DNA from: an uncultured Granulosicoccaceae bacterium
GTDB taxonomy: Bacteria; Pseudomonadota; Gammaproteobacteria; CALCKW01
Reading direction: 5' to 3'
Assembly: GCA_937925815.1 (NCBI GenBank)
Contig: CALAMQ010000037.1
Location: 1 to 43,074 of the forward strand
Length of the DNA: 43,074 bases
Made by a program: the position numbers and the translations under genes. The first letter of the stretch is position 1; each line of letters begins with the position of its first letter. This document shows positions 1 to 43,074 of this stretch, piece by piece. The notes under the pieces are model-generated. The model ran no database searches and was not told the DNA's origin. It saw nothing but the letters and a program-made list of their open reading frames with translations.

Positions 1-211
1 ACCCCGATTTTTCTTTCGGTAATGCATCAAATGATGGCATCAGCCCAATATATTTCTCCCAGCCTGGCCAATCGCTTGTCTTAACACTAAACCCATCTAG
101 TTTTTCAGACTCCCATCTCGCAAGCTCCGCACGCTCCGAATCGGGCATGGCAGCTAGCGCCCCCATCATAGCGCGTATGTACGCATATATTTCAGTCGCT
201 CGATCGTTCAT
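1..211 (-). CDS. Hypothetical protein, N-terminal part (runs off the window)
   Basis: A minus-strand frame opens with ATG at 211-209 and stays open for 70 codons to the window edge, so the C-terminus is missing. The peptide begins MNDRATEIYAYIRAMMGAL and goes on with charged helical sequence (SERAELARWESEKLD), then a Trp-rich stretch near residues 49-53. The amino-acid balance looks like a soluble cytoplasmic protein. I recognise no family. There is no strong Shine-Dalgarno sequence upstream; the leader holds a short perfect hairpin (231-253). The base composition upstream is more AT-rich than in the rest of the window, which could mean a recently acquired gene. Function is unknown. Confidence 0.55.
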   Translation of the reverse strand, partial: MNDRATEIYAYIRAMMGALAAMPDSERAELARWESEKLDGFSVKTSDWPGWEKYIGLMPSFDALPKEKSG

Positions 212-230
212 AATTCAAATTAACAGCCAA

Positions 231-253
231 CATAAACGGAAAAACCGTTTATG
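231..253. repeat. 9-bp perfect hairpin upstream of the edge gene
   Basis: CATAAACGG at 231-239 and CCGTTTATG at 245-253 are exact inverted copies separated by five A. It lies 20 bases before the start codon of the minus-strand edge gene. It could be an operator or a leader hairpin. No T-run follows on either strand, so a simple terminator is less likely. Confidence 0.5.
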
Positions 254-535
254 CAAATTTAGTCAGAATTCCGATATGCCAAAATGCATGCGCACGCAAT
301 CGACATATATCTCATGCTATCAGGGACTTACGCGCAATCGGGATTGCTCCGCGTTTCATAGCGGATTTTCCAACGCTGGTCCGTACGGAGTGATACTCAG
401 AAATGCGCAATAAGCATAACAACAAATGAATGACTCGAAGAGCAATCAGATATTTTAATGCTGCTCACTGATCAATTTGAGCTATCGCGATCGAGAGACG
501 CTGACCTTTCGTGGTGTTGAATCACCTGCCAGCAT

Positions 536-644
536 GAAGACTTTAAATTGAGAGTCAATACCGCCCGCAACGGTATTGACTGCTCACTCTCTATCCATGG
601 CTCAACGCCATGGTTCAATCTTCAGATGAAAGCGGCTTCGCTTT
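536..644. repeat. Nested inverted-repeat structure (three-way fold plus hairpin)
   Basis: An outer stem pairs GAAGA (536-540) and TTGA (548-551) with TCAATCTTC (615-623), leaving a seven-base bulge. It encloses two perfect hairpins: GTCAATACCG (554-563) with CGGTATTGAC (571-580), and CCATGG (595-600) with CCATGG (608-613). Directly after comes AAAGCG (629-634) with CGCTTT (639-644). So many exact stems within about 110 bases suggest a folded RNA or a recombination/repeat element. I cannot name a family; it lacks the RYYYAAC...GTTRRRY ends of an integron attC site. Confidence 0.45.
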
Positions 645-792
645 GCGGGGGGCGTTTGTCTTGCGCGAGTTTGTGTTGATCAATATGTGATTCACGCGCC
701 GAGCACAAAGACATACCCTCTTTGGTCTCATCGAGAAGACGCAACGGCGGGTGCTACGGCATGTGGGTACTAACGGGCAAAGCGTGAAGCGC

Positions 793-1206
793 CTAGGAGG
801 TCTGCTGGGTCAAGCTGAACCAGTTGCCTGAATTGTCCGTGCCCATCGCTTCAATGCCGTAGAACTGTTCGGTGGGTGGCTGCATGAACTCAACGCCTTT
901 GGCGACCAGCTCGTCATACGTTTTTTGGCAGTCTTGGGTCTCAAAGACGCCAACCCCGAACGCGCCGTCCTCAATCAGTCCCCGGATCTTCTCCGCTGCG
1001 TCTTTGCTGAACATGGGGCCTTCTTTGGGTTCGGCCAGTACCAGCTCGAGCGCCGGTGCGGAGGGCACGCGCACTGTGAGCCAGCGAAATCCCCCTTCTA
1101 CGGTGACATCCATTCCCACCTCAAAGCCCATCTTGTTCTGGTAGAAATCGAGCGCTTCGTCTTGATTGAGAACGTATACCGTGACGTGTGCGATGCCTGT
1201 GATCAT
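793..1206 (-). CDS. VOC-family (glyoxalase/bleomycin-resistance fold) protein
   Basis: The 137-residue protein has the paired beta-alpha-beta-beta-beta modules of the vicinal oxygen chelate superfamily: the N-terminal HVTVYVLNQDEALDFYQNKMG pattern (hydrophobic strand, then helix with FY) and a C-terminal strand ending GTDNSGNWFSL. Such proteins bind a metal or small ligand and act as lyases, dioxygenases or drug-binding proteins; the substrate cannot be read from the sequence. Start is ATG at 1206 with AGGAG eight bases upstream. It is the last gene of a minus-strand run that includes an AraC-type regulator and a second VOC gene, so it may belong to a stress or detoxification unit. Family call is firm, function is not. 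Confidence 0.9.
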   Translation of the reverse strand: MITGIAHVTVYVLNQDEALDFYQNKMGFEVGMDVTVEGGFRWLTVRVPSAPALELVLAEPKEGPMFSKDAAEKIRGLIEDGAFGVGVFETQDCQKTYDELVAKGVEFMQPPTEQFYGIEAMGTDNSGNWFSLTQQTS

Positions 1207-1277
1207 GTTTGTGCTCCTGTGGTCGACTGGGCGCTCACTCTATCGAACTGGCGAGGCCGTGATTTCTCCGATCTTGC

Positions 1278-1706
1278 TCAATTGGGTGCTTTGCCCAAAA
1301 AGTGAAAGGCGTAGCACGCGGGAATGGCCTGAACCGGAAACCGAAAATGCTCTGCTGACATTGCCCAGAGCCTGCGCCGGTAGGCCGTTGGCGCCATGCC
1401 CACACGCTTTGAGAACAGCGAGGAGAAACTGCCTAGACTGGTGTAACCCACGCGCTCACAAATGTCAGAGACGCTGGCGCTCTCTGTCACCAGCATGGCT
1501 TTTGCCTGCTCCACCCTGAGCCGGATCAAAAATTCATTGGGTGTCTCGCCGTACACGTCACTGAACAGACGCAAAAAATGACTCGGCGACATGCTCGACT
1601 GCGCCGCCACGCGTGACAAGCTGACCGCTTCAAAACGGTTGTCCGCAATAAACGCCCTGCCAACACTCAGCCTTCTCAAGCGACTGCTCATACCCAAACC
1701 ACTCAC
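1278..1706 (-). CDS. AraC-family transcriptional regulator, DNA-binding domain only
   Basis: The 142-residue protein is almost only an AraC/XylS double helix-turn-helix. The first HTH lies near residues 30-50 (VSLSRVAAQSSMSPSHFLRL), and the second with the family signature near 80-115 (SVSDICERVGYTSLGSFSSL, then FSKRVGMAPTAYRRR). There is no N-terminal ligand domain, unlike most AraC proteins of about 300 residues. The frame opens with GTG at 1706; an in-frame ATG at 1691 is an alternative. It sits 71 bases upstream of the VOC gene on the same strand and 15 bases after a small membrane-protein gene. Short AraC regulators next to glyoxalase-fold genes are a common arrangement, so it probably controls its neighbours. 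Confidence 0.88.
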   Translation of the reverse strand: MSGLGMSSRLRRLSVGRAFIADNRFEAVSLSRVAAQSSMSPSHFLRLFSDVYGETPNEFLIRLRVEQAKAMLVTESASVSDICERVGYTSLGSFSSLFSKRVGMAPTAYRRRLWAMSAEHFRFPVQAIPACYAFHFLGKAPN

Positions 1707-1721
1707 TCTCTGCCATTGCCC

Positions 1722-1976
1722 CTAAGCGGCATCTCTCTCAAACAACACCAAGTACCCGCCACCCCAGGTCCAAAGACCAAGCGTGAGCACCAACACCAAC
1801 AGCTGCATCACCCAGACAAACAAATTGGTCGTGGAATGTGGCTCGATGTGGATTGCGCTCCAACCTTCGCTGTTGCCTTTATCAATGGCCTCTTCAAGGG
1901 CGCGCCTGGGGTTGGTTGTCAATGCGCCAATCAGCCCGCCCATCAGTGAAATTCGTATGATCCTGTTCTTTTTCAC
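1722..1976 (-). CDS. Small membrane protein, conserved-looking, function unknown
   Basis: This 84-residue protein starts KKNRIIRISLMGGLIGAL, has a polar middle, and ends with one strong membrane helix (about residues 52-75, VWVMQLLVLVLTLGLWTW) followed by GGGYLVLFERD. The Gly-rich WTWGGGYLVLFE tail has the look of a conserved motif, but I cannot give it a family name. The gene lies directly upstream of the AraC regulator on the same strand (15-base gap), so they may be co-transcribed. Start ATG at 1976. An opposite-strand frame of similar size is a shadow. Confidence 0.65.
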   Translation of the reverse strand: MKKNRIIRISLMGGLIGALTTNPRRALEEAIDKGNSEGWSAIHIEPHSTTNLFVWVMQLLVLVLTLGLWTWGGGYLVLFERDAA

Positions 1977-2104
1977 GTGCTATTCCGTCAGTTATTCACT
2001 CTAAAACGCGGCAGCACTCTCGCGCTCCACCAATCACTTCAATTGCTCTCAACACAACATCATCAGAACCCAGCGACAACTGGTTCAGCAGACTATTGCG
2101 GCAT

Positions 2105-2476
2105 TCACCGGTGTTGATCAATCAACAGCGTATTGCCGTCGGGGTCGACAACCGAGAAACTGCCCGGGCCTGACTCCCCCTCTATCAAACTGTGCGCTAC
2201 GGTCACGCCCTGAGACTCAAGGTGCTTTTGCAGCTCGCGAACGTCGTCAAAAGACGCCAACGGAGACGCATTTTGATCCCACCCTGGATTGAAGGTCAGC
2301 ATGGTGTGCTCAAACATGCCTTGAAAGAGCCCGATGAGCGCGTCACCGTTCTTCATGATCAGGTAATTGTGTGCCTCATCCCCGCCAAAGGCCGAAAAAC
2401 CAAGCTTTTCGTAGAAGGCTTTAGACGCTTGTAGATCACTTACATTCAAGCTAACTGAAAACGCACCGAGTTTCAT
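2105..2476 (-). CDS. VOC-family protein (glyoxalase-like)
   Basis: The 123-residue protein shows a clear VOC fold: AFSVSLNVSDLQASKAFYEK at the N-terminus (strand, then helix with FYEKLGF), and the C-terminal VVDPDGNTLLIDQH strand with the typical DPDGN turn. This single-domain form dimerises in related proteins. The substrate is unknown; the family contains isomerases, lyases, ring-cleavage dioxygenases and antibiotic-binding proteins. Start ATG at 2476 has only a weak ribosome-binding site. It is the first of four minus-strand genes ending at 793. The two VOC proteins of this run are different subtypes rather than a recent duplication, judged by low similarity outside the fold motifs. Confidence 0.9.
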   Translation of the reverse strand: MKLGAFSVSLNVSDLQASKAFYEKLGFSAFGGDEAHNYLIMKNGDALIGLFQGMFEHTMLTFNPGWDQNASPLASFDDVRELQKHLESQGVTVAHSLIEGESGPGSFSVVDPDGNTLLIDQHR

Positions 2477-2657
2477 AACAACACCCGTTTGTTTTTAAAA
2501 ATAGACAGATCATTGACCGTAGATGCAACCGGCCAGCGTGCGAAGAAAACCGCACCAGCCGCGCATCCGTCCCGGCATCACCTCAGACAACAATACAAAC
2601 GTGACAACGCGCATTGCAAGCAGTCTTTGGCAGTTGACGTGTCTTGTGCTCGCAAAT

Positions 2658-2831
2658 TCACCGAATTTGGTCGTTCATGCCAGCATCCAATCTGCGACTC
2701 AACAGACCCATTTTCTGAGCCACCTGTTTAATTGCCTGATTGATTCTACGCCCAATCTCTTCGCTCTCCAGCAACAAGTGCTCAGCGTCCTCAACAAAGT
2801 GATGCTGGCGCTCATACTGGGTGCCTCCCAC
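2658..2831 (-). CDS. Small helical protein of 57 residues, not previously framed
   Basis: The minus strand is open from GTG at 2831-2829 to TGA at 2660-2658. The peptide is strongly charged and helical (for example RQHHFVEDAEHLLLESEE, then IGRRINQAIKQVAQKMG) and ends LDAGMNDQIR. Hydrophobic residues recur every three to four positions, as in an amphipathic helix or short coiled coil, which random open frames rarely show. The frame continues upstream of the GTG for about 11 codons until a stop, with no ATG, so GTG is the only reasonable start; the Shine-Dalgarno match is poor. It could instead be the C-terminal remnant of a longer gene. Function is unknown. Confidence 0.45.
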   Translation of the reverse strand: MGGTQYERQHHFVEDAEHLLLESEEIGRRINQAIKQVAQKMGLLSRRLDAGMNDQIR

Positions 2832-2970
2832 TGGACACGGGACAACCGCCTCGCCGACATCGCGTTAACGCGGCATCAAACACACTGAGGCAACTGCGTT
2901 CGCGCTCGGTGACACACAGAGGACACAGGTTGCGTCATACTGATCCGGTTTTCGCAATCCCTGCCCGGCC

Positions 2971-3396
2971 ATGCCCACACTGCGAACTGCCACCCTCACC
3001 GACGCCACCGCGATCAACGCGGTCTCGGTTCACTTGGGCTACGCACCTCTGAGCGACACGGCGGCGCGCGCGCAACTCGACGCGCTCATCACATCCAACG
3101 AGCACTCTGTCTTCGTTGCCGAGATCGAAAACACTGTCGTCGGTTGGATACACCTGTTCCGCGCCCACCGATTAGCGTCCCCCGCGTTTCACGAGATCGG
3201 GGGCCTGGTGGTCGACCCGACCCACCGCCGGCAGGGTATCGGCCAGGCGCTGGTGCGCCACGCGTGTGCCACCACACCCGGCACTGTGCGCGTGCGCTGC
3301 CGCGACGACCGCGAGGGCACGCACCGCTTCTACGAATCCCTCGGCTTCACCGCCACCAAGTCGCAACGGGTGTTCGAGCTGCCAGGGGTGTCATAG
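2971..3396 (+). CDS. GNAT-family N-acetyltransferase
   Basis: The 141-residue protein has the GNAT acetyl-CoA fold in standard order: N-terminal strand LRTATLTDATAI, core strands near residues 46-65 (SVFVAEIENTVVGWIHL), strand 4 EIGGLVVDP (75-83) and the acetyl-CoA phosphate loop RRQGIGQA (86-93). It ends with RFYESLGFTATKSQRVFEL, the usual helix-strand close. These enzymes move an acetyl group from acetyl-CoA to an amine of a small molecule or protein. The acceptor here is unknown. Start ATG at 2971. It overlaps by a few bases the end of an opposite-strand hydrolase remnant. Confidence 0.9.
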   Translation: MPTLRTATLTDATAINAVSVHLGYAPLSDTAARAQLDALITSNEHSVFVAEIENTVVGWIHLFRAHRLASPAFHEIGGLVVDPTHRRQGIGQALVRHACATTPGTVRVRCRDDREGTHRFYESLGFTATKSQRVFELPGVS

Positions 3397-3770
3397 CGTC
3401 CGTTCCGCCGCACTTGATTTCACATTTGAGGCGCTAGAGTGCCACCTGCCTTTCCAACCACCTTGCAGACTCGACAACCCGTTGCCGGGTCTTTCGGGGG
3501 CGATGATGCTCACGTGTTCTTTGCTGAACAGCGATTCGAGTTCCACGCCAAACACCCGTGCGCCCGGTGTGCCGTGCATAAAAAGGCCAAGCCCGTCGGA
3601 TCACCGTATTCCCTGAATCCCAGCTGGCGACCGTCACTTACGGTTAAAACACCGTCTTTCACGGGCGCTGACGTCCCCGATGCGTGCATGCGCTGCGGGA
3701 TGGTATCCAGTCTGCGCACCGACCGTCTTTGATCCACCTCACTAGAACTCTGGTAGGTGGCCGGTTTCAA
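3391..3770 (-). pseudogene. Alpha/beta-hydrolase remnant, frameshifted and truncated
   Basis: Two minus-strand frames join into one hydrolase N-terminus. The first frame gives GVLTVSDGRQLGFREYGDP, then TGLAFL; the second continues FMHGTPGARVFGVELE and VSIIAPERPGNGLSS. Together they match the start of alpha/beta hydrolases (strand, oxyanion HGTPG motif, then a D/E-RPG-G-S motif). One extra base in a five-T run near 3580 (read as five A on the plus strand) would restore a single frame. After the ERPGNGLSS motif the similarity stops and there is no nucleophile elbow or catalytic His, so even with the frame repaired only the first third remains. It lies between two unrelated genes. Confidence 0.6.
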
Positions 3771-3908
3771 CTATCGCGGCGCTCGCTCTGTGAAACACCC
3801 TCAGCCTCTGAGGCAAGACTCAGAGCATCGCATGCCGCCTGCTGTTTTGATCGGTGATCTCACGCACTGTTACCCTGCGAGGAGAATTTCCCCACTGAGA
3901 ACAACGCA

Positions 3909-4139
3909 ATGTCTGACCAATGGATCGAGAGTTTACTGACTGATGATGTGCAACAGGGCTATGAGCTTGCGATAAAACTCTCGCGAATGGGCGTGAAGTA
4001 CACCCAGCCCTCAGATGCGGAGAGGCAGAAAATGCGCCCCGAGTACGCAGGGAACGCATCAGACCTCATTGCGTCCTCTCACGTCATCGCGACCAACTTC
4101 CAAACCGTGGCAGCGGCAAACAACTACTGGAAAAAATAG
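3909..4139 (+). CDS. Small hypothetical protein (76 residues)
   Basis: The protein begins MSDQWIESLLTDDVQQG and ends NFQTVAAANNYWKK. It looks like a soluble helical protein with normal composition; no signal peptide, membrane segment or known motif is visible. Start is ATG at 3909; GAGGAG lies about 28 bases upstream, too far to be the ribosome-binding site of this ATG. Upstream, a perfect 15-base inverted repeat (CCTCAG, CCT, CTGAGG at 3799-3813) could be regulatory. A bulged hairpin follows the stop. I do not recognise a family. Confidence 0.55.
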   Translation: MSDQWIESLLTDDVQQGYELAIKLSRMGVKYTQPSDAERQKMRPEYAGNASDLIASSHVIATNFQTVAAANNYWKK

Positions 4140-4150
4140 CGTCTCAGGTG

Positions 4151-4193
4151 TGATGACCCGCGGTTTTTTGGATGTTCTCAGCCGCGGCCATCA
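4151..4193 (+). terminator. Bulged hairpin downstream of the 76-residue gene
   Basis: TGATG (4151-4155) pairs with CATCA (4189-4193), and CCGCGG (4158-4163) with CCGCGG (4182-4187), around an 18-base loop containing six T. It begins 11 bases after the stop codon. No T-run follows the stem, so it is not a canonical intrinsic terminator; it may mark the transcript end or be a Rho-related structure. Confidence 0.3.
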
Positions 4194-4330
4194 TTCCGCG
4201 AACACACAATCAAGTTGCCAACCGATTCACCTGCCCACAAATCCCGCAACCGTACCGCTCCTTGCTCCGCTGACACATCGCCCTCTCGCCAACAGACGCG
4301 CTAAGTCGTGGTCCGCCACAAACCGCATTG

Positions 4331-4669
4331 CTACGGCTTGCCCCGCCATATTCTGTCTTTTGTCATGCCAACCTCAATGGCATTGACACTCACGGCTGGC
4401 GGTTCCCGTAAGTGGGGCATGAATTGACCCATCGCTTTCTGAAATTCAGCCGATTGACTGAACGCTGCGTAAGATTCAGCGCATCGCCAGTACGCCAGTA
4501 CCGTCACGGCGTTTGACTCGGCATCCACGGTAAAGACCGCTTCCAGCCAATCCGGTTCATCCTTCACAAGCGGCGGGTTAGTCTTCTCAAACAGCTCAAC
4601 GACACACTCAAGCTGACCCTTTTTCACTCGGGCTTTAGTCACGACAACACACGCTGCTTGATCATTCAT
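4331..4669 (-). CDS. ABM-like (antibiotic biosynthesis monooxygenase fold) protein
   Basis: The 112-residue protein has the ferredoxin-like dimeric alpha/beta-barrel pattern of ABM proteins: strand CVVVTKARVKKGQLECVVEL with helix, DWLEAVFTVDAESNAVTVLA with YWRCAESYAAFSQS, then AFSQSAEFQKAMGQFMP and a final strand. The phrase about a neighbour strand followed by W and a helix starting SYAAF is typical. Members range from quinol monooxygenases to heme-degrading enzymes and many of unknown role; no heme-binding His/Asn set can be assigned here. Start ATG at 4669. It stands alone between a plus-strand small gene and an acyltransferase. The family is likely, the activity unknown. Confidence 0.72.
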   Translation of the reverse strand: MNDQAACVVVTKARVKKGQLECVVELFEKTNPPLVKDEPDWLEAVFTVDAESNAVTVLAYWRCAESYAAFSQSAEFQKAMGQFMPHLREPPAVSVNAIEVGMTKDRIWRGKP

Positions 4670-4801
4670 AAGACAGTGATTCCGTTACGGCTGTCTGTTG
4701 CACTCAGCAACCCTGCAGGAGGCGCCTGGAACTGTACACGTGCGGCACAACTCTCAACCCAAACCCGCACACACTGACCCACCTGCATCCAAAGCCTGCA
4801 G

Positions 4802-5887
4802 TTAGGTCACAGCTGGCGCCGGTACCGCCCTAACAGGGCGTTCACGCCCAATCAGCTTTGCCTTTAACGCCAAACACGGCTTTTCAACCACAAGCCACGA
4901 AAAGCAAGCCAATAACAGGCTGACACTCAATGCCACGGCAACCCCGATCCACCCGGACAACAGCGCCGTGTGCAGCAGAAAGTTGATAACCACCATGTGG
5001 TAGATGTAGAGCCCGTAGGAGAGGTCAACACCCATTGCAAGCTTGTTCAGTTGACCTGGCTTGGTATAAGCAAATGACAGCAGCAACACCGCGAGGCCTG
5101 GTATCAGCACGGGGTTGATGTCGTTGCCAGAGTAATCAACGCCGGCATATGACGCCGCCAAGATGGTCAGCAGATACGCCGCCAGAATCACCGTAAACCG
5201 CCCCGCCACAAGGCGACGCATTACAACAAAATTCTGATTCAAGAAAATGCCAATCAGAAAAAAGTAGAAAGACGGCGCAAGCGTTGCCCCAAACAAGCGC
5301 AGGTAAGTGTGTGGAACTCCCACGTCCACCAACAAGTGGTTAGCGGCGTAAGCAATGAACGCAAAGGCGGCAATCGCAATGACAAGAAGAACATTGCTGT
5401 TGACAATACGGTTAAAAAACACAAACAAGAGTGGCAATGCAATGTAGAACTGCAATTCGATCGGAATGGTCCAAAGACTGCCGTTCAGGACACCCACACC
5501 GTAGCCCCTGAGAAAATCGGGGTTGTAATACTGGAGCATGGATGACTGCGCCAGAATCCAAGTGAAAAAATCTGCGAAAGAGGTGTCATACGAATACACC
5601 AGTGCCGACGAAAACACTGAGAAAAAAAGACAGACCCACAAGGCTGGGAAAATGCGAAGCACCCGCCCGACCGCGTACTGACTGACACTGTGGCTTCGCT
5701 GCCAAGACGCGGATATCAAAAATCCGCTTGTGATGAAAAATATCGGCACCCCTGGAAACACGTTGATCAGCTTGCCAAGCGCCGTGGTCTGGGCCACGCC
5801 AAAGTGTTCTATTGCGTGTAAAAACGCCACCTGACCGGCTGCCAGAAGCCGTATCAGGTCAAAGTTGTTCTTGCTGAAATCACTCAA
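4802..5887 (-). CDS. Acyltransferase family 3 (OafA/YrhL-like) membrane protein
   Basis: The 361-residue protein has about ten membrane helices and the hallmarks of family 3 acyltransferases: NNFDLIRLLAAGQVAFLHA with the putative catalytic His24, FFITSGFLIS at 50-59, and RVLRIFPALW at 75-84. A Tyr-rich VDLSYGLYIYHM motif near the C-terminus is also typical. Such proteins sit in the inner membrane and O-acetylate or acylate periplasmic or surface glycans such as O-antigen or exopolysaccharide. There is no fused SGNH domain. The start is TTG at 5887, with GGGA about nine bases upstream; no ATG lies nearby. No glycan biosynthesis gene is adjacent, so the acceptor cannot be inferred. Confidence 0.93.
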   Translation of the reverse strand: MSDFSKNNFDLIRLLAAGQVAFLHAIEHFGVAQTTALGKLINVFPGVPIFFITSGFLISASWQRSHSVSQYAVGRVLRIFPALWVCLFFSVFSSALVYSYDTSFADFFTWILAQSSMLQYYNPDFLRGYGVGVLNGSLWTIPIELQFYIALPLLFVFFNRIVNSNVLLVIAIAAFAFIAYAANHLLVDVGVPHTYLRLFGATLAPSFYFFLIGIFLNQNFVVMRRLVAGRFTVILAAYLLTILAASYAGVDYSGNDINPVLIPGLAVLLLSFAYTKPGQLNKLAMGVDLSYGLYIYHMVVINFLLHTALLSGWIGVAVALSVSLLLACFSWLVVEKPCLALKAKLIGRERPVRAVPAPAVT

Positions 5888-5983
5888 CGTTACTATTCCC
5901 GGGCCAACACGCTGTCAATCAAGGGGTACAAGCAACAACAATTCCCACAGACTGGTTGACCAAAAAGAATTAGACACACTTAA

Positions 5984-6306
5984 TCAAAGGCACACGAATA
6001 ATCTGGCAAAAAACCGGTGAATCCTTTCCAAATGGAAAATACACGGACAGAAAAAAAGTAGACGACACAACGCAGGCACGCTGGCCTGAATACTTTCCAC
6101 ACTGCCAGTAGCTGACCAATGTTTCACCACAACCAATTTATCTGGAAGTGTTTGAGTCCCTGCCCCAAAAGGCATAACGTGCTCAGTGCGGGGCACATAA
6201 ATTTGGACAGGCACCGGCGGCGTGGTCACATTGTCCAACCAAAAAGAGCCGCATTACCTTGGTGACAATTGGCGCACACATAAAGGCAGGTTTGTGCGGC
6301 GACCAT
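5984..6306 (-). pseudogene. Decayed c-type cytochrome fragment
   Basis: On the minus strand, a frame starting with ATG at 6306 reads AAQTCLYVCANCHQGNAALF and contains a CxxCH heme-binding motif (CANCH). It then shifts frame into LDNVTTPPVPVQIYVPRTEH, followed by VMPFGAGTQTLPDKLVVVKHW. The second part has a Met-Pro ligand candidate and the closing Trp helix of small cytochrome c domains, similar in layout to the C-terminal domain of PuuD-type proteins. Adding one T to a five-T run at 6241-6245 (A on the plus strand) joins both parts in one frame. No signal peptide or longer domain remains, and the C-terminal end is odd (Cys- and Phe-rich). I read it as a degraded or mis-sequenced cytochrome. 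Confidence 0.4.
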
Positions 6307-6643
6307 TCCGCACAACCGTAAAAATCAGTTTATTGTCTCTTGATTTATCAGCACTCACACGGCAAACATCACCACTGAGCACGACACCGAATTAGCACCT
6401 TGTACCCAGCGTGCCGGCAATGCCGCGACGGACCCGCTGCGGCCGTTGTCTTTGCTGGCAGAGGCCACACAATTGTGCAGCTGTCAGGCTTGATCACCGT
6501 CCCCTGCCGCGCGACCTGCCGTTGGGACACCGAGCGACCCGTATGGATGGATCCAAGCCGACATGTCAGGTTGTTTGACGCTTGCCGTAGGCCGCGCGTC
6601 AGCGTAGCCTTTTGCACGTGATTTCCTTAGGCTTTTTATCAAC
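6307..6643. other. Intergenic stretch with no gene seen
   Basis: Both strands carry only short open frames of unlikely composition between the cytochrome remnant and the DsrE-like gene. A region rich in A/T near 6310-6350 could hold a promoter for the downstream gene, but I can point to no convincing -35/-10 pair. Confidence 0.5.
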
Positions 6644-7141
6644 ATGCCAGCGCGCACTATGATCCACCGTCGTCGTTTTCTCGCCCTGAGCCTAGCCTCC
6701 CTCGCCTCTGGAGCAGTGTTTGCTGACCAACGCTCAGCCGCTGCAGCCGTCGAGCGGTTATTGGCGTCGGACACACCACCTGACGGCGTAATATTTGACG
6801 TGGTGTCCCGCGATCCAAAATACCTCGACACAGCGCTTGCCCGCGTCAACGAGTGGCAGCGCAAGTTGCATGCGCGGTTTCCAGATCTGGATATTGCTGT
6901 GGTCAGCCACGGTGACGAACAGCTCGCGCTCACTACCGTCAGGCAGCCACTGGAGTTCAAAGCCAACTCCCTGGCCGAGGAGCTGCTCGGCGACGATGTC
7001 GCGCTGCACGTGTGTGGCCTGCATGCGGCCTCGCGCGGTGTGTCGCCGGAGGAATACCCGGACCACATCGACGTCGCGCCAAGTGGCCCGGCCAAGATTG
7101 CCGAGTACGTGGACCGCGGGTACATCTTGATCGTGCTCTGA
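6644..7141 (+). CDS. Secreted DsrE-family-like protein
   Basis: The 165-residue protein starts with an export signal: positively charged HRRRF (8-12), hydrophobic LALSLASLASGAV and a likely cleavage site after AVFA near residue 27. The mature part has the Rossmann-like DsrE/TusD layout: GVIFDVVSRDP, DIAVVSHGDEQLAL (84-96), LHVCGLHAASRGVSPEEYP with Cys124 at the position of the conserved DsrE cysteine, and a final GYILIVL strand. Cytoplasmic DsrE/TusD proteins carry sulfur as a persulfide; exported members of the family are common but poorly understood. Start ATG at 6644; ATG at 6659 is an alternative. The stop lies seven bases before the lhr start, so both are probably one transcript. Confidence 0.75.
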   Translation: MPARTMIHRRRFLALSLASLASGAVFADQRSAAAAVERLLASDTPPDGVIFDVVSRDPKYLDTALARVNEWQRKLHARFPDLDIAVVSHGDEQLALTTVRQPLEFKANSLAEELLGDDVALHVCGLHAASRGVSPEEYPDHIDVAPSGPAKIAEYVDRGYILIVL

Positions 7142-7148
7142 CCCGCGC

Positions 7149-10100
7149 GTGCGCTCAGACACAGTGGATGCGCTGAGCGGCTTCTCGCCCGAGATCAGCG
7201 CGTGGTTTCGCTCAGAGATCGGTGAACCCACCGCTGTGCAACGCGCGGCCTGGCCCGCCATCGCCCGCGGCTCGCACGTTCTCGCAACCGCTCCCACTGG
7301 CAGCGGCAAAACCCTCACAGCCTTTCTCTGGGCGCTGAATCAGTTTGCCACTGGCCACTGGTCCACCGGGCGCACGCGTGTACTTTACGTCTCCCCGCTC
7401 AAGGCCCTAAACAACGACATCCAGCGCAACCTGCTCTCGCCGCTTGATAACCTGCGCGCGAGCGGCGCGATGCCGGCGGTACGCGTGGCCACACGCTCGG
7501 GCGACACCCCGCAGTCCGAACGCCAGCGCTTGCTTCGCCGCCCACCAGACATCTTGATCACAACCCCCGAAAGCCTGAACCTCATGCTCACGACCGCACG
7601 CGGTCGCGAGGCGCTCAGCCACGTGGAGACGCTGATCATCGACGAGGTGCACGCGCTGGCTGACAACCGCCGCGGCGTCTCGCTCGCCACCGCTGCCGAG
7701 CGCTTGGTCGAGCTCTGCGGCGAGGGCATGCAGCGCGTCGCTCTCTCGGCCACGGTCGAACCACTGGCGCGAATCGCGCAGTTTGTCGCTGGGCGTGACA
7801 GCAATACACAAGCCCGACCCATCGAAATCCTAAACCCGGCAATACACAAGCCGCTTGAGCTAACCGTGCGTTACCCAGAGGCCGCCGAGCTCGCAGCCGA
7901 GCAAGGTGAGCCAGTTTGGGATGCACTCGCCGACACCTTTCGCGAGATCACCGACGCCAACCGCAGCACGCTTTTTTTCACCAACAGCCGCAAGCTCGCC
8001 GAAAAAGTCACGCTCAAAATCAACGCAGTCAACACCCACCCCGGCCCGCTCGCGTGGGCTCACCACGGCTCGCTCTCGCGTGAGATCCGGTCAGAGGTCG
8101 AACAGCGGCTAAAAGCAGGCGAGCTGCGCGCAATTGTCGCAACCAGCTCGCTCGAGATGGGCATCGACATCGGGGAACTGGACGCCGTGGTTATGGTGCA
8201 GACACCACCCGGCATCGCCAACACCCTGCAACGGCTCGGCCGCGCTGGCCACCGGGTTGACGCCGTGAGCCGGGGCACGCTGTTCCCAGTGCACGATCAC
8301 GATTTCTTAGAGGCGGCCGTGGTCACGCGGGCCACGCTCGAACGCGACCTCGAACCGCTCACCCCGATCCACTGCCCGCTCGATATGCTCGCGCAGTGCA
8401 TCATCTCCTGCTGCGCGACAGAAACGCGCAGCGCCGACGACCTCTTCAATATGCTGCGGCGAGCGGACCCCTACGCTGACCTCTCGCGTGAAAATTTTGA
8501 CCGCGTGCTCGAGCAGCTCGCCGGGCGCTACAGCGGCGCGCGCGTGCGCACGCTCGAACCGCGCATCGAGTACGACCGACTAACGGGCGCGATTGACGCC
8601 AAGAAAAGTGCCGTGTTTGCGTTTTACAACGCCGGTGGCTCCATCCCAGACCGGGGCTACTACCAAATCCGCCACAGCGACGGCGGCACCCAGATTGGTG
8701 AATTGGACGAAGAGTTCGTGTGGGAAGCCAAAATCGGCGATGTCTTCTCATTTGGCACACAACACTGGCAAGTCCAACGCATCACGCACAACGATGTCTT
8801 CGTCAAACCGGCGCGCCCGATCGGTATCGCACCGCCCTTCTGGCGCTCAGAGAAGGTGGACCGCAGCGCTCACCTCGCCACCCGACTCGCCGCCTTTTTA
8901 TCAGCCGCCGAAGACACACTCGCGCACCAATCCACGGCCACGCTGAGCGAACGCCTTGAATCTGAGCACCACTTTGACGCGCGCAGCGCCGCCAAACTCA
9001 CAACCTACCTCCAGCGCCAGCGCAGCAGCACCGGCTGCGCACTGCCCGGGCACCGGCACGTTGTGATCGAGCACGTGCAAGCAGGCCCAGACGGCTACCG
9101 CGGGCCAGACCTGCAAACGCAGTGGGTTCTGCACACCTTCTGGGGCGGGCGGGTCAACCGCCCGTTCGCGCTGGCCCTCGGTGCTGCGTGGCGCTCGGCC
9201 TTTGAAGACACCCCCGAAATCCACAGCGACAACGACGCACTCATTGTCCTGACCAAAGCGAGGCCAACACCAGAGCAGGTGATGTCACTGGTCACCGCCG
9301 CCAAGCTCGACGGTCTGCTGCGGCAGTCATTAGAGGGGTCCGGTTTTTTCGGGGCGCGTTTTCGCGAAGTCAGCGGCCGGTTTTTGCTGCTGCCGCGCCA
9401 GCGATTCAACCAGCGACTGCCGCTCTGGATGAGCCGCTTGCAAGCCAAGAAGCTGCTCAGCGCCACGCGCGACTTCGATGACTTCCCAGTCACGCTTGAA
9501 ACCTGGCGCACGTGTCTGCGCGACGAGTTTGACCTCGACGCGCTACGCGAGCGGCTCACGGCAGTTGGCGACGGCAGCCTCACCTGGAGCTATGTGCAGA
9601 GCCAGACACCATCGCCCTTTGCGCGTCAGCTCAGCTACGAGCAAATCGCGCCACTGGTCTACGCCGACGACACTCCAGAGTCTGATGGCCCAAGCCAGCT
9701 CAGCACCGATTTAATACAAGCCGTAGCACAACACGCCGAACTCCGACCAGCCCTGCACGCGCAAGTGTGCGCAGAGTTCGTGGCCAAACGCCAACGCAGC
9801 CGCGAAGACTACCGCCCCGACTCCGCACCGGAGTGGCGGGCGTGGACGCTTGAACGCGTGTTGCTGCCCGAGAGCGAGTGGTGGGATGGCTGGCACGGCA
9901 GTCCGGCCAGCGCGGATACCCGTCTGGTCGAATGGACCATTGGGGACCGGCGTTGGGTCTGCCATTTAGAACACGCGCGCACGCTGCGCGAGACCGGGCT
10001 CATGGCCAACGCCGCGTGCAGCCGTGCTCGCTTGCCAAAGCTCACAGACCCACGCGACGCGCTGACGCTTGCCGTTGAGGTGTTGAGCTTCTACGGCCCA

Positions 10101-11510
10101 CTGAGCGAGACCCACATTCTTGAACTCTTGCCCTCAGTGCCCGAGGGCCTGCTAACCGATGAGCGCTTGGTGCGCGACGTCGAGATCGAGGGTGATGGCG
10201 GCCACTATTTTGTCGAGGCGCAAAACCTTGAAATCCTGTTGCGCTGGCAACGCGCAGCCAACCGGCCCGAGTTTGAGGCATTGCCCTCGACGCAACTGCC
10301 GGCCTTTCTCGCGCGGTGGCAAGCATTTGACAAGCCCGCCACCACCGACAATCTCATAGACGCGCTCGAACGGCTGCGCGGTTACCGTGCGCCGGTTGAC
10401 GTGCTGCTAAGTGATTGCCTCGATGCGCGCTTGCGCGACCTGCCAGCGCACTTGTTGGACGCGACCCTCGCCGACACCGGCATGCAATGGCAGGGACACG
10501 CAAAGCAGCGCATCAGCCTGCAGTACCCCGAAGACACCCCACTGCTGCAGCCACATGCGTCCACCAAAGCCCCGGACTGGTTAGACGCTTTCGCGGACCC
10601 TGCTGCAGGCTACAGCTTTAATCATATCCGTGATCAAATCCGCATCAATGGCAGCGACCAAGACACGCAGAGCATCAACGCTGCGTGGTGGCAGGCAGTC
10701 TGGCAGGGGCTCTTGGTCGCAGACAGTCTCGCGCCCTTGCGCCGGGGAATCCAAAACCAATTTCAACTTGGTGCAGCACAAACAGCCACCGGCCGCGTGA
10801 CACACAGTCGGCGCGGTGCCCGCACTCAGGCCCGAGCGGCCAGCGCCGGGTGGCCAGGACTCTGGCGCCGCACTGTCGCCGCTTCGCCCACAGACGACCC
10901 GCTGGCGCAGCTCGACTTGGCGCGCGACCGCGTTCACCTGCTGCTCGAACGCTATGGCATGATCAACCGCGACCTCGCCGCCCGCGAGGCGGAGAGCGGC
11001 AATCACCCGCTCGCCTGGCGACACCTCTTTCAGGCGCTTCGAGTGATGGAGCTCTCAGGCGAAGTGGTTCAAGGGCATTTTTTCAATGATCTCAGCGGGC
11101 CACAATTTGCAAGCCCGCAAGCGCTCAATCACCTGCGCCAACGCGCCGCAGCACCCTCTGTTTTTTGGTGCAACGCACTCGACCCGGTGAGCCCATGCGG
11201 ACTGGGTCTCGAATGGCCCGAGCTGCCACACCGGCGCGCAAACAATCTGCTGGCCTTCAAAGACGGTGCGCTCGCGCTTGTGGTCACTAGTGGCGGCAAA
11301 GCCTTGCAGGTGTTTGTCGAGCCCGACGACGACGCACTGCCCAAGCTCTTGGCACCGCTTGCGCACCTTGCCAAGCGCGGACGCATTGCACTCAACACCG
11401 TCAACGGCGAACCGGCCATTCACAGCCCGTGGCTCGCCCCCATAGAGCGCACACTGCGGTGCCACCGCGACCACAAAGCAGTGTACATCGAGACGGTTGC
11501 CGGAGCCTGA
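7149..11510 (+). CDS. lhr: Lhr-family ATP-dependent helicase, full length
   Basis: The 1453-residue protein is a superfamily 2 large helicase. The N-terminal RecA core has Walker A APTGSGKT (48-55), the DEVH box (165-168) and motif III SATV (200-203). The second RecA domain contains TSSLEMGIDIGELDAVV and the QRLGRAGHR motif VI. A winged-helix and the Lhr-specific domain follow, then the long C-terminal extension found in gammaproteobacterial and mycobacterial Lhr (E. coli Lhr is about 1540 residues). Lhr is a 3'-5' translocase on single-stranded DNA and unwinds DNA or RNA-DNA hybrids; a role in DNA repair is inferred for relatives. The start is GTG at 7149, seven bases after the DsrE-like stop. 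Long antisense frames over this gene are shadows of GC-rich codons. Confidence 0.96.
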   Translation: MRSDTVDALSGFSPEISAWFRSEIGEPTAVQRAAWPAIARGSHVLATAPTGSGKTLTAFLWALNQFATGHWSTGRTRVLYVSPLKALNNDIQRNLLSPLDNLRASGAMPAVRVATRSGDTPQSERQRLLRRPPDILITTPESLNLMLTTARGREALSHVETLIIDEVHALADNRRGVSLATAAERLVELCGEGMQRVALSATVEPLARIAQFVAGRDSNTQARPIEILNPAIHKPLELTVRYPEAAELAAEQGEPVWDALADTFREITDANRSTLFFTNSRKLAEKVTLKINAVNTHPGPLAWAHHGSLSREIRSEVEQRLKAGELRAIVATSSLEMGIDIGELDAVVMVQTPPGIANTLQRLGRAGHRVDAVSRGTLFPVHDHDFLEAAVVTRATLERDLEPLTPIHCPLDMLAQCIISCCATETRSADDLFNMLRRADPYADLSRENFDRVLEQLAGRYSGARVRTLEPRIEYDRLTGAIDAKKSAVFAFYNAGGSIPDRGYYQIRHSDGGTQIGELDEEFVWEAKIGDVFSFGTQHWQVQRITHNDVFVKPARPIGIAPPFWRSEKVDRSAHLATRLAAFLSAAEDTLAHQSTATLSERLESEHHFDARSAAKLTTYLQRQRSSTGCALPGHRHVVIEHVQAGPDGYRGPDLQTQWVLHTFWGGRVNRPFALALGAAWRSAFEDTPEIHSDNDALIVLTKARPTPEQVMSLVTAAKLDGLLRQSLEGSGFFGARFREVSGRFLLLPRQRFNQRLPLWMSRLQAKKLLSATRDFDDFPVTLETWRTCLRDEFDLDALRERLTAVGDGSLTWSYVQSQTPSPFARQLSYEQIAPLVYADDTPESDGPSQLSTDLIQAVAQHAELRPALHAQVCAEFVAKRQRSREDYRPDSAPEWRAWTLERVLLPESEWWDGWHGSPASADTRLVEWTIGDRRWVCHLEHARTLRETGLMANAACSRARLPKLTDPRDALTLAVEVLSFYGPLSETHILELLPSVPEGLLTDERLVRDVEIEGDGGHYFVEAQNLEILLRWQRAANRPEFEALPSTQLPAFLARWQAFDKPATTDNLIDALERLRGYRAPVDVLLSDCLDARLRDLPAHLLDATLADTGMQWQGHAKQRISLQYPEDTPLLQPHASTKAPDWLDAFADPAAGYSFNHIRDQIRINGSDQDTQSINAAWWQAVWQGLLVADSLAPLRRGIQNQFQLGAAQTATGRVTHSRRGARTQARAASAGWPGLWRRTVAASPTDDPLAQLDLARDRVHLLLERYGMINRDLAAREAESGNHPLAWRHLFQALRVMELSGEVVQGHFFNDLSGPQFASPQALNHLRQRAAAPSVFWCNALDPVSPCGLGLEWPELPHRRANNLLAFKDGALALVVTSGGKALQVFVEPDDDALPKLLAPLAHLAKRGRIALNTVNGEPAIHSPWLAPIERTLRCHRDHKAVYIETVAGA

Positions 11511-11515
11511 CCAGC

Positions 11516-11535
11516 CGCTAAGGGAGAACTTAGCG
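11516..11535. terminator. Short hairpin between convergent genes
   Basis: CGCTAAG (11516-11522) and CTTAGCG (11529-11535) form a perfect 7-bp stem with a six-base loop, five bases after the lhr stop and overlapping the stop codon of the convergent hydrolase gene. CTTTG follows on the plus strand. Position fits a bidirectional terminator, but stem and T-tract are weak. Confidence 0.35.
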
Positions 11536-13056
11536 CTTTGATCCGGCAACCTCACCCCGCCCAGTCACAGGACGCGAACGGGCAGTCACAGTATCAACTG
11601 CGGCCCCCTCGGGGGTGTTGATGTGCAGCAGGCTGTCACCGGACTCGCGGTTGAGCACCACATCCACGAGTAAGGTTGTGTTTGGCCGAAACAACAGGTG
11701 CGTGGCCGACGGCTTGTGCACGGTGCTGTCGTGCACCACGAAATGCATTTTTTGATAGTGCACTGTTGGCAGCGGGCCGGGTGCTGTGACGTCAAACACC
11801 AATTTTGCTTTTTTGTCGCGCAGTGCTTTGTCGAACGCAACGATCTCACGGCAGTTAATCATCATCACGCGGCACGCGCTGTCTTTGCTGTGGGTGTAGA
11901 AGCCTGCATCAAAGACCTTGTCAAACAATGCCGTCAGCTTGTGATCGAGTTTGTTCTTTGCATCGAGAACGTGGAAGTCGATGAAAAAATCCGACACCTG
12001 CGCGTCAACGTCATCGCGCACGCGGAAAAAGAATTGCTGGTATTGGTCCGCACGAGACTTGCTCATGGCGCGGTAGTTCTTGATGCTCACCGCCTGAAAA
12101 CGCGACACCATCTGCTCGTAGTCTGCGAAAGTCTCCACTTTCAGGGCTTCGAGCGCCAAAGTGCCAGGCCCGATTGGGGCACGGAATTTCTTGAGCTTCG
12201 GGTTGACGATGCTGCCGTGGTTGAAGCCTTCAAACACCGCGAAGGGAATCTCATCAAATTTATCGGTGGTGCCAGGGTTTTCGTGATCCCAGACCACGCG
12301 CGGCTTGTCACTGCCCGCCTCCTCGGGTTTAAAGTCAATTGTGACAAAGCGCGTATTGAGTGACGTGCCGCAAATTCTCACCGTGCCGTCAGTGCCGGCT
12401 TTATTGCGCTTTTTGATCAACTTGCCTTGAATGCCGCCGTAACCGCGAGACGCTGACAGCACAAAGGGATAGCAACGTGCGCGCTCAGGCACCGATGCCC
12501 GTCTGTCAAAGTAACTGCCATTACTGCCGTGCAAATCAAAAGTCGACAACCACCACTGAAAGGGGCTCGCGGGCTCGAGCCCGCGCAACACACGTTTGCC
12601 GGATTCGAGAAAGTCCTCGGGGTGGCTGTTGCTGTTGAAAAAGGTCGAGCGCACCTTGCCGAGAAAAGACTGCCCCATACTCGCGAGGTCAGAGCCAAAG
12701 TTGGCTGGCGCAAACATCAAAAACCGGTGCACAGGGCAATCTATGACCTTGCGTTTATTGCGTCCATTGCGACGGAAAATGCGCTCGCGCCGCAATGCCA
12801 GCCAGGCTCGAACCACCAGCGCACCCGTGCTGTGGCAAGCGACATCAATGCGCTCCGAGCCAAACAGCTTTTGGTAATCCGCTTCGAGCTTGTCGGCAAA
12901 GTCGAGAAAGGTCGCGTCGTCGTCCATGCTGCTGTAGTCGAGCAAAAAGACGTCTTCTTCGGCGTAGACACCCTCGCCCACAAAAAAAGACTTCAGCCCT
13001 TCAAAGCTGGTTGAGCCGTCTGAGTAACCGTGCACAATCAACATTTTGGTGGCCAT
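11530..13056 (-). CDS. Alpha/beta-hydrolase (lipase-like) with an unassigned C-terminal half
   Basis: The protein is 508 residues from ATG at 13056, chosen because AGGAGGG lies seven bases upstream; an in-frame extension of 22 codons has no such site. The N-terminal part is an alpha/beta hydrolase: MLIVHGYSDGSTSF (oxyanion HG), then DVACHSTGALVVRAW with the nucleophile elbow C-H-S-T-G and Ser76. Loss of the first Gly of GxSxG is seen in some lipase families. The segment FLMFAPANFGSDLASMG resembles PGAP1/lipase-type hydrolases. Residues from about 330 on form a beta-rich region that I cannot assign. No signal peptide is visible. It lies 74 bases downstream of a nitrilase-type gene on the same strand; a hairpin sits between them. 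Confidence 0.82.
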   Translation of the reverse strand: MATKMLIVHGYSDGSTSFEGLKSFFVGEGVYAEEDVFLLDYSSMDDDATFLDFADKLEADYQKLFGSERIDVACHSTGALVVRAWLALRRERIFRRNGRNKRKVIDCPVHRFLMFAPANFGSDLASMGQSFLGKVRSTFFNSNSHPEDFLESGKRVLRGLEPASPFQWWLSTFDLHGSNGSYFDRRASVPERARCYPFVLSASRGYGGIQGKLIKKRNKAGTDGTVRICGTSLNTRFVTIDFKPEEAGSDKPRVVWDHENPGTTDKFDEIPFAVFEGFNHGSIVNPKLKKFRAPIGPGTLALEALKVETFADYEQMVSRFQAVSIKNYRAMSKSRADQYQQFFFRVRDDVDAQVSDFFIDFHVLDAKNKLDHKLTALFDKVFDAGFYTHSKDSACRVMMINCREIVAFDKALRDKKAKLVFDVTAPGPLPTVHYQKMHFVVHDSTVHKPSATHLLFRPNTTLLVDVVLNRESGDSLLHINTPEGAAVDTVTARSRPVTGRGEVAGSKR

Positions 13057-13086
13057 ATGATTCCCTCCTGTACCTCTCCATTGACG

Positions 13087-13108
13087 CCCGCACTGCGCGC
13101 AGTACGGG
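13087..13108 (-). repeat. Hairpin in the leader of the hydrolase gene
   Basis: CCCGCACTGC (13087-13096) and GCAGTACGGG (13099-13108) pair at nine of ten positions, the tenth being a G-U pair in the minus-strand RNA, with a two-base loop. A six-T run precedes it in that RNA, so it is not a terminator for the upstream nitrilase gene. It may affect stability or translation of the hydrolase mRNA. Confidence 0.4.
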
Positions 13109-13130
13109 ATACAAAAAACCACAACATGCT

Positions 13131-13973
13131 TTAGGTTGGGTCTGCTGACAGCACCGGTGTGTAATCTGCGAGGGCGTCCTCACGAAAGGGATACGTTGCG
13201 CGTGCGTGGGCAATGGCATCGCGCGACAGCGTCACAACACGCAGAGACTCAGTCTCATCGAAACGCAGCATCTCGCGCTCATCATCAACCCACGGTGGGC
13301 ACACCATTGAGCCGCCCCAACCACAGCCAGCGCGGTTGATACTCAGCCAATACACCTGATTCTCGAGTGCGCGCGCGGTGACAAAGGCCGGCCAGCTCGG
13401 CCAGCTGCCGTCGCGCGTGAACGCAACCGGGTGCAAGACCACGTCCAATTGGTGGCGCTGAACCAACCCGTGGATGTAAGTTGGAAAGCGCATGTCATAG
13501 CAAATCACAACCCCGACCCTGAACCCGTCCGCCTCAAACACTAAGCTGTGTTCACCGCGGTCAAACCACCGCTTCTCGGCTGACGCGCCAAATTGCGCGA
13601 CGTGTACTTTGTCGTAGTGACCGATGAGCGCACCTTGCGCATTGAGTGCAACCTGGCTGATGGTGTAACGGCCCGACGCACTGATGCGCGGCATCCCAAA
13701 CACCACTGTCACGCCCACATCCTGCGCGAGCTCCGCCATCGCCGACACCGACTCGCCATCGAGCGGCTCTGCAAGCTCGTCAAGGCTCGAAAAAGCACGC
13801 TCAGAATACTCAATGGTTGAGAGTTCAGGCAGCACCACCATGCGGACATTTGGTGTGGTGGCGCAGGCTTCACGGATGGACGTAATCATCCTTTCACGGT
13901 GAGCCTTCAACGCACTCGCCGTGTGCACGCCATCAACGCGGCACTGATACAGCAGGCACTTCACGCGCCCCAC
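13131..13973 (-). CDS. Carbon-nitrogen hydrolase (nitrilase superfamily)
   Basis: The 280-residue protein carries the complete nitrilase-superfamily catalytic triad: Glu50 in VVLPELS, Lys122 in HYDKVHV and Cys158 in VVICYDMRFP. The enzymes hydrolyse non-peptide C-N bonds (amides, N-carbamoyl compounds, nitriles) through a Cys thioester. The length and the CYDMRFP sequence fit amidase-type branches (omega-amidase or carbamoyl hydrolase) more than true nitrilases, but the substrate is not readable. It has no signal peptide. It lies 42 bases downstream of the large cyclase-like gene and 74 bases upstream of the lipase-like gene, all on the minus strand. Start ATG at 13973. Confidence 0.92.
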   Translation of the reverse strand: MGRVKCLLYQCRVDGVHTASALKAHRERMITSIREACATTPNVRMVVLPELSTIEYSERAFSSLDELAEPLDGESVSAMAELAQDVGVTVVFGMPRISASGRYTISQVALNAQGALIGHYDKVHVAQFGASAEKRWFDRGEHSLVFEADGFRVGVVICYDMRFPTYIHGLVQRHQLDVVLHPVAFTRDGSWPSWPAFVTARALENQVYWLSINRAGCGWGGSMVCPPWVDDEREMLRFDETESLRVVTLSRDAIAHARATYPFREDALADYTPVLSADPT

Positions 13974-14015
13974 CCGCTTTCAACTTCTCGGCACCGAGAC
14001 GCCACACACTGGCGT

Positions 14016-17000
14016 CTAAGCCGAAGCATGGCCACCCATAGCGTCAAAAACACCGTCTTCGTCAGCGCGCCCCACCCACACATTGCGCGGGTCGCGCGGA
14101 TCGAGTGCCGCATCTGAGTCAACACTGTCACCGCAGATCAGCAGTTGCTCGATCTGCGGTTCAGCGTGCTCAGTTAGGACTTGCCGTTGGCGCGTTAAGG
14201 TCGCGACGAATACACCCTCGCGTGAGCGCGCGCAGGAGGCAAGCCCGTAGTCAGCCACTTCCGCGGCACGCGCGAAGTCACCGCGCGCGGCGTAGACAAT
14301 CACCATCGAGGCCGCGATAAAACTCTGACCAAGGCCACCGAGGCGACTTTCATAATATTGAAAGCACTTGTCAGCGGCGTCGAAGCCCTCTTCTCCCCGC
14401 CCCAACAAAACGGTTGCAACACCGTGGAACATGGCCCCGAGCATTTTATAGAACGCGAGCTGATACGCATTTGCCACGCGCACCTGCTTGGCGTTGGCTT
14501 CGACCGCAGCCGGCCCGACGCCGCGCATGACCTGAAGCACCGCGGCGGTGTTGGCGATGAGCATGCGGTTAAAGGGGTGGTCGAGTTCACGGGTCAGCTC
14601 ACGCATGCGCGCGAGCATGTCGAGCGTGTCGTTCTTGCCAAGCAGCCAAGATGACCACACCACCACCATGTAGGCCTGCACACCTGCGTCCCAACCGTGT
14701 TCAACCACACCGCGGGGGTCACTGCCGGGCGTGTAGAGCTCAATGGTGTCATGCGCGGTTTGGTGGGCCTCGTTGAGCCTGCCAAGCCAAAACAGTGAGT
14801 TGCTGATCGCGGCCAATGCTCGGGTGCGCACGACTTCATCGCCAGCGGCCTCGGCCAATGCCAATGACTCAGTCGCAGCGGCGAGGCTCGCGGGGTAGTT
14901 GCTGCGACTGATGTGCATCATCCAGAGGTTCAACAATATCTGGGCGAGCTCGCGCTGCCGACCGAGGGTACGGCACAGTGCCTCTGCGGCCCGTACTTCA
15001 GATTCCACCGCCGGAGACGCGAACTCGGCGCGTGCGCAATAGACCACGCATTGGGTCATGCAATGTGCAAGTTTGAGCTCGTCCCGCTGTTGACCATCTT
15101 CAAGGCGGCCAATCAATCGGTCAATGAGATCGAGGTTGCTGCCGGCCTCGGCGTAGGCCGCAATCGAGAGCGAGGACTCGGCTGCACGCTGTAAATGTTC
15201 AATGGCGGTGATGATGTCCGCTGAGTCCGCCGAGCGGTCAGCCACGGCGTTGACCCAATGGTGCGCCAAGCGGTTGCTCAGGTGGCGGTCTAACTCATGG
15301 TTCTTGTGCCACTCTTGCAAATAAACAGCAGTGCGCCGGTGTATTTGCGCCCGGCTCTTGCGCAGCAAGGAGTCGTGCGCCACCTCTTGCATGAGCGTGT
15401 GGGAGAACCGCAATCCGTTGGTGGCCTCGGCAAAAACATCCGCGCGCTGCAATGCGCTCAGTCGGGTATCAAACGGCGCATCCGAGTAGAGCGATACCGC
15501 GTGCAAATCATCCCGTACAAACTCCTGACCCAGCACCGCCGCCTCTTGGGCGACACGCTTGGCATCTTGGACCCGCTCAAGCTGGTTGAGCAACAAGCTG
15601 TGCAAACTCGTTGGCAAACCCGAACCCGCCACCTCGCGTTGTTTGGCAAGCTCCGAGACAAACATCGGCAAACCCGACGCCCGGTCAAAGATGTCGTCAC
15701 AGGCGGCCTCGCTGAGCTCCGCTCCCACCGCATCACACACGATGCGCCGGCCGGACGCACGGTCTATTGGACCAAGCGCGATGACGGTCTCATTGGGCTG
15801 CGCCACGTCTTGATCTGTCGGGCGCGAAGTCGAGACCACGAGTAAAGTTGAATCAGTATCGGTCCGCATCAGCAGGTCTAAGACATCGCGGGTGGAGGCG
15901 TCAGCCCACTGCCGGTTTTCGAGTACCACCACCCCGGAGCGCGCGGACAACACCTGACACACTGAATGAAGCATCGCGTGGCGCAACGTGGCGGCGTCGG
16001 CTGCCGTGTCCTCGTCATCGAGACCGAGCAACCCCGCGAGCCCAGGCAACAGCTCCGCGGGCAAGGCCTGGGATTCAAGGAACTGCGAGAGTGTTGCGCG
16101 CCAGCGCCCGCGCGGCTGGCCGAGCAAACCTGCATGCTGCTCAAGCCACGCGGACAACGGCCAAAACGGGGTGTTGATGTAGTGTTCGCTGCAATAGAGC
16201 TCGACTACCGGCACTGCTTGAGACGCGAGAAATGCGCCGAGTAAATGGGACTTACCCGAGCCCGCCGGACCCACAACGCAGGCACTTCGAACGCCACCAC
16301 CGGACACCGATTCAAGCAGTTGATCAAGCTGTATCAGCTCTGTGTCACGGCCGCGAATGGGCACATGAGCTGCGTGACCGCCGGCGCGCAGCAGGTTTGT
16401 CACTTGTTGCTGCACGGCAAAGAGCGGCACAGGCTTGGACACGCCTTTGAGCACTGACTCGCCGCGCTCAGTCAGCGCAAAGCGGCCTTGCGTGAGCTTG
16501 CGCGTGTCGTCACTGATCAGCACTTCGTCGGGATCGGCGACCGCTTGGATGCGCGCGGCGATGTTGGGCGCCTGCCCGAGCGCCAACCGTTCTGTGCGCG
16601 CGCCAGAGCCCATGTCACCGATCACAACCAGACCGGAGTGCACCCCAACCCGCACCGCCAGCGACACGCCCCACGTGCCTTGTAATTCATCGCCTAGCCC
16701 CGCGATGGCCTCACGTATTGACAGTGCGCAGCGCACCGCCTGCTCGGCGGCGTCATCGGTTGCCACCGGGTACCCGAAGTACACCAAGATGCCGTCGCCG
16801 AGGTACTGCGCGGTGTACCCTCCGAACCGCTCGATCTCCTGCCCGCAGGCGGTCTGATAGAGCTGAATCAGCTCGTGGGTTTCCTCGGGGTCGAGGCGAG
16901 ACGCGAGTTCAGTGCTGCCGACCAAATCGCAAAACAACACCGTGAGCATCCGCCGCTCTTCGGGTTTGGGAGTCTCGCGCGGCGGCGGTGCCGGGGATGG

Positions 17001-17078
17001 CACCTGCGCGTGCCCACATCCACGACAAAATTTATCAGCCAACTCGACCGATTCACCACATTGAACACAAAAAGGCAT
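14016..17078 (-). CDS. Zinc-ribbon class III cyclase fused to ATPase and TPR-like region
   Basis: The 1020-residue protein begins with a zinc ribbon (Cys4, Cys7, Cys18, Cys21). A class III nucleotide cyclase domain follows: VLFCDLVGST with metal Asp51, YLGDGILVYFG with Asp95, and GQAPNIAAR with the Asn172/Arg176 transition-state pair. So metal and catalytic residues are present and the domain could make cAMP or cGMP. Next is an AAA/STAND-type ATPase with Walker A GPAGSGKS (270-277). A Walker B-like VVVLENRQWAD stretch has Asn where an acidic residue is usual. The C-terminal half is helical repeats, probably TPR. The layout matches a known group of adenylate/guanylate cyclase-ATPase proteins whose signal is unknown. 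It is cytoplasmic, with no membrane helix. It diverges from the ureohydrolase gene. Confidence 0.93.
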   Translation of the reverse strand: MPFCVQCGESVELADKFCRGCGHAQVPSPAPPPRETPKPEERRMLTVLFCDLVGSTELASRLDPEETHELIQLYQTACGQEIERFGGYTAQYLGDGILVYFGYPVATDDAAEQAVRCALSIREAIAGLGDELQGTWGVSLAVRVGVHSGLVVIGDMGSGARTERLALGQAPNIAARIQAVADPDEVLISDDTRKLTQGRFALTERGESVLKGVSKPVPLFAVQQQVTNLLRAGGHAAHVPIRGRDTELIQLDQLLESVSGGGVRSACVVGPAGSGKSHLLGAFLASQAVPVVELYCSEHYINTPFWPLSAWLEQHAGLLGQPRGRWRATLSQFLESQALPAELLPGLAGLLGLDDEDTAADAATLRHAMLHSVCQVLSARSGVVVLENRQWADASTRDVLDLLMRTDTDSTLLVVSTSRPTDQDVAQPNETVIALGPIDRASGRRIVCDAVGAELSEAACDDIFDRASGLPMFVSELAKQREVAGSGLPTSLHSLLLNQLERVQDAKRVAQEAAVLGQEFVRDDLHAVSLYSDAPFDTRLSALQRADVFAEATNGLRFSHTLMQEVAHDSLLRKSRAQIHRRTAVYLQEWHKNHELDRHLSNRLAHHWVNAVADRSADSADIITAIEHLQRAAESSLSIAAYAEAGSNLDLIDRLIGRLEDGQQRDELKLAHCMTQCVVYCARAEFASPAVESEVRAAEALCRTLGRQRELAQILLNLWMMHISRSNYPASLAAATESLALAEAAGDEVVRTRALAAISNSLFWLGRLNEAHQTAHDTIELYTPGSDPRGVVEHGWDAGVQAYMVVVWSSWLLGKNDTLDMLARMRELTRELDHPFNRMLIANTAAVLQVMRGVGPAAVEANAKQVRVANAYQLAFYKMLGAMFHGVATVLLGRGEEGFDAADKCFQYYESRLGGLGQSFIAASMVIVYAARGDFARAAEVADYGLASCARSREGVFVATLTRQRQVLTEHAEPQIEQLLICGDSVDSDAALDPRDPRNVWVGRADEDGVFDAMGGHASA

Positions 17079-17277
17079 ACCGCAATCCTAGGTTGGCCCC
17101 TGTGTCGACGTGATCAACCGCATACCGGGAACACGCCTGCGAAACATCACCGCTGTGCGTCACCACAAGGACCCCGACACAATACCAGTCCCACCTAACT
17201 TGCAGCACCTCTTTTGTGAAATGTCAGATACGCTTCTGACCCATTCGGGGCAATTTGCACAATGTCGGTGCGTGCGC

Positions 17278-17311
17278 TTGACAGCCTACTCCACGCTGCG
17301 CAAAGTGCGCA
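17278..17311 (+). promoter_or_regulatory. Possible promoter/operator of the ureohydrolase gene
   Basis: TTGACA at 17278-17283 is a perfect -35 hexamer. Seventeen bases on is only a weak -10 (CAAAGT), but it is overlapped by TGCGCA-AAG-TGCGCA (17297-17311), a repeated palindrome that could be an operator. The start codon is 40 bases downstream. The weak -10 would fit activator dependence. This is inferred from sequence alone. Confidence 0.3.
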
Positions 17312-17350
17312 CGCACCCACACGCCACCGCGCGCGCGAAGAGCACAGACC

Positions 17351-18301
17351 ATGTCCAACACCTATGACAGCGGCCGCCTAAATTTGCCATTCGTCGGCAT
17401 ATGCACCTTTGGCAAGTACCCCTATGTGCAAGATTGGGACACCATAGACGCGGACGTGGCAGTGTTAGGCGCGCCATACGATTTTGGCTGCCAATACCGC
17501 AGCGGCGCGCGTTTTGGGCCGCGTTCAATCCGCGAGGCGTCGACCTTATTCAGTTTCGGCCACGCCGGCGCATACGACTTTGAGGACGACATCACCTACC
17601 TGCCCGCCGAGACCACGCGCATAGTCGACCTCGGCGACGCCGACATCATCCACACCGACACCGAGAACAGCCACCGCAACATTGAGTACGGTGTGCGCAA
17701 AATCCTCAAAGCCGGCGCCGTGCCGGTGGTGCTCGGAGGCGACCACTCGGTCAACATCCCCGCGATCAACGCCTTTGACGACCAAGAACCCATTCACCTG
17801 GTGCAGATCGACGCCCACCTCGATTTTGTCGATGAGCGCCACGGCGTGCGCTACGGCCACGGCAACCCAATGCGCCGCGCTGCAGACAAAAAATACGTAA
17901 CGGGTTTGTCGCAGATTGGTATCCGCAATGTGTCCTCCACGGCGCGCGAGGGCTACGAGTACGCGCGCAGCGTGGGCTCGGATATTTTGTCCGTGCGGCA
18001 AGTGCGCAAGCTTGGCATTGAAGCTACCCTAGAGCGCATTCCAGCCGGTGCGCGCTATTACGTCACCATCGACATCGACGGTTTTGACCCGAGCATTGCA
18101 CCCGGCACTGGCACTCCCAGCCACGGCGGCTTCCTCTACTACGAGGGCCTGGAACTGCTGGACGGATTGTGCAAGCGCGGCACAATAGTGGGCATTGATC
18201 TTGTGGAAGTGGCGCCGGACTACGATCACGCCGGCTCAACCTCCACCCTCGCCGCTCAATTGCTGCTCAATCTCATCGGGCGCATGTTGCACCACCGCTG
18301 A
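17351..18301 (+). CDS. Ureohydrolase, agmatinase-like
   Basis: The 316-residue protein has all three signatures of the arginase/agmatinase family: GGDHS (129-133), IDAHLD (153-158) and TIDIDGFDP (239-247). His132, Asp154, His156, Asp158, Asp241 and Asp243 form the expected dinuclear manganese site. These enzymes cleave a guanidino group to give urea plus an amine. Length and spacing fit agmatinase, but guanidinobutyrase and guanidinopropionase share the same motifs, so the substrate is open. No arginine decarboxylase or putrescine gene is nearby. Start ATG at 17351. It diverges from the cyclase gene, with a 272-base region between. Confidence 0.93.
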   Translation: MSNTYDSGRLNLPFVGICTFGKYPYVQDWDTIDADVAVLGAPYDFGCQYRSGARFGPRSIREASTLFSFGHAGAYDFEDDITYLPAETTRIVDLGDADIIHTDTENSHRNIEYGVRKILKAGAVPVVLGGDHSVNIPAINAFDDQEPIHLVQIDAHLDFVDERHGVRYGHGNPMRRAADKKYVTGLSQIGIRNVSSTAREGYEYARSVGSDILSVRQVRKLGIEATLERIPAGARYYVTIDIDGFDPSIAPGTGTPSHGGFLYYEGLELLDGLCKRGTIVGIDLVEVAPDYDHAGSTSTLAAQLLLNLIGRMLHHR

Positions 18302-18322
18302 TGTCAGCGAAAAAAACCGCCG

Positions 18323-18784
18323 TCAAAACTCGTCTTCTTCATACACCACGAGTGTGCCGGCGAGCTTGTCGTGCAGGCCTTGCTTGCGCTTATCAAACGC
18401 GATCCAAAAAATGCCGAGAAAGAGCGGCAAGCTTGCGAGAAAGTAGCCAACGTACCGCACTAAGCACTGGCCAACGCCGAGTCGACCACCTGTCTTGGCG
18501 TCAACGATGCGCGTTCCCGTGAGCATTTTGCCCGGCGTTGCCGACTTGTATATCCAAAAGAGCACGACAGCGACAATAGGGAAGATATAGCTCAGGAGCA
18601 AATCCAAGGCGCCGTGGAGCAGCTTATCACTGGTCCAATAATCACCGCCGTAGACAAAGAACAATATCGGCAACGTCAGCACCAACAAAATGATCGTGTC
18701 GACTATCGCTGCGCCCAGACGAATCCAAAAACCGGCGTAACGCGGCTCACCCATATCTCCACCCTCAAGCTGTGTCACAAACAC
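18323..18784 (-). CDS. RDD-family membrane protein
   Basis: The 153-residue protein has the RDD layout: GFWIRLGAAIVDTIILLVL with the Arg and Asp of the first helix, a second hydrophobic block (LLLSYIFPIVAVVLFWIY), the SATPGKMLTGTRIVDAKTG motif between helices, and a last helix YFLASLPLFLGIFWIAF followed by DKRKQGLHDKLAGT. The last motif contains the Asp that completes the family name. RDD proteins are inner-membrane proteins; some are proposed ion exchangers, most are unassigned. The gene converges on the ureohydrolase gene with 21 bases between stops. Confidence 0.9.
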   Translation of the reverse strand: MFVTQLEGGDMGEPRYAGFWIRLGAAIVDTIILLVLTLPILFFVYGGDYWTSDKLLHGALDLLLSYIFPIVAVVLFWIYKSATPGKMLTGTRIVDAKTGGRLGVGQCLVRYVGYFLASLPLFLGIFWIAFDKRKQGLHDKLAGTLVVYEEDEF

Positions 18785-18887
18785 AAAATCCTAACACGCG
18801 ACACATGCCCGCGACCCCGTCATCCACCAAGCGAGACTCAACTTAATCCCAGTTGCAGTGACCGCCCGAGCGATCACAACAACTTTG

Positions 18888-19508
18888 CTATCTCGCGGGC
18901 GACAGCGAGCACTGCCCGCGATCGGGGTTCGGCTCGACCGACACTTTGACGATTTTCTCTAGGTCGTCCGCGCCGCCAACGTACTCACCGTCCACCCAGA
19001 TTTGCGGCACGGTGATCGGTGTCTTAGGCCCGACAATGGGTTTCACCCGACCGATCATTTCATAGAGTGAACGCGGGTCGCGCACCACATCGTGGTATTC
19101 GTACTCAATGCCCGCCATCTCGAGATAGCCCTTGGCGCGCACACAGTGCGGGCACGACGCCTTGCCAAACACATGCGTGCCAACCCGCTCGGTGCGCTGT
19201 ACGTGGGCGGCGATTATCGCCTCGGTCAACAGACCACGGTTGAGCGCGTGCCCCTGGCTCACGAGTTTGCCTTCAACCAATACAATCGGCGCGTGCCAGC
19301 CGCCGACTGACAGCGGCTTCCACCAATGAGACAACCAATCAAGGGTCTCAAGCTCAACCGGAACACCGGCGAGCTCGGTGGCAAAGGTGTCTTCAATCAC
19401 GTCCACTGTCAGCGAGCACTCGCCACACGGAATATTGACTTTAAAGGGACCAAAGCTGCCGGCCCAGCGGTACAGCGTGACTTTAACTGGCGTGTCTTTG
19501 TCCGCCAT
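18888..19508 (-). CDS. Two-domain thioredoxin-fold protein with C-terminal glutaredoxin
   Basis: Start is ATG at 19508, with TGAGG seven bases upstream, giving 206 residues. Residues 8-100 form a first thioredoxin-like domain: VTLYRWAGSFGPFKVNIPCG with a CGEC motif (Cys28/Cys31), then APIVLVEGKLVSQGHAL. Residues 110-190 are a classical glutaredoxin: THVFGKASCPHCVRAK with CPHC (Cys119/Cys122), TVPQIWVDGEYVGGADDLEK with the glutathione-binding TVP and GG-DDL motifs. It should reduce disulfides or glutathione adducts in the cytoplasm. The first domain may be a second redox centre or a partner-binding module. It stands alone between the RDD gene and a divergent lipoprotein pair. Confidence 0.85.
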   Translation of the reverse strand: MADKDTPVKVTLYRWAGSFGPFKVNIPCGECSLTVDVIEDTFATELAGVPVELETLDWLSHWWKPLSVGGWHAPIVLVEGKLVSQGHALNRGLLTEAIIAAHVQRTERVGTHVFGKASCPHCVRAKGYLEMAGIEYEYHDVVRDPRSLYEMIGRVKPIVGPKTPITVPQIWVDGEYVGGADDLEKIVKVSVEPNPDRGQCSLSPAR

Positions 19509-19848
19509 GGCAAACCTCATCATTATTGGTTGGGAGTCAGACAGCCTCAGGCGGCTGGGTTCCTTGCGGACATTGCGTATAACGCCGCTTTGCGGCTACA
19601 CACAGCGTCCGTCTACGGGTGCTCCGTTGCTTGCGACTCTGAGACCGGCCACGCAGCCTGACGAGCTAGACGCCGATCCATCACAAAGACCTATTTGCGA
19701 GCACATGTTTCACCCGAGCGGATAACTAATTTGAGCTATTTATTTTCCGCTTGACGCAACGCTATCACATACACCCTCACGCGTTGCCACGCCGTCCTGT
19801 ATGGCCTGGGTGAGACACCCACGCACCCATTTGCACAGGGAGACACAG

Positions 19849-20202
19849 GTGATTCTCTCATCAAAAGCTCACACCCAAACCACAATGTCATTATCCAGTC
19901 CTGTCAGCCGCCGCAGTAAAATGTGGCTCACCGGGCTCTTGCTCACACTGGCGTTGAGCGGCTGCTCCACGGTCACCATCAAACCTAATCGGGGGCCGAT
20001 GATTGAGTCTCCTCCCACTTACGAAAAACGACACCACTTCTATGTTTTCGGCTTAGTAGGTGAACGGCGTGTCAATCTTGATCAAGTCTGCCGAGGACGA
20101 GAACCGCTGAAAATGCAACGGCAATCGACCTTTGTCGACATGGCACTGCAAACGGTCACGCTGTCACTGTACAAGCCCGTCACAGCCAAAGTGTGGTGCT
20201 GA
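19849..20202 (+). CDS. Bor-family outer-membrane lipoprotein
   Basis: The protein has a lipoprotein signal: basic RRSK, hydrophobic WLTGLLLTLALSG, then the lipobox Cys (LALSGC). The mature part matches the Bor pattern: PTYEKRHHFYVFGLVGERRV, a VCRGREP Cys segment, then TLSLYKPVTAKVWC with a terminal Cys. Bor is a lambda lysogeny-related surface lipoprotein linked to serum survival in E. coli, but homologues are common in chromosomes. Three in-frame starts exist: GTG at 19849 (AGGGAG six bases upstream), ATG at 19885 and ATG at 19921; I prefer 19849 for its ribosome-binding site, though 19885 gives a more usual signal length. The next lipoprotein gene starts two bases after this stop. Confidence 0.75.
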   Translation: MILSSKAHTQTTMSLSSPVSRRSKMWLTGLLLTLALSGCSTVTIKPNRGPMIESPPTYEKRHHFYVFGLVGERRVNLDQVCRGREPLKMQRQSTFVDMALQTVTLSLYKPVTAKVWC

Positions 20203-20204
20203 AA

Positions 20205-20522
20205 ATGAACATCTCAACAATCCTATCCCGCTTCGCTTTCGCTCTGACTCTCTTCTCACTGGCAGGGTGTACCACCCTGCACTTCGACCGCGGTGAGCCC
20301 CTGCGCACCCCGGCGGCCAAATCGCAAAGCAGTTGGCATCACAATGTGCTGTTTGATCTCTACGAGCTCTCCGACCCAGTCAAACCCGCCCAAGTCTGCG
20401 GCAACACAGACTGGGCATCGGTCAAAGTGGAGAACAGCCTTGTGAACAATGTTGCGTCTTCAATGACCAACCTGTTTGGCCCGATCTGGTACCCACAAAC
20501 GGTAACGGTATCGTGCAGATAA
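20205..20522 (+). CDS. Small lipoprotein, coupled to the Bor-like gene
   Basis: ATG at 20205 follows the previous TGA by two bases, a tight translational coupling; the frame also opens earlier with GTG at 20193. The 105-residue protein has a lipoprotein signal, ILSRFAFALTLFSLAGC, with lipobox LAGC. The mature part keeps features of its neighbour: a His-rich segment (SSWHHNVLFDLYELSDPV), a QVCG cysteine, W in TDWASVKVEN, and a C-terminal VTVSC. This suggests a distant paralogue, with both forming a surface lipoprotein pair. Role unknown. Confidence 0.8.
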   Translation: MNISTILSRFAFALTLFSLAGCTTLHFDRGEPLRTPAAKSQSSWHHNVLFDLYELSDPVKPAQVCGNTDWASVKVENSLVNNVASSMTNLFGPIWYPQTVTVSCR

Positions 20523-20906
20523 CGTGAGACGCCTTGTTCGGTCGTCTCGCCTAGTGTTCGTGTCGCAGCCGCGCCTACGCCGCGCGGCAAACCGTCATTA
20601 TCTCGGTCATGGCTTCAGCCGCGTCACTGAGCGGCTGAAGCCAAGGCGACTGGGAAACCAGCGCATTGTTCGCTGTGCTCGCTATCACCATCTTCTTCGG
20701 TACCCGACTGATAACGGGCGGCAGCCCCCCAAAGCACAAGCCTGAATCCCGCGCCGACGGGCACGGCACGCCGCACAACACGCGGATCGTTTTTGCGCCG
20801 CGAAGACACCACCTGATGGCGCAGCTAGAAAGCCCAGGCCAGAACACCCCTCCCCCACTAACCCCTGTATCAGCGCGATAGTTGACGCGAGCACGGCCAG
20901 CCATTA
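20523..20906. other. Unresolved region with no confident gene
   Basis: All frames here are open in pieces on both strands, as is usual in GC-rich DNA, but none has a convincing start and composition. A plus-strand piece ending at 20881 has one hydrophobic helix (LFAVLAITIFFGTRLI) after a TTG at 20666; a minus-strand frame 20575-20904 is Cys- and Arg-rich and unlikely. A 13-bp hairpin (20610-20643) is the only strong structure. This may be a decayed gene. Confidence 0.4.
20610..20643. repeat. 13-bp perfect inverted repeat
   Basis: TGGCTTCAGCCGC (20610-20622) and GCGGCTGAAGCCA (20631-20643) are exact inverted copies around an eight-base loop. It lies 87 bases after the stop of the second lipoprotein gene. 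No T-run follows on either strand, but the stem is strong enough to be a Rho-type or mRNA-stabilising end. Confidence 0.5.
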
Positions 20907-20926
20907 TGGTAAGTCATGACTTACCA
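20907..20926. promoter_or_regulatory. 20-bp perfect palindrome centred on the arsR-type start codon
   Basis: TGGTAAGTCA (20907-20916) and TGACTTACCA (20917-20926) form an uninterrupted perfect palindrome. The ATG of the ArsR-family gene is at 20916-20918, in its very centre. ArsR-family dimers bind palindromes of this kind near their own promoter, so it is probably the autoregulatory operator; bound protein or an RNA hairpin would also cover the ribosome-binding area. Confidence 0.6.
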
Positions 20927-21233
20927 ATTAATATTCAGTGCACTGGCTGACCCGAGCCGCCGGCATGTATTCGAGCAACTGCGCGGCGGCAGCCGCAGCG
21001 TGGGTGAGTTGGCGCAATCGCTGCCGATCAGTCGCCCGGCCGTCTCGCAACACGTGAAGGTGCTTGCGCAGGCCGGGCTGGTCGATGTGCAGGTTCGAGG
21101 TCGGCGCAGCGAAGTCAGTGCCCGGCCCGACGGGCTCGCGGTGTTGCGCGAATACGTTGAATCCTACTGGTCTGACGTGCTCGGTGCGTTCGAGGCCGAA
21201 ATCACCCGACAGAGAGACGAACGCCATGATTGA
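20916..21233 (+). CDS. ArsR-family transcriptional regulator
   Basis: The 105-residue protein is a single winged helix of the ArsR type: LADPSRRHVFEQLRGGSRSV, then ELAQSLPISRPAVSQHVKVL with the recognition helix (about residues 38-51), the AGLVDVQVRGRR wing and a C-terminal dimer helix. It lacks the CxC metal-binding motif of metal-sensing ArsR proteins, so it probably answers to another signal or to protein contact. It overlaps the next gene, a SRPBCC protein, by eight bases; ArsR-SRPBCC pairs are a recurrent two-gene unit. A perfect 20-bp palindrome is centred on its start codon, suggesting self-repression. Confidence 0.92.
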   Translation: MTYQLIFSALADPSRRHVFEQLRGGSRSVGELAQSLPISRPAVSQHVKVLAQAGLVDVQVRGRRSEVSARPDGLAVLREYVESYWSDVLGAFEAEITRQRDERHD

Positions 21234-21690
21234 ACCCGTGATCAAATCCATTGAAGTGCCCTGCAGCCAGGCGCACGCCTTCCGCGTGTTTGTCGAGAAC
21301 ACCGCGAGTTGGTGGCCACTGGACAAGAACAGCGTGTCGGCCATGCAAGGCCACGCCGCTCGACACGTCGAGATCGAAACCCGGGTTGGCGGTCAGGTCC
21401 TAGAGACCACCCACGACGGGCAGACCGCACAATGGGGCACGGTCACCTGCTATGAGCCATCGGGTCGGCTCACACTCGATTGGCACATCGGCCTGCCGCA
21501 AGACAAGGCCAGCACCGTGGACGTGCAGTTCGAGGTGATCAGCGAAGAGCGCACCCGCGTCACACTCACCCACAGCAACTGGGAAAGCTTCGGCGACACC
21601 GCGCGCGACATGCGCGAGGGCTACAACAGCGGCTGGGTCAGCGTGTTCGAGGCCGCCTACGGCACTGCATGTCAGGGCGAAAAAGGCTGA
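21226..21690 (+). CDS. SRPBCC (AHSA1-like) domain protein
   Basis: Start is ATG at 21226, inside the end of the ArsR gene (8-base overlap), giving 154 residues. The fold pattern is that of AHSA1/START-like SRPBCC proteins: SIEVPCSQAHAFRVFVEN (strand and helix), WWPLDKNSVS, VGGQVLETTHDGQTAQWGTV with the G-E/R turn, VTCYEPSGRLTLDWHI, and a C-terminal helix ending GWVSVFEAAY. These domains bind hydrophobic ligands in a deep pocket; the ligand here is unknown. Translational coupling with the regulator suggests they act together. Confidence 0.88.
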   Translation: MIEPVIKSIEVPCSQAHAFRVFVENTASWWPLDKNSVSAMQGHAARHVEIETRVGGQVLETTHDGQTAQWGTVTCYEPSGRLTLDWHIGLPQDKASTVDVQFEVISEERTRVTLTHSNWESFGDTARDMREGYNSGWVSVFEAAYGTACQGEKG

Positions 21691-21700
21691 CGAAAAATCG

Positions 21701-22588
21701 TCAAGTGCGCAGCGGCGCCGTCTCGTCCAGCAGCCACGTCCGAAAGGCACTGGCGGCTGGCGAAATGGCGCCGGGCTCGTTGCGCAGCAAATAGTAGTGC
21801 TGCACACCTGGCACACTCTGATTCAGGCATGGCACCAACCCCATTTGCGCTTCAAGCCGGTCGCTCGCAGGCGCTCTTGCCAAGGCCACCCCGGTCCCGG
21901 CCGACGCCAGGCTGAAGCTGAAGACGGTGGAATCGGTGTAGAGGAAACGTGTGGGCGGGACGGTGACCCCCACCCCATCGAGAAACGGCAGCCAGCCCGC
22001 CCGGTGTGTCGCCACCTCGTGAAGTGTGTGTTCTGCCAGATCAGCCGCACTCTGTATTCGTTCAGCGATCTGCGGACTGGCAACCGGATATAGACGCTCG
22101 CCAAACAGCAGGTCGGCCCGGTCTGCAAACGCCGCCGGACTGCCAAACACGATTTGCAGGCCCGGCTCGGATGCCTCCTCGTCAGCGGCGCGGTTGGTGG
22201 TGCTGAGGTGGAGCCGGATGGCCGGATGGGCCGACTCGAAGTCCGGGACGCGACCGGAGAGGTAACCGAGCGCAAAGAGCAACAGCGCCCGCACATGCAA
22301 GCTCGACTGCTGACGCGGCCCGAACAACCCGTCGGTGGCGGTCTCGAGTGACACCAGCGCGTGCTCGACCGCGGGCAGCCAGGCCCGGCCCTGGTCGCTC
22401 AACACCACCGACCGCGCGTGCCGCACGAACAGGTCCACGCCGAGGTGTGATTCAAGTGCCTTGATCTGCTGACTGACCGCCGGCGCGCTCAGGTGCAGCG
22501 CCCGACCCGCCACGACAAAGCTCTCCGCGCGCGCGGCCGCGACAAAAACGCGCAGCCAATTCAGTGAGGGAATACGATCGAGATTCAT
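21701..22588 (-). CDS. LysR-family transcriptional regulator
   Basis: Taken from ATG at 22588 (295 residues, the family norm); an in-frame ATG four codons earlier is possible. The N-terminal wHTH is canonical: SLNWLRVFVAAARAESFVVA, GRALHLSAPAVSQQIKALES (recognition helix near 31-45), HLGVDLFVRHARSVVLSDQG. The effector domain follows, with a typical LysR substrate-binding fold (residues 90-290). Its layout resembles the GcvA branch. It is transcribed away from the oxygenase operon with 105 bases between start codons, the standard arrangement for a LysR activator of a divergent catabolic operon. I therefore infer that it controls that operon. Confidence 0.93.
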   Translation of the reverse strand: MNLDRIPSLNWLRVFVAAARAESFVVAGRALHLSAPAVSQQIKALESHLGVDLFVRHARSVVLSDQGRAWLPAVEHALVSLETATDGLFGPRQQSSLHVRALLLFALGYLSGRVPDFESAHPAIRLHLSTTNRAADEEASEPGLQIVFGSPAAFADRADLLFGERLYPVASPQIAERIQSAADLAEHTLHEVATHRAGWLPFLDGVGVTVPPTRFLYTDSTVFSFSLASAGTGVALARAPASDRLEAQMGLVPCLNQSVPGVQHYYLLRNEPGAISPAASAFRTWLLDETAPLRT

Positions 22589-22693
22589 GATCCCGAGCAT
22601 AAGTTTTGCCGAGCCTTTAGCACAAGCAATACAGCGCTCACCGTGCCCGGATTCCCCTACACTGCGGGCATCGAATTCGGCAGGAGACACCCC

Positions 22694-23575
22694 ATGACGG
22701 CTCTCGCACTCGACAACGGCACCCTGTCCACCGCCCACGTGGCGCAATACTGGGACGACGGTTTTCTGTGCCCCGTCCCAGTCATGCCCGAATCAGAAGC
22801 ACACGCACTGCGCGCCGAACTCGAGGCCATTGAGACCCGCTACCCGGACGGCTCCCTGCCGAGCCCGCTCGGTCAGTACCTGCGGGTCAACACCACGGTG
22901 GTGATGCCACTGGCCGCAAAGCTCGCCGCCGACCGGCGTATCCTCGATGTGGTTGAAGGCATTCTTGGTCCCAACCTGCTGGTCTGGGGCGCGGAATTCT
23001 TCGACAAGTCGGCACAGTCAGAGAAAATTGTGTCAATGCACCAAGACCTCACTTATTGGGGGCTGGGCGCCACCGGCAAGCAAGTCACGGCCTGGCTTGC
23101 ACTCTCACCAGCAACACCCGATTCAGGCTGCATGGCGACGGTGCGCGGCAGCCACAAAAACGCGATTCTGCCGCACGAAGACACTTTCGCTGAGAACAAC
23201 CTGCTCTCGCGCGGTCAAGAAGTGCAAGTCGAGGTTGCCGAGACTGACAAAGTCCACCTCGCGCTGCAACCGGGGCAAATGTCACTGCACCACGGCCTCG
23301 CCATTCACGGCTCCGGTCCCAACACCACAGACGACCGCAGGCTCGGTTTTGCGATCCGCTTCATCGCGCCGGATGTGGTGCAGCAAGACGCCGAGCGCGA
23401 TTACGCCATGCTGGTGCGTGGCGTGGACGCCGAGGGTAACTTCATCCACTACGCACCACCGGCGGATAACTTCACACCAAGCAGCCTTGAGTTATACGCC
23501 CGCATACGCGACGATCAAGCTGCGGCGCTGACCAAAGGCGCGGCGCAAGACGTGAAAATGTACGCCAGCAGCTGA
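22694..23575 (+). CDS. Phytanoyl-CoA dioxygenase (PhyH)-family Fe(II)/2-oxoglutarate oxygenase
   Basis: Start is ATG at 22694 with GGAG seven bases upstream (293 residues). The iron-binding facial triad is visible: His116 and Asp118 in SMHQDLTYWG, and His205 in GLAIHGSGPN, with Arg216 following in TDDRRLGFAIRF as the likely 2-oxoglutarate contact. The family hydroxylates unactivated carbon next to carboxyl, phosphonate or ammonium groups. PhnY, which hydroxylates 2-aminoethylphosphonate before C-P cleavage by PhnZ, belongs to this family. Here it is followed 11 bases later by an HD-domain oxygenase-like gene, the same order of functions as phnY-phnZ. The true substrate is unknown. Confidence 0.92.
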   Translation: MTALALDNGTLSTAHVAQYWDDGFLCPVPVMPESEAHALRAELEAIETRYPDGSLPSPLGQYLRVNTTVVMPLAAKLAADRRILDVVEGILGPNLLVWGAEFFDKSAQSEKIVSMHQDLTYWGLGATGKQVTAWLALSPATPDSGCMATVRGSHKNAILPHEDTFAENNLLSRGQEVQVEVAETDKVHLALQPGQMSLHHGLAIHGSGPNTTDDRRLGFAIRFIAPDVVQQDAERDYAMLVRGVDAEGNFIHYAPPADNFTPSSLELYARIRDDQAAALTKGAAQDVKMYASS

Positions 23576-23586
23576 GGACACCACAC

Positions 23587-24207
23587 GTGGAACACGTGAG
23601 CTTCACCGAGATGAAACGCGGCACCAAGGAAGACTACGACTTCCTGACCGAGCACGAGATTGCCTACACCCAAGGCACCGCAGACCGCTTGCTCAATGCC
23701 CTTGAGCACCTCGACGAAGGCTTGTCTGGTTATCAAATTACCCGCATGGGCCACTCCGTGCAGGCAGCGTCCCGCGCCTGGCGCGACGGGGCCGACACCG
23801 ACTGGGTAGTCTCAACGCTGCTGCACGACATTGGCGATATCTTCGCGCCGTATAACCACGACGAATACGCCGCCACCATCCTCAAACCCTTTGTGCGAGA
23901 GCAGTGCCGCTGGGTGGTTGAGAAACACGGCGATTTCCAGATGCTCTATTACGGTCACCACGTCGGCGGCAATCAACACAAGCGCGACCAATACCGCGGC
24001 GAGCCGCACTTCGAGGCCTGTGCCGAGTTTTGCGAACGCTGGGACCAGTCGAGTTTCGATCCCGACTACGACGACCTGCCGCTCGACTTCTTCAAGCCGA
24101 TGGTGCGCGAAGTCTTTGCACGCACCCCTTATGACCCCGCCGTCATCGACGCCGCACCGCAACCGCTGAGCAATCCAGCTGTCGCGGTGACGCGCAACGC
24201 GGCCTGA
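23587..24207 (+). CDS. HD-domain protein, PhnZ/TmpB-type mixed-valent diiron oxygenase candidate
   Basis: The 206-residue protein starts with GTG at 23587, GAGGA eight bases upstream. It keeps a full six-ligand set: His56 (RMGHSVQAA), His80-Asp81 (LLHDIGD), His91 (NHDEYAATI), His114 (VEKHGDF) and Asp153 (RWDQSSFD). In PhnZ, as I recall, the ligands are H34, H58, D59, H80, H104 and D161, so the first spacing (24) and the fourth (23-24) agree. Such diiron enzymes use O2 to cleave a C-P or C-C bond in an alpha-hydroxylated substrate. The N-terminal lid residues around Tyr49 differ from the PhnZ Tyr/Glu pair. It lies between two 2-oxoglutarate oxygenases in one operon. An ordinary phosphohydrolase is the alternative. 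Confidence 0.8.
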   Translation: MEHVSFTEMKRGTKEDYDFLTEHEIAYTQGTADRLLNALEHLDEGLSGYQITRMGHSVQAASRAWRDGADTDWVVSTLLHDIGDIFAPYNHDEYAATILKPFVREQCRWVVEKHGDFQMLYYGHHVGGNQHKRDQYRGEPHFEACAEFCERWDQSSFDPDYDDLPLDFFKPMVREVFARTPYDPAVIDAAPQPLSNPAVAVTRNAA

Positions 24208-24221
24208 GAGCACGTCTGGGC

Positions 24222-25037
24222 ATGAGAATCGAACCCATGACCGGCGCGCTTGGCGCCGACATCTACGACTGCGACCCCATCGCCGATTTCGACGCGATCC
24301 ACGAGGCCTTTGTCCGCTACAGTGCGATCACGCTGCGCGGTACAAAGCTCACACCAGACCAACACCTCACCCTGGCTGAGCGCTTTGGCGACATCAACGT
24401 CAACCGCTTTTTCACCCCGCTGCCAACACACCCAGCGATTGCACTCGTGGTCAAAGAAGCCCACCAGACCCAGGCCATCGGCGAGGGCTGGCACACGGAC
24501 CACTCCTACGACACCGAACCCGCACTCGGATCACTGCTGCTTGCGCGTGAAGTGCCCAACGTGGGTGGTGACACCGTATTTGTCTCCATGGCCGCGGCGT
24601 GGGAGGCGCTCGACAGCGAACTCAAATCGCATTTGCTGACACTGCATGCCTGGCACGAGACTGCCCACGTTTTTGGTCGCCGTGCGACCAAGGATGACAC
24701 CCGGTTTCGTAACGCCGAGGTTGCAAACCAGCGCACGCGCCACCCCGTTGCCATACGCCACCCACTCTCGGGCCGCACCTGCCTCTATGTGAACCCCGTT
24801 TTCACAACCGCCATTGATGGCCTCCCCAAAGCGGAATCCGACGCACTTCTGGCATCGCTCTACACACACTGCACCGACCCGACCCTGCACTGCCGCGTGC
24901 GCTGGCAGCCGGGCGATCTGACCCTCTGGGACAATCGCGCCACCTGGCACAAAGCGATCAACGACTACAACGGTCAACGCCGCGAGATGCACCGGATCAC
25001 AGTCACAGGCTGTGCGCTTGACGCAGCGAGCCACTGA
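24222..25037 (+). CDS. TauD/TfdA-family Fe(II)/2-oxoglutarate oxygenase
   Basis: The 271-residue protein has the TauD fold and triad: His91 and Asp93 in GWHTDHSYD, His243 in TWHKAINDY, and Arg258 in MHRITVTG, which binds 2-oxoglutarate. The N-terminal GALGADIYD and ITLRGTKLTPDQHLTLAERF segments are also family-typical. These enzymes hydroxylate a carbon next to a sulfonate, ether, carboxylate or phosphonate group, often releasing that group. The start ATG at 24222 follows the HD-gene stop by 14 bases, so it is the third gene of the oxygenase operon. Two hydroxylases around one cleavage-type enzyme suggest successive oxidations or two related substrates. Confidence 0.93.
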   Translation: MRIEPMTGALGADIYDCDPIADFDAIHEAFVRYSAITLRGTKLTPDQHLTLAERFGDINVNRFFTPLPTHPAIALVVKEAHQTQAIGEGWHTDHSYDTEPALGSLLLAREVPNVGGDTVFVSMAAAWEALDSELKSHLLTLHAWHETAHVFGRRATKDDTRFRNAEVANQRTRHPVAIRHPLSGRTCLYVNPVFTTAIDGLPKAESDALLASLYTHCTDPTLHCRVRWQPGDLTLWDNRATWHKAINDYNGQRREMHRITVTGCALDAASH

Positions 25038-25114
25038 GAACAAAGACCCTGTTCACAATCCTCTTATAACCGCGTGGTATTCTCGGCGTGTTAGCCACTT
25101 TGCGAAACCCGTCG

Positions 25115-25501
25115 ATGACCACAGCTGAACCCAAACGCATCGCCCTGATTGCCCACGACCAGAAAAAACCCATGCTTGCAAATTGGGTGACGCAATGGGC
25201 TGACAGTCTCAAAGACCACTCGCTGTATGCAACCGAGACAACAGGCGGCGTGCTCAAAGAGAAAGTCCCTGGACTGTCGTTACACACCACGCGCAGTGGG
25301 CCGCTGGGCGGCGATCAACAAATCGGTGCGATGATCGCCGAGGAAGCGATTGACCTCCTCATTTTCTTCACAGACCCACTCTCACCGCACCCGCACGACG
25401 TCGATGTCAAAGCGTTGAGCCGTCTGGCGGTGGTCTACGACATTCCAGCGGCTTACAGCCCAGCGACCGCAGACCTGATCATGCAGGCGGGTTATCTGTA
25501 G
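25115..25501 (+). CDS. mgsA: Methylglyoxal synthase homologue, divergent
   Basis: The 128-residue protein aligns end to end with short methylglyoxal synthases: KRIALIAHDQKKPMLANWV, SGPLGGDQQIGAMIAEE with the catalytic Asp67, LLIFFTDPL, PHDVDVKALSRLAVVY with His94/Asp95, and PAAYSPATADLIM. The family turns dihydroxyacetone phosphate into methylglyoxal and phosphate. Odd changes: the phosphate-binding ATGTTG loop reads ATETTG (Glu41), the usual FFWDP Trp is Thr, and NIP is DIP. Activity is therefore uncertain. Start ATG at 25115; a GTG nine codons earlier (25088) is in frame. It follows the oxygenase operon by 77 bases, and may be read with it or alone. Confidence 0.85.
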   Translation: MTTAEPKRIALIAHDQKKPMLANWVTQWADSLKDHSLYATETTGGVLKEKVPGLSLHTTRSGPLGGDQQIGAMIAEEAIDLLIFFTDPLSPHPHDVDVKALSRLAVVYDIPAAYSPATADLIMQAGYL

Positions 25502-25523
25502 ACCTTCAGGGCCCGACACACCG

Positions 25524-26801
25524 TCAAGCGGAGCCGCCAGCTGGCAACGCTGGCAGCACCGTGCCCTCGCATTCACCAAAGCCCACGGTGTAACCGTCGC
25601 CTATCGCGGCGCCGCGCAAGGTGATCGAATCACCGTCTTCAAGAAAGCAGCGCTCCCCGCCCGTCACCAGTGGCAAGGGCTGCTCACCGCCCCAACACCG
25701 CTCCAGCAGGCAGCCCCGGCTCTCTGTCGTCGGGCCTGAGATAGTGCCTGATCCGAGCAAATCGCCAGGCCGCATCGGGCAACCGCTGACCGTGTGGTGG
25801 GCGAGTTGCTGCGCTGCTGAGTAATAGAGCTCTCGGGTGTTGGTTTGCGTGACTTTTGTGGCTGCGGTCTCGGCATCAGGGGTCAGTGAGGCAGACACGC
25901 TGATGTCGTAGAAGGCTTTGCCCTCGTCGCGCAAATAGGCCAACAGCTCATGGTCTCTTGCCGGTGCTGGCACGCGAAAGGGATCGAGGGCGGCGCGCGG
26001 CACAATCCACGGGCTGATGCTGGTGGCAAAGGCCTTCGCCTGGAAGGGCCCAAGCGGCTGATATTCCCAGGCTTGTATATCGCGTGCCGACCAGTCATTT
26101 AACAACACATAACCGAAAATCATGGCGTCCGCGTCCGCCGCGTTGACCGGCTGGCCGAGCGCGTTGCCGGTGCCAACGACCGCGCCGAGTTCGAGTTCAA
26201 AATCCAATCGACGGCTCGGCGTGAACACCGGCAGGTCCTCGCCGGTCGGTTTGCGTTGGCCAAGCGGCCGGCGCACCGGTGTGCCCGACACCACCACACT
26301 CGAGGCGCGGCCGTTGTAGCCGATGGGCATGTGCAGCCAATTCGGTGGCAGCGCGTTTTCGGCCCCACGAAACATCGTGCCAACGTTGGTCGCGTGGTGG
26401 CGACCGGCGTAGAAGTCGGTGAATTCAGACACCGCAAACGGCATGTGCAAGTGCACCAAATCCAACGGGTGTAACAGGCGCGATTGCAGGCTGTCGCTCT
26501 CTGCCAAGTCACGAACGCTGTCTGCCGCAAAGAGGCACTGCAACCGATCGCGCAAGTACTGCCAGACACTTGGTCCCGCAGCCATCACAGCGTTCCAACT
26601 CGGTTCTGCAAAGAGCGCAGCTGGCAGTTTGATCAACCCCGCCTCAACCGCTGTACCCACATCAAACACGGCGTCCCCAATTGCAACCCCACAGCGCGGT
26701 GCAAGATTGTCAGTGGAGAACACGCCGTAGGGCAGATTATTGACCGGGAAGGGAACATCCGGCGCGTTGGCCGCTTCAATCCAGCTCGGCATCAGGCTCA
26801 T
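25524..26801 (-). CDS. fahA: Fumarylacetoacetase
   Basis: The 425-residue protein is a full-length fumarylacetoacetate hydrolase. Visible motifs include FTDFYAGRHHATNVGTMFRG (substrate and metal region), LDFELELGAVVGTGN with the metal-binding Glu residues, LLNDWSARDIQAWEYQPLGP and FQAKAFATSISPWIV. It cleaves fumarylacetoacetate to fumarate and acetoacetate, the last step of tyrosine breakdown. Start ATG at 26801 has GAGGGG eight bases upstream, placed over the hmgA stop region; the gap to hmgA is 10 bases, so they are one operon with hmgA first. Maleylacetoacetate isomerase, which acts between the two enzymes, is not in the window. Confidence 0.96.
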   Translation of the reverse strand: MSLMPSWIEAANAPDVPFPVNNLPYGVFSTDNLAPRCGVAIGDAVFDVGTAVEAGLIKLPAALFAEPSWNAVMAAGPSVWQYLRDRLQCLFAADSVRDLAESDSLQSRLLHPLDLVHLHMPFAVSEFTDFYAGRHHATNVGTMFRGAENALPPNWLHMPIGYNGRASSVVVSGTPVRRPLGQRKPTGEDLPVFTPSRRLDFELELGAVVGTGNALGQPVNAADADAMIFGYVLLNDWSARDIQAWEYQPLGPFQAKAFATSISPWIVPRAALDPFRVPAPARDHELLAYLRDEGKAFYDISVSASLTPDAETAATKVTQTNTRELYYSAAQQLAHHTVSGCPMRPGDLLGSGTISGPTTESRGCLLERCWGGEQPLPLVTGGERCFLEDGDSITLRGAAIGDGYTVGFGECEGTVLPALPAGGSA

Positions 26802-26811
26802 AGCGCGCCCC

Positions 26812-28155
26812 TCATTTCAATCCGGGTGTGCCGTCAAAGCGTTTATCAAGCCCGGCCCAGCAGTCAACGTAGTCTTGTTGCATGGGAGCTTCCTCGGCGG
26901 CAAAGCGCGTGAGCTGCTGTGGGAAGCGCGTCTCAAACATGAACGCGAGCGTGTCCTCAAGCTTGACCGGCTCCTCACTCGACGCCGTGGCCTTGTCAAA
27001 GGCCTCGCTGTCCGGCCCGTGCGGCAGCATGCAATTGTGCAAGCTGATGCCACCGGGTGCAAAACCGTGCGGCTTGGCGTCGTATTGGCCGCACACATTC
27101 CCCATCAGTTCTGACATCACATTGCGGTGATACCACGGCGGCTTGAACGTGTCTTCCTGCGGCAACCAGCGCGGCGGGAAAATCACAAAATCGATGTTCG
27201 CGGTGCCGGCCTCGCTCGTGGGCGCCGTCAACACCGTGAAAATGGACGGGTCGGGGTGGTCAAACGCAATCGCGCCCACCGGGGCAAAGGTGCGCAGGTC
27301 ATATTTGTACGGCGCGTAGTTACCGTGCCACGCCACCACATCGAGCGGTGAGTGTCCGATGTCGGTGATATGAAACTCGCCACACCATTTCATCGTGACC
27401 GTGTGTGCCCGCTCGGTATCCTCAAAGCGCGCCACGGGCGTTTTAAAGTCACGCGGGTTAGCGAGGCAATTGGCGCCAATCGGCCCGCGGTCGGGTAGCG
27501 TGAAAGGTGAACCGTAGTTCTCACACACAAAGCCGCGCGCCTCGGGGTCACTCAGCGACACCTTGAAGCACACACCACGCGGGATCACCGCAATCTCCTG
27601 TGGCGCGATGTCAATGCGCCCAAACTCGGTGTCGAGCCGAAGTCGCCCCTGCTGCGGCACAATCAACAACTCGCCGTCAGCGTTGATAAAGCAGCTGTCC
27701 ACCATGTCGCAGTTGGCGAGGTAGACGTGGCTTGCCATGCCAGTGTGGGTGCTGACATCCCCAGCCGAAGTCAGCGTGCGCATGCCACTGACAAAGTCCA
27801 GCGGTTCGGTGGGAAACGGCACCGGGTCCCAGCGGTATTGGCCGAGTGACACCACGTCCGCCAGCTGGTGCGGGGCGCTGCGCCAATGGGGCTGCGCTGT
27901 TTTGCGAAACCGCGTGACGTGTTTAACCGACGGACGAATGCGGTACAGCCAACTGCGTTCATTTTTTCCGCGTGGCGCGGTGAACGGTGAACCAGAGAGC
28001 TGCTCAGCGTAGAGGCCATAGTTGCAACGTTTCGGGGAATTGCGGCCGCTGGGCAGCGCGCCGGTCAAGGCTTCGGTTTCAAAGTCATTGCCAAAGCCCG
28101 GCAAATACTCCGGCGTGATGCCGTAATGGCTGTCGTGCGCTGGCTTGTCACTCAT
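26812..28155 (-). CDS. hmgA: Homogentisate 1,2-dioxygenase
   Basis: The 447-residue protein is a complete homogentisate dioxygenase: N-terminal [19 protein letters not shown], the long beta-domain with [10 protein letters not shown] and [14 protein letters not shown], and the iron site [13 protein letters not shown] with His343 and Glu349, then [14 protein letters not shown] with His379. These line up with human HGD H335, E341 and H371 at a constant offset of eight. The enzyme opens the ring of homogentisate to maleylacetoacetate in tyrosine and phenylalanine catabolism. It is first in a minus-strand operon with fahA and diverges from a MarR gene. An inverted repeat in the shared 78-base region probably controls it. 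Confidence 0.97.
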
Positions 28156-28177
28156 GTCATGGGTCCCATCTGCGACT

Positions 28178-28195
28178 TCGTTGCATTTGCAACGA
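28178..28195. promoter_or_regulatory. Operator-like inverted repeat between hmgA and the MarR gene
   Basis: TCGTTGCA (28178-28185) and TGCAACGA (28188-28195) are exact inverted copies around TT. It lies 22 bases from the hmgA start and 38 bases from the MarR start. Size, symmetry and position fit a MarR-dimer operator controlling both directions. Confidence 0.65.
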
Positions 28196-28233
28196 CATCC
28201 GGTAGACTACCCGAAAAATGGCATTCGAGCCAG

Positions 28234-28677
28234 ATGGACACATTCGATCTCGACAGCTTCCTGCCCTACCGCTTGAGCCTGTTGGCAAACCGCGCACGCC
28301 GCGGCTTTGCCGCCCACTACGAATCCGAGTTCGGTATCGACAACGCCGAGTGGCGCGTGCTCGCCCACCTCGCCGATCAACCGGGCATCAGTGTTCGCGA
28401 CATCCAGCAACGCGCTGAGCTTGAGAAATCCAAAGTCTCTCGCGCCGTGAGCCGACTCGACCACCGTGGGTTTATCACTAAAACGCCCGACCCGTCCGAC
28501 AGCCGTTTGCTGTGTTTACAACTTACCGACAAAGGTCATGCACTGATGGGCAAGCTCCGCGTTGCCGCAACACAATACCAAGACCAAGCCCTCGGCCAGC
28601 TTTCAGTGACAGAGCGCCGCAGCGTGGAGCAAGGTCTACGCGCGCTATCAGTCGCCATCACCGATTCACAAGGCTGA
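28234..28677 (+). CDS. MarR-family regulator, probable controller of hmgA-fahA
   Basis: Taken from ATG at 28234 (147 residues; an upstream in-frame extension crosses the operator). The protein has the MarR winged helix: NAEWRVLAHLADQPGISVRD, IQQRAELEKSKVSRAVSRLD (recognition helix near residues 62-76), then the wing FITKTPDPSDSRLLCLQLTD. Both termini are helical for dimerisation. It is divergent from hmgA with a perfect inverted repeat between. In several gammaproteobacteria a MarR-type protein controls homogentisate genes, so the same role is inferred here, with homogentisate or a related acid as possible ligand. Confidence 0.9.
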   Translation: MDTFDLDSFLPYRLSLLANRARRGFAAHYESEFGIDNAEWRVLAHLADQPGISVRDIQQRAELEKSKVSRAVSRLDHRGFITKTPDPSDSRLLCLQLTDKGHALMGKLRVAATQYQDQALGQLSVTERRSVEQGLRALSVAITDSQG

Positions 28678-28739
28678 CACCGCACAGTAATTGGTAGCAC
28701 GCAAGGCGGCAGCACTTTTTTACAGAGCGCAGGTTTCGG

Positions 28740-30014
28740 GTGGCTGCACACCACCAGAATGACGACACTGAGACCGTACCCCACCAAACGGTCTACACGA
28801 TGTCTGTATTGCAACGGCTCACCATAGCCTCAGGCTGCATGAACGCGACGGACTTCATCGCGCAAGTCTCCGTTCCAGTGATCGCCGCACTGGTATTTGA
28901 CGCCAGCCCCCAAACAATCGGACTGCTGGTCGCCTGTCAGTCACTCCCACACCTAGCAGGCGCACTGCCGTTTGGCGTGTTGGTAGACCGCGTATCACCG
29001 AACAAATTGCTGTGGCTTGCCGCCAGTCTCTCAGCAGTTGGCGCCTTCGCCGCCGCCCTGTCGGTGACTGCCGAGCACATGCTGCTATTCGGCGTGTCTG
29101 TGACCGTATCAGGCTTTGGCATTGTACTGTTTGTTCTGGTCTCGCTCTCGACCGTGGCCAAGCTCGTTGAACCCAATCAGCTCGCCAACGCAAACGCCAA
29201 ACTGGACCTCGCGCGTACCTCGGTGGCATTCCTTGTTCCGCTGATCTTAGGGCTGTCACTCAATGCGCACACAGCGGGCGCAACGCTCTTGGTGTCGTGC
29301 TTGATCAGTCTCTACGCGATTGCCACGGTGCGTCGGCTACCGAAGTTACCGCGTTTAAAACCAACCAATGGAGTCAGCACGCTCTCGCTTAAAAACGGGT
29401 TCAAGTTGGTGACAAGCGAGCCTCTGCTGCGGGCGGTTACGTTGTGTGCAGTGAGCTGGAACGCGGCCTTCGCGGGATTGATTGTGGTATCCATCCCGAT
29501 ATTCGACAGTCTGTATGCTCTAGACGCCCCGTTTTTAGGCACCGCGATGGCTGTTTTCGGCGTCGGCAGTGTCGCAGGTGCTTGGACAATGCAGCACCAT
29601 GCTCACCGTGTACCACCCGGCGTTGTGCTGGTGTTTGGCCCAGCGTGCTCGCTGTTAACTGTGACGGCATTGCTAACTGGCCCAACTCTGGGGGCAGCAG
29701 CTGTATTATTCGCTTTCTTTTTACTCGGCTACGGGCCAACGATGTGGCTGTCTGCGCAACACGCCATCCGCCAAGCTGTCAGTCCGCCACACCTTTTGGG
29801 TCGAGTCAACGCAGTGATACACACCGCCATGTATGGTGTGCGCCCACTGGGCGCAATCGGCTGCGGCTGGATGGCCGACACCGCAGGTGTCGTTCCAAGC
29901 TTGATTCTGGTCATTGCAGGATTCGCAGGCTCGTTGTTGACAGCAGCAGTGGGACCTATGCGACACGTTCGCCATTACGATGGTCTCTCTGGCAGTACCC
30001 GGGCCACCCGCTAG
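28740..30014 (+). CDS. Major facilitator superfamily transporter
   Basis: The 424-residue protein has about twelve hydrophobic segments and MFS features: the loop 2-3 motif PFGVLVDRVSPNKLL (G-x-L-x-D-R), a central loop rich in Arg/Lys (RRLPKLPRLK), and a second-half GPTMWLSAQHAIRQAVSPPH motif as in enterobactin/macrolide-type exporters. The general build suggests a drug or metabolite exporter of the DHA type. The start is GTG at 28740; an ATG at 28800 would remove a 20-residue polar N-terminus. It follows the MarR gene by 62 bases on the same strand and might be co-transcribed, but the substrate is not readable. Confidence 0.9.
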   Translation: MAAHHQNDDTETVPHQTVYTMSVLQRLTIASGCMNATDFIAQVSVPVIAALVFDASPQTIGLLVACQSLPHLAGALPFGVLVDRVSPNKLLWLAASLSAVGAFAAALSVTAEHMLLFGVSVTVSGFGIVLFVLVSLSTVAKLVEPNQLANANAKLDLARTSVAFLVPLILGLSLNAHTAGATLLVSCLISLYAIATVRRLPKLPRLKPTNGVSTLSLKNGFKLVTSEPLLRAVTLCAVSWNAAFAGLIVVSIPIFDSLYALDAPFLGTAMAVFGVGSVAGAWTMQHHAHRVPPGVVLVFGPACSLLTVTALLTGPTLGAAAVLFAFFLLGYGPTMWLSAQHAIRQAVSPPHLLGRVNAVIHTAMYGVRPLGAIGCGWMADTAGVVPSLILVIAGFAGSLLTAAVGPMRHVRHYDGLSGSTRATR

Positions 30015-30052
30015 GCGTTAGGATGCACTCACCCTAATCACTTTGAGTTGAT

Positions 30053-30583
30053 ATGCGACGTCATTTATCCCTGTTGTTGGCCTTGTTGTGCGCGGGTTGC
30101 ACCTCACTTCCAGACCGCGTGCAACCAGTGACTCCCTTTGAGCTCTCACGCTACCTTGGCACATGGTACGAAATCGCACGCTTAGACCACCGTTTTGAGC
30201 GTGGCTTGAGCCACGTCACGGCCAATTATCAAATGCGCAATGACGGCGGTGTGTCAGTCATGAACCGCGGTTTCGACACGGAGAAACAGCGCTGGACAAC
30301 CGCCACGGGCAAGGCGTACTTCGTCGAGGAACCCAACACGGCCCACCTCAAAGTGTCTTTCTTTGGTCCCTTCTACGGCAGCTACGCGGTCTTCGGATTG
30401 GATCAAGAGAACTACCAGTACGCCTTCGTGTCGGGACCTGACACAGATTATCTGTGGCTGCTCTCCCGCACGCCGCAGGTGACAGACGACGTCAAACAGG
30501 CCTTTCGCGAGGCCGCCGCAGACAGGGGCTTTGACACTGAAGCTTTGATTGAGGTGGATCAGAGTGACCCACCTCCGTTGTGA
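30053..30583 (+). CDS. blc: Outer-membrane lipoprotein lipocalin Blc
   Basis: The 176-residue protein has a lipoprotein signal, RHLSLLLALLCAGC, with the lipobox Cys16. The lipocalin signatures follow: YLGTWYEIARLDHRFERG (the GxW motif), then strands AYFVEEPNTAHLKVSFFGPF, YGSYAVFGLD and the TDYLWLLSRTP motif typical of Blc and plant temperature-induced lipocalins. Blc sits in the outer membrane facing the periplasm and binds lysophospholipids and fatty acids; it is linked to membrane stress. The stop is 38 bases before the convergent chemoreceptor stop. Confidence 0.95.
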   Translation: MRRHLSLLLALLCAGCTSLPDRVQPVTPFELSRYLGTWYEIARLDHRFERGLSHVTANYQMRNDGGVSVMNRGFDTEKQRWTTATGKAYFVEEPNTAHLKVSFFGPFYGSYAVFGLDQENYQYAFVSGPDTDYLWLLSRTPQVTDDVKQAFREAAADRGFDTEALIEVDQSDPPPL

Positions 30584-30621
30584 TTGGGCGGCCGAGCTGT
30601 GGCCGCCTCACCAGGGCGTTT

Positions 30622-32544
30622 TTAGCCCTTGAGCTGGAAGTACTTGGTGACTTTACTCAACTCGGCCGAATTCTGACCAAGCGTTTCACTCGCGGCTGCG
30701 ACCTCTTCCACCAAGGCCGCATTGCGCTGCGTCACACCGTCAATTTCCGCCACCATGCCGGAGATCTCACCGATATCGTCGGCCTGCGCCTGGCTGTTGC
30801 TGGACAGATCTCGCATGACTTCACTGACCGAGCGCACCGACGCTTGCACGTCGTTCAGTGCGTTGCGAGCTGTCTCTGCCAAATCGCCACCCTTGTTGAC
30901 CTTCTCAACACCGTTGTCGATCAGATCGTTGATCTCGCTCGCGGCGCTACTGCTGCGTTGCGCAAGTTGACGCACTTCCGCCGCCACCACCGCAAAGCCC
31001 TTGCCCTGCTCGCCTGCGCGCGCTGCTTCCACCGCCGCGTTAAGCGAGAGCAGATTGGTTTGAAACGCGATCTCATCGATGACCGACGTGATGGTCATGA
31101 TGTTCTTGCTCGACTCACGGATTTCCTGCATCGACAAATACAACTGGCGCACCATGTCACTACAGCCCGTTGTGAGTTCAAGCGCCTGCTTTGCGAGCTG
31201 ATCACCCTCAACCTGCTGGCGAGTTGAGTTGCTCACAACTTCTGAAAGCTCCTGCATTTTCTTGGTGATTTCATCAAGGCTGCTCGCTTGCTGCTGCGTG
31301 CGTTCGCTCAAATCTTGGTTGCCAGCTGCAATTTCATTGACGCCAGAATCAAGATCTTGCGAGGCCATTTGGATGTCGTGAATAACCCCCGTGAGACGGT
31401 CTTGGGTCGTGCTAAGCCCCGACAGCAGCTGGCCAATTTCGTCGTCTCCCTTGGAATCAATAGGCATTGTGAGATTGCCCTCGCCAACCCGCACCGCCGC
31501 TGAGGCCGCGTCAGATATCTTGCTCACAATTCCGCGAACCAACAAGATGGCGAGAAACAACGTTGCACAGAATGCAATAGCGCCCTCAATCACGGCCCAC
31601 GTCACCGCTGACCAAGCTTGCGTTTCCTGAGCAGACGCCAGAGTGATTAAATCTTCGCCGAGCTTATCTTCAACGCGCCGAAGCTCTTCCAACTTGACAG
31701 ACTGCCCAGAGAAGACCTCGACCGGGTCTCGGTTGAGCGTACTAACGTTTTGTTGCCCACGACCGACACTCAGCACCGCTTCACGAACGGCCAATGCTCG
31801 GCTGTAGCCGTCGGATGCCAGCACTTGTTCGAATAACTCGCGTTGCTCCGGCAGCGCTGCCGAGAGAAAATTCGCGGCGTTAGCGCTTTGCACAGCCGCA
31901 AGGCTCAAGATCCGCTCGAAGCGCGCCTGTGGCAGCGATTGACTTGCAAAACTGCCAGCGATTAGCGCGCGCTCAATTCCTGCGGCCTCTTTCATGTTCA
32001 ATATGGCGTGGTAGCCCGACACATCTCCAGCCACCTTGCCAGAACTGGCAAGTTTCGTGGTCGCGCCGATCTCATCCAGAATGCCGGTGATCAATCCGGT
32101 GTAGAACTGCAACACGCGGCCTGCGTTAAGGGACTGCGCCGAGACCCGGCTGCGGGTATCAGGAATTTCTTCCATGCGCGAGAGCAAATCATCAACGCCA
32201 ACCACGATCTCGGGCTTAGTTGTCTCTTTGAGTTCCGCGTGGGTGGCTTTGAGCTTGTTCAATGCACCGTCCGTCAGCTTGCGTTGAGCATCGAGTTCGG
32301 GACCAAATTTTCGGCCCTCGGCGTTAATGAAGCCAGCCGAATTACCGCGTTCCTTTTGCAATTCGTGGATAACACCACTGAGAGCATCAAGGTAACCTGG
32401 CAGTGTCTTTATCGCACGCGCATCTTCAACCAAATACAAGCCCGAGTCGACTTTCTGGTAGATGAAAAAAGACATAGAAGACAGAGGCAGCAGCAGTAGC
32501 AGCCCCAATTTCTTGCCAAGGCCCATTTTGTTCAAGAATCGCAT
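30622..32544 (-). CDS. Methyl-accepting chemotaxis protein with NIT-type sensor
   Basis: Start ATG at 32544 gives 640 residues; the frame opens earlier but without a site. TM1 is at about 13-29 and TM2 at 311-337. The periplasmic part between them (about 40-300) is all-helical with the [12 protein letters not shown] motif of NIT domains, which sense nitrate/nitrite in characterised proteins. A HAMP domain (340-390) and the signalling domain follow, with the conserved hairpin [20 protein letters not shown] (491-510) and [17 protein letters not shown]. There is no C-terminal CheR-docking pentapeptide; it ends KYFQLKG. It signals to CheA/CheW, which are not in the window. A 7-bp hairpin (32584-32604) lies in its leader. 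Confidence 0.93.
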
Positions 32545-32829
32545 TTTTTTATCGCCCCACCGTAATCCGTTATCGGTAAGCAACCCGGCCCACTGGCGGC
32601 CGGGCGCAGAACCAGACGGATTGACACCTGGCTCCACTGGCAAACATCGGCGGATCATCTACGACCTGTAGACATTGTCACGCCAGTTCGCTAAAGCTCT
32701 CTGAAATGCGGTTGTTGCAGCATACAAGCGACACAATGGCGCACACTCAACCGCAGAACCTGTCGCACAGCGGCCCAGGATCAGACGTGACGATGGCACT
32801 AGACGCACAAGACGTAGATTGGTTTGCCT

Positions 32830-33288
32830 TCAGACCGGCAAACCGGCATCCGCCTTGACTTGGTCGAGCACCACTTGGCTGTGCAATCGCAAAACGGCTT
32901 CGTGGCGTAGCAATTCATGCTGAAGCAGACGGTTGAGTCCCTTGAGGTCTTCACAGTACACGCGGAGCAGATAATCGGATTCGCCGGTCAACGTCCACAC
33001 TGACACCACGTCGCGAAGCTGATCACAGTGGCGCAAGAAATCATCTGCGATGCTGCGGCTATGACTGGCGAGTTCCACCTGCACAAACGCCTGCACAGTG
33101 AGACCGAGGTGCGCCGGATCAAGGTTTGCGCGGTAACCGGAAATCACCCCCGCAGCTTGTAACGCTTGGCGACGACGACCGGCTTGGGAAGCCGACAAAT
33201 GCAGCGCGTCACCCAACTCCTGATTAGACAGGCGCGCATCGCGCTGCAACACCGCTACCAGTCGACGGTCTGTATCGTCTAGTGCCAC
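32830..33288 (-). CDS. Lrp/AsnC-family transcriptional regulator
   Basis: I take GTG at 33288 as start (152 residues, the family norm), because AGAGG lies seven bases upstream; the open frame extends 44 codons further with atypical composition. The N-terminal HTH reads LDDTDRRLVAVLQRDARLSN, QELGDALHLSASQAGRRRQA, LQAAGVISGYRANLDP. The C-terminal RAM domain (about 64-145) has VQAFVQVELA, SVWTLTGESDYLLRVYCED, and binds amino acids in known members. An Lrp-type protein usually regulates itself and amino-acid genes. It diverges from the FGE gene with 102 bases between. Confidence 0.92.
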   Translation of the reverse strand: MALDDTDRRLVAVLQRDARLSNQELGDALHLSASQAGRRRQALQAAGVISGYRANLDPAHLGLTVQAFVQVELASHSRSIADDFLRHCDQLRDVVSVWTLTGESDYLLRVYCEDLKGLNRLLQHELLRHEAVLRLHSQVVLDQVKADAGLPV

Positions 33289-33390
33289 ATCCACACCTCT
33301 GTTTTCCAATTCTGCTGCGGCGAGAGCTGATTCAATGCCGCACAGCCATTGTATGATGCCAGCCACCGCGCTACGTAACATCAGAATTCG

Positions 33391-34368
33391 ATGACCAAGA
33401 AAGCCTGCTGCACACCGCATTCAGGGCGCAGCCAAACCGCTGACCCTGTCGCAGATGGAGCCGCTGATTTTGCCGCTAATCAGGCCACCGACGCCCCTGC
33501 AAACTCGCCACCGCCGGTCACGGTATGCGCTATTCCCGGTGGTAACGCCATAGTCGGCACCAATGCACCCATTATCCTGCTCGACGAGGAAGGCCCCAGG
33601 CGGAAAAAGAAGCTCAAACCCTTTCACATGATGCAAACCGCTGTCACCAATGGCTTATTCGCCGCCTTTGTCGATGCCACGGGATATACCACTGAAGCTG
33701 AGCGCTTCGGCTGGTCTTTTGTCTTTGAGTCGCAGGTCTCCCCACTGGTCGGTGACACCCAGGGCGCACTAGACACCACCTGGTGGCGCCGCGTCGACGG
33801 GGCAAACTGGCGCTTGGTAGGGGGACCTGGGTCCGAGGCGCAGTACCATGATGACCACCCTGTGGTGCATGTGTCTTGGCACGATGCCAATGCCTTTGCC
33901 AAATGGGCTGGCGGGCAACTGCCCACAGAAGCCCAGTGGGAGCACGCCGCGCAGGGCGGCCACGGCGACATTCCGTTCCCCTGGGGCCATCGAGAGCCCG
34001 ACGACGCAATGTTCCAGCCCTGCAATATATGGCAAGGTGAATTTCCGTCGCACAATGCCGAGCTCGATGGCTTCCTCGCCACAGCACCGGCGAAGTCTTT
34101 TCAACCCAACGGATACGGGCTGTACAACATGTGTGGCAATGTCTGGGAGTGGTTGTCAGAACCGCTGGTGATGCGCTCACTCTCGAAACGCAAACAACAG
34201 GCGCAAAACAAACCCAAGGGGTCGAAGCTGCTCAAGGGCGGATCATTCCTGTGCCACAAGAGCTATTGCTTTCGCTACCGCATCGCCGCCCGCACCGGCA
34301 CCACGCCCGACACCACCACCAGTCACCAGGGGTTCAGGTTGGTATTCAATGGTGTCGCCCAAGCTTGA
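33391..34368 (+). CDS. Formylglycine-generating enzyme (SUMF1/FGE family)
   Basis: The 325-residue protein is an aerobic FGE. It has the N-terminal KKACCTPHSG segment common in these enzymes, the HPVVHVSWHDANAFAKWAGG and LPTEAQWEHAAQGG motifs, GYGLYNMCGNVWEW, and above all GGSFLCHKSYCFRYRIAART, where Cys288 and Cys293 form the copper-binding active pair. FGE oxidises a Cys of a CxPxR motif in sulfatases or phosphonate hydrolases to formylglycine. No sulfatase is in the window, so its client is elsewhere. Start ATG at 33391 lacks a strong ribosome-binding site. It converges with the OsmC-YcaO gene. Confidence 0.94.
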   Translation: MTKKACCTPHSGRSQTADPVADGAADFAANQATDAPANSPPPVTVCAIPGGNAIVGTNAPIILLDEEGPRRKKKLKPFHMMQTAVTNGLFAAFVDATGYTTEAERFGWSFVFESQVSPLVGDTQGALDTTWWRRVDGANWRLVGGPGSEAQYHDDHPVVHVSWHDANAFAKWAGGQLPTEAQWEHAAQGGHGDIPFPWGHREPDDAMFQPCNIWQGEFPSHNAELDGFLATAPAKSFQPNGYGLYNMCGNVWEWLSEPLVMRSLSKRKQQAQNKPKGSKLLKGGSFLCHKSYCFRYRIAARTGTTPDTTTSHQGFRLVFNGVAQA

Positions 34369-34419
34369 AATCACGCGGCGCGCGGCGGCGGCGCAACAAC
34401 CGACTGCACAGTGCGTCTG

Positions 34420-36606
34420 TTATGAGCTCGATTTCTGCGCTCGCCAGTTGTGCAGTTTGGTGTAGCTCGCGATCAACCGCTGATGCTTATCCAGCCCATC
34501 TAAACGGCTATTGGTCTCGGTCAGCCCATAGAAGCGCAGGTCCCCTTTTACCGAATCAAGCGCGGCGCTAAAGGTCTCCTCGCCGTACAACCGGCGGAAA
34601 TTGTCGCAGTAGTCATCGAGCGCGAGCTCATCGTCTAAGGTGACGTGCAGAACCGCTTGCAGGGCTTGGAAAAAACGGTTTCGCTCAACCGTGTTGTCGT
34701 TGTATTGCAACAGCGCTTCAACCGGCTCGAGTGCGTGTTCGGGCTCACCCAAAGCGAGATCAATCAACAAACTGAGTTCGAGGATTGTGAGCTGGCCCCA
34801 AACCGTGTTCTCGTCAAACTCTATTCCAATCAGCGTGCGGATGTCGGTGTACCCGTCGAGACCGCTGTCATCGAGATCCGCAATCAACTCCCGCAGTGCC
34901 GCGTCGTCCAAGCGGTGCAAATTCAGAATGGTTTCGCGGAAGAGCAGCGCCTTATTGGTGTTGTCCCAAATCAAATCCTCGACTGGGTAGACCTCTGAAT
35001 AACCGGGCACCAGAATGCGACAAGCTGGCACACCGAGGTGATCAAACTCCGCGACATACGCTTCTTTGCCAAGCGCCTTAAGCAAATCAAACAAGTGCGC
35101 TGACTCTTGCGCCGTGCTGCCAGAGAAGTCCCAATCGCAAAAGCCGTGATCAGCCTTGGCACTGAAAAACCGCCAGGAGACCACACCGGTTGAATCAATA
35201 AAGTGCTCGACAAAATTTTCAGGCTCACGCACCGCAAGCGAATTGAAAGTCGGACGCGGCACATCATTGAGGCCCTCAAAACTGCGGCCTTGAAGCAACT
35301 CGGTCAGGCTGCGCTCAAGCGCCACTTCAAGCCGTGGGTGCGCACCGAAAGACGCAAAGACACCGCCGGTGCGCGGGTTCATGAGTGTTACGCACATCAC
35401 TGGAAACTGACCACCTAGGGAGGCGTCTTTCACCAACACTGGAAAGCCTTGGCTTTCAAGCCCCGCGATGCCATCAGCAATGGTTGGAAAGCGCTCAAGC
35501 ACATCCCGTGGCACGTCTGGAAGCGCGATTTCACCTTCAATGATTTCGCGTTTGACCGCGCGCTCAAAAATCTCCGACAAGCACTGTACCTGCGCTTCAG
35601 CCAAGGTGTTGCCCGCGCTCATGCCGTTACTTAAGAAGAGATTATCGATCACATTGCTCGGCACATACACCGTCTCGCCGTCGGAGTGACGCTTGTACGG
35701 CAGGCAGCAGATGCCGCGATCACGGCGGCCAGAATTTGTGTCGATCAGGTGCGAGCCGCGTAACTCGCCCTCTGGATCGAACACCGCCCGACAGTACGAG
35801 TCCAGTACGCCCACAGGCAGGCTGTCGTCAGCCTCCAGTGGAAACCACTTTTCCTCTGGGTAGTGGACAAAGGCCGCATTGGCGATATCGGGGCCGAAGT
35901 ACTGATCGTTGTAAAAGAAATTACAACTCAGGCGCTCAACAAATTCACCCAGAGCCGAACACAACGCGCTGTCGCGGCTGGCCCCCTTGCCGTTGGTGAA
36001 ACACATCGGGGATGCGGCATCGCGGATATTCAGTGACCACACATTGGGGACGATATTGCGCCAGGATGACACCTCGATCTTCATGCCGAGCGTGCTCAAG
36101 GTATCGGTCAGGCGCGCCACTGTGTCTTCTAGTGCAGCGTCTTTGCCAACAATGTGCGTGCGCGTGCCGTCGTCCTCGGGCAACATCAGCAGCGCTTGCG
36201 CGTCACCCTCAAGTTGGTCCACCGCGTTAATACGAAAATCTGGCCCGGCCTGCACCACTTTCTTAACTGTGCAACGGTCCACTGCGCGCAAAATGCCCAC
36301 CCGGTCTTTCTCAGACAAGGTCTCTGGCAATTCAACATCAATTTGGAAAATCTGGTTGTAGCGGTTTTCAGGATCGACAATGTTGTTCTGTGAAACCCGG
36401 ATGTCATCGGTCGAGATGTCGCGTGCCACGCAATACACGCGGATGAAATAGGCCGCACACAGCGCAGAGGACGCGAGAAAATAATCAAAAGGACTTGGCG
36501 CCGAGCCATCGCCCTTGTAGCGAATGGGCTGATCGGCAATCACCGTGAAGTCATCGAATGTCGCCTCGAGCCGAAGGTTGTCGAGAAAATTGACAGTGAT
36601 TTCCAT
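34420..36606 (-). CDS. OsmC domain-YcaO domain fusion protein
   Basis: I take ATG at 36606 (728 residues); the frame extends 65 codons upstream with unlikely composition. Residues 1-140 are an OsmC-type domain with its two redox cysteines, Cys50 (LASSALCAAYF) and Cys112 (DRCTVKKV). Residues about 190-560 are a YcaO domain: FTNGKGASRDSALCSALGEF, VERLS, then SAGNTLAEAQVQCLSEIFER, the conserved ATP-binding Glu-rich helices. The C-terminus (about 590-728) is helical and TPR-like. E. coli YcaO lacks the OsmC part. YcaO proteins activate amide backbones with ATP; E. coli YcaO assists RimO in methylthiolating ribosomal protein S12. The fused peroxidase-like domain suggests a redox link. No precursor peptide or dehydrogenase is adjacent. 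Confidence 0.92.
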   Translation of the reverse strand: MEITVNFLDNLRLEATFDDFTVIADQPIRYKGDGSAPSPFDYFLASSALCAAYFIRVYCVARDISTDDIRVSQNNIVDPENRYNQIFQIDVELPETLSEKDRVGILRAVDRCTVKKVVQAGPDFRINAVDQLEGDAQALLMLPEDDGTRTHIVGKDAALEDTVARLTDTLSTLGMKIEVSSWRNIVPNVWSLNIRDAASPMCFTNGKGASRDSALCSALGEFVERLSCNFFYNDQYFGPDIANAAFVHYPEEKWFPLEADDSLPVGVLDSYCRAVFDPEGELRGSHLIDTNSGRRDRGICCLPYKRHSDGETVYVPSNVIDNLFLSNGMSAGNTLAEAQVQCLSEIFERAVKREIIEGEIALPDVPRDVLERFPTIADGIAGLESQGFPVLVKDASLGGQFPVMCVTLMNPRTGGVFASFGAHPRLEVALERSLTELLQGRSFEGLNDVPRPTFNSLAVREPENFVEHFIDSTGVVSWRFFSAKADHGFCDWDFSGSTAQESAHLFDLLKALGKEAYVAEFDHLGVPACRILVPGYSEVYPVEDLIWDNTNKALLFRETILNLHRLDDAALRELIADLDDSGLDGYTDIRTLIGIEFDENTVWGQLTILELSLLIDLALGEPEHALEPVEALLQYNDNTVERNRFFQALQAVLHVTLDDELALDDYCDNFRRLYGEETFSAALDSVKGDLRFYGLTETNSRLDGLDKHQRLIASYTKLHNWRAQKSSS

Positions 36607-36925
36607 GGGGCGGGTCCGGTGACGGCAAGTGGAGACGTTGAGCAAAGCAGTGCCGGCGCACACGCGGCACCACAACTGACCACGCATTATGTCAGCTTTG
36701 CCGCGCTGACTCGCCAGCCACGACGCCACACGCCCCCAAAGCACTGAGTCACTGGCCAAGCACACCGAGACCGGCTCCGCGCTCTCGGCCAGTTGAGCCA
36801 CCTCGCGTGAATTGATCTCGGGCCGCGCTCAAGCCTGCCTGCCGCTGCGCGATACGTACTGTGAGCCGATGTGGATGTTTGCCACACGACACCACGGCCA
36901 CAATTGCCATCGGAGTGCCCGCCAG
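36607..36925. other. Divergent intergenic region, no gene seen
   Basis: It separates the starts of the OsmC-YcaO gene and the DUF4124 gene. Both reading frames continue open into it, but with Cys-, Arg- and His-rich composition that looks non-coding. I see no clear promoter or repeat. Confidence 0.4.
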
Positions 36926-37423
36926 GTGCTGACAAAAATACTGTTAAAAATGGTGCTGATTGCTGGAATTGCCGCGGGCGCTATGGCATGGCTGGCAACC
37001 AGCCAAGGCAAGAGCCCCGGCGCTTATTTCAGCGCACTGAGCTTGCAGATGCCAACTGGTATCAGCGTGCCGGATCTCGACGTACCCGCCTTACCGCGCC
37101 TTGGCAGCCAGGCGCCAGCCACGGTCTACCGCTGGACTGACACCTCGGGCGTGGTGAACCTCAGCACCTCACCGCCACCGGCCGGCACACCGTTCACGCA
37201 CGAACGCGTCGACCCCAACGCAAACTTAATCCCAGCGGTACAGCCTGCCGCGTCGCAATCGCACAGCGGCACTGCCAAATCAGCACGAAAAACTAGGCAG
37301 ACGGAATCGCTGCCTGTGATACCGCAATTGACCGATCTGCGAGAACGCCTCGACGCGGTGCAATCTGCACACGATCAACGCACCGAGCATCTGAACAACC
37401 AGTTACAAGGTCAACTGGACTGA
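36926..37423 (+). CDS. DUF4124-like membrane-anchored protein
   Basis: GTG at 36926 has GGAG ten bases upstream, giving 165 residues. An N-terminal membrane anchor (LKMVLIAGIAAGAMAWLA, about 7-24) is followed by a Pro-rich linker and the DUF4124 core VYRWTDTSGVVNLSTSPP (67-84), a small beta module common in gammaproteobacterial envelope proteins. The C-terminus is a charged helix (DLRERLDAVQSAHDQRTEHL). It should face the periplasm. Function of DUF4124 proteins is mostly unknown. Several in-frame ATG codons lie further upstream (36812, 36869), so the start is uncertain. Confidence 0.72.
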   Translation: MLTKILLKMVLIAGIAAGAMAWLATSQGKSPGAYFSALSLQMPTGISVPDLDVPALPRLGSQAPATVYRWTDTSGVVNLSTSPPPAGTPFTHERVDPNANLIPAVQPAASQSHSGTAKSARKTRQTESLPVIPQLTDLRERLDAVQSAHDQRTEHLNNQLQGQLD

Positions 37424-37446
37424 CATCAAGATTTTCCCATCGGTTT

Positions 37447-37872
37447 TCAAGCCGGCGAGAAATCGGCTCCAACAGACTCCAGCGCCGACTGCGCAACGCT
37501 GATGTCCTGCTCCGCGCTTCCGCTGCCAACGCCAATACCGCCAAGTAACACGCCGTCGACGCGTATTGGCAACCCACCGCCAAGACCGGTGACTTCTCCC
37601 CCCGTGGCGGACGCGATATGCGGACGCACAGCCTCCGGTATGGCAGCGCTCGGCGCGCCAATGGACGCGGCCGTGCGCGCTTTAGCACGCGCACTTTTAC
37701 GCGACAAAAACTTTGCGCCAGTCATGCGTATCTCGGCGAGCAACTCCCCACTTGCGTCAACGATCACAATGCATTGTGGCTGGCCAAGCGCCTCCGCCTT
37801 TGCCACCGCCGCCTGCAACATCGCCAGCGCGCCTGCGTGAGTCAGTTGCGCGGTGGGTCGCGTGAAATCCAT
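37447..37872 (-). CDS. GlcG/HbpS-family heme-binding-type protein
   Basis: Start ATG at 37872 with a G-rich Shine-Dalgarno (GGGGG) seven bases upstream gives 141 residues. The protein shows the GlcG/HbpS fold: LTHAGALAMLQAAVAKAEAL, then CIVIVDASGELLAEIRMTGA, the KSARAKARTAASIGAPS helix, and GLGGGLPIRVDGVLLGGIGV with the Gly-rich turn. In Streptomyces HbpS binds heme; in E. coli the glcG gene belongs to the glycolate operon. Its gene lies 13 bases after the SMP-30 gene stop on the same strand, so it is probably its partner in one transcript. Ligand unknown. Confidence 0.88.
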   Translation of the reverse strand: MDFTRPTAQLTHAGALAMLQAAVAKAEALGQPQCIVIVDASGELLAEIRMTGAKFLSRKSARAKARTAASIGAPSAAIPEAVRPHIASATGGEVTGLGGGLPIRVDGVLLGGIGVGSGSAEQDISVAQSALESVGADFSPA

Positions 37873-37885
37873 CAGCGAACCCCCG

Positions 37886-38824
37886 TCACAATGCGGTCGC
37901 TGGCGGCACGCCGTTAACCGCGAGATAGACGCTGTATAACGACGTCGTTCCCGCAATAAAAAGTCGGTTCAACTTTGGCCCACCAAAGCAGACGTTGCCA
38001 ACGAATTCCGGGATCAGAATTTTCCCAATCAGATTGCCGTCTGAATCGAGGCAGTGCACGCCGTCAGCGGCTGAGCTCCAAATACGGCCCTGGGTGTCAC
38101 ACCGAAATCCGTCGAAAAACCCTGCTGTGCACTTGGCGAAGACTTCACCTGGCCCGAGAGATCGCCCACCATCGGTGACCGCATGTCGACGAATATGAGC
38201 TGGGCCGTTGTCATCGTGCGAGCCACCGGTGTCAGAGATATACAAGTGCGACTCATCTGGCGAGAAGGCCAGACCATTGGGTTTTAGGTAGTCACTGGCG
38301 ACAATCTCGACCTCCTCGGTCAGAGGGTCCCAGCGGTACACATGACAGGCACCGATTTCACTCGGTGCACGGCTGCCTTCGTAGTCGATCAAAATGCCGT
38401 AGCTTGGGTCAGTGAACCAAATCGACCCGTCGGATTTGACGACCACATCATTCGGCGAATTAAACCGCATGCCATCTGTACGCTCGGCAATCGCTGACAC
38501 GGAGCCGTCGAAATGGGTGCGGGTCACACGACGCGTCCGGTGCTCACATGAAACCAAGCGCCCCTGTGCATCCACTGAATGCCCGTTGCTGTTGTTGCAC
38601 GGCTGGCGGAATGTCGATACCGAACCGTCGGTCTCGTCCCATCTCAAAATGCGGTCGTTCGGGATGTCGGACCACAGCAAATACCGTCCGGCGGCAAACC
38701 ACACTGGCCCTTCAGACCACCGCGCTCCAGTCCAAAGCCTCTCCACGCGAGCGTGCCCAATGATGCATGCCCCAAAGGTGCTCTGAATCACCTCGAACCC
38801 TGTGCCCTCGATTTCACCAAACAA
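37886..38824 (-). CDS. SMP-30/gluconolactonase/LRE-family protein
   Basis: The 312-residue protein is a six-bladed propeller of the SMP-30 family: RWSEGPVWFAAGRYLLWSD with metal Glu38, MRFNSPNDVVVKSDGSIWFT, KPNGLAFSPDESHLYISDTG with Asn183, and GFFDGFRCDTQGRIWSS with Asp236. These three residues match the divalent-metal site of gluconolactonases, which open sugar lactones such as gluconolactone. Start is ATG at 38824. It leads a two-gene operon with the GlcG-type gene. Upstream lie a 10-base tandem repeat and a TGTTA-N4-TAACA site like GntR-type gluconate operators, which supports a sugar-acid role. Confidence 0.93.
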   Translation of the reverse strand: MFGEIEGTGFEVIQSTFGACIIGHARVERLWTGARWSEGPVWFAAGRYLLWSDIPNDRILRWDETDGSVSTFRQPCNNSNGHSVDAQGRLVSCEHRTRRVTRTHFDGSVSAIAERTDGMRFNSPNDVVVKSDGSIWFTDPSYGILIDYEGSRAPSEIGACHVYRWDPLTEEVEIVASDYLKPNGLAFSPDESHLYISDTGGSHDDNGPAHIRRHAVTDGGRSLGPGEVFAKCTAGFFDGFRCDTQGRIWSSAADGVHCLDSDGNLIGKILIPEFVGNVCFGGPKLNRLFIAGTTSLYSVYLAVNGVPPATAL

Positions 38825-38903
38825 CGGAATATCTCCTCACTGATTTCACATTGTGCCAATTGCGGCCATTTTGATATCTGCACAACCAGGCAAACCCACA
38901 AAC

Positions 38904-38948
38904 CCAGCGCAAGCCAGCGCAAGCCAGCGCAAGCCAGCGCAAGCCAGC
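38904..38948. repeat. Tandem 10-base repeat, four and a half copies
   Basis: CCAGCGCAAG is repeated exactly four times at 38904-38943, followed by a partial copy CCAGC. It lies 80 bases upstream of the SMP-30 start codon, between that gene and the GntR-like site. Copy number may vary between strains by slippage and could change promoter spacing. Confidence 0.9.
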
Positions 38949-38956
38949 CGCCAAAT

Positions 38957-38970
38957 TGTTACCGATAACA
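38957..38970. promoter_or_regulatory. Gluconate-operator-like site upstream of the SMP-30 gene
   Basis: TGTTA (38957-38961) and TAACA (38966-38970) flank CCGA. This matches the ATGTTACC-GTAACAT type bound by the LacI-family regulators GntR/IdnR of enterobacteria, as I recall it. It lies 133 bases upstream of a gluconolactonase-family gene, so function and site agree. No LacI-type regulator gene is in the window. Confidence 0.45.
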
Positions 38971-39138
38971 TCTTATGCCAAAACAGCGCTCTTCACCACG
39001 CGCAGGCACTCTCCACCACCCGATCCACTGCGCGAGCCATTCCCAAATGACCAGATAACCACCGACAACACCCGCCACCGCGCCGAATGTGGCACTCAAC
39101 AATACTGCTGACCGGCCGCCACCACTTGTATTACACAC
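38959..39138 (-). CDS. Possible small membrane protein (59 residues)
   Basis: The minus strand is open from GTG at 39138 to TAA at 38961-38959; it extends 15 codons further back to a stop but without ATG, GTG or TTG. The peptide has a Gly/Ser-rich start, then one long hydrophobic segment, VLLSATFGAVAGVVGGYLVI followed by WEWLAQWIGWW, and a basic tail ending RCYR. That hydrophobic pattern with Trp at the interface looks like a true membrane anchor. No good ribosome-binding site is visible and the stop overlaps the operator-like site. It would precede the SMP-30 gene on the same strand. I am unsure. Confidence 0.3.
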   Translation of the reverse strand: MCNTSGGGRSAVLLSATFGAVAGVVGGYLVIWEWLAQWIGWWRVPARGEERCFGIRCYR

Positions 39139-39187
39139 CTTGCCGGTTTCATCGCCTGTTTGTGGATGAGTAGGTTGATACAGTCAT

Positions 39188-39706
39188 ATGACTCAATTGA
39201 TTTTCCCCTTCAAAAGCGGTTATGTAAGACCTTTGGACGCCATTCCACTGGCGTTCGCACTGTTGGTCGCGGTTGCCACGTACGACATGATGTTGCATCA
39301 AGGGCAGCACCAGATCCTGTCCGTAGCTACACCCGCCCTCACGGAATTCCTCGGTGTCACACCGATACCCACGGCGGTTGAAAACGACACCGCAACACTC
39401 TTTGTGCTCGTCGCGGTATACGCGGAATGGGCTTCTCTTTTGGTGTTTTGTGGCGTCATCGCCGCGCTTCGCTGCGTCTTGCGGGTGTCAAACCAACACA
39501 CTGTGTCGCGCACGCCAAAGATGTTACTGAAAATTGATCCAACTCAGCATCACAAAAAACAGAGCACTTTGGATCTCCATAATCGCATTAAAATTAGCAC
39601 GCTAACGCTATCGCCTATCAGCACATGCTGCATTTTATTTTCATCTGCACTCGCCGCTAACAGTGCTATCGGAAGCGCTTTCACGCGCCCACGCGAAGAC
39701 AGGTAG
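39188..39706 (+). CDS. Hypothetical membrane protein upstream of the diguanylate cyclase
   Basis: The frame runs from ATG at 39188 to a stop 18 bases before the cyclase gene (172 residues). Two membrane segments are clear: IPLAFALLVAVATYDMML (about 19-36) and LFVLVAVYAEWASLLVFCGV (about 72-91). The C-terminal third is polar and of less usual composition, so the true gene may have been longer or changed by a frameshift. No family is recognised. The position suggests co-transcription with the heme-sensing cyclase. Confidence 0.45.
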   Translation: MTQLIFPFKSGYVRPLDAIPLAFALLVAVATYDMMLHQGQHQILSVATPALTEFLGVTPIPTAVENDTATLFVLVAVYAEWASLLVFCGVIAALRCVLRVSNQHTVSRTPKMLLKIDPTQHHKKQSTLDLHNRIKISTLTLSPISTCCILFSSALAANSAIGSAFTRPREDR

Positions 39707-39724
39707 GTCGGTGAGCGAGGATAT

Positions 39725-40924
39725 ATGATCGATTCACTCAAAAAGCACTTATGCTCCAGGGAGCGATACCTGCTGACGATCATTGCCGTAGCTGCGGTGG
39801 TGTCTATGTACACCTATGAATCACTTTGGTCGCGCGGCGAGACCAAGATTGTCGAAGACTCTGCTCACGATAGCCGCCTCGTGCTTGGATTGACCGCCGG
39901 TTTTGTGCAGGCGTATTCCGAGTTCGAAGCCGAGTTCACATCCGAATTGATGCCGAACTCCGCCAGATACCGCGCGCACGCCATGAACCTCTCAGACTTG
40001 TCCTCAGCGCTCGGCGACGCGATGACATCAGACGTCTATGGCTTCTCTGGCAAATCTGTTTACGAGAAAAACACCAGCGATACGCTGAAGCGCAAAATGC
40101 GGGCGATGGAGAACACATCGCCCCCAACTGCGTCCACTTTTGTAACGCAAAACGGAGATCAAACCGTTCACAGCACAGTGTGGCCTTATTACGCAAAAGA
40201 CCAAGGCTGCGTTAATTGCCACAATTCACTGTTAAGCCGTTCGTCAGACTTCGAGTGGCAACTCGGCGACCTCATGGGCGCGCAAGTGATTGAGAGAAAT
40301 ATCACCGACCAACTCGAGGCACTCGAGAGGCAATCGCTCGGCGTCAGTGTGCTGGTGTTTTTTATTGTCATCACAGTCTTGTATTCCGCATCCATACTGA
40401 TGCGTCAAGTCACGCTGACAAAAGAACTGCAAAAACTCGCCACTGTAGACACTCTCACAGGCTGTCTGAACCGGCGTGAGGCACAAAGCCGCGCGAACAA
40501 TTTTGACGAATCTGTCAGCGGCGCGGTGTTGATGCTGGATATTGATCACTTCAAAAACATCAACGACACCTTCGGCCACTCAGCTGGCGACCGTATCATC
40601 AAAGACACCTCTGACAACGTCAAAGCGGCGCTGCGCAAATCTGACTGGGTCGCGAGGGTCGGCGGCGAAGAATTCCTGGTGTGGTTGGCCGGCGTGTCCT
40701 ACGAAGACGCCATCACAATTGCCGAGCGAATTCGAAGCCAGTGCGCCTCCTCGCGCACCACATTCGGCACGCGCACGGTTGCATACACCGTGTCTATCGG
40801 CGTTCACGCCGTGACCAATGCCAAGCCATCAAACTTTGACGAATGGGTATACGCCGCAGACACTCGGCTGTATCAAGCCAAAGGCGCAGGCCGCAATCGA
40901 ATCATCGGTCTGCAACCCGTCTGA
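39725..40924 (+). CDS. Diguanylate cyclase with periplasmic c-type heme sensor
   Basis: The 399-residue protein has TM1 near 15-31, a periplasmic domain (about 32-204), TM2 near 205-227 and a cytoplasmic GGDEF domain. The periplasmic domain resembles DUF3365/Tll0287-like sensors and holds a heme c motif CVNCH (Cys162, Cys165, His166) after WPYYAKDQG. The catalytic domain has MLDIDHFKNINDTFGHSAGD and the active-site GGEEF (313-317). RKSD (304-307), five residues before GGEEF, is the RxxD inhibitory site for c-di-GMP feedback. So a heme that senses redox state or a gas probably controls c-di-GMP synthesis. GAGG five bases before ATG 39725 sets the start. Confidence 0.92.
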   Translation: MIDSLKKHLCSRERYLLTIIAVAAVVSMYTYESLWSRGETKIVEDSAHDSRLVLGLTAGFVQAYSEFEAEFTSELMPNSARYRAHAMNLSDLSSALGDAMTSDVYGFSGKSVYEKNTSDTLKRKMRAMENTSPPTASTFVTQNGDQTVHSTVWPYYAKDQGCVNCHNSLLSRSSDFEWQLGDLMGAQVIERNITDQLEALERQSLGVSVLVFFIVITVLYSASILMRQVTLTKELQKLATVDTLTGCLNRREAQSRANNFDESVSGAVLMLDIDHFKNINDTFGHSAGDRIIKDTSDNVKAALRKSDWVARVGGEEFLVWLAGVSYEDAITIAERIRSQCASSRTTFGTRTVAYTVSIGVHAVTNAKPSNFDEWVYAADTRLYQAKGAGRNRIIGLQPV

Positions 40925-41008
40925 AGACGAACTTGCCCGCGCGGCTAACGTGGCAACGCAGGTTTTGAGGGTTCACGTGTGACAACGCACCGCTTTAAAA
41001 TCAGTCAC

Positions 41009-41437
41009 TCAGCTCGCCGATTCCCACTCGTAGAGCAGAAAGGGCTGCGGGGTCTCACCGCCAGACAATGAATCAAAACACGCTTTGCCAGCCGTGTTGT
41101 CAGTCTCGGTGCCAAGCCAAGCGCAGCTGCAACCCCGTTTTTGTCCCGCGCCGACTACCGCTTCAACCAGCGCTCGGCCGATCCCACGACGGCGGTGGGT
41201 GCTGGCAACACCCACCTCATTGACCCACAACTGCGGCGGCTTGTCCGGGTGAAAGTACTCCACCGCCGAGGCCATCCCAACAACAGCGCCACGCTCAACC
41301 GCGAGCAACATCACGTGACGTGGGTCAGCCAGAAAGGCCGAAAGCTGAACGGGGTCTATGGGGTTATCAAAGACATCGGGCGCTATGTGCTCAAACAGCG
41401 CTGCGTTCTCAGATGTCAGCTCAACAATGTCAGTCAA
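41009..41437 (-). CDS. GNAT-family N-acetyltransferase, AAC(3)-I-like layout
   Basis: The 142-residue protein has the GNAT core: AVERGAVVGMASAVEYFHPD, QLWVNEVGVASTHRRRGIGR with the acetyl-CoA loop RRRGIGRA (82-89), and CSCAWLGTETDNTAGKACFD as final helix region. Size and the order of motifs resemble aminoglycoside 3-N-acetyltransferase I relatives, but that is shared with many chromosomal enzymes of unknown acceptor. Resistance should not be assumed. Start ATG at 41437. It is the last of three minus-strand genes with two VOC genes upstream. Confidence 0.88.
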   Translation of the reverse strand: MTDIVELTSENAALFEHIAPDVFDNPIDPVQLSAFLADPRHVMLLAVERGAVVGMASAVEYFHPDKPPQLWVNEVGVASTHRRRGIGRALVEAVVGAGQKRGCSCAWLGTETDNTAGKACFDSLSGGETPQPFLLYEWESAS

Positions 41438-41480
41438 CGATGACGCTTCCCTGCGCAGGTTCAGGCACGAGTCCTGTCAC

Positions 41481-41882
41481 TCACGCGTCGCGCGGCGGCC
41501 GGTACAAGCCACAAATCTTGTGGCCGTCGGGGTCGAGGAAATAACACAAGTACAACACACCCATGTTGTTCTCGCGTGGACCGGGCGGGTCCTCTACAGC
41601 TGTACCACCGTGTGCAACGGCAGTGTCGTGAAAGTGCTGCAACTGCTCGGGCGACTCGCAGACAAAGCCAATGGTCGAACCATTGGCAACCGTTGCAGGT
41701 TCGCCGTTGATTGGCTCAGAGACGCTGAAAATAAACTTCTTATGGCGGTAGAAGAGCCGCTTTTGGCCAGTGGCGTTGATGTTCTCGACAGGTGCTGGTG
41801 CGCCCAGCACAGCAAGTACGGCGTCATAGAATTGTTTGGACCGGTCAATGTCATTGGACCCGACCATCACGTGATTCAACAT
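41481..41882 (-). CDS. VOC-family protein
   Basis: I take ATG at 41882 (133 residues), eight bases after GGAG; a GTG three codons earlier is in frame. The VOC modules read MLNHVMVGSNDIDRSKQFYD (strand and helix, with His4 as a possible metal ligand), SEPINGEPATVANGSTIGFV, and YLCYFLDPDGHKICGLYRPP with the typical DPDGH/N turn. This branch resembles glyoxalase-like proteins often annotated near glutathione metabolism; the substrate is unknown. It lies between a second VOC gene and a GNAT gene. Confidence 0.9.
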   Translation of the reverse strand: MLNHVMVGSNDIDRSKQFYDAVLAVLGAPAPVENINATGQKRLFYRHKKFIFSVSEPINGEPATVANGSTIGFVCESPEQLQHFHDTAVAHGGTAVEDPPGPRENNMGVLYLCYFLDPDGHKICGLYRPPRDA

Positions 41883-41941
41883 CAGCAACACTCCAGCTTC
41901 GCTGTGACAAGGCGATCAGTTTACGACAACCGCACGCCGCA

Positions 41942-42316
41942 TCAAGTCTCGGGCTCGTGGTACACCGCTTCAATATTGTGACCGTCGGGATCGATCACAA
42001 AGGCCGCGTAATACCGGCCACTGTACTGCGGGCGAATGCCGGGCGGTCCGTTGTCTTGCCCACCGGCACCCATGGCGGCGGCGTAAAAATCATCCACCTG
42101 CTGCCGGCTTTCGGCCACAAATGCAATGTGCAGGTGCGCAGGCCGCTCGTCAGTTGGAAACAAGCAGAATGAACTCTCGCCGTCCGGGTGATAGAGCTCG
42201 CAGCCATCCGCACCCCATTCGGTGTACACAGTGATACCCAAGGGCTCAAGTGCACGGCGGTAAAACACTGTGCTGGCATCGATGTCGCGCACACCTATTT
42301 TCACGTGATCAAACAC
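41942..42316 (-). CDS. VOC-family protein
   Basis: GTG at 42316 with GGAG five bases upstream gives 124 residues; a longer frame to 42376 lacks such a site. The protein starts FDHVKIGVRDIDASTVFYRR, continues LGITVYTEWGADGCELYHPD, AHLHIAFVAESRQQVDDFYA, and ends YYAAFVIDPDGHNIEAVYHE, a full single VOC domain with His in the first and Glu in the last strand as metal-ligand candidates. It is the first gene of a minus-strand run of three. Fosfomycin-resistance-type and glyoxalase-type functions both share this fold; neither can be claimed. Confidence 0.9.
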   Translation of the reverse strand: MFDHVKIGVRDIDASTVFYRRALEPLGITVYTEWGADGCELYHPDGESSFCLFPTDERPAHLHIAFVAESRQQVDDFYAAAMGAGGQDNGPPGIRPQYSGRYYAAFVIDPDGHNIEAVYHEPET

Positions 42317-42407
42317 GGGCACTCCACTTTGTCTGAAAATAACGCTCGCATCCCCACAACCACACACTTCAACCAAGCTTGTAATTAGAAAATGATGTGA
42401 TCATTAG

Positions 42408-42764
42408 TCAACGCGACCAGAGTACAGTATCAGAATGAAACTGCGACCAGGCAAACCAATAAGCCTGGTGGCTGGCGAGATCTTGGCCGTCGCTATCAAC
42501 CGCACGTACCCCGCCGGCATCGCTCACCAAACGCACACCGGCCAATTCAACCGTGCCGCCGCGTTGCAACGCGAGCGCGGCGAGCGCGCGTGGAAAGGCG
42601 ACCGGTGTGCCGTCGGGTGAGAGCGCACCGACAACGTCTTCGAGCACCGGCAAGCGCGGGTCGATATCACCCACCGGGAAAATTGGCCCGCGTGCGTCGC
42701 GGGCATGAACAAAGCAGCGAACAAACCAAACTTCACGTCGACAACCGCAAAAGTACCCAGCCAC
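42408..42764 (-). pseudogene. C-terminal remnant of a DUF3179-family protein
   Basis: The frame encodes ARGPIFPVGDIDPRLPVLED, VVGALSPDGTPVAFPRAL, then VRAVDSDGQDLASHQAYWFA and WSQFHSDTVLW just before the stop. This is the final 90 or so residues of DUF3179 proteins, which are usually 350-450 residues. Upstream of HARDARGP the frame turns Cys/Arg-rich and unlike a protein. A neighbouring frame has a hydrophobic piece (LWLGTFAVVDVKFGLFAALF) that might be the broken-off continuation, so a frameshift near 42710 is possible. The 5' part of the gene is absent from the window. Confidence 0.55.
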
Positions 42765-42877
42765 AAATCAAAGCGGCGTCTTTGGCGCCGCCCTTGCATC
42801 CGTTGGGCCACCGGTGGCGTGGCGAGAACACTGTCCCGCTCGATAGATTCCCTGAGTAAAACTGTTGGCGAATGCTA

Positions 42878-42932
42878 CTGAGATTCTCGACCCACCAGCA
42901 CACTCATGGCGATGGTGGATCGAGAAGTTCAG
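42878..42932. repeat. 20-bp imperfect inverted repeat
   Basis: CTGAGATTCTCGACCCACCA (42878-42897) pairs with TGGTGGATCGAGAAGTTCAG (42913-42932) at 17 of 20 positions around a 15-base loop. It begins 12 bases after the stop of the minus-strand edge gene. It could be a transcript end without T-run, or the trace of a mobile or repetitive element next to the broken DUF3179 gene. Confidence 0.5.
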
Positions 42933-42944
42933 AAGAACAGGATT

Positions 42945-43074
42945 TCAATTTGCCGAGAGTTGCAGGAGCGCCTCGTCTGAACCGTCTAATTCGACAGGGA
43001 GCCAGATGTCTCCTTGCTGGCTGATAAAAGAGCCTTGACTGTTATTGAAAAAGAAACCCGACGTTGCTGCATCT
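42945..43074 (-). CDS. Hypothetical protein, C-terminal end (runs in from the edge)
   Basis: The minus strand is open from the window edge to TGA at 42947-42945, giving the last 42 residues of a gene: ...TSGFFFNNSQGSFISQQGD and IWLPVELDGSDEALLQLSAN. Composition is that of a real protein, with polar Asn/Ser/Gln turns and an acidic C-terminus. The rest, including the start, lies outside. No family can be assigned. Confidence 0.5.
   Translation of the reverse strand, partial: DAATSGFFFNNSQGSFISQQGDIWLPVELDGSDEALLQLSAN

Follow-up and report, generated by a model that had tools for sequence, protein, structure and literature searches.

Our analysis indicates that the palindromic 14-mer at positions 38957-38970 of the window (the whole 43,074-nucleotide stretch of DNA analyzed here) is very probably bound by a repressor of the gluconate/idonate type, whose gene lies elsewhere in the genome, and we have high confidence that the site forms part of a conserved gluconate/idonate-type regulon. 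The explanation we favor, and hold to be highly likely, is that the site is the operator of a GntR/IdnR-like repressor encoded on contig C51 and controls a detached SMP-30/HbpS-like gene pair, while a 10-bp tandem array beside it is neutral or nearly so. The preliminary description had placed a site of GntR/IdnR form before a gluconolactonase-family gene, with exact repeat copies between the two, and both are present upstream of the SMP-30/HbpS-like (GlcG) pair:

38957-38970, minus strand: operator TGTTACCGATAACA, reading TGTTATCGGTAACA in the operon direction; predicted for a LacI-type GntR/IdnR-like repressor
38904-38948, no strand given: tandem array of CCAGCGCAAG, 4.5 exact copies, non-coding, between operator and start codon
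37886-38824, minus strand: SMP-30/gluconolactonase/LRE family gene, 312 amino acids (PF08450, 8.3e-46)
37447-37872, minus strand: HbpS-like (GlcG-type) gene, 141 amino acids, ATG at 37872 (PF03928, 2.6e-31)

Read in the direction of the operon, which is encoded on the minus strand, the site comes first, followed by the repeat, the SMP-30 start and the HbpS-like gene. The operator lies 132 bp from the SMP-30 start codon, a TTG (complement of 38822-38824) preceded by GAGGAG, where the sister species have GTG; a gap of 13 bp separates the SMP-30 stop from the HbpS-like gene. The SMP-30 protein contains an SGL domain, and its nearest solved chains, 3dr2 and 3e5z, are deposited as exported or putative gluconolactonase; it would be a gluconolactonase-type lactonase. 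A scan for sigma-70-like promoters around the site found none, compared with 0.4 expected, and so nothing beyond chance, and by eye we saw no convincing -10/-35 pair common to the window and the sister species. The window also encodes a GGDEF protein that carries a CVNCH (haem c-type) motif and has a Tll0287-like match, weak and below cut-off (39725-40924, plus strand), possibly a haem-sensing diguanylate cyclase, and a 793-aa frame with an OsmC-like domain followed by YcaO and YcaO_C domains (34420-36801, minus strand).

We scanned the genome from which the window comes (3,555,601 bases in 183 contigs) for the palindrome TGTTAYCGRTAACA, and found four exact matches, compared with about 0.009 expected under a first-order Markov model derived from a 323-kb sample. 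Allowing one mismatch added no further match in this genome, and a control in which the pattern was read backwards gave none. The operator form TGTTA-N4-TAACA with a central CG is present in this set of four, whose other three members are:

C51, 17129: between the gene for the LacI-family regulator and a ugpC-type ABC ATPase gene
C51, 20414: flanked by a 2-hydroxyacid dehydrogenase gene on one side and by a divergent gene run on the other
C61, 17815 (L007:7816-7829): perfect site, 31 bp upstream of a 109-aa open reading frame (ORF; L007:7455-7784, minus strand)

The two C51 sites flank the regulator gene, one on each side, within a cluster of ABC transporter, idonate dehydrogenase and gluconokinase genes. 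Genes for the 2-hydroxyacid dehydrogenase and an L-idonate 5-dehydrogenase-like protein (376 of 469 bits) lie between the site at 20414 and the regulator gene, and the divergent run encodes a gluconate 5-dehydrogenase-like SDR (302 of 408 bits), a gluconokinase (TIGR01313, above cut-off) and a 3-hydroxyisobutyrate-dehydrogenase-type protein. After the transporter genes comes cytochrome b561, and not SMP-30. The 109-aa ORF on C61, which has a weak ABM-like match below cut-off, is a predicted fourth regulon member; its homologues in sister species G002 and G001 are 68-69% identical and also have a site.

The C51 regulator combines a LacI helix-turn-helix (HTH) domain (PF00356, 5.4e-19) with a periplasmic-binding-like sensor domain (PF13377, 4.1e-32). 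Among the five LacI-family proteins in the genome it is the closest to both Escherichia coli GntR (35.6%, 180 bits) and IdnR (32.9%, 176 bits), and the three NCBIfam models that score best against it are GntR (Pseudomonas), IdnR and GntR. It falls below the equivalog cut-offs of all three (274/400, 215/500 and 184/433 bits), and we therefore describe it as GntR/IdnR-like and not as a proven ortholog of either. The Pseudomonas GntR operators given in PMC12195362 and PMC5902321 differ in sequence from the window's operator, so that the likeness to Pseudomonas GntR holds for the protein model but not for the operator. The preliminary description had made its reading depend on a LacI-type gluconate regulator and a second site near gluconate genes. 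A genome-wide scan for the motif and for a LacI-family GntR homologue bore it out, in that the four exact sites were accompanied by the GntR/IdnR-like regulator gene on C51, with two of the sites in its cluster.

Comparative genomics shows both the conservation of the site and its membership in the four-site set. We compared four genomes of the genus (the window's own, G001, G002 and G003), a small sample in which G002 is 79% complete. Sister species G001 and G002 encode regulator orthologs that are 82% and 86% identical and SMP-30 proteins that are 81% and 82% identical, and in both the SMP-30/HbpS-like pair is kept away from the cluster with its own operator. The 14-mer TGTTATCGGTAACA precedes SMP-30 in the operon direction in all three species (window, G001 and G002), in surroundings that are poorly conserved among the sister species apart from the site. 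At the four positions (before SMP-30, ugpC and the 109-aa ORF, and between the dehydrogenase genes), the sister species have eight sites out of eight, six exact and two weaker: G002 is exact at all four, and G001 at two, with one mismatch in the ORF site and two in the intergenic dehydrogenase site. Further one-mismatch matches numbered two in G002 (control, 0) and nine in G003 (control, 2). G003, of the same genus, has no exact site, and its regulator homologue is only 37% identical.

To place the locus in a wider context, we scanned GTDB genomes for SMP-30 relatives and analyzed the best 80 of 445, which are 70-82% identical. These 80 are mostly from Alphaproteobacteria (the roseobacter group, Roseibium and others), with nine labelled Granulosicoccaceae. 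At least one match to a looser site, TGTKAYCGRTMACA, was found in 48 of these 80 loci, with 119 matches in total compared with 0 for each of three control palindromes; the other 32 had none. Among the 70 of these loci that reach 5.4 kb upstream, 42 have a TGTKAYCGRTMACA site at -5.05 to -5.4 kb, and in all three that we inspected (L102, L121 and L136) it lies directly before ugpC. Only four of the 80 have a site within 400 bp of SMP-30 (L064, which is G002, and L073, L106 and L126); in L126 the site lies between divergent ugpC and SMP-30 genes and thus may serve both. The 32 loci lacking a site and the small number with one close to SMP-30, like the regulator's scores below cut-off and the empty promoter scan, weigh against the favored explanation. 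On plasmids of Thalassococcus and Tateyamaria, SMP-30 lies downstream of a gene for a LacI-type regulator, four for an ABC transporter and one for cytochrome b561, and the same operator core precedes ugpC. The SMP-30 gene comes after the regulator/ABC cluster in roseobacters and some Granulosicoccaceae. Because C51 has no SMP-30 after cytochrome b561 and the pair is found elsewhere with its own operator, the arrangement in the window looks derived, with the SMP-30/HbpS-like pair detached from the cluster. The SMP-30 protein of the window (37886-38824) is closer to roseobacter plasmid proteins (L060 and L061, 76-77% identical) than to that of G003 in its own genus (51%), and almost as close to them as to its counterparts in G001 and G002 (81-82%), which suggests transfer of SMP-30 between Alpha- and Gammaproteobacteria.

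We weighed several other readings of the site. That the palindrome is a chance match might be argued from a looser search of the genome, in which tolerating as many as two mismatches to the window's 14-mer gave 19 matches, not many more than the 13 of the control; with so little excess we trust tight sites only. The exact palindrome, occurring four times against 0.009 expected and conserved in three species, makes chance extremely unlikely. Another of the five LacI-family regulators of the genome might recognize a similar motif, but the C51 regulator's own cluster contains sites here and in both sister species (two exact in G002; one exact and one weak in G001), sites are also found next to its homologues in roseobacters and in further Granulosicoccaceae, and we judge this reading highly unlikely. 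Finally, the site sits in an intergenic region between divergent genes and could serve the gene on its right (39188-39706, encoding an uncharacterized protein) instead of or besides SMP-30. A tblastn search with that protein found no match in the retrieved surroundings of the sister loci L158 and L163 (E at most 1e-5, identity above 28%), whereas SMP-30 comes after the site in all three species, leaving the divergent gene a very unlikely target.

The tandem array calls for separate treatment from the operator. With a period of 10, 4.5 copies, 100% matches and a TRF score of 90, it is the best of four arrays in the window. In a survey of 323,074 bases (the window together with 14 stretches of 20 kb each), it was the sole exact array with at least three copies of a 4-30 bp unit over at least 28 bp, and its TRF score ranked third of eight, after two imperfect arrays with longer units (931 and 104). 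The genome also contains, near the end of contig C5, a tandem array of a 205-bp unit (L154:205-708; 2.5 copies, 95% matches). The 10-bp array is missing before SMP-30 in both G001 and G002, and neither its own genome nor the three other genomes of the genus contain a second exact double CCAGCGCAAG unit, only three-mismatch matches. Within 600 bp upstream of SMP-30 in the best 80 of 445 loci (79 of the 80 with at least 400 bp upstream), the only exact array was in L079 and had a different unit. The distance from operator to start codon is 132 bp in the window, 85 bp in G002 and 58 bp in G001; without the 45 bp of the array it would be 87 bp in the window, so most of the excess comes from the array and the spacing is not tightly constrained. 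The SMP-30 frame is open for only four codons upstream of the start (an open frame of 316 aa for a protein of 312 aa), and the array therefore cannot cause frame switching.

Slippage of the repeat had been put forward as a route to phase-variable expression, which would make the array a contingency locus whose copy number switches or tunes the operon. That the copies are exact, and that such arrays are rare in the sampled part of the genome, suggests that the array expanded recently and may be unstable, and repeats near bacterial promoters can tune expression (PMC4081817). Each added copy also stabilizes the predicted leader fold, whose minimum free energy falls steadily from -31.7 to -81.7 kcal/mol as copies are raised in silico from 0 to 8, and this could affect elongation or mRNA life. 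However, the array is non-coding, lies downstream of the operator, and is absent from both sister loci, where spacing varies without it. The leader is not more stable than shuffled sequences (z = -0.44; 71 of 200 shuffles at least as stable), and predicted Shine-Dalgarno accessibility stays at 0.63-0.66 from 0 to 8 copies; on these two results we rejected leader RNA structure as a switch. A promoter between array and gene could make spacing matter, but the 10-bp step is about one helical turn and both sister species do without such an array. We thus did not uphold phase variation, and consider a contingency locus very unlikely. A narrower version, in which a hypervariable array length tunes the response of the repressor-controlled lactonase operon to sugar acids, also strikes us as highly improbable; if true, an environmental bacterium would have a contingency locus in a leader, and the operon behind it would be a catabolic one. 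Most likely, the array is a young, lineage-specific expansion in what would be an untranslated leader, neutral or nearly so, and of little consequence unless strain data show variation.

Returning to the C51 repressor and its predicted operator, we infer a mechanism in which control is by repression. When inducer is absent, a repressor dimer on the palindrome would keep the SMP-30/HbpS-like pair from being transcribed. The inducer would be gluconate, 6-phosphogluconate or a related sugar acid, which would release the repressor and so free not only the pair but also the ABC transporter, the idonate/ketogluconate-type dehydrogenases and the gluconokinase. Lactone forms of the sugar acid would enter the gluconate/idonate pathway through the lactonase. 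The pair probably left a cluster whose genes still stand together in roseobacters and some other Granulosicoccaceae, and the 10-bp array would have expanded recently, within the lineage, in the untranslated leader. Judged by genome comparison, the two genes are a separated part of a GntR/IdnR-type regulon, a kind already known, and have their own operator. These data suggest that two genes can move out of a catabolic cluster and stay under the same repressor by means of their own operator; they provide an experimentally testable regulon for a probable Granulosicoccaceae lineage and add SMP-30, HbpS-like and a small ABM-like protein to its predicted targets.

A close parallel in sequence comes from E. 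coli K-12, where the identical 14-mer TGTTATCGGTAACA lies before gntK. The gntR-gntK region has an overlapping, weaker second site starting 13 bp from the first, a pair that fits the overlapping GntR sites upstream of gntKU mentioned in PMC4052901; the window, by contrast, has a single site. The same paper places more than 75% of LacI-family sites 140-30 bp before the start codon and finds a central CG in nearly all even palindromes, and the window's operator, 132 bp before the start and with a central CG, fits this pattern. Like the E. coli idn region, the C51 cluster links idonate 5-dehydrogenase-like, gluconate 5-dehydrogenase-like SDR and gluconokinase genes, but it has ABC transporter genes where E. 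coli has gntU/idnT. The HTH of the C51 regulator is of the same type as in E. coli GntR/IdnR (GVTKMTVSR versus GVSRMTVSR), although overall identity is only 33-36% and scores are under the equivalog cut-offs, and the predicted targets (SMP-30, HbpS-like and the small ORF) are unlike those of the E. coli regulons. By sequence, the closest solved relative of the C51 regulator is 3e3m (448 bits over 315 residues), named only as a LacI-family regulator. A narrow literature search did not find Granulosicoccus, gluconate and LacI together, which does not show that the regulon is unpublished.

Known phase-variable promoter repeats, such as those of nadA and sabA, sit within the core promoter or immediately upstream of it. 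The array in the window resembles them in being a tandem repeat upstream of a gene, but it lies between operator and start codon, and the gene is predicted to be catabolic and not surface-related. Also close to the system are the clusters on Thalassococcus pS3A and Tateyamaria pDOK1-4-2, which share its genes (SMP-30 76-77% and regulator 63% identical) and its operator core. There the cluster is contiguous and paired, slightly degenerate sites precede ugpC, whereas in the window the SMP-30 pair stands apart, under an operator of its own.
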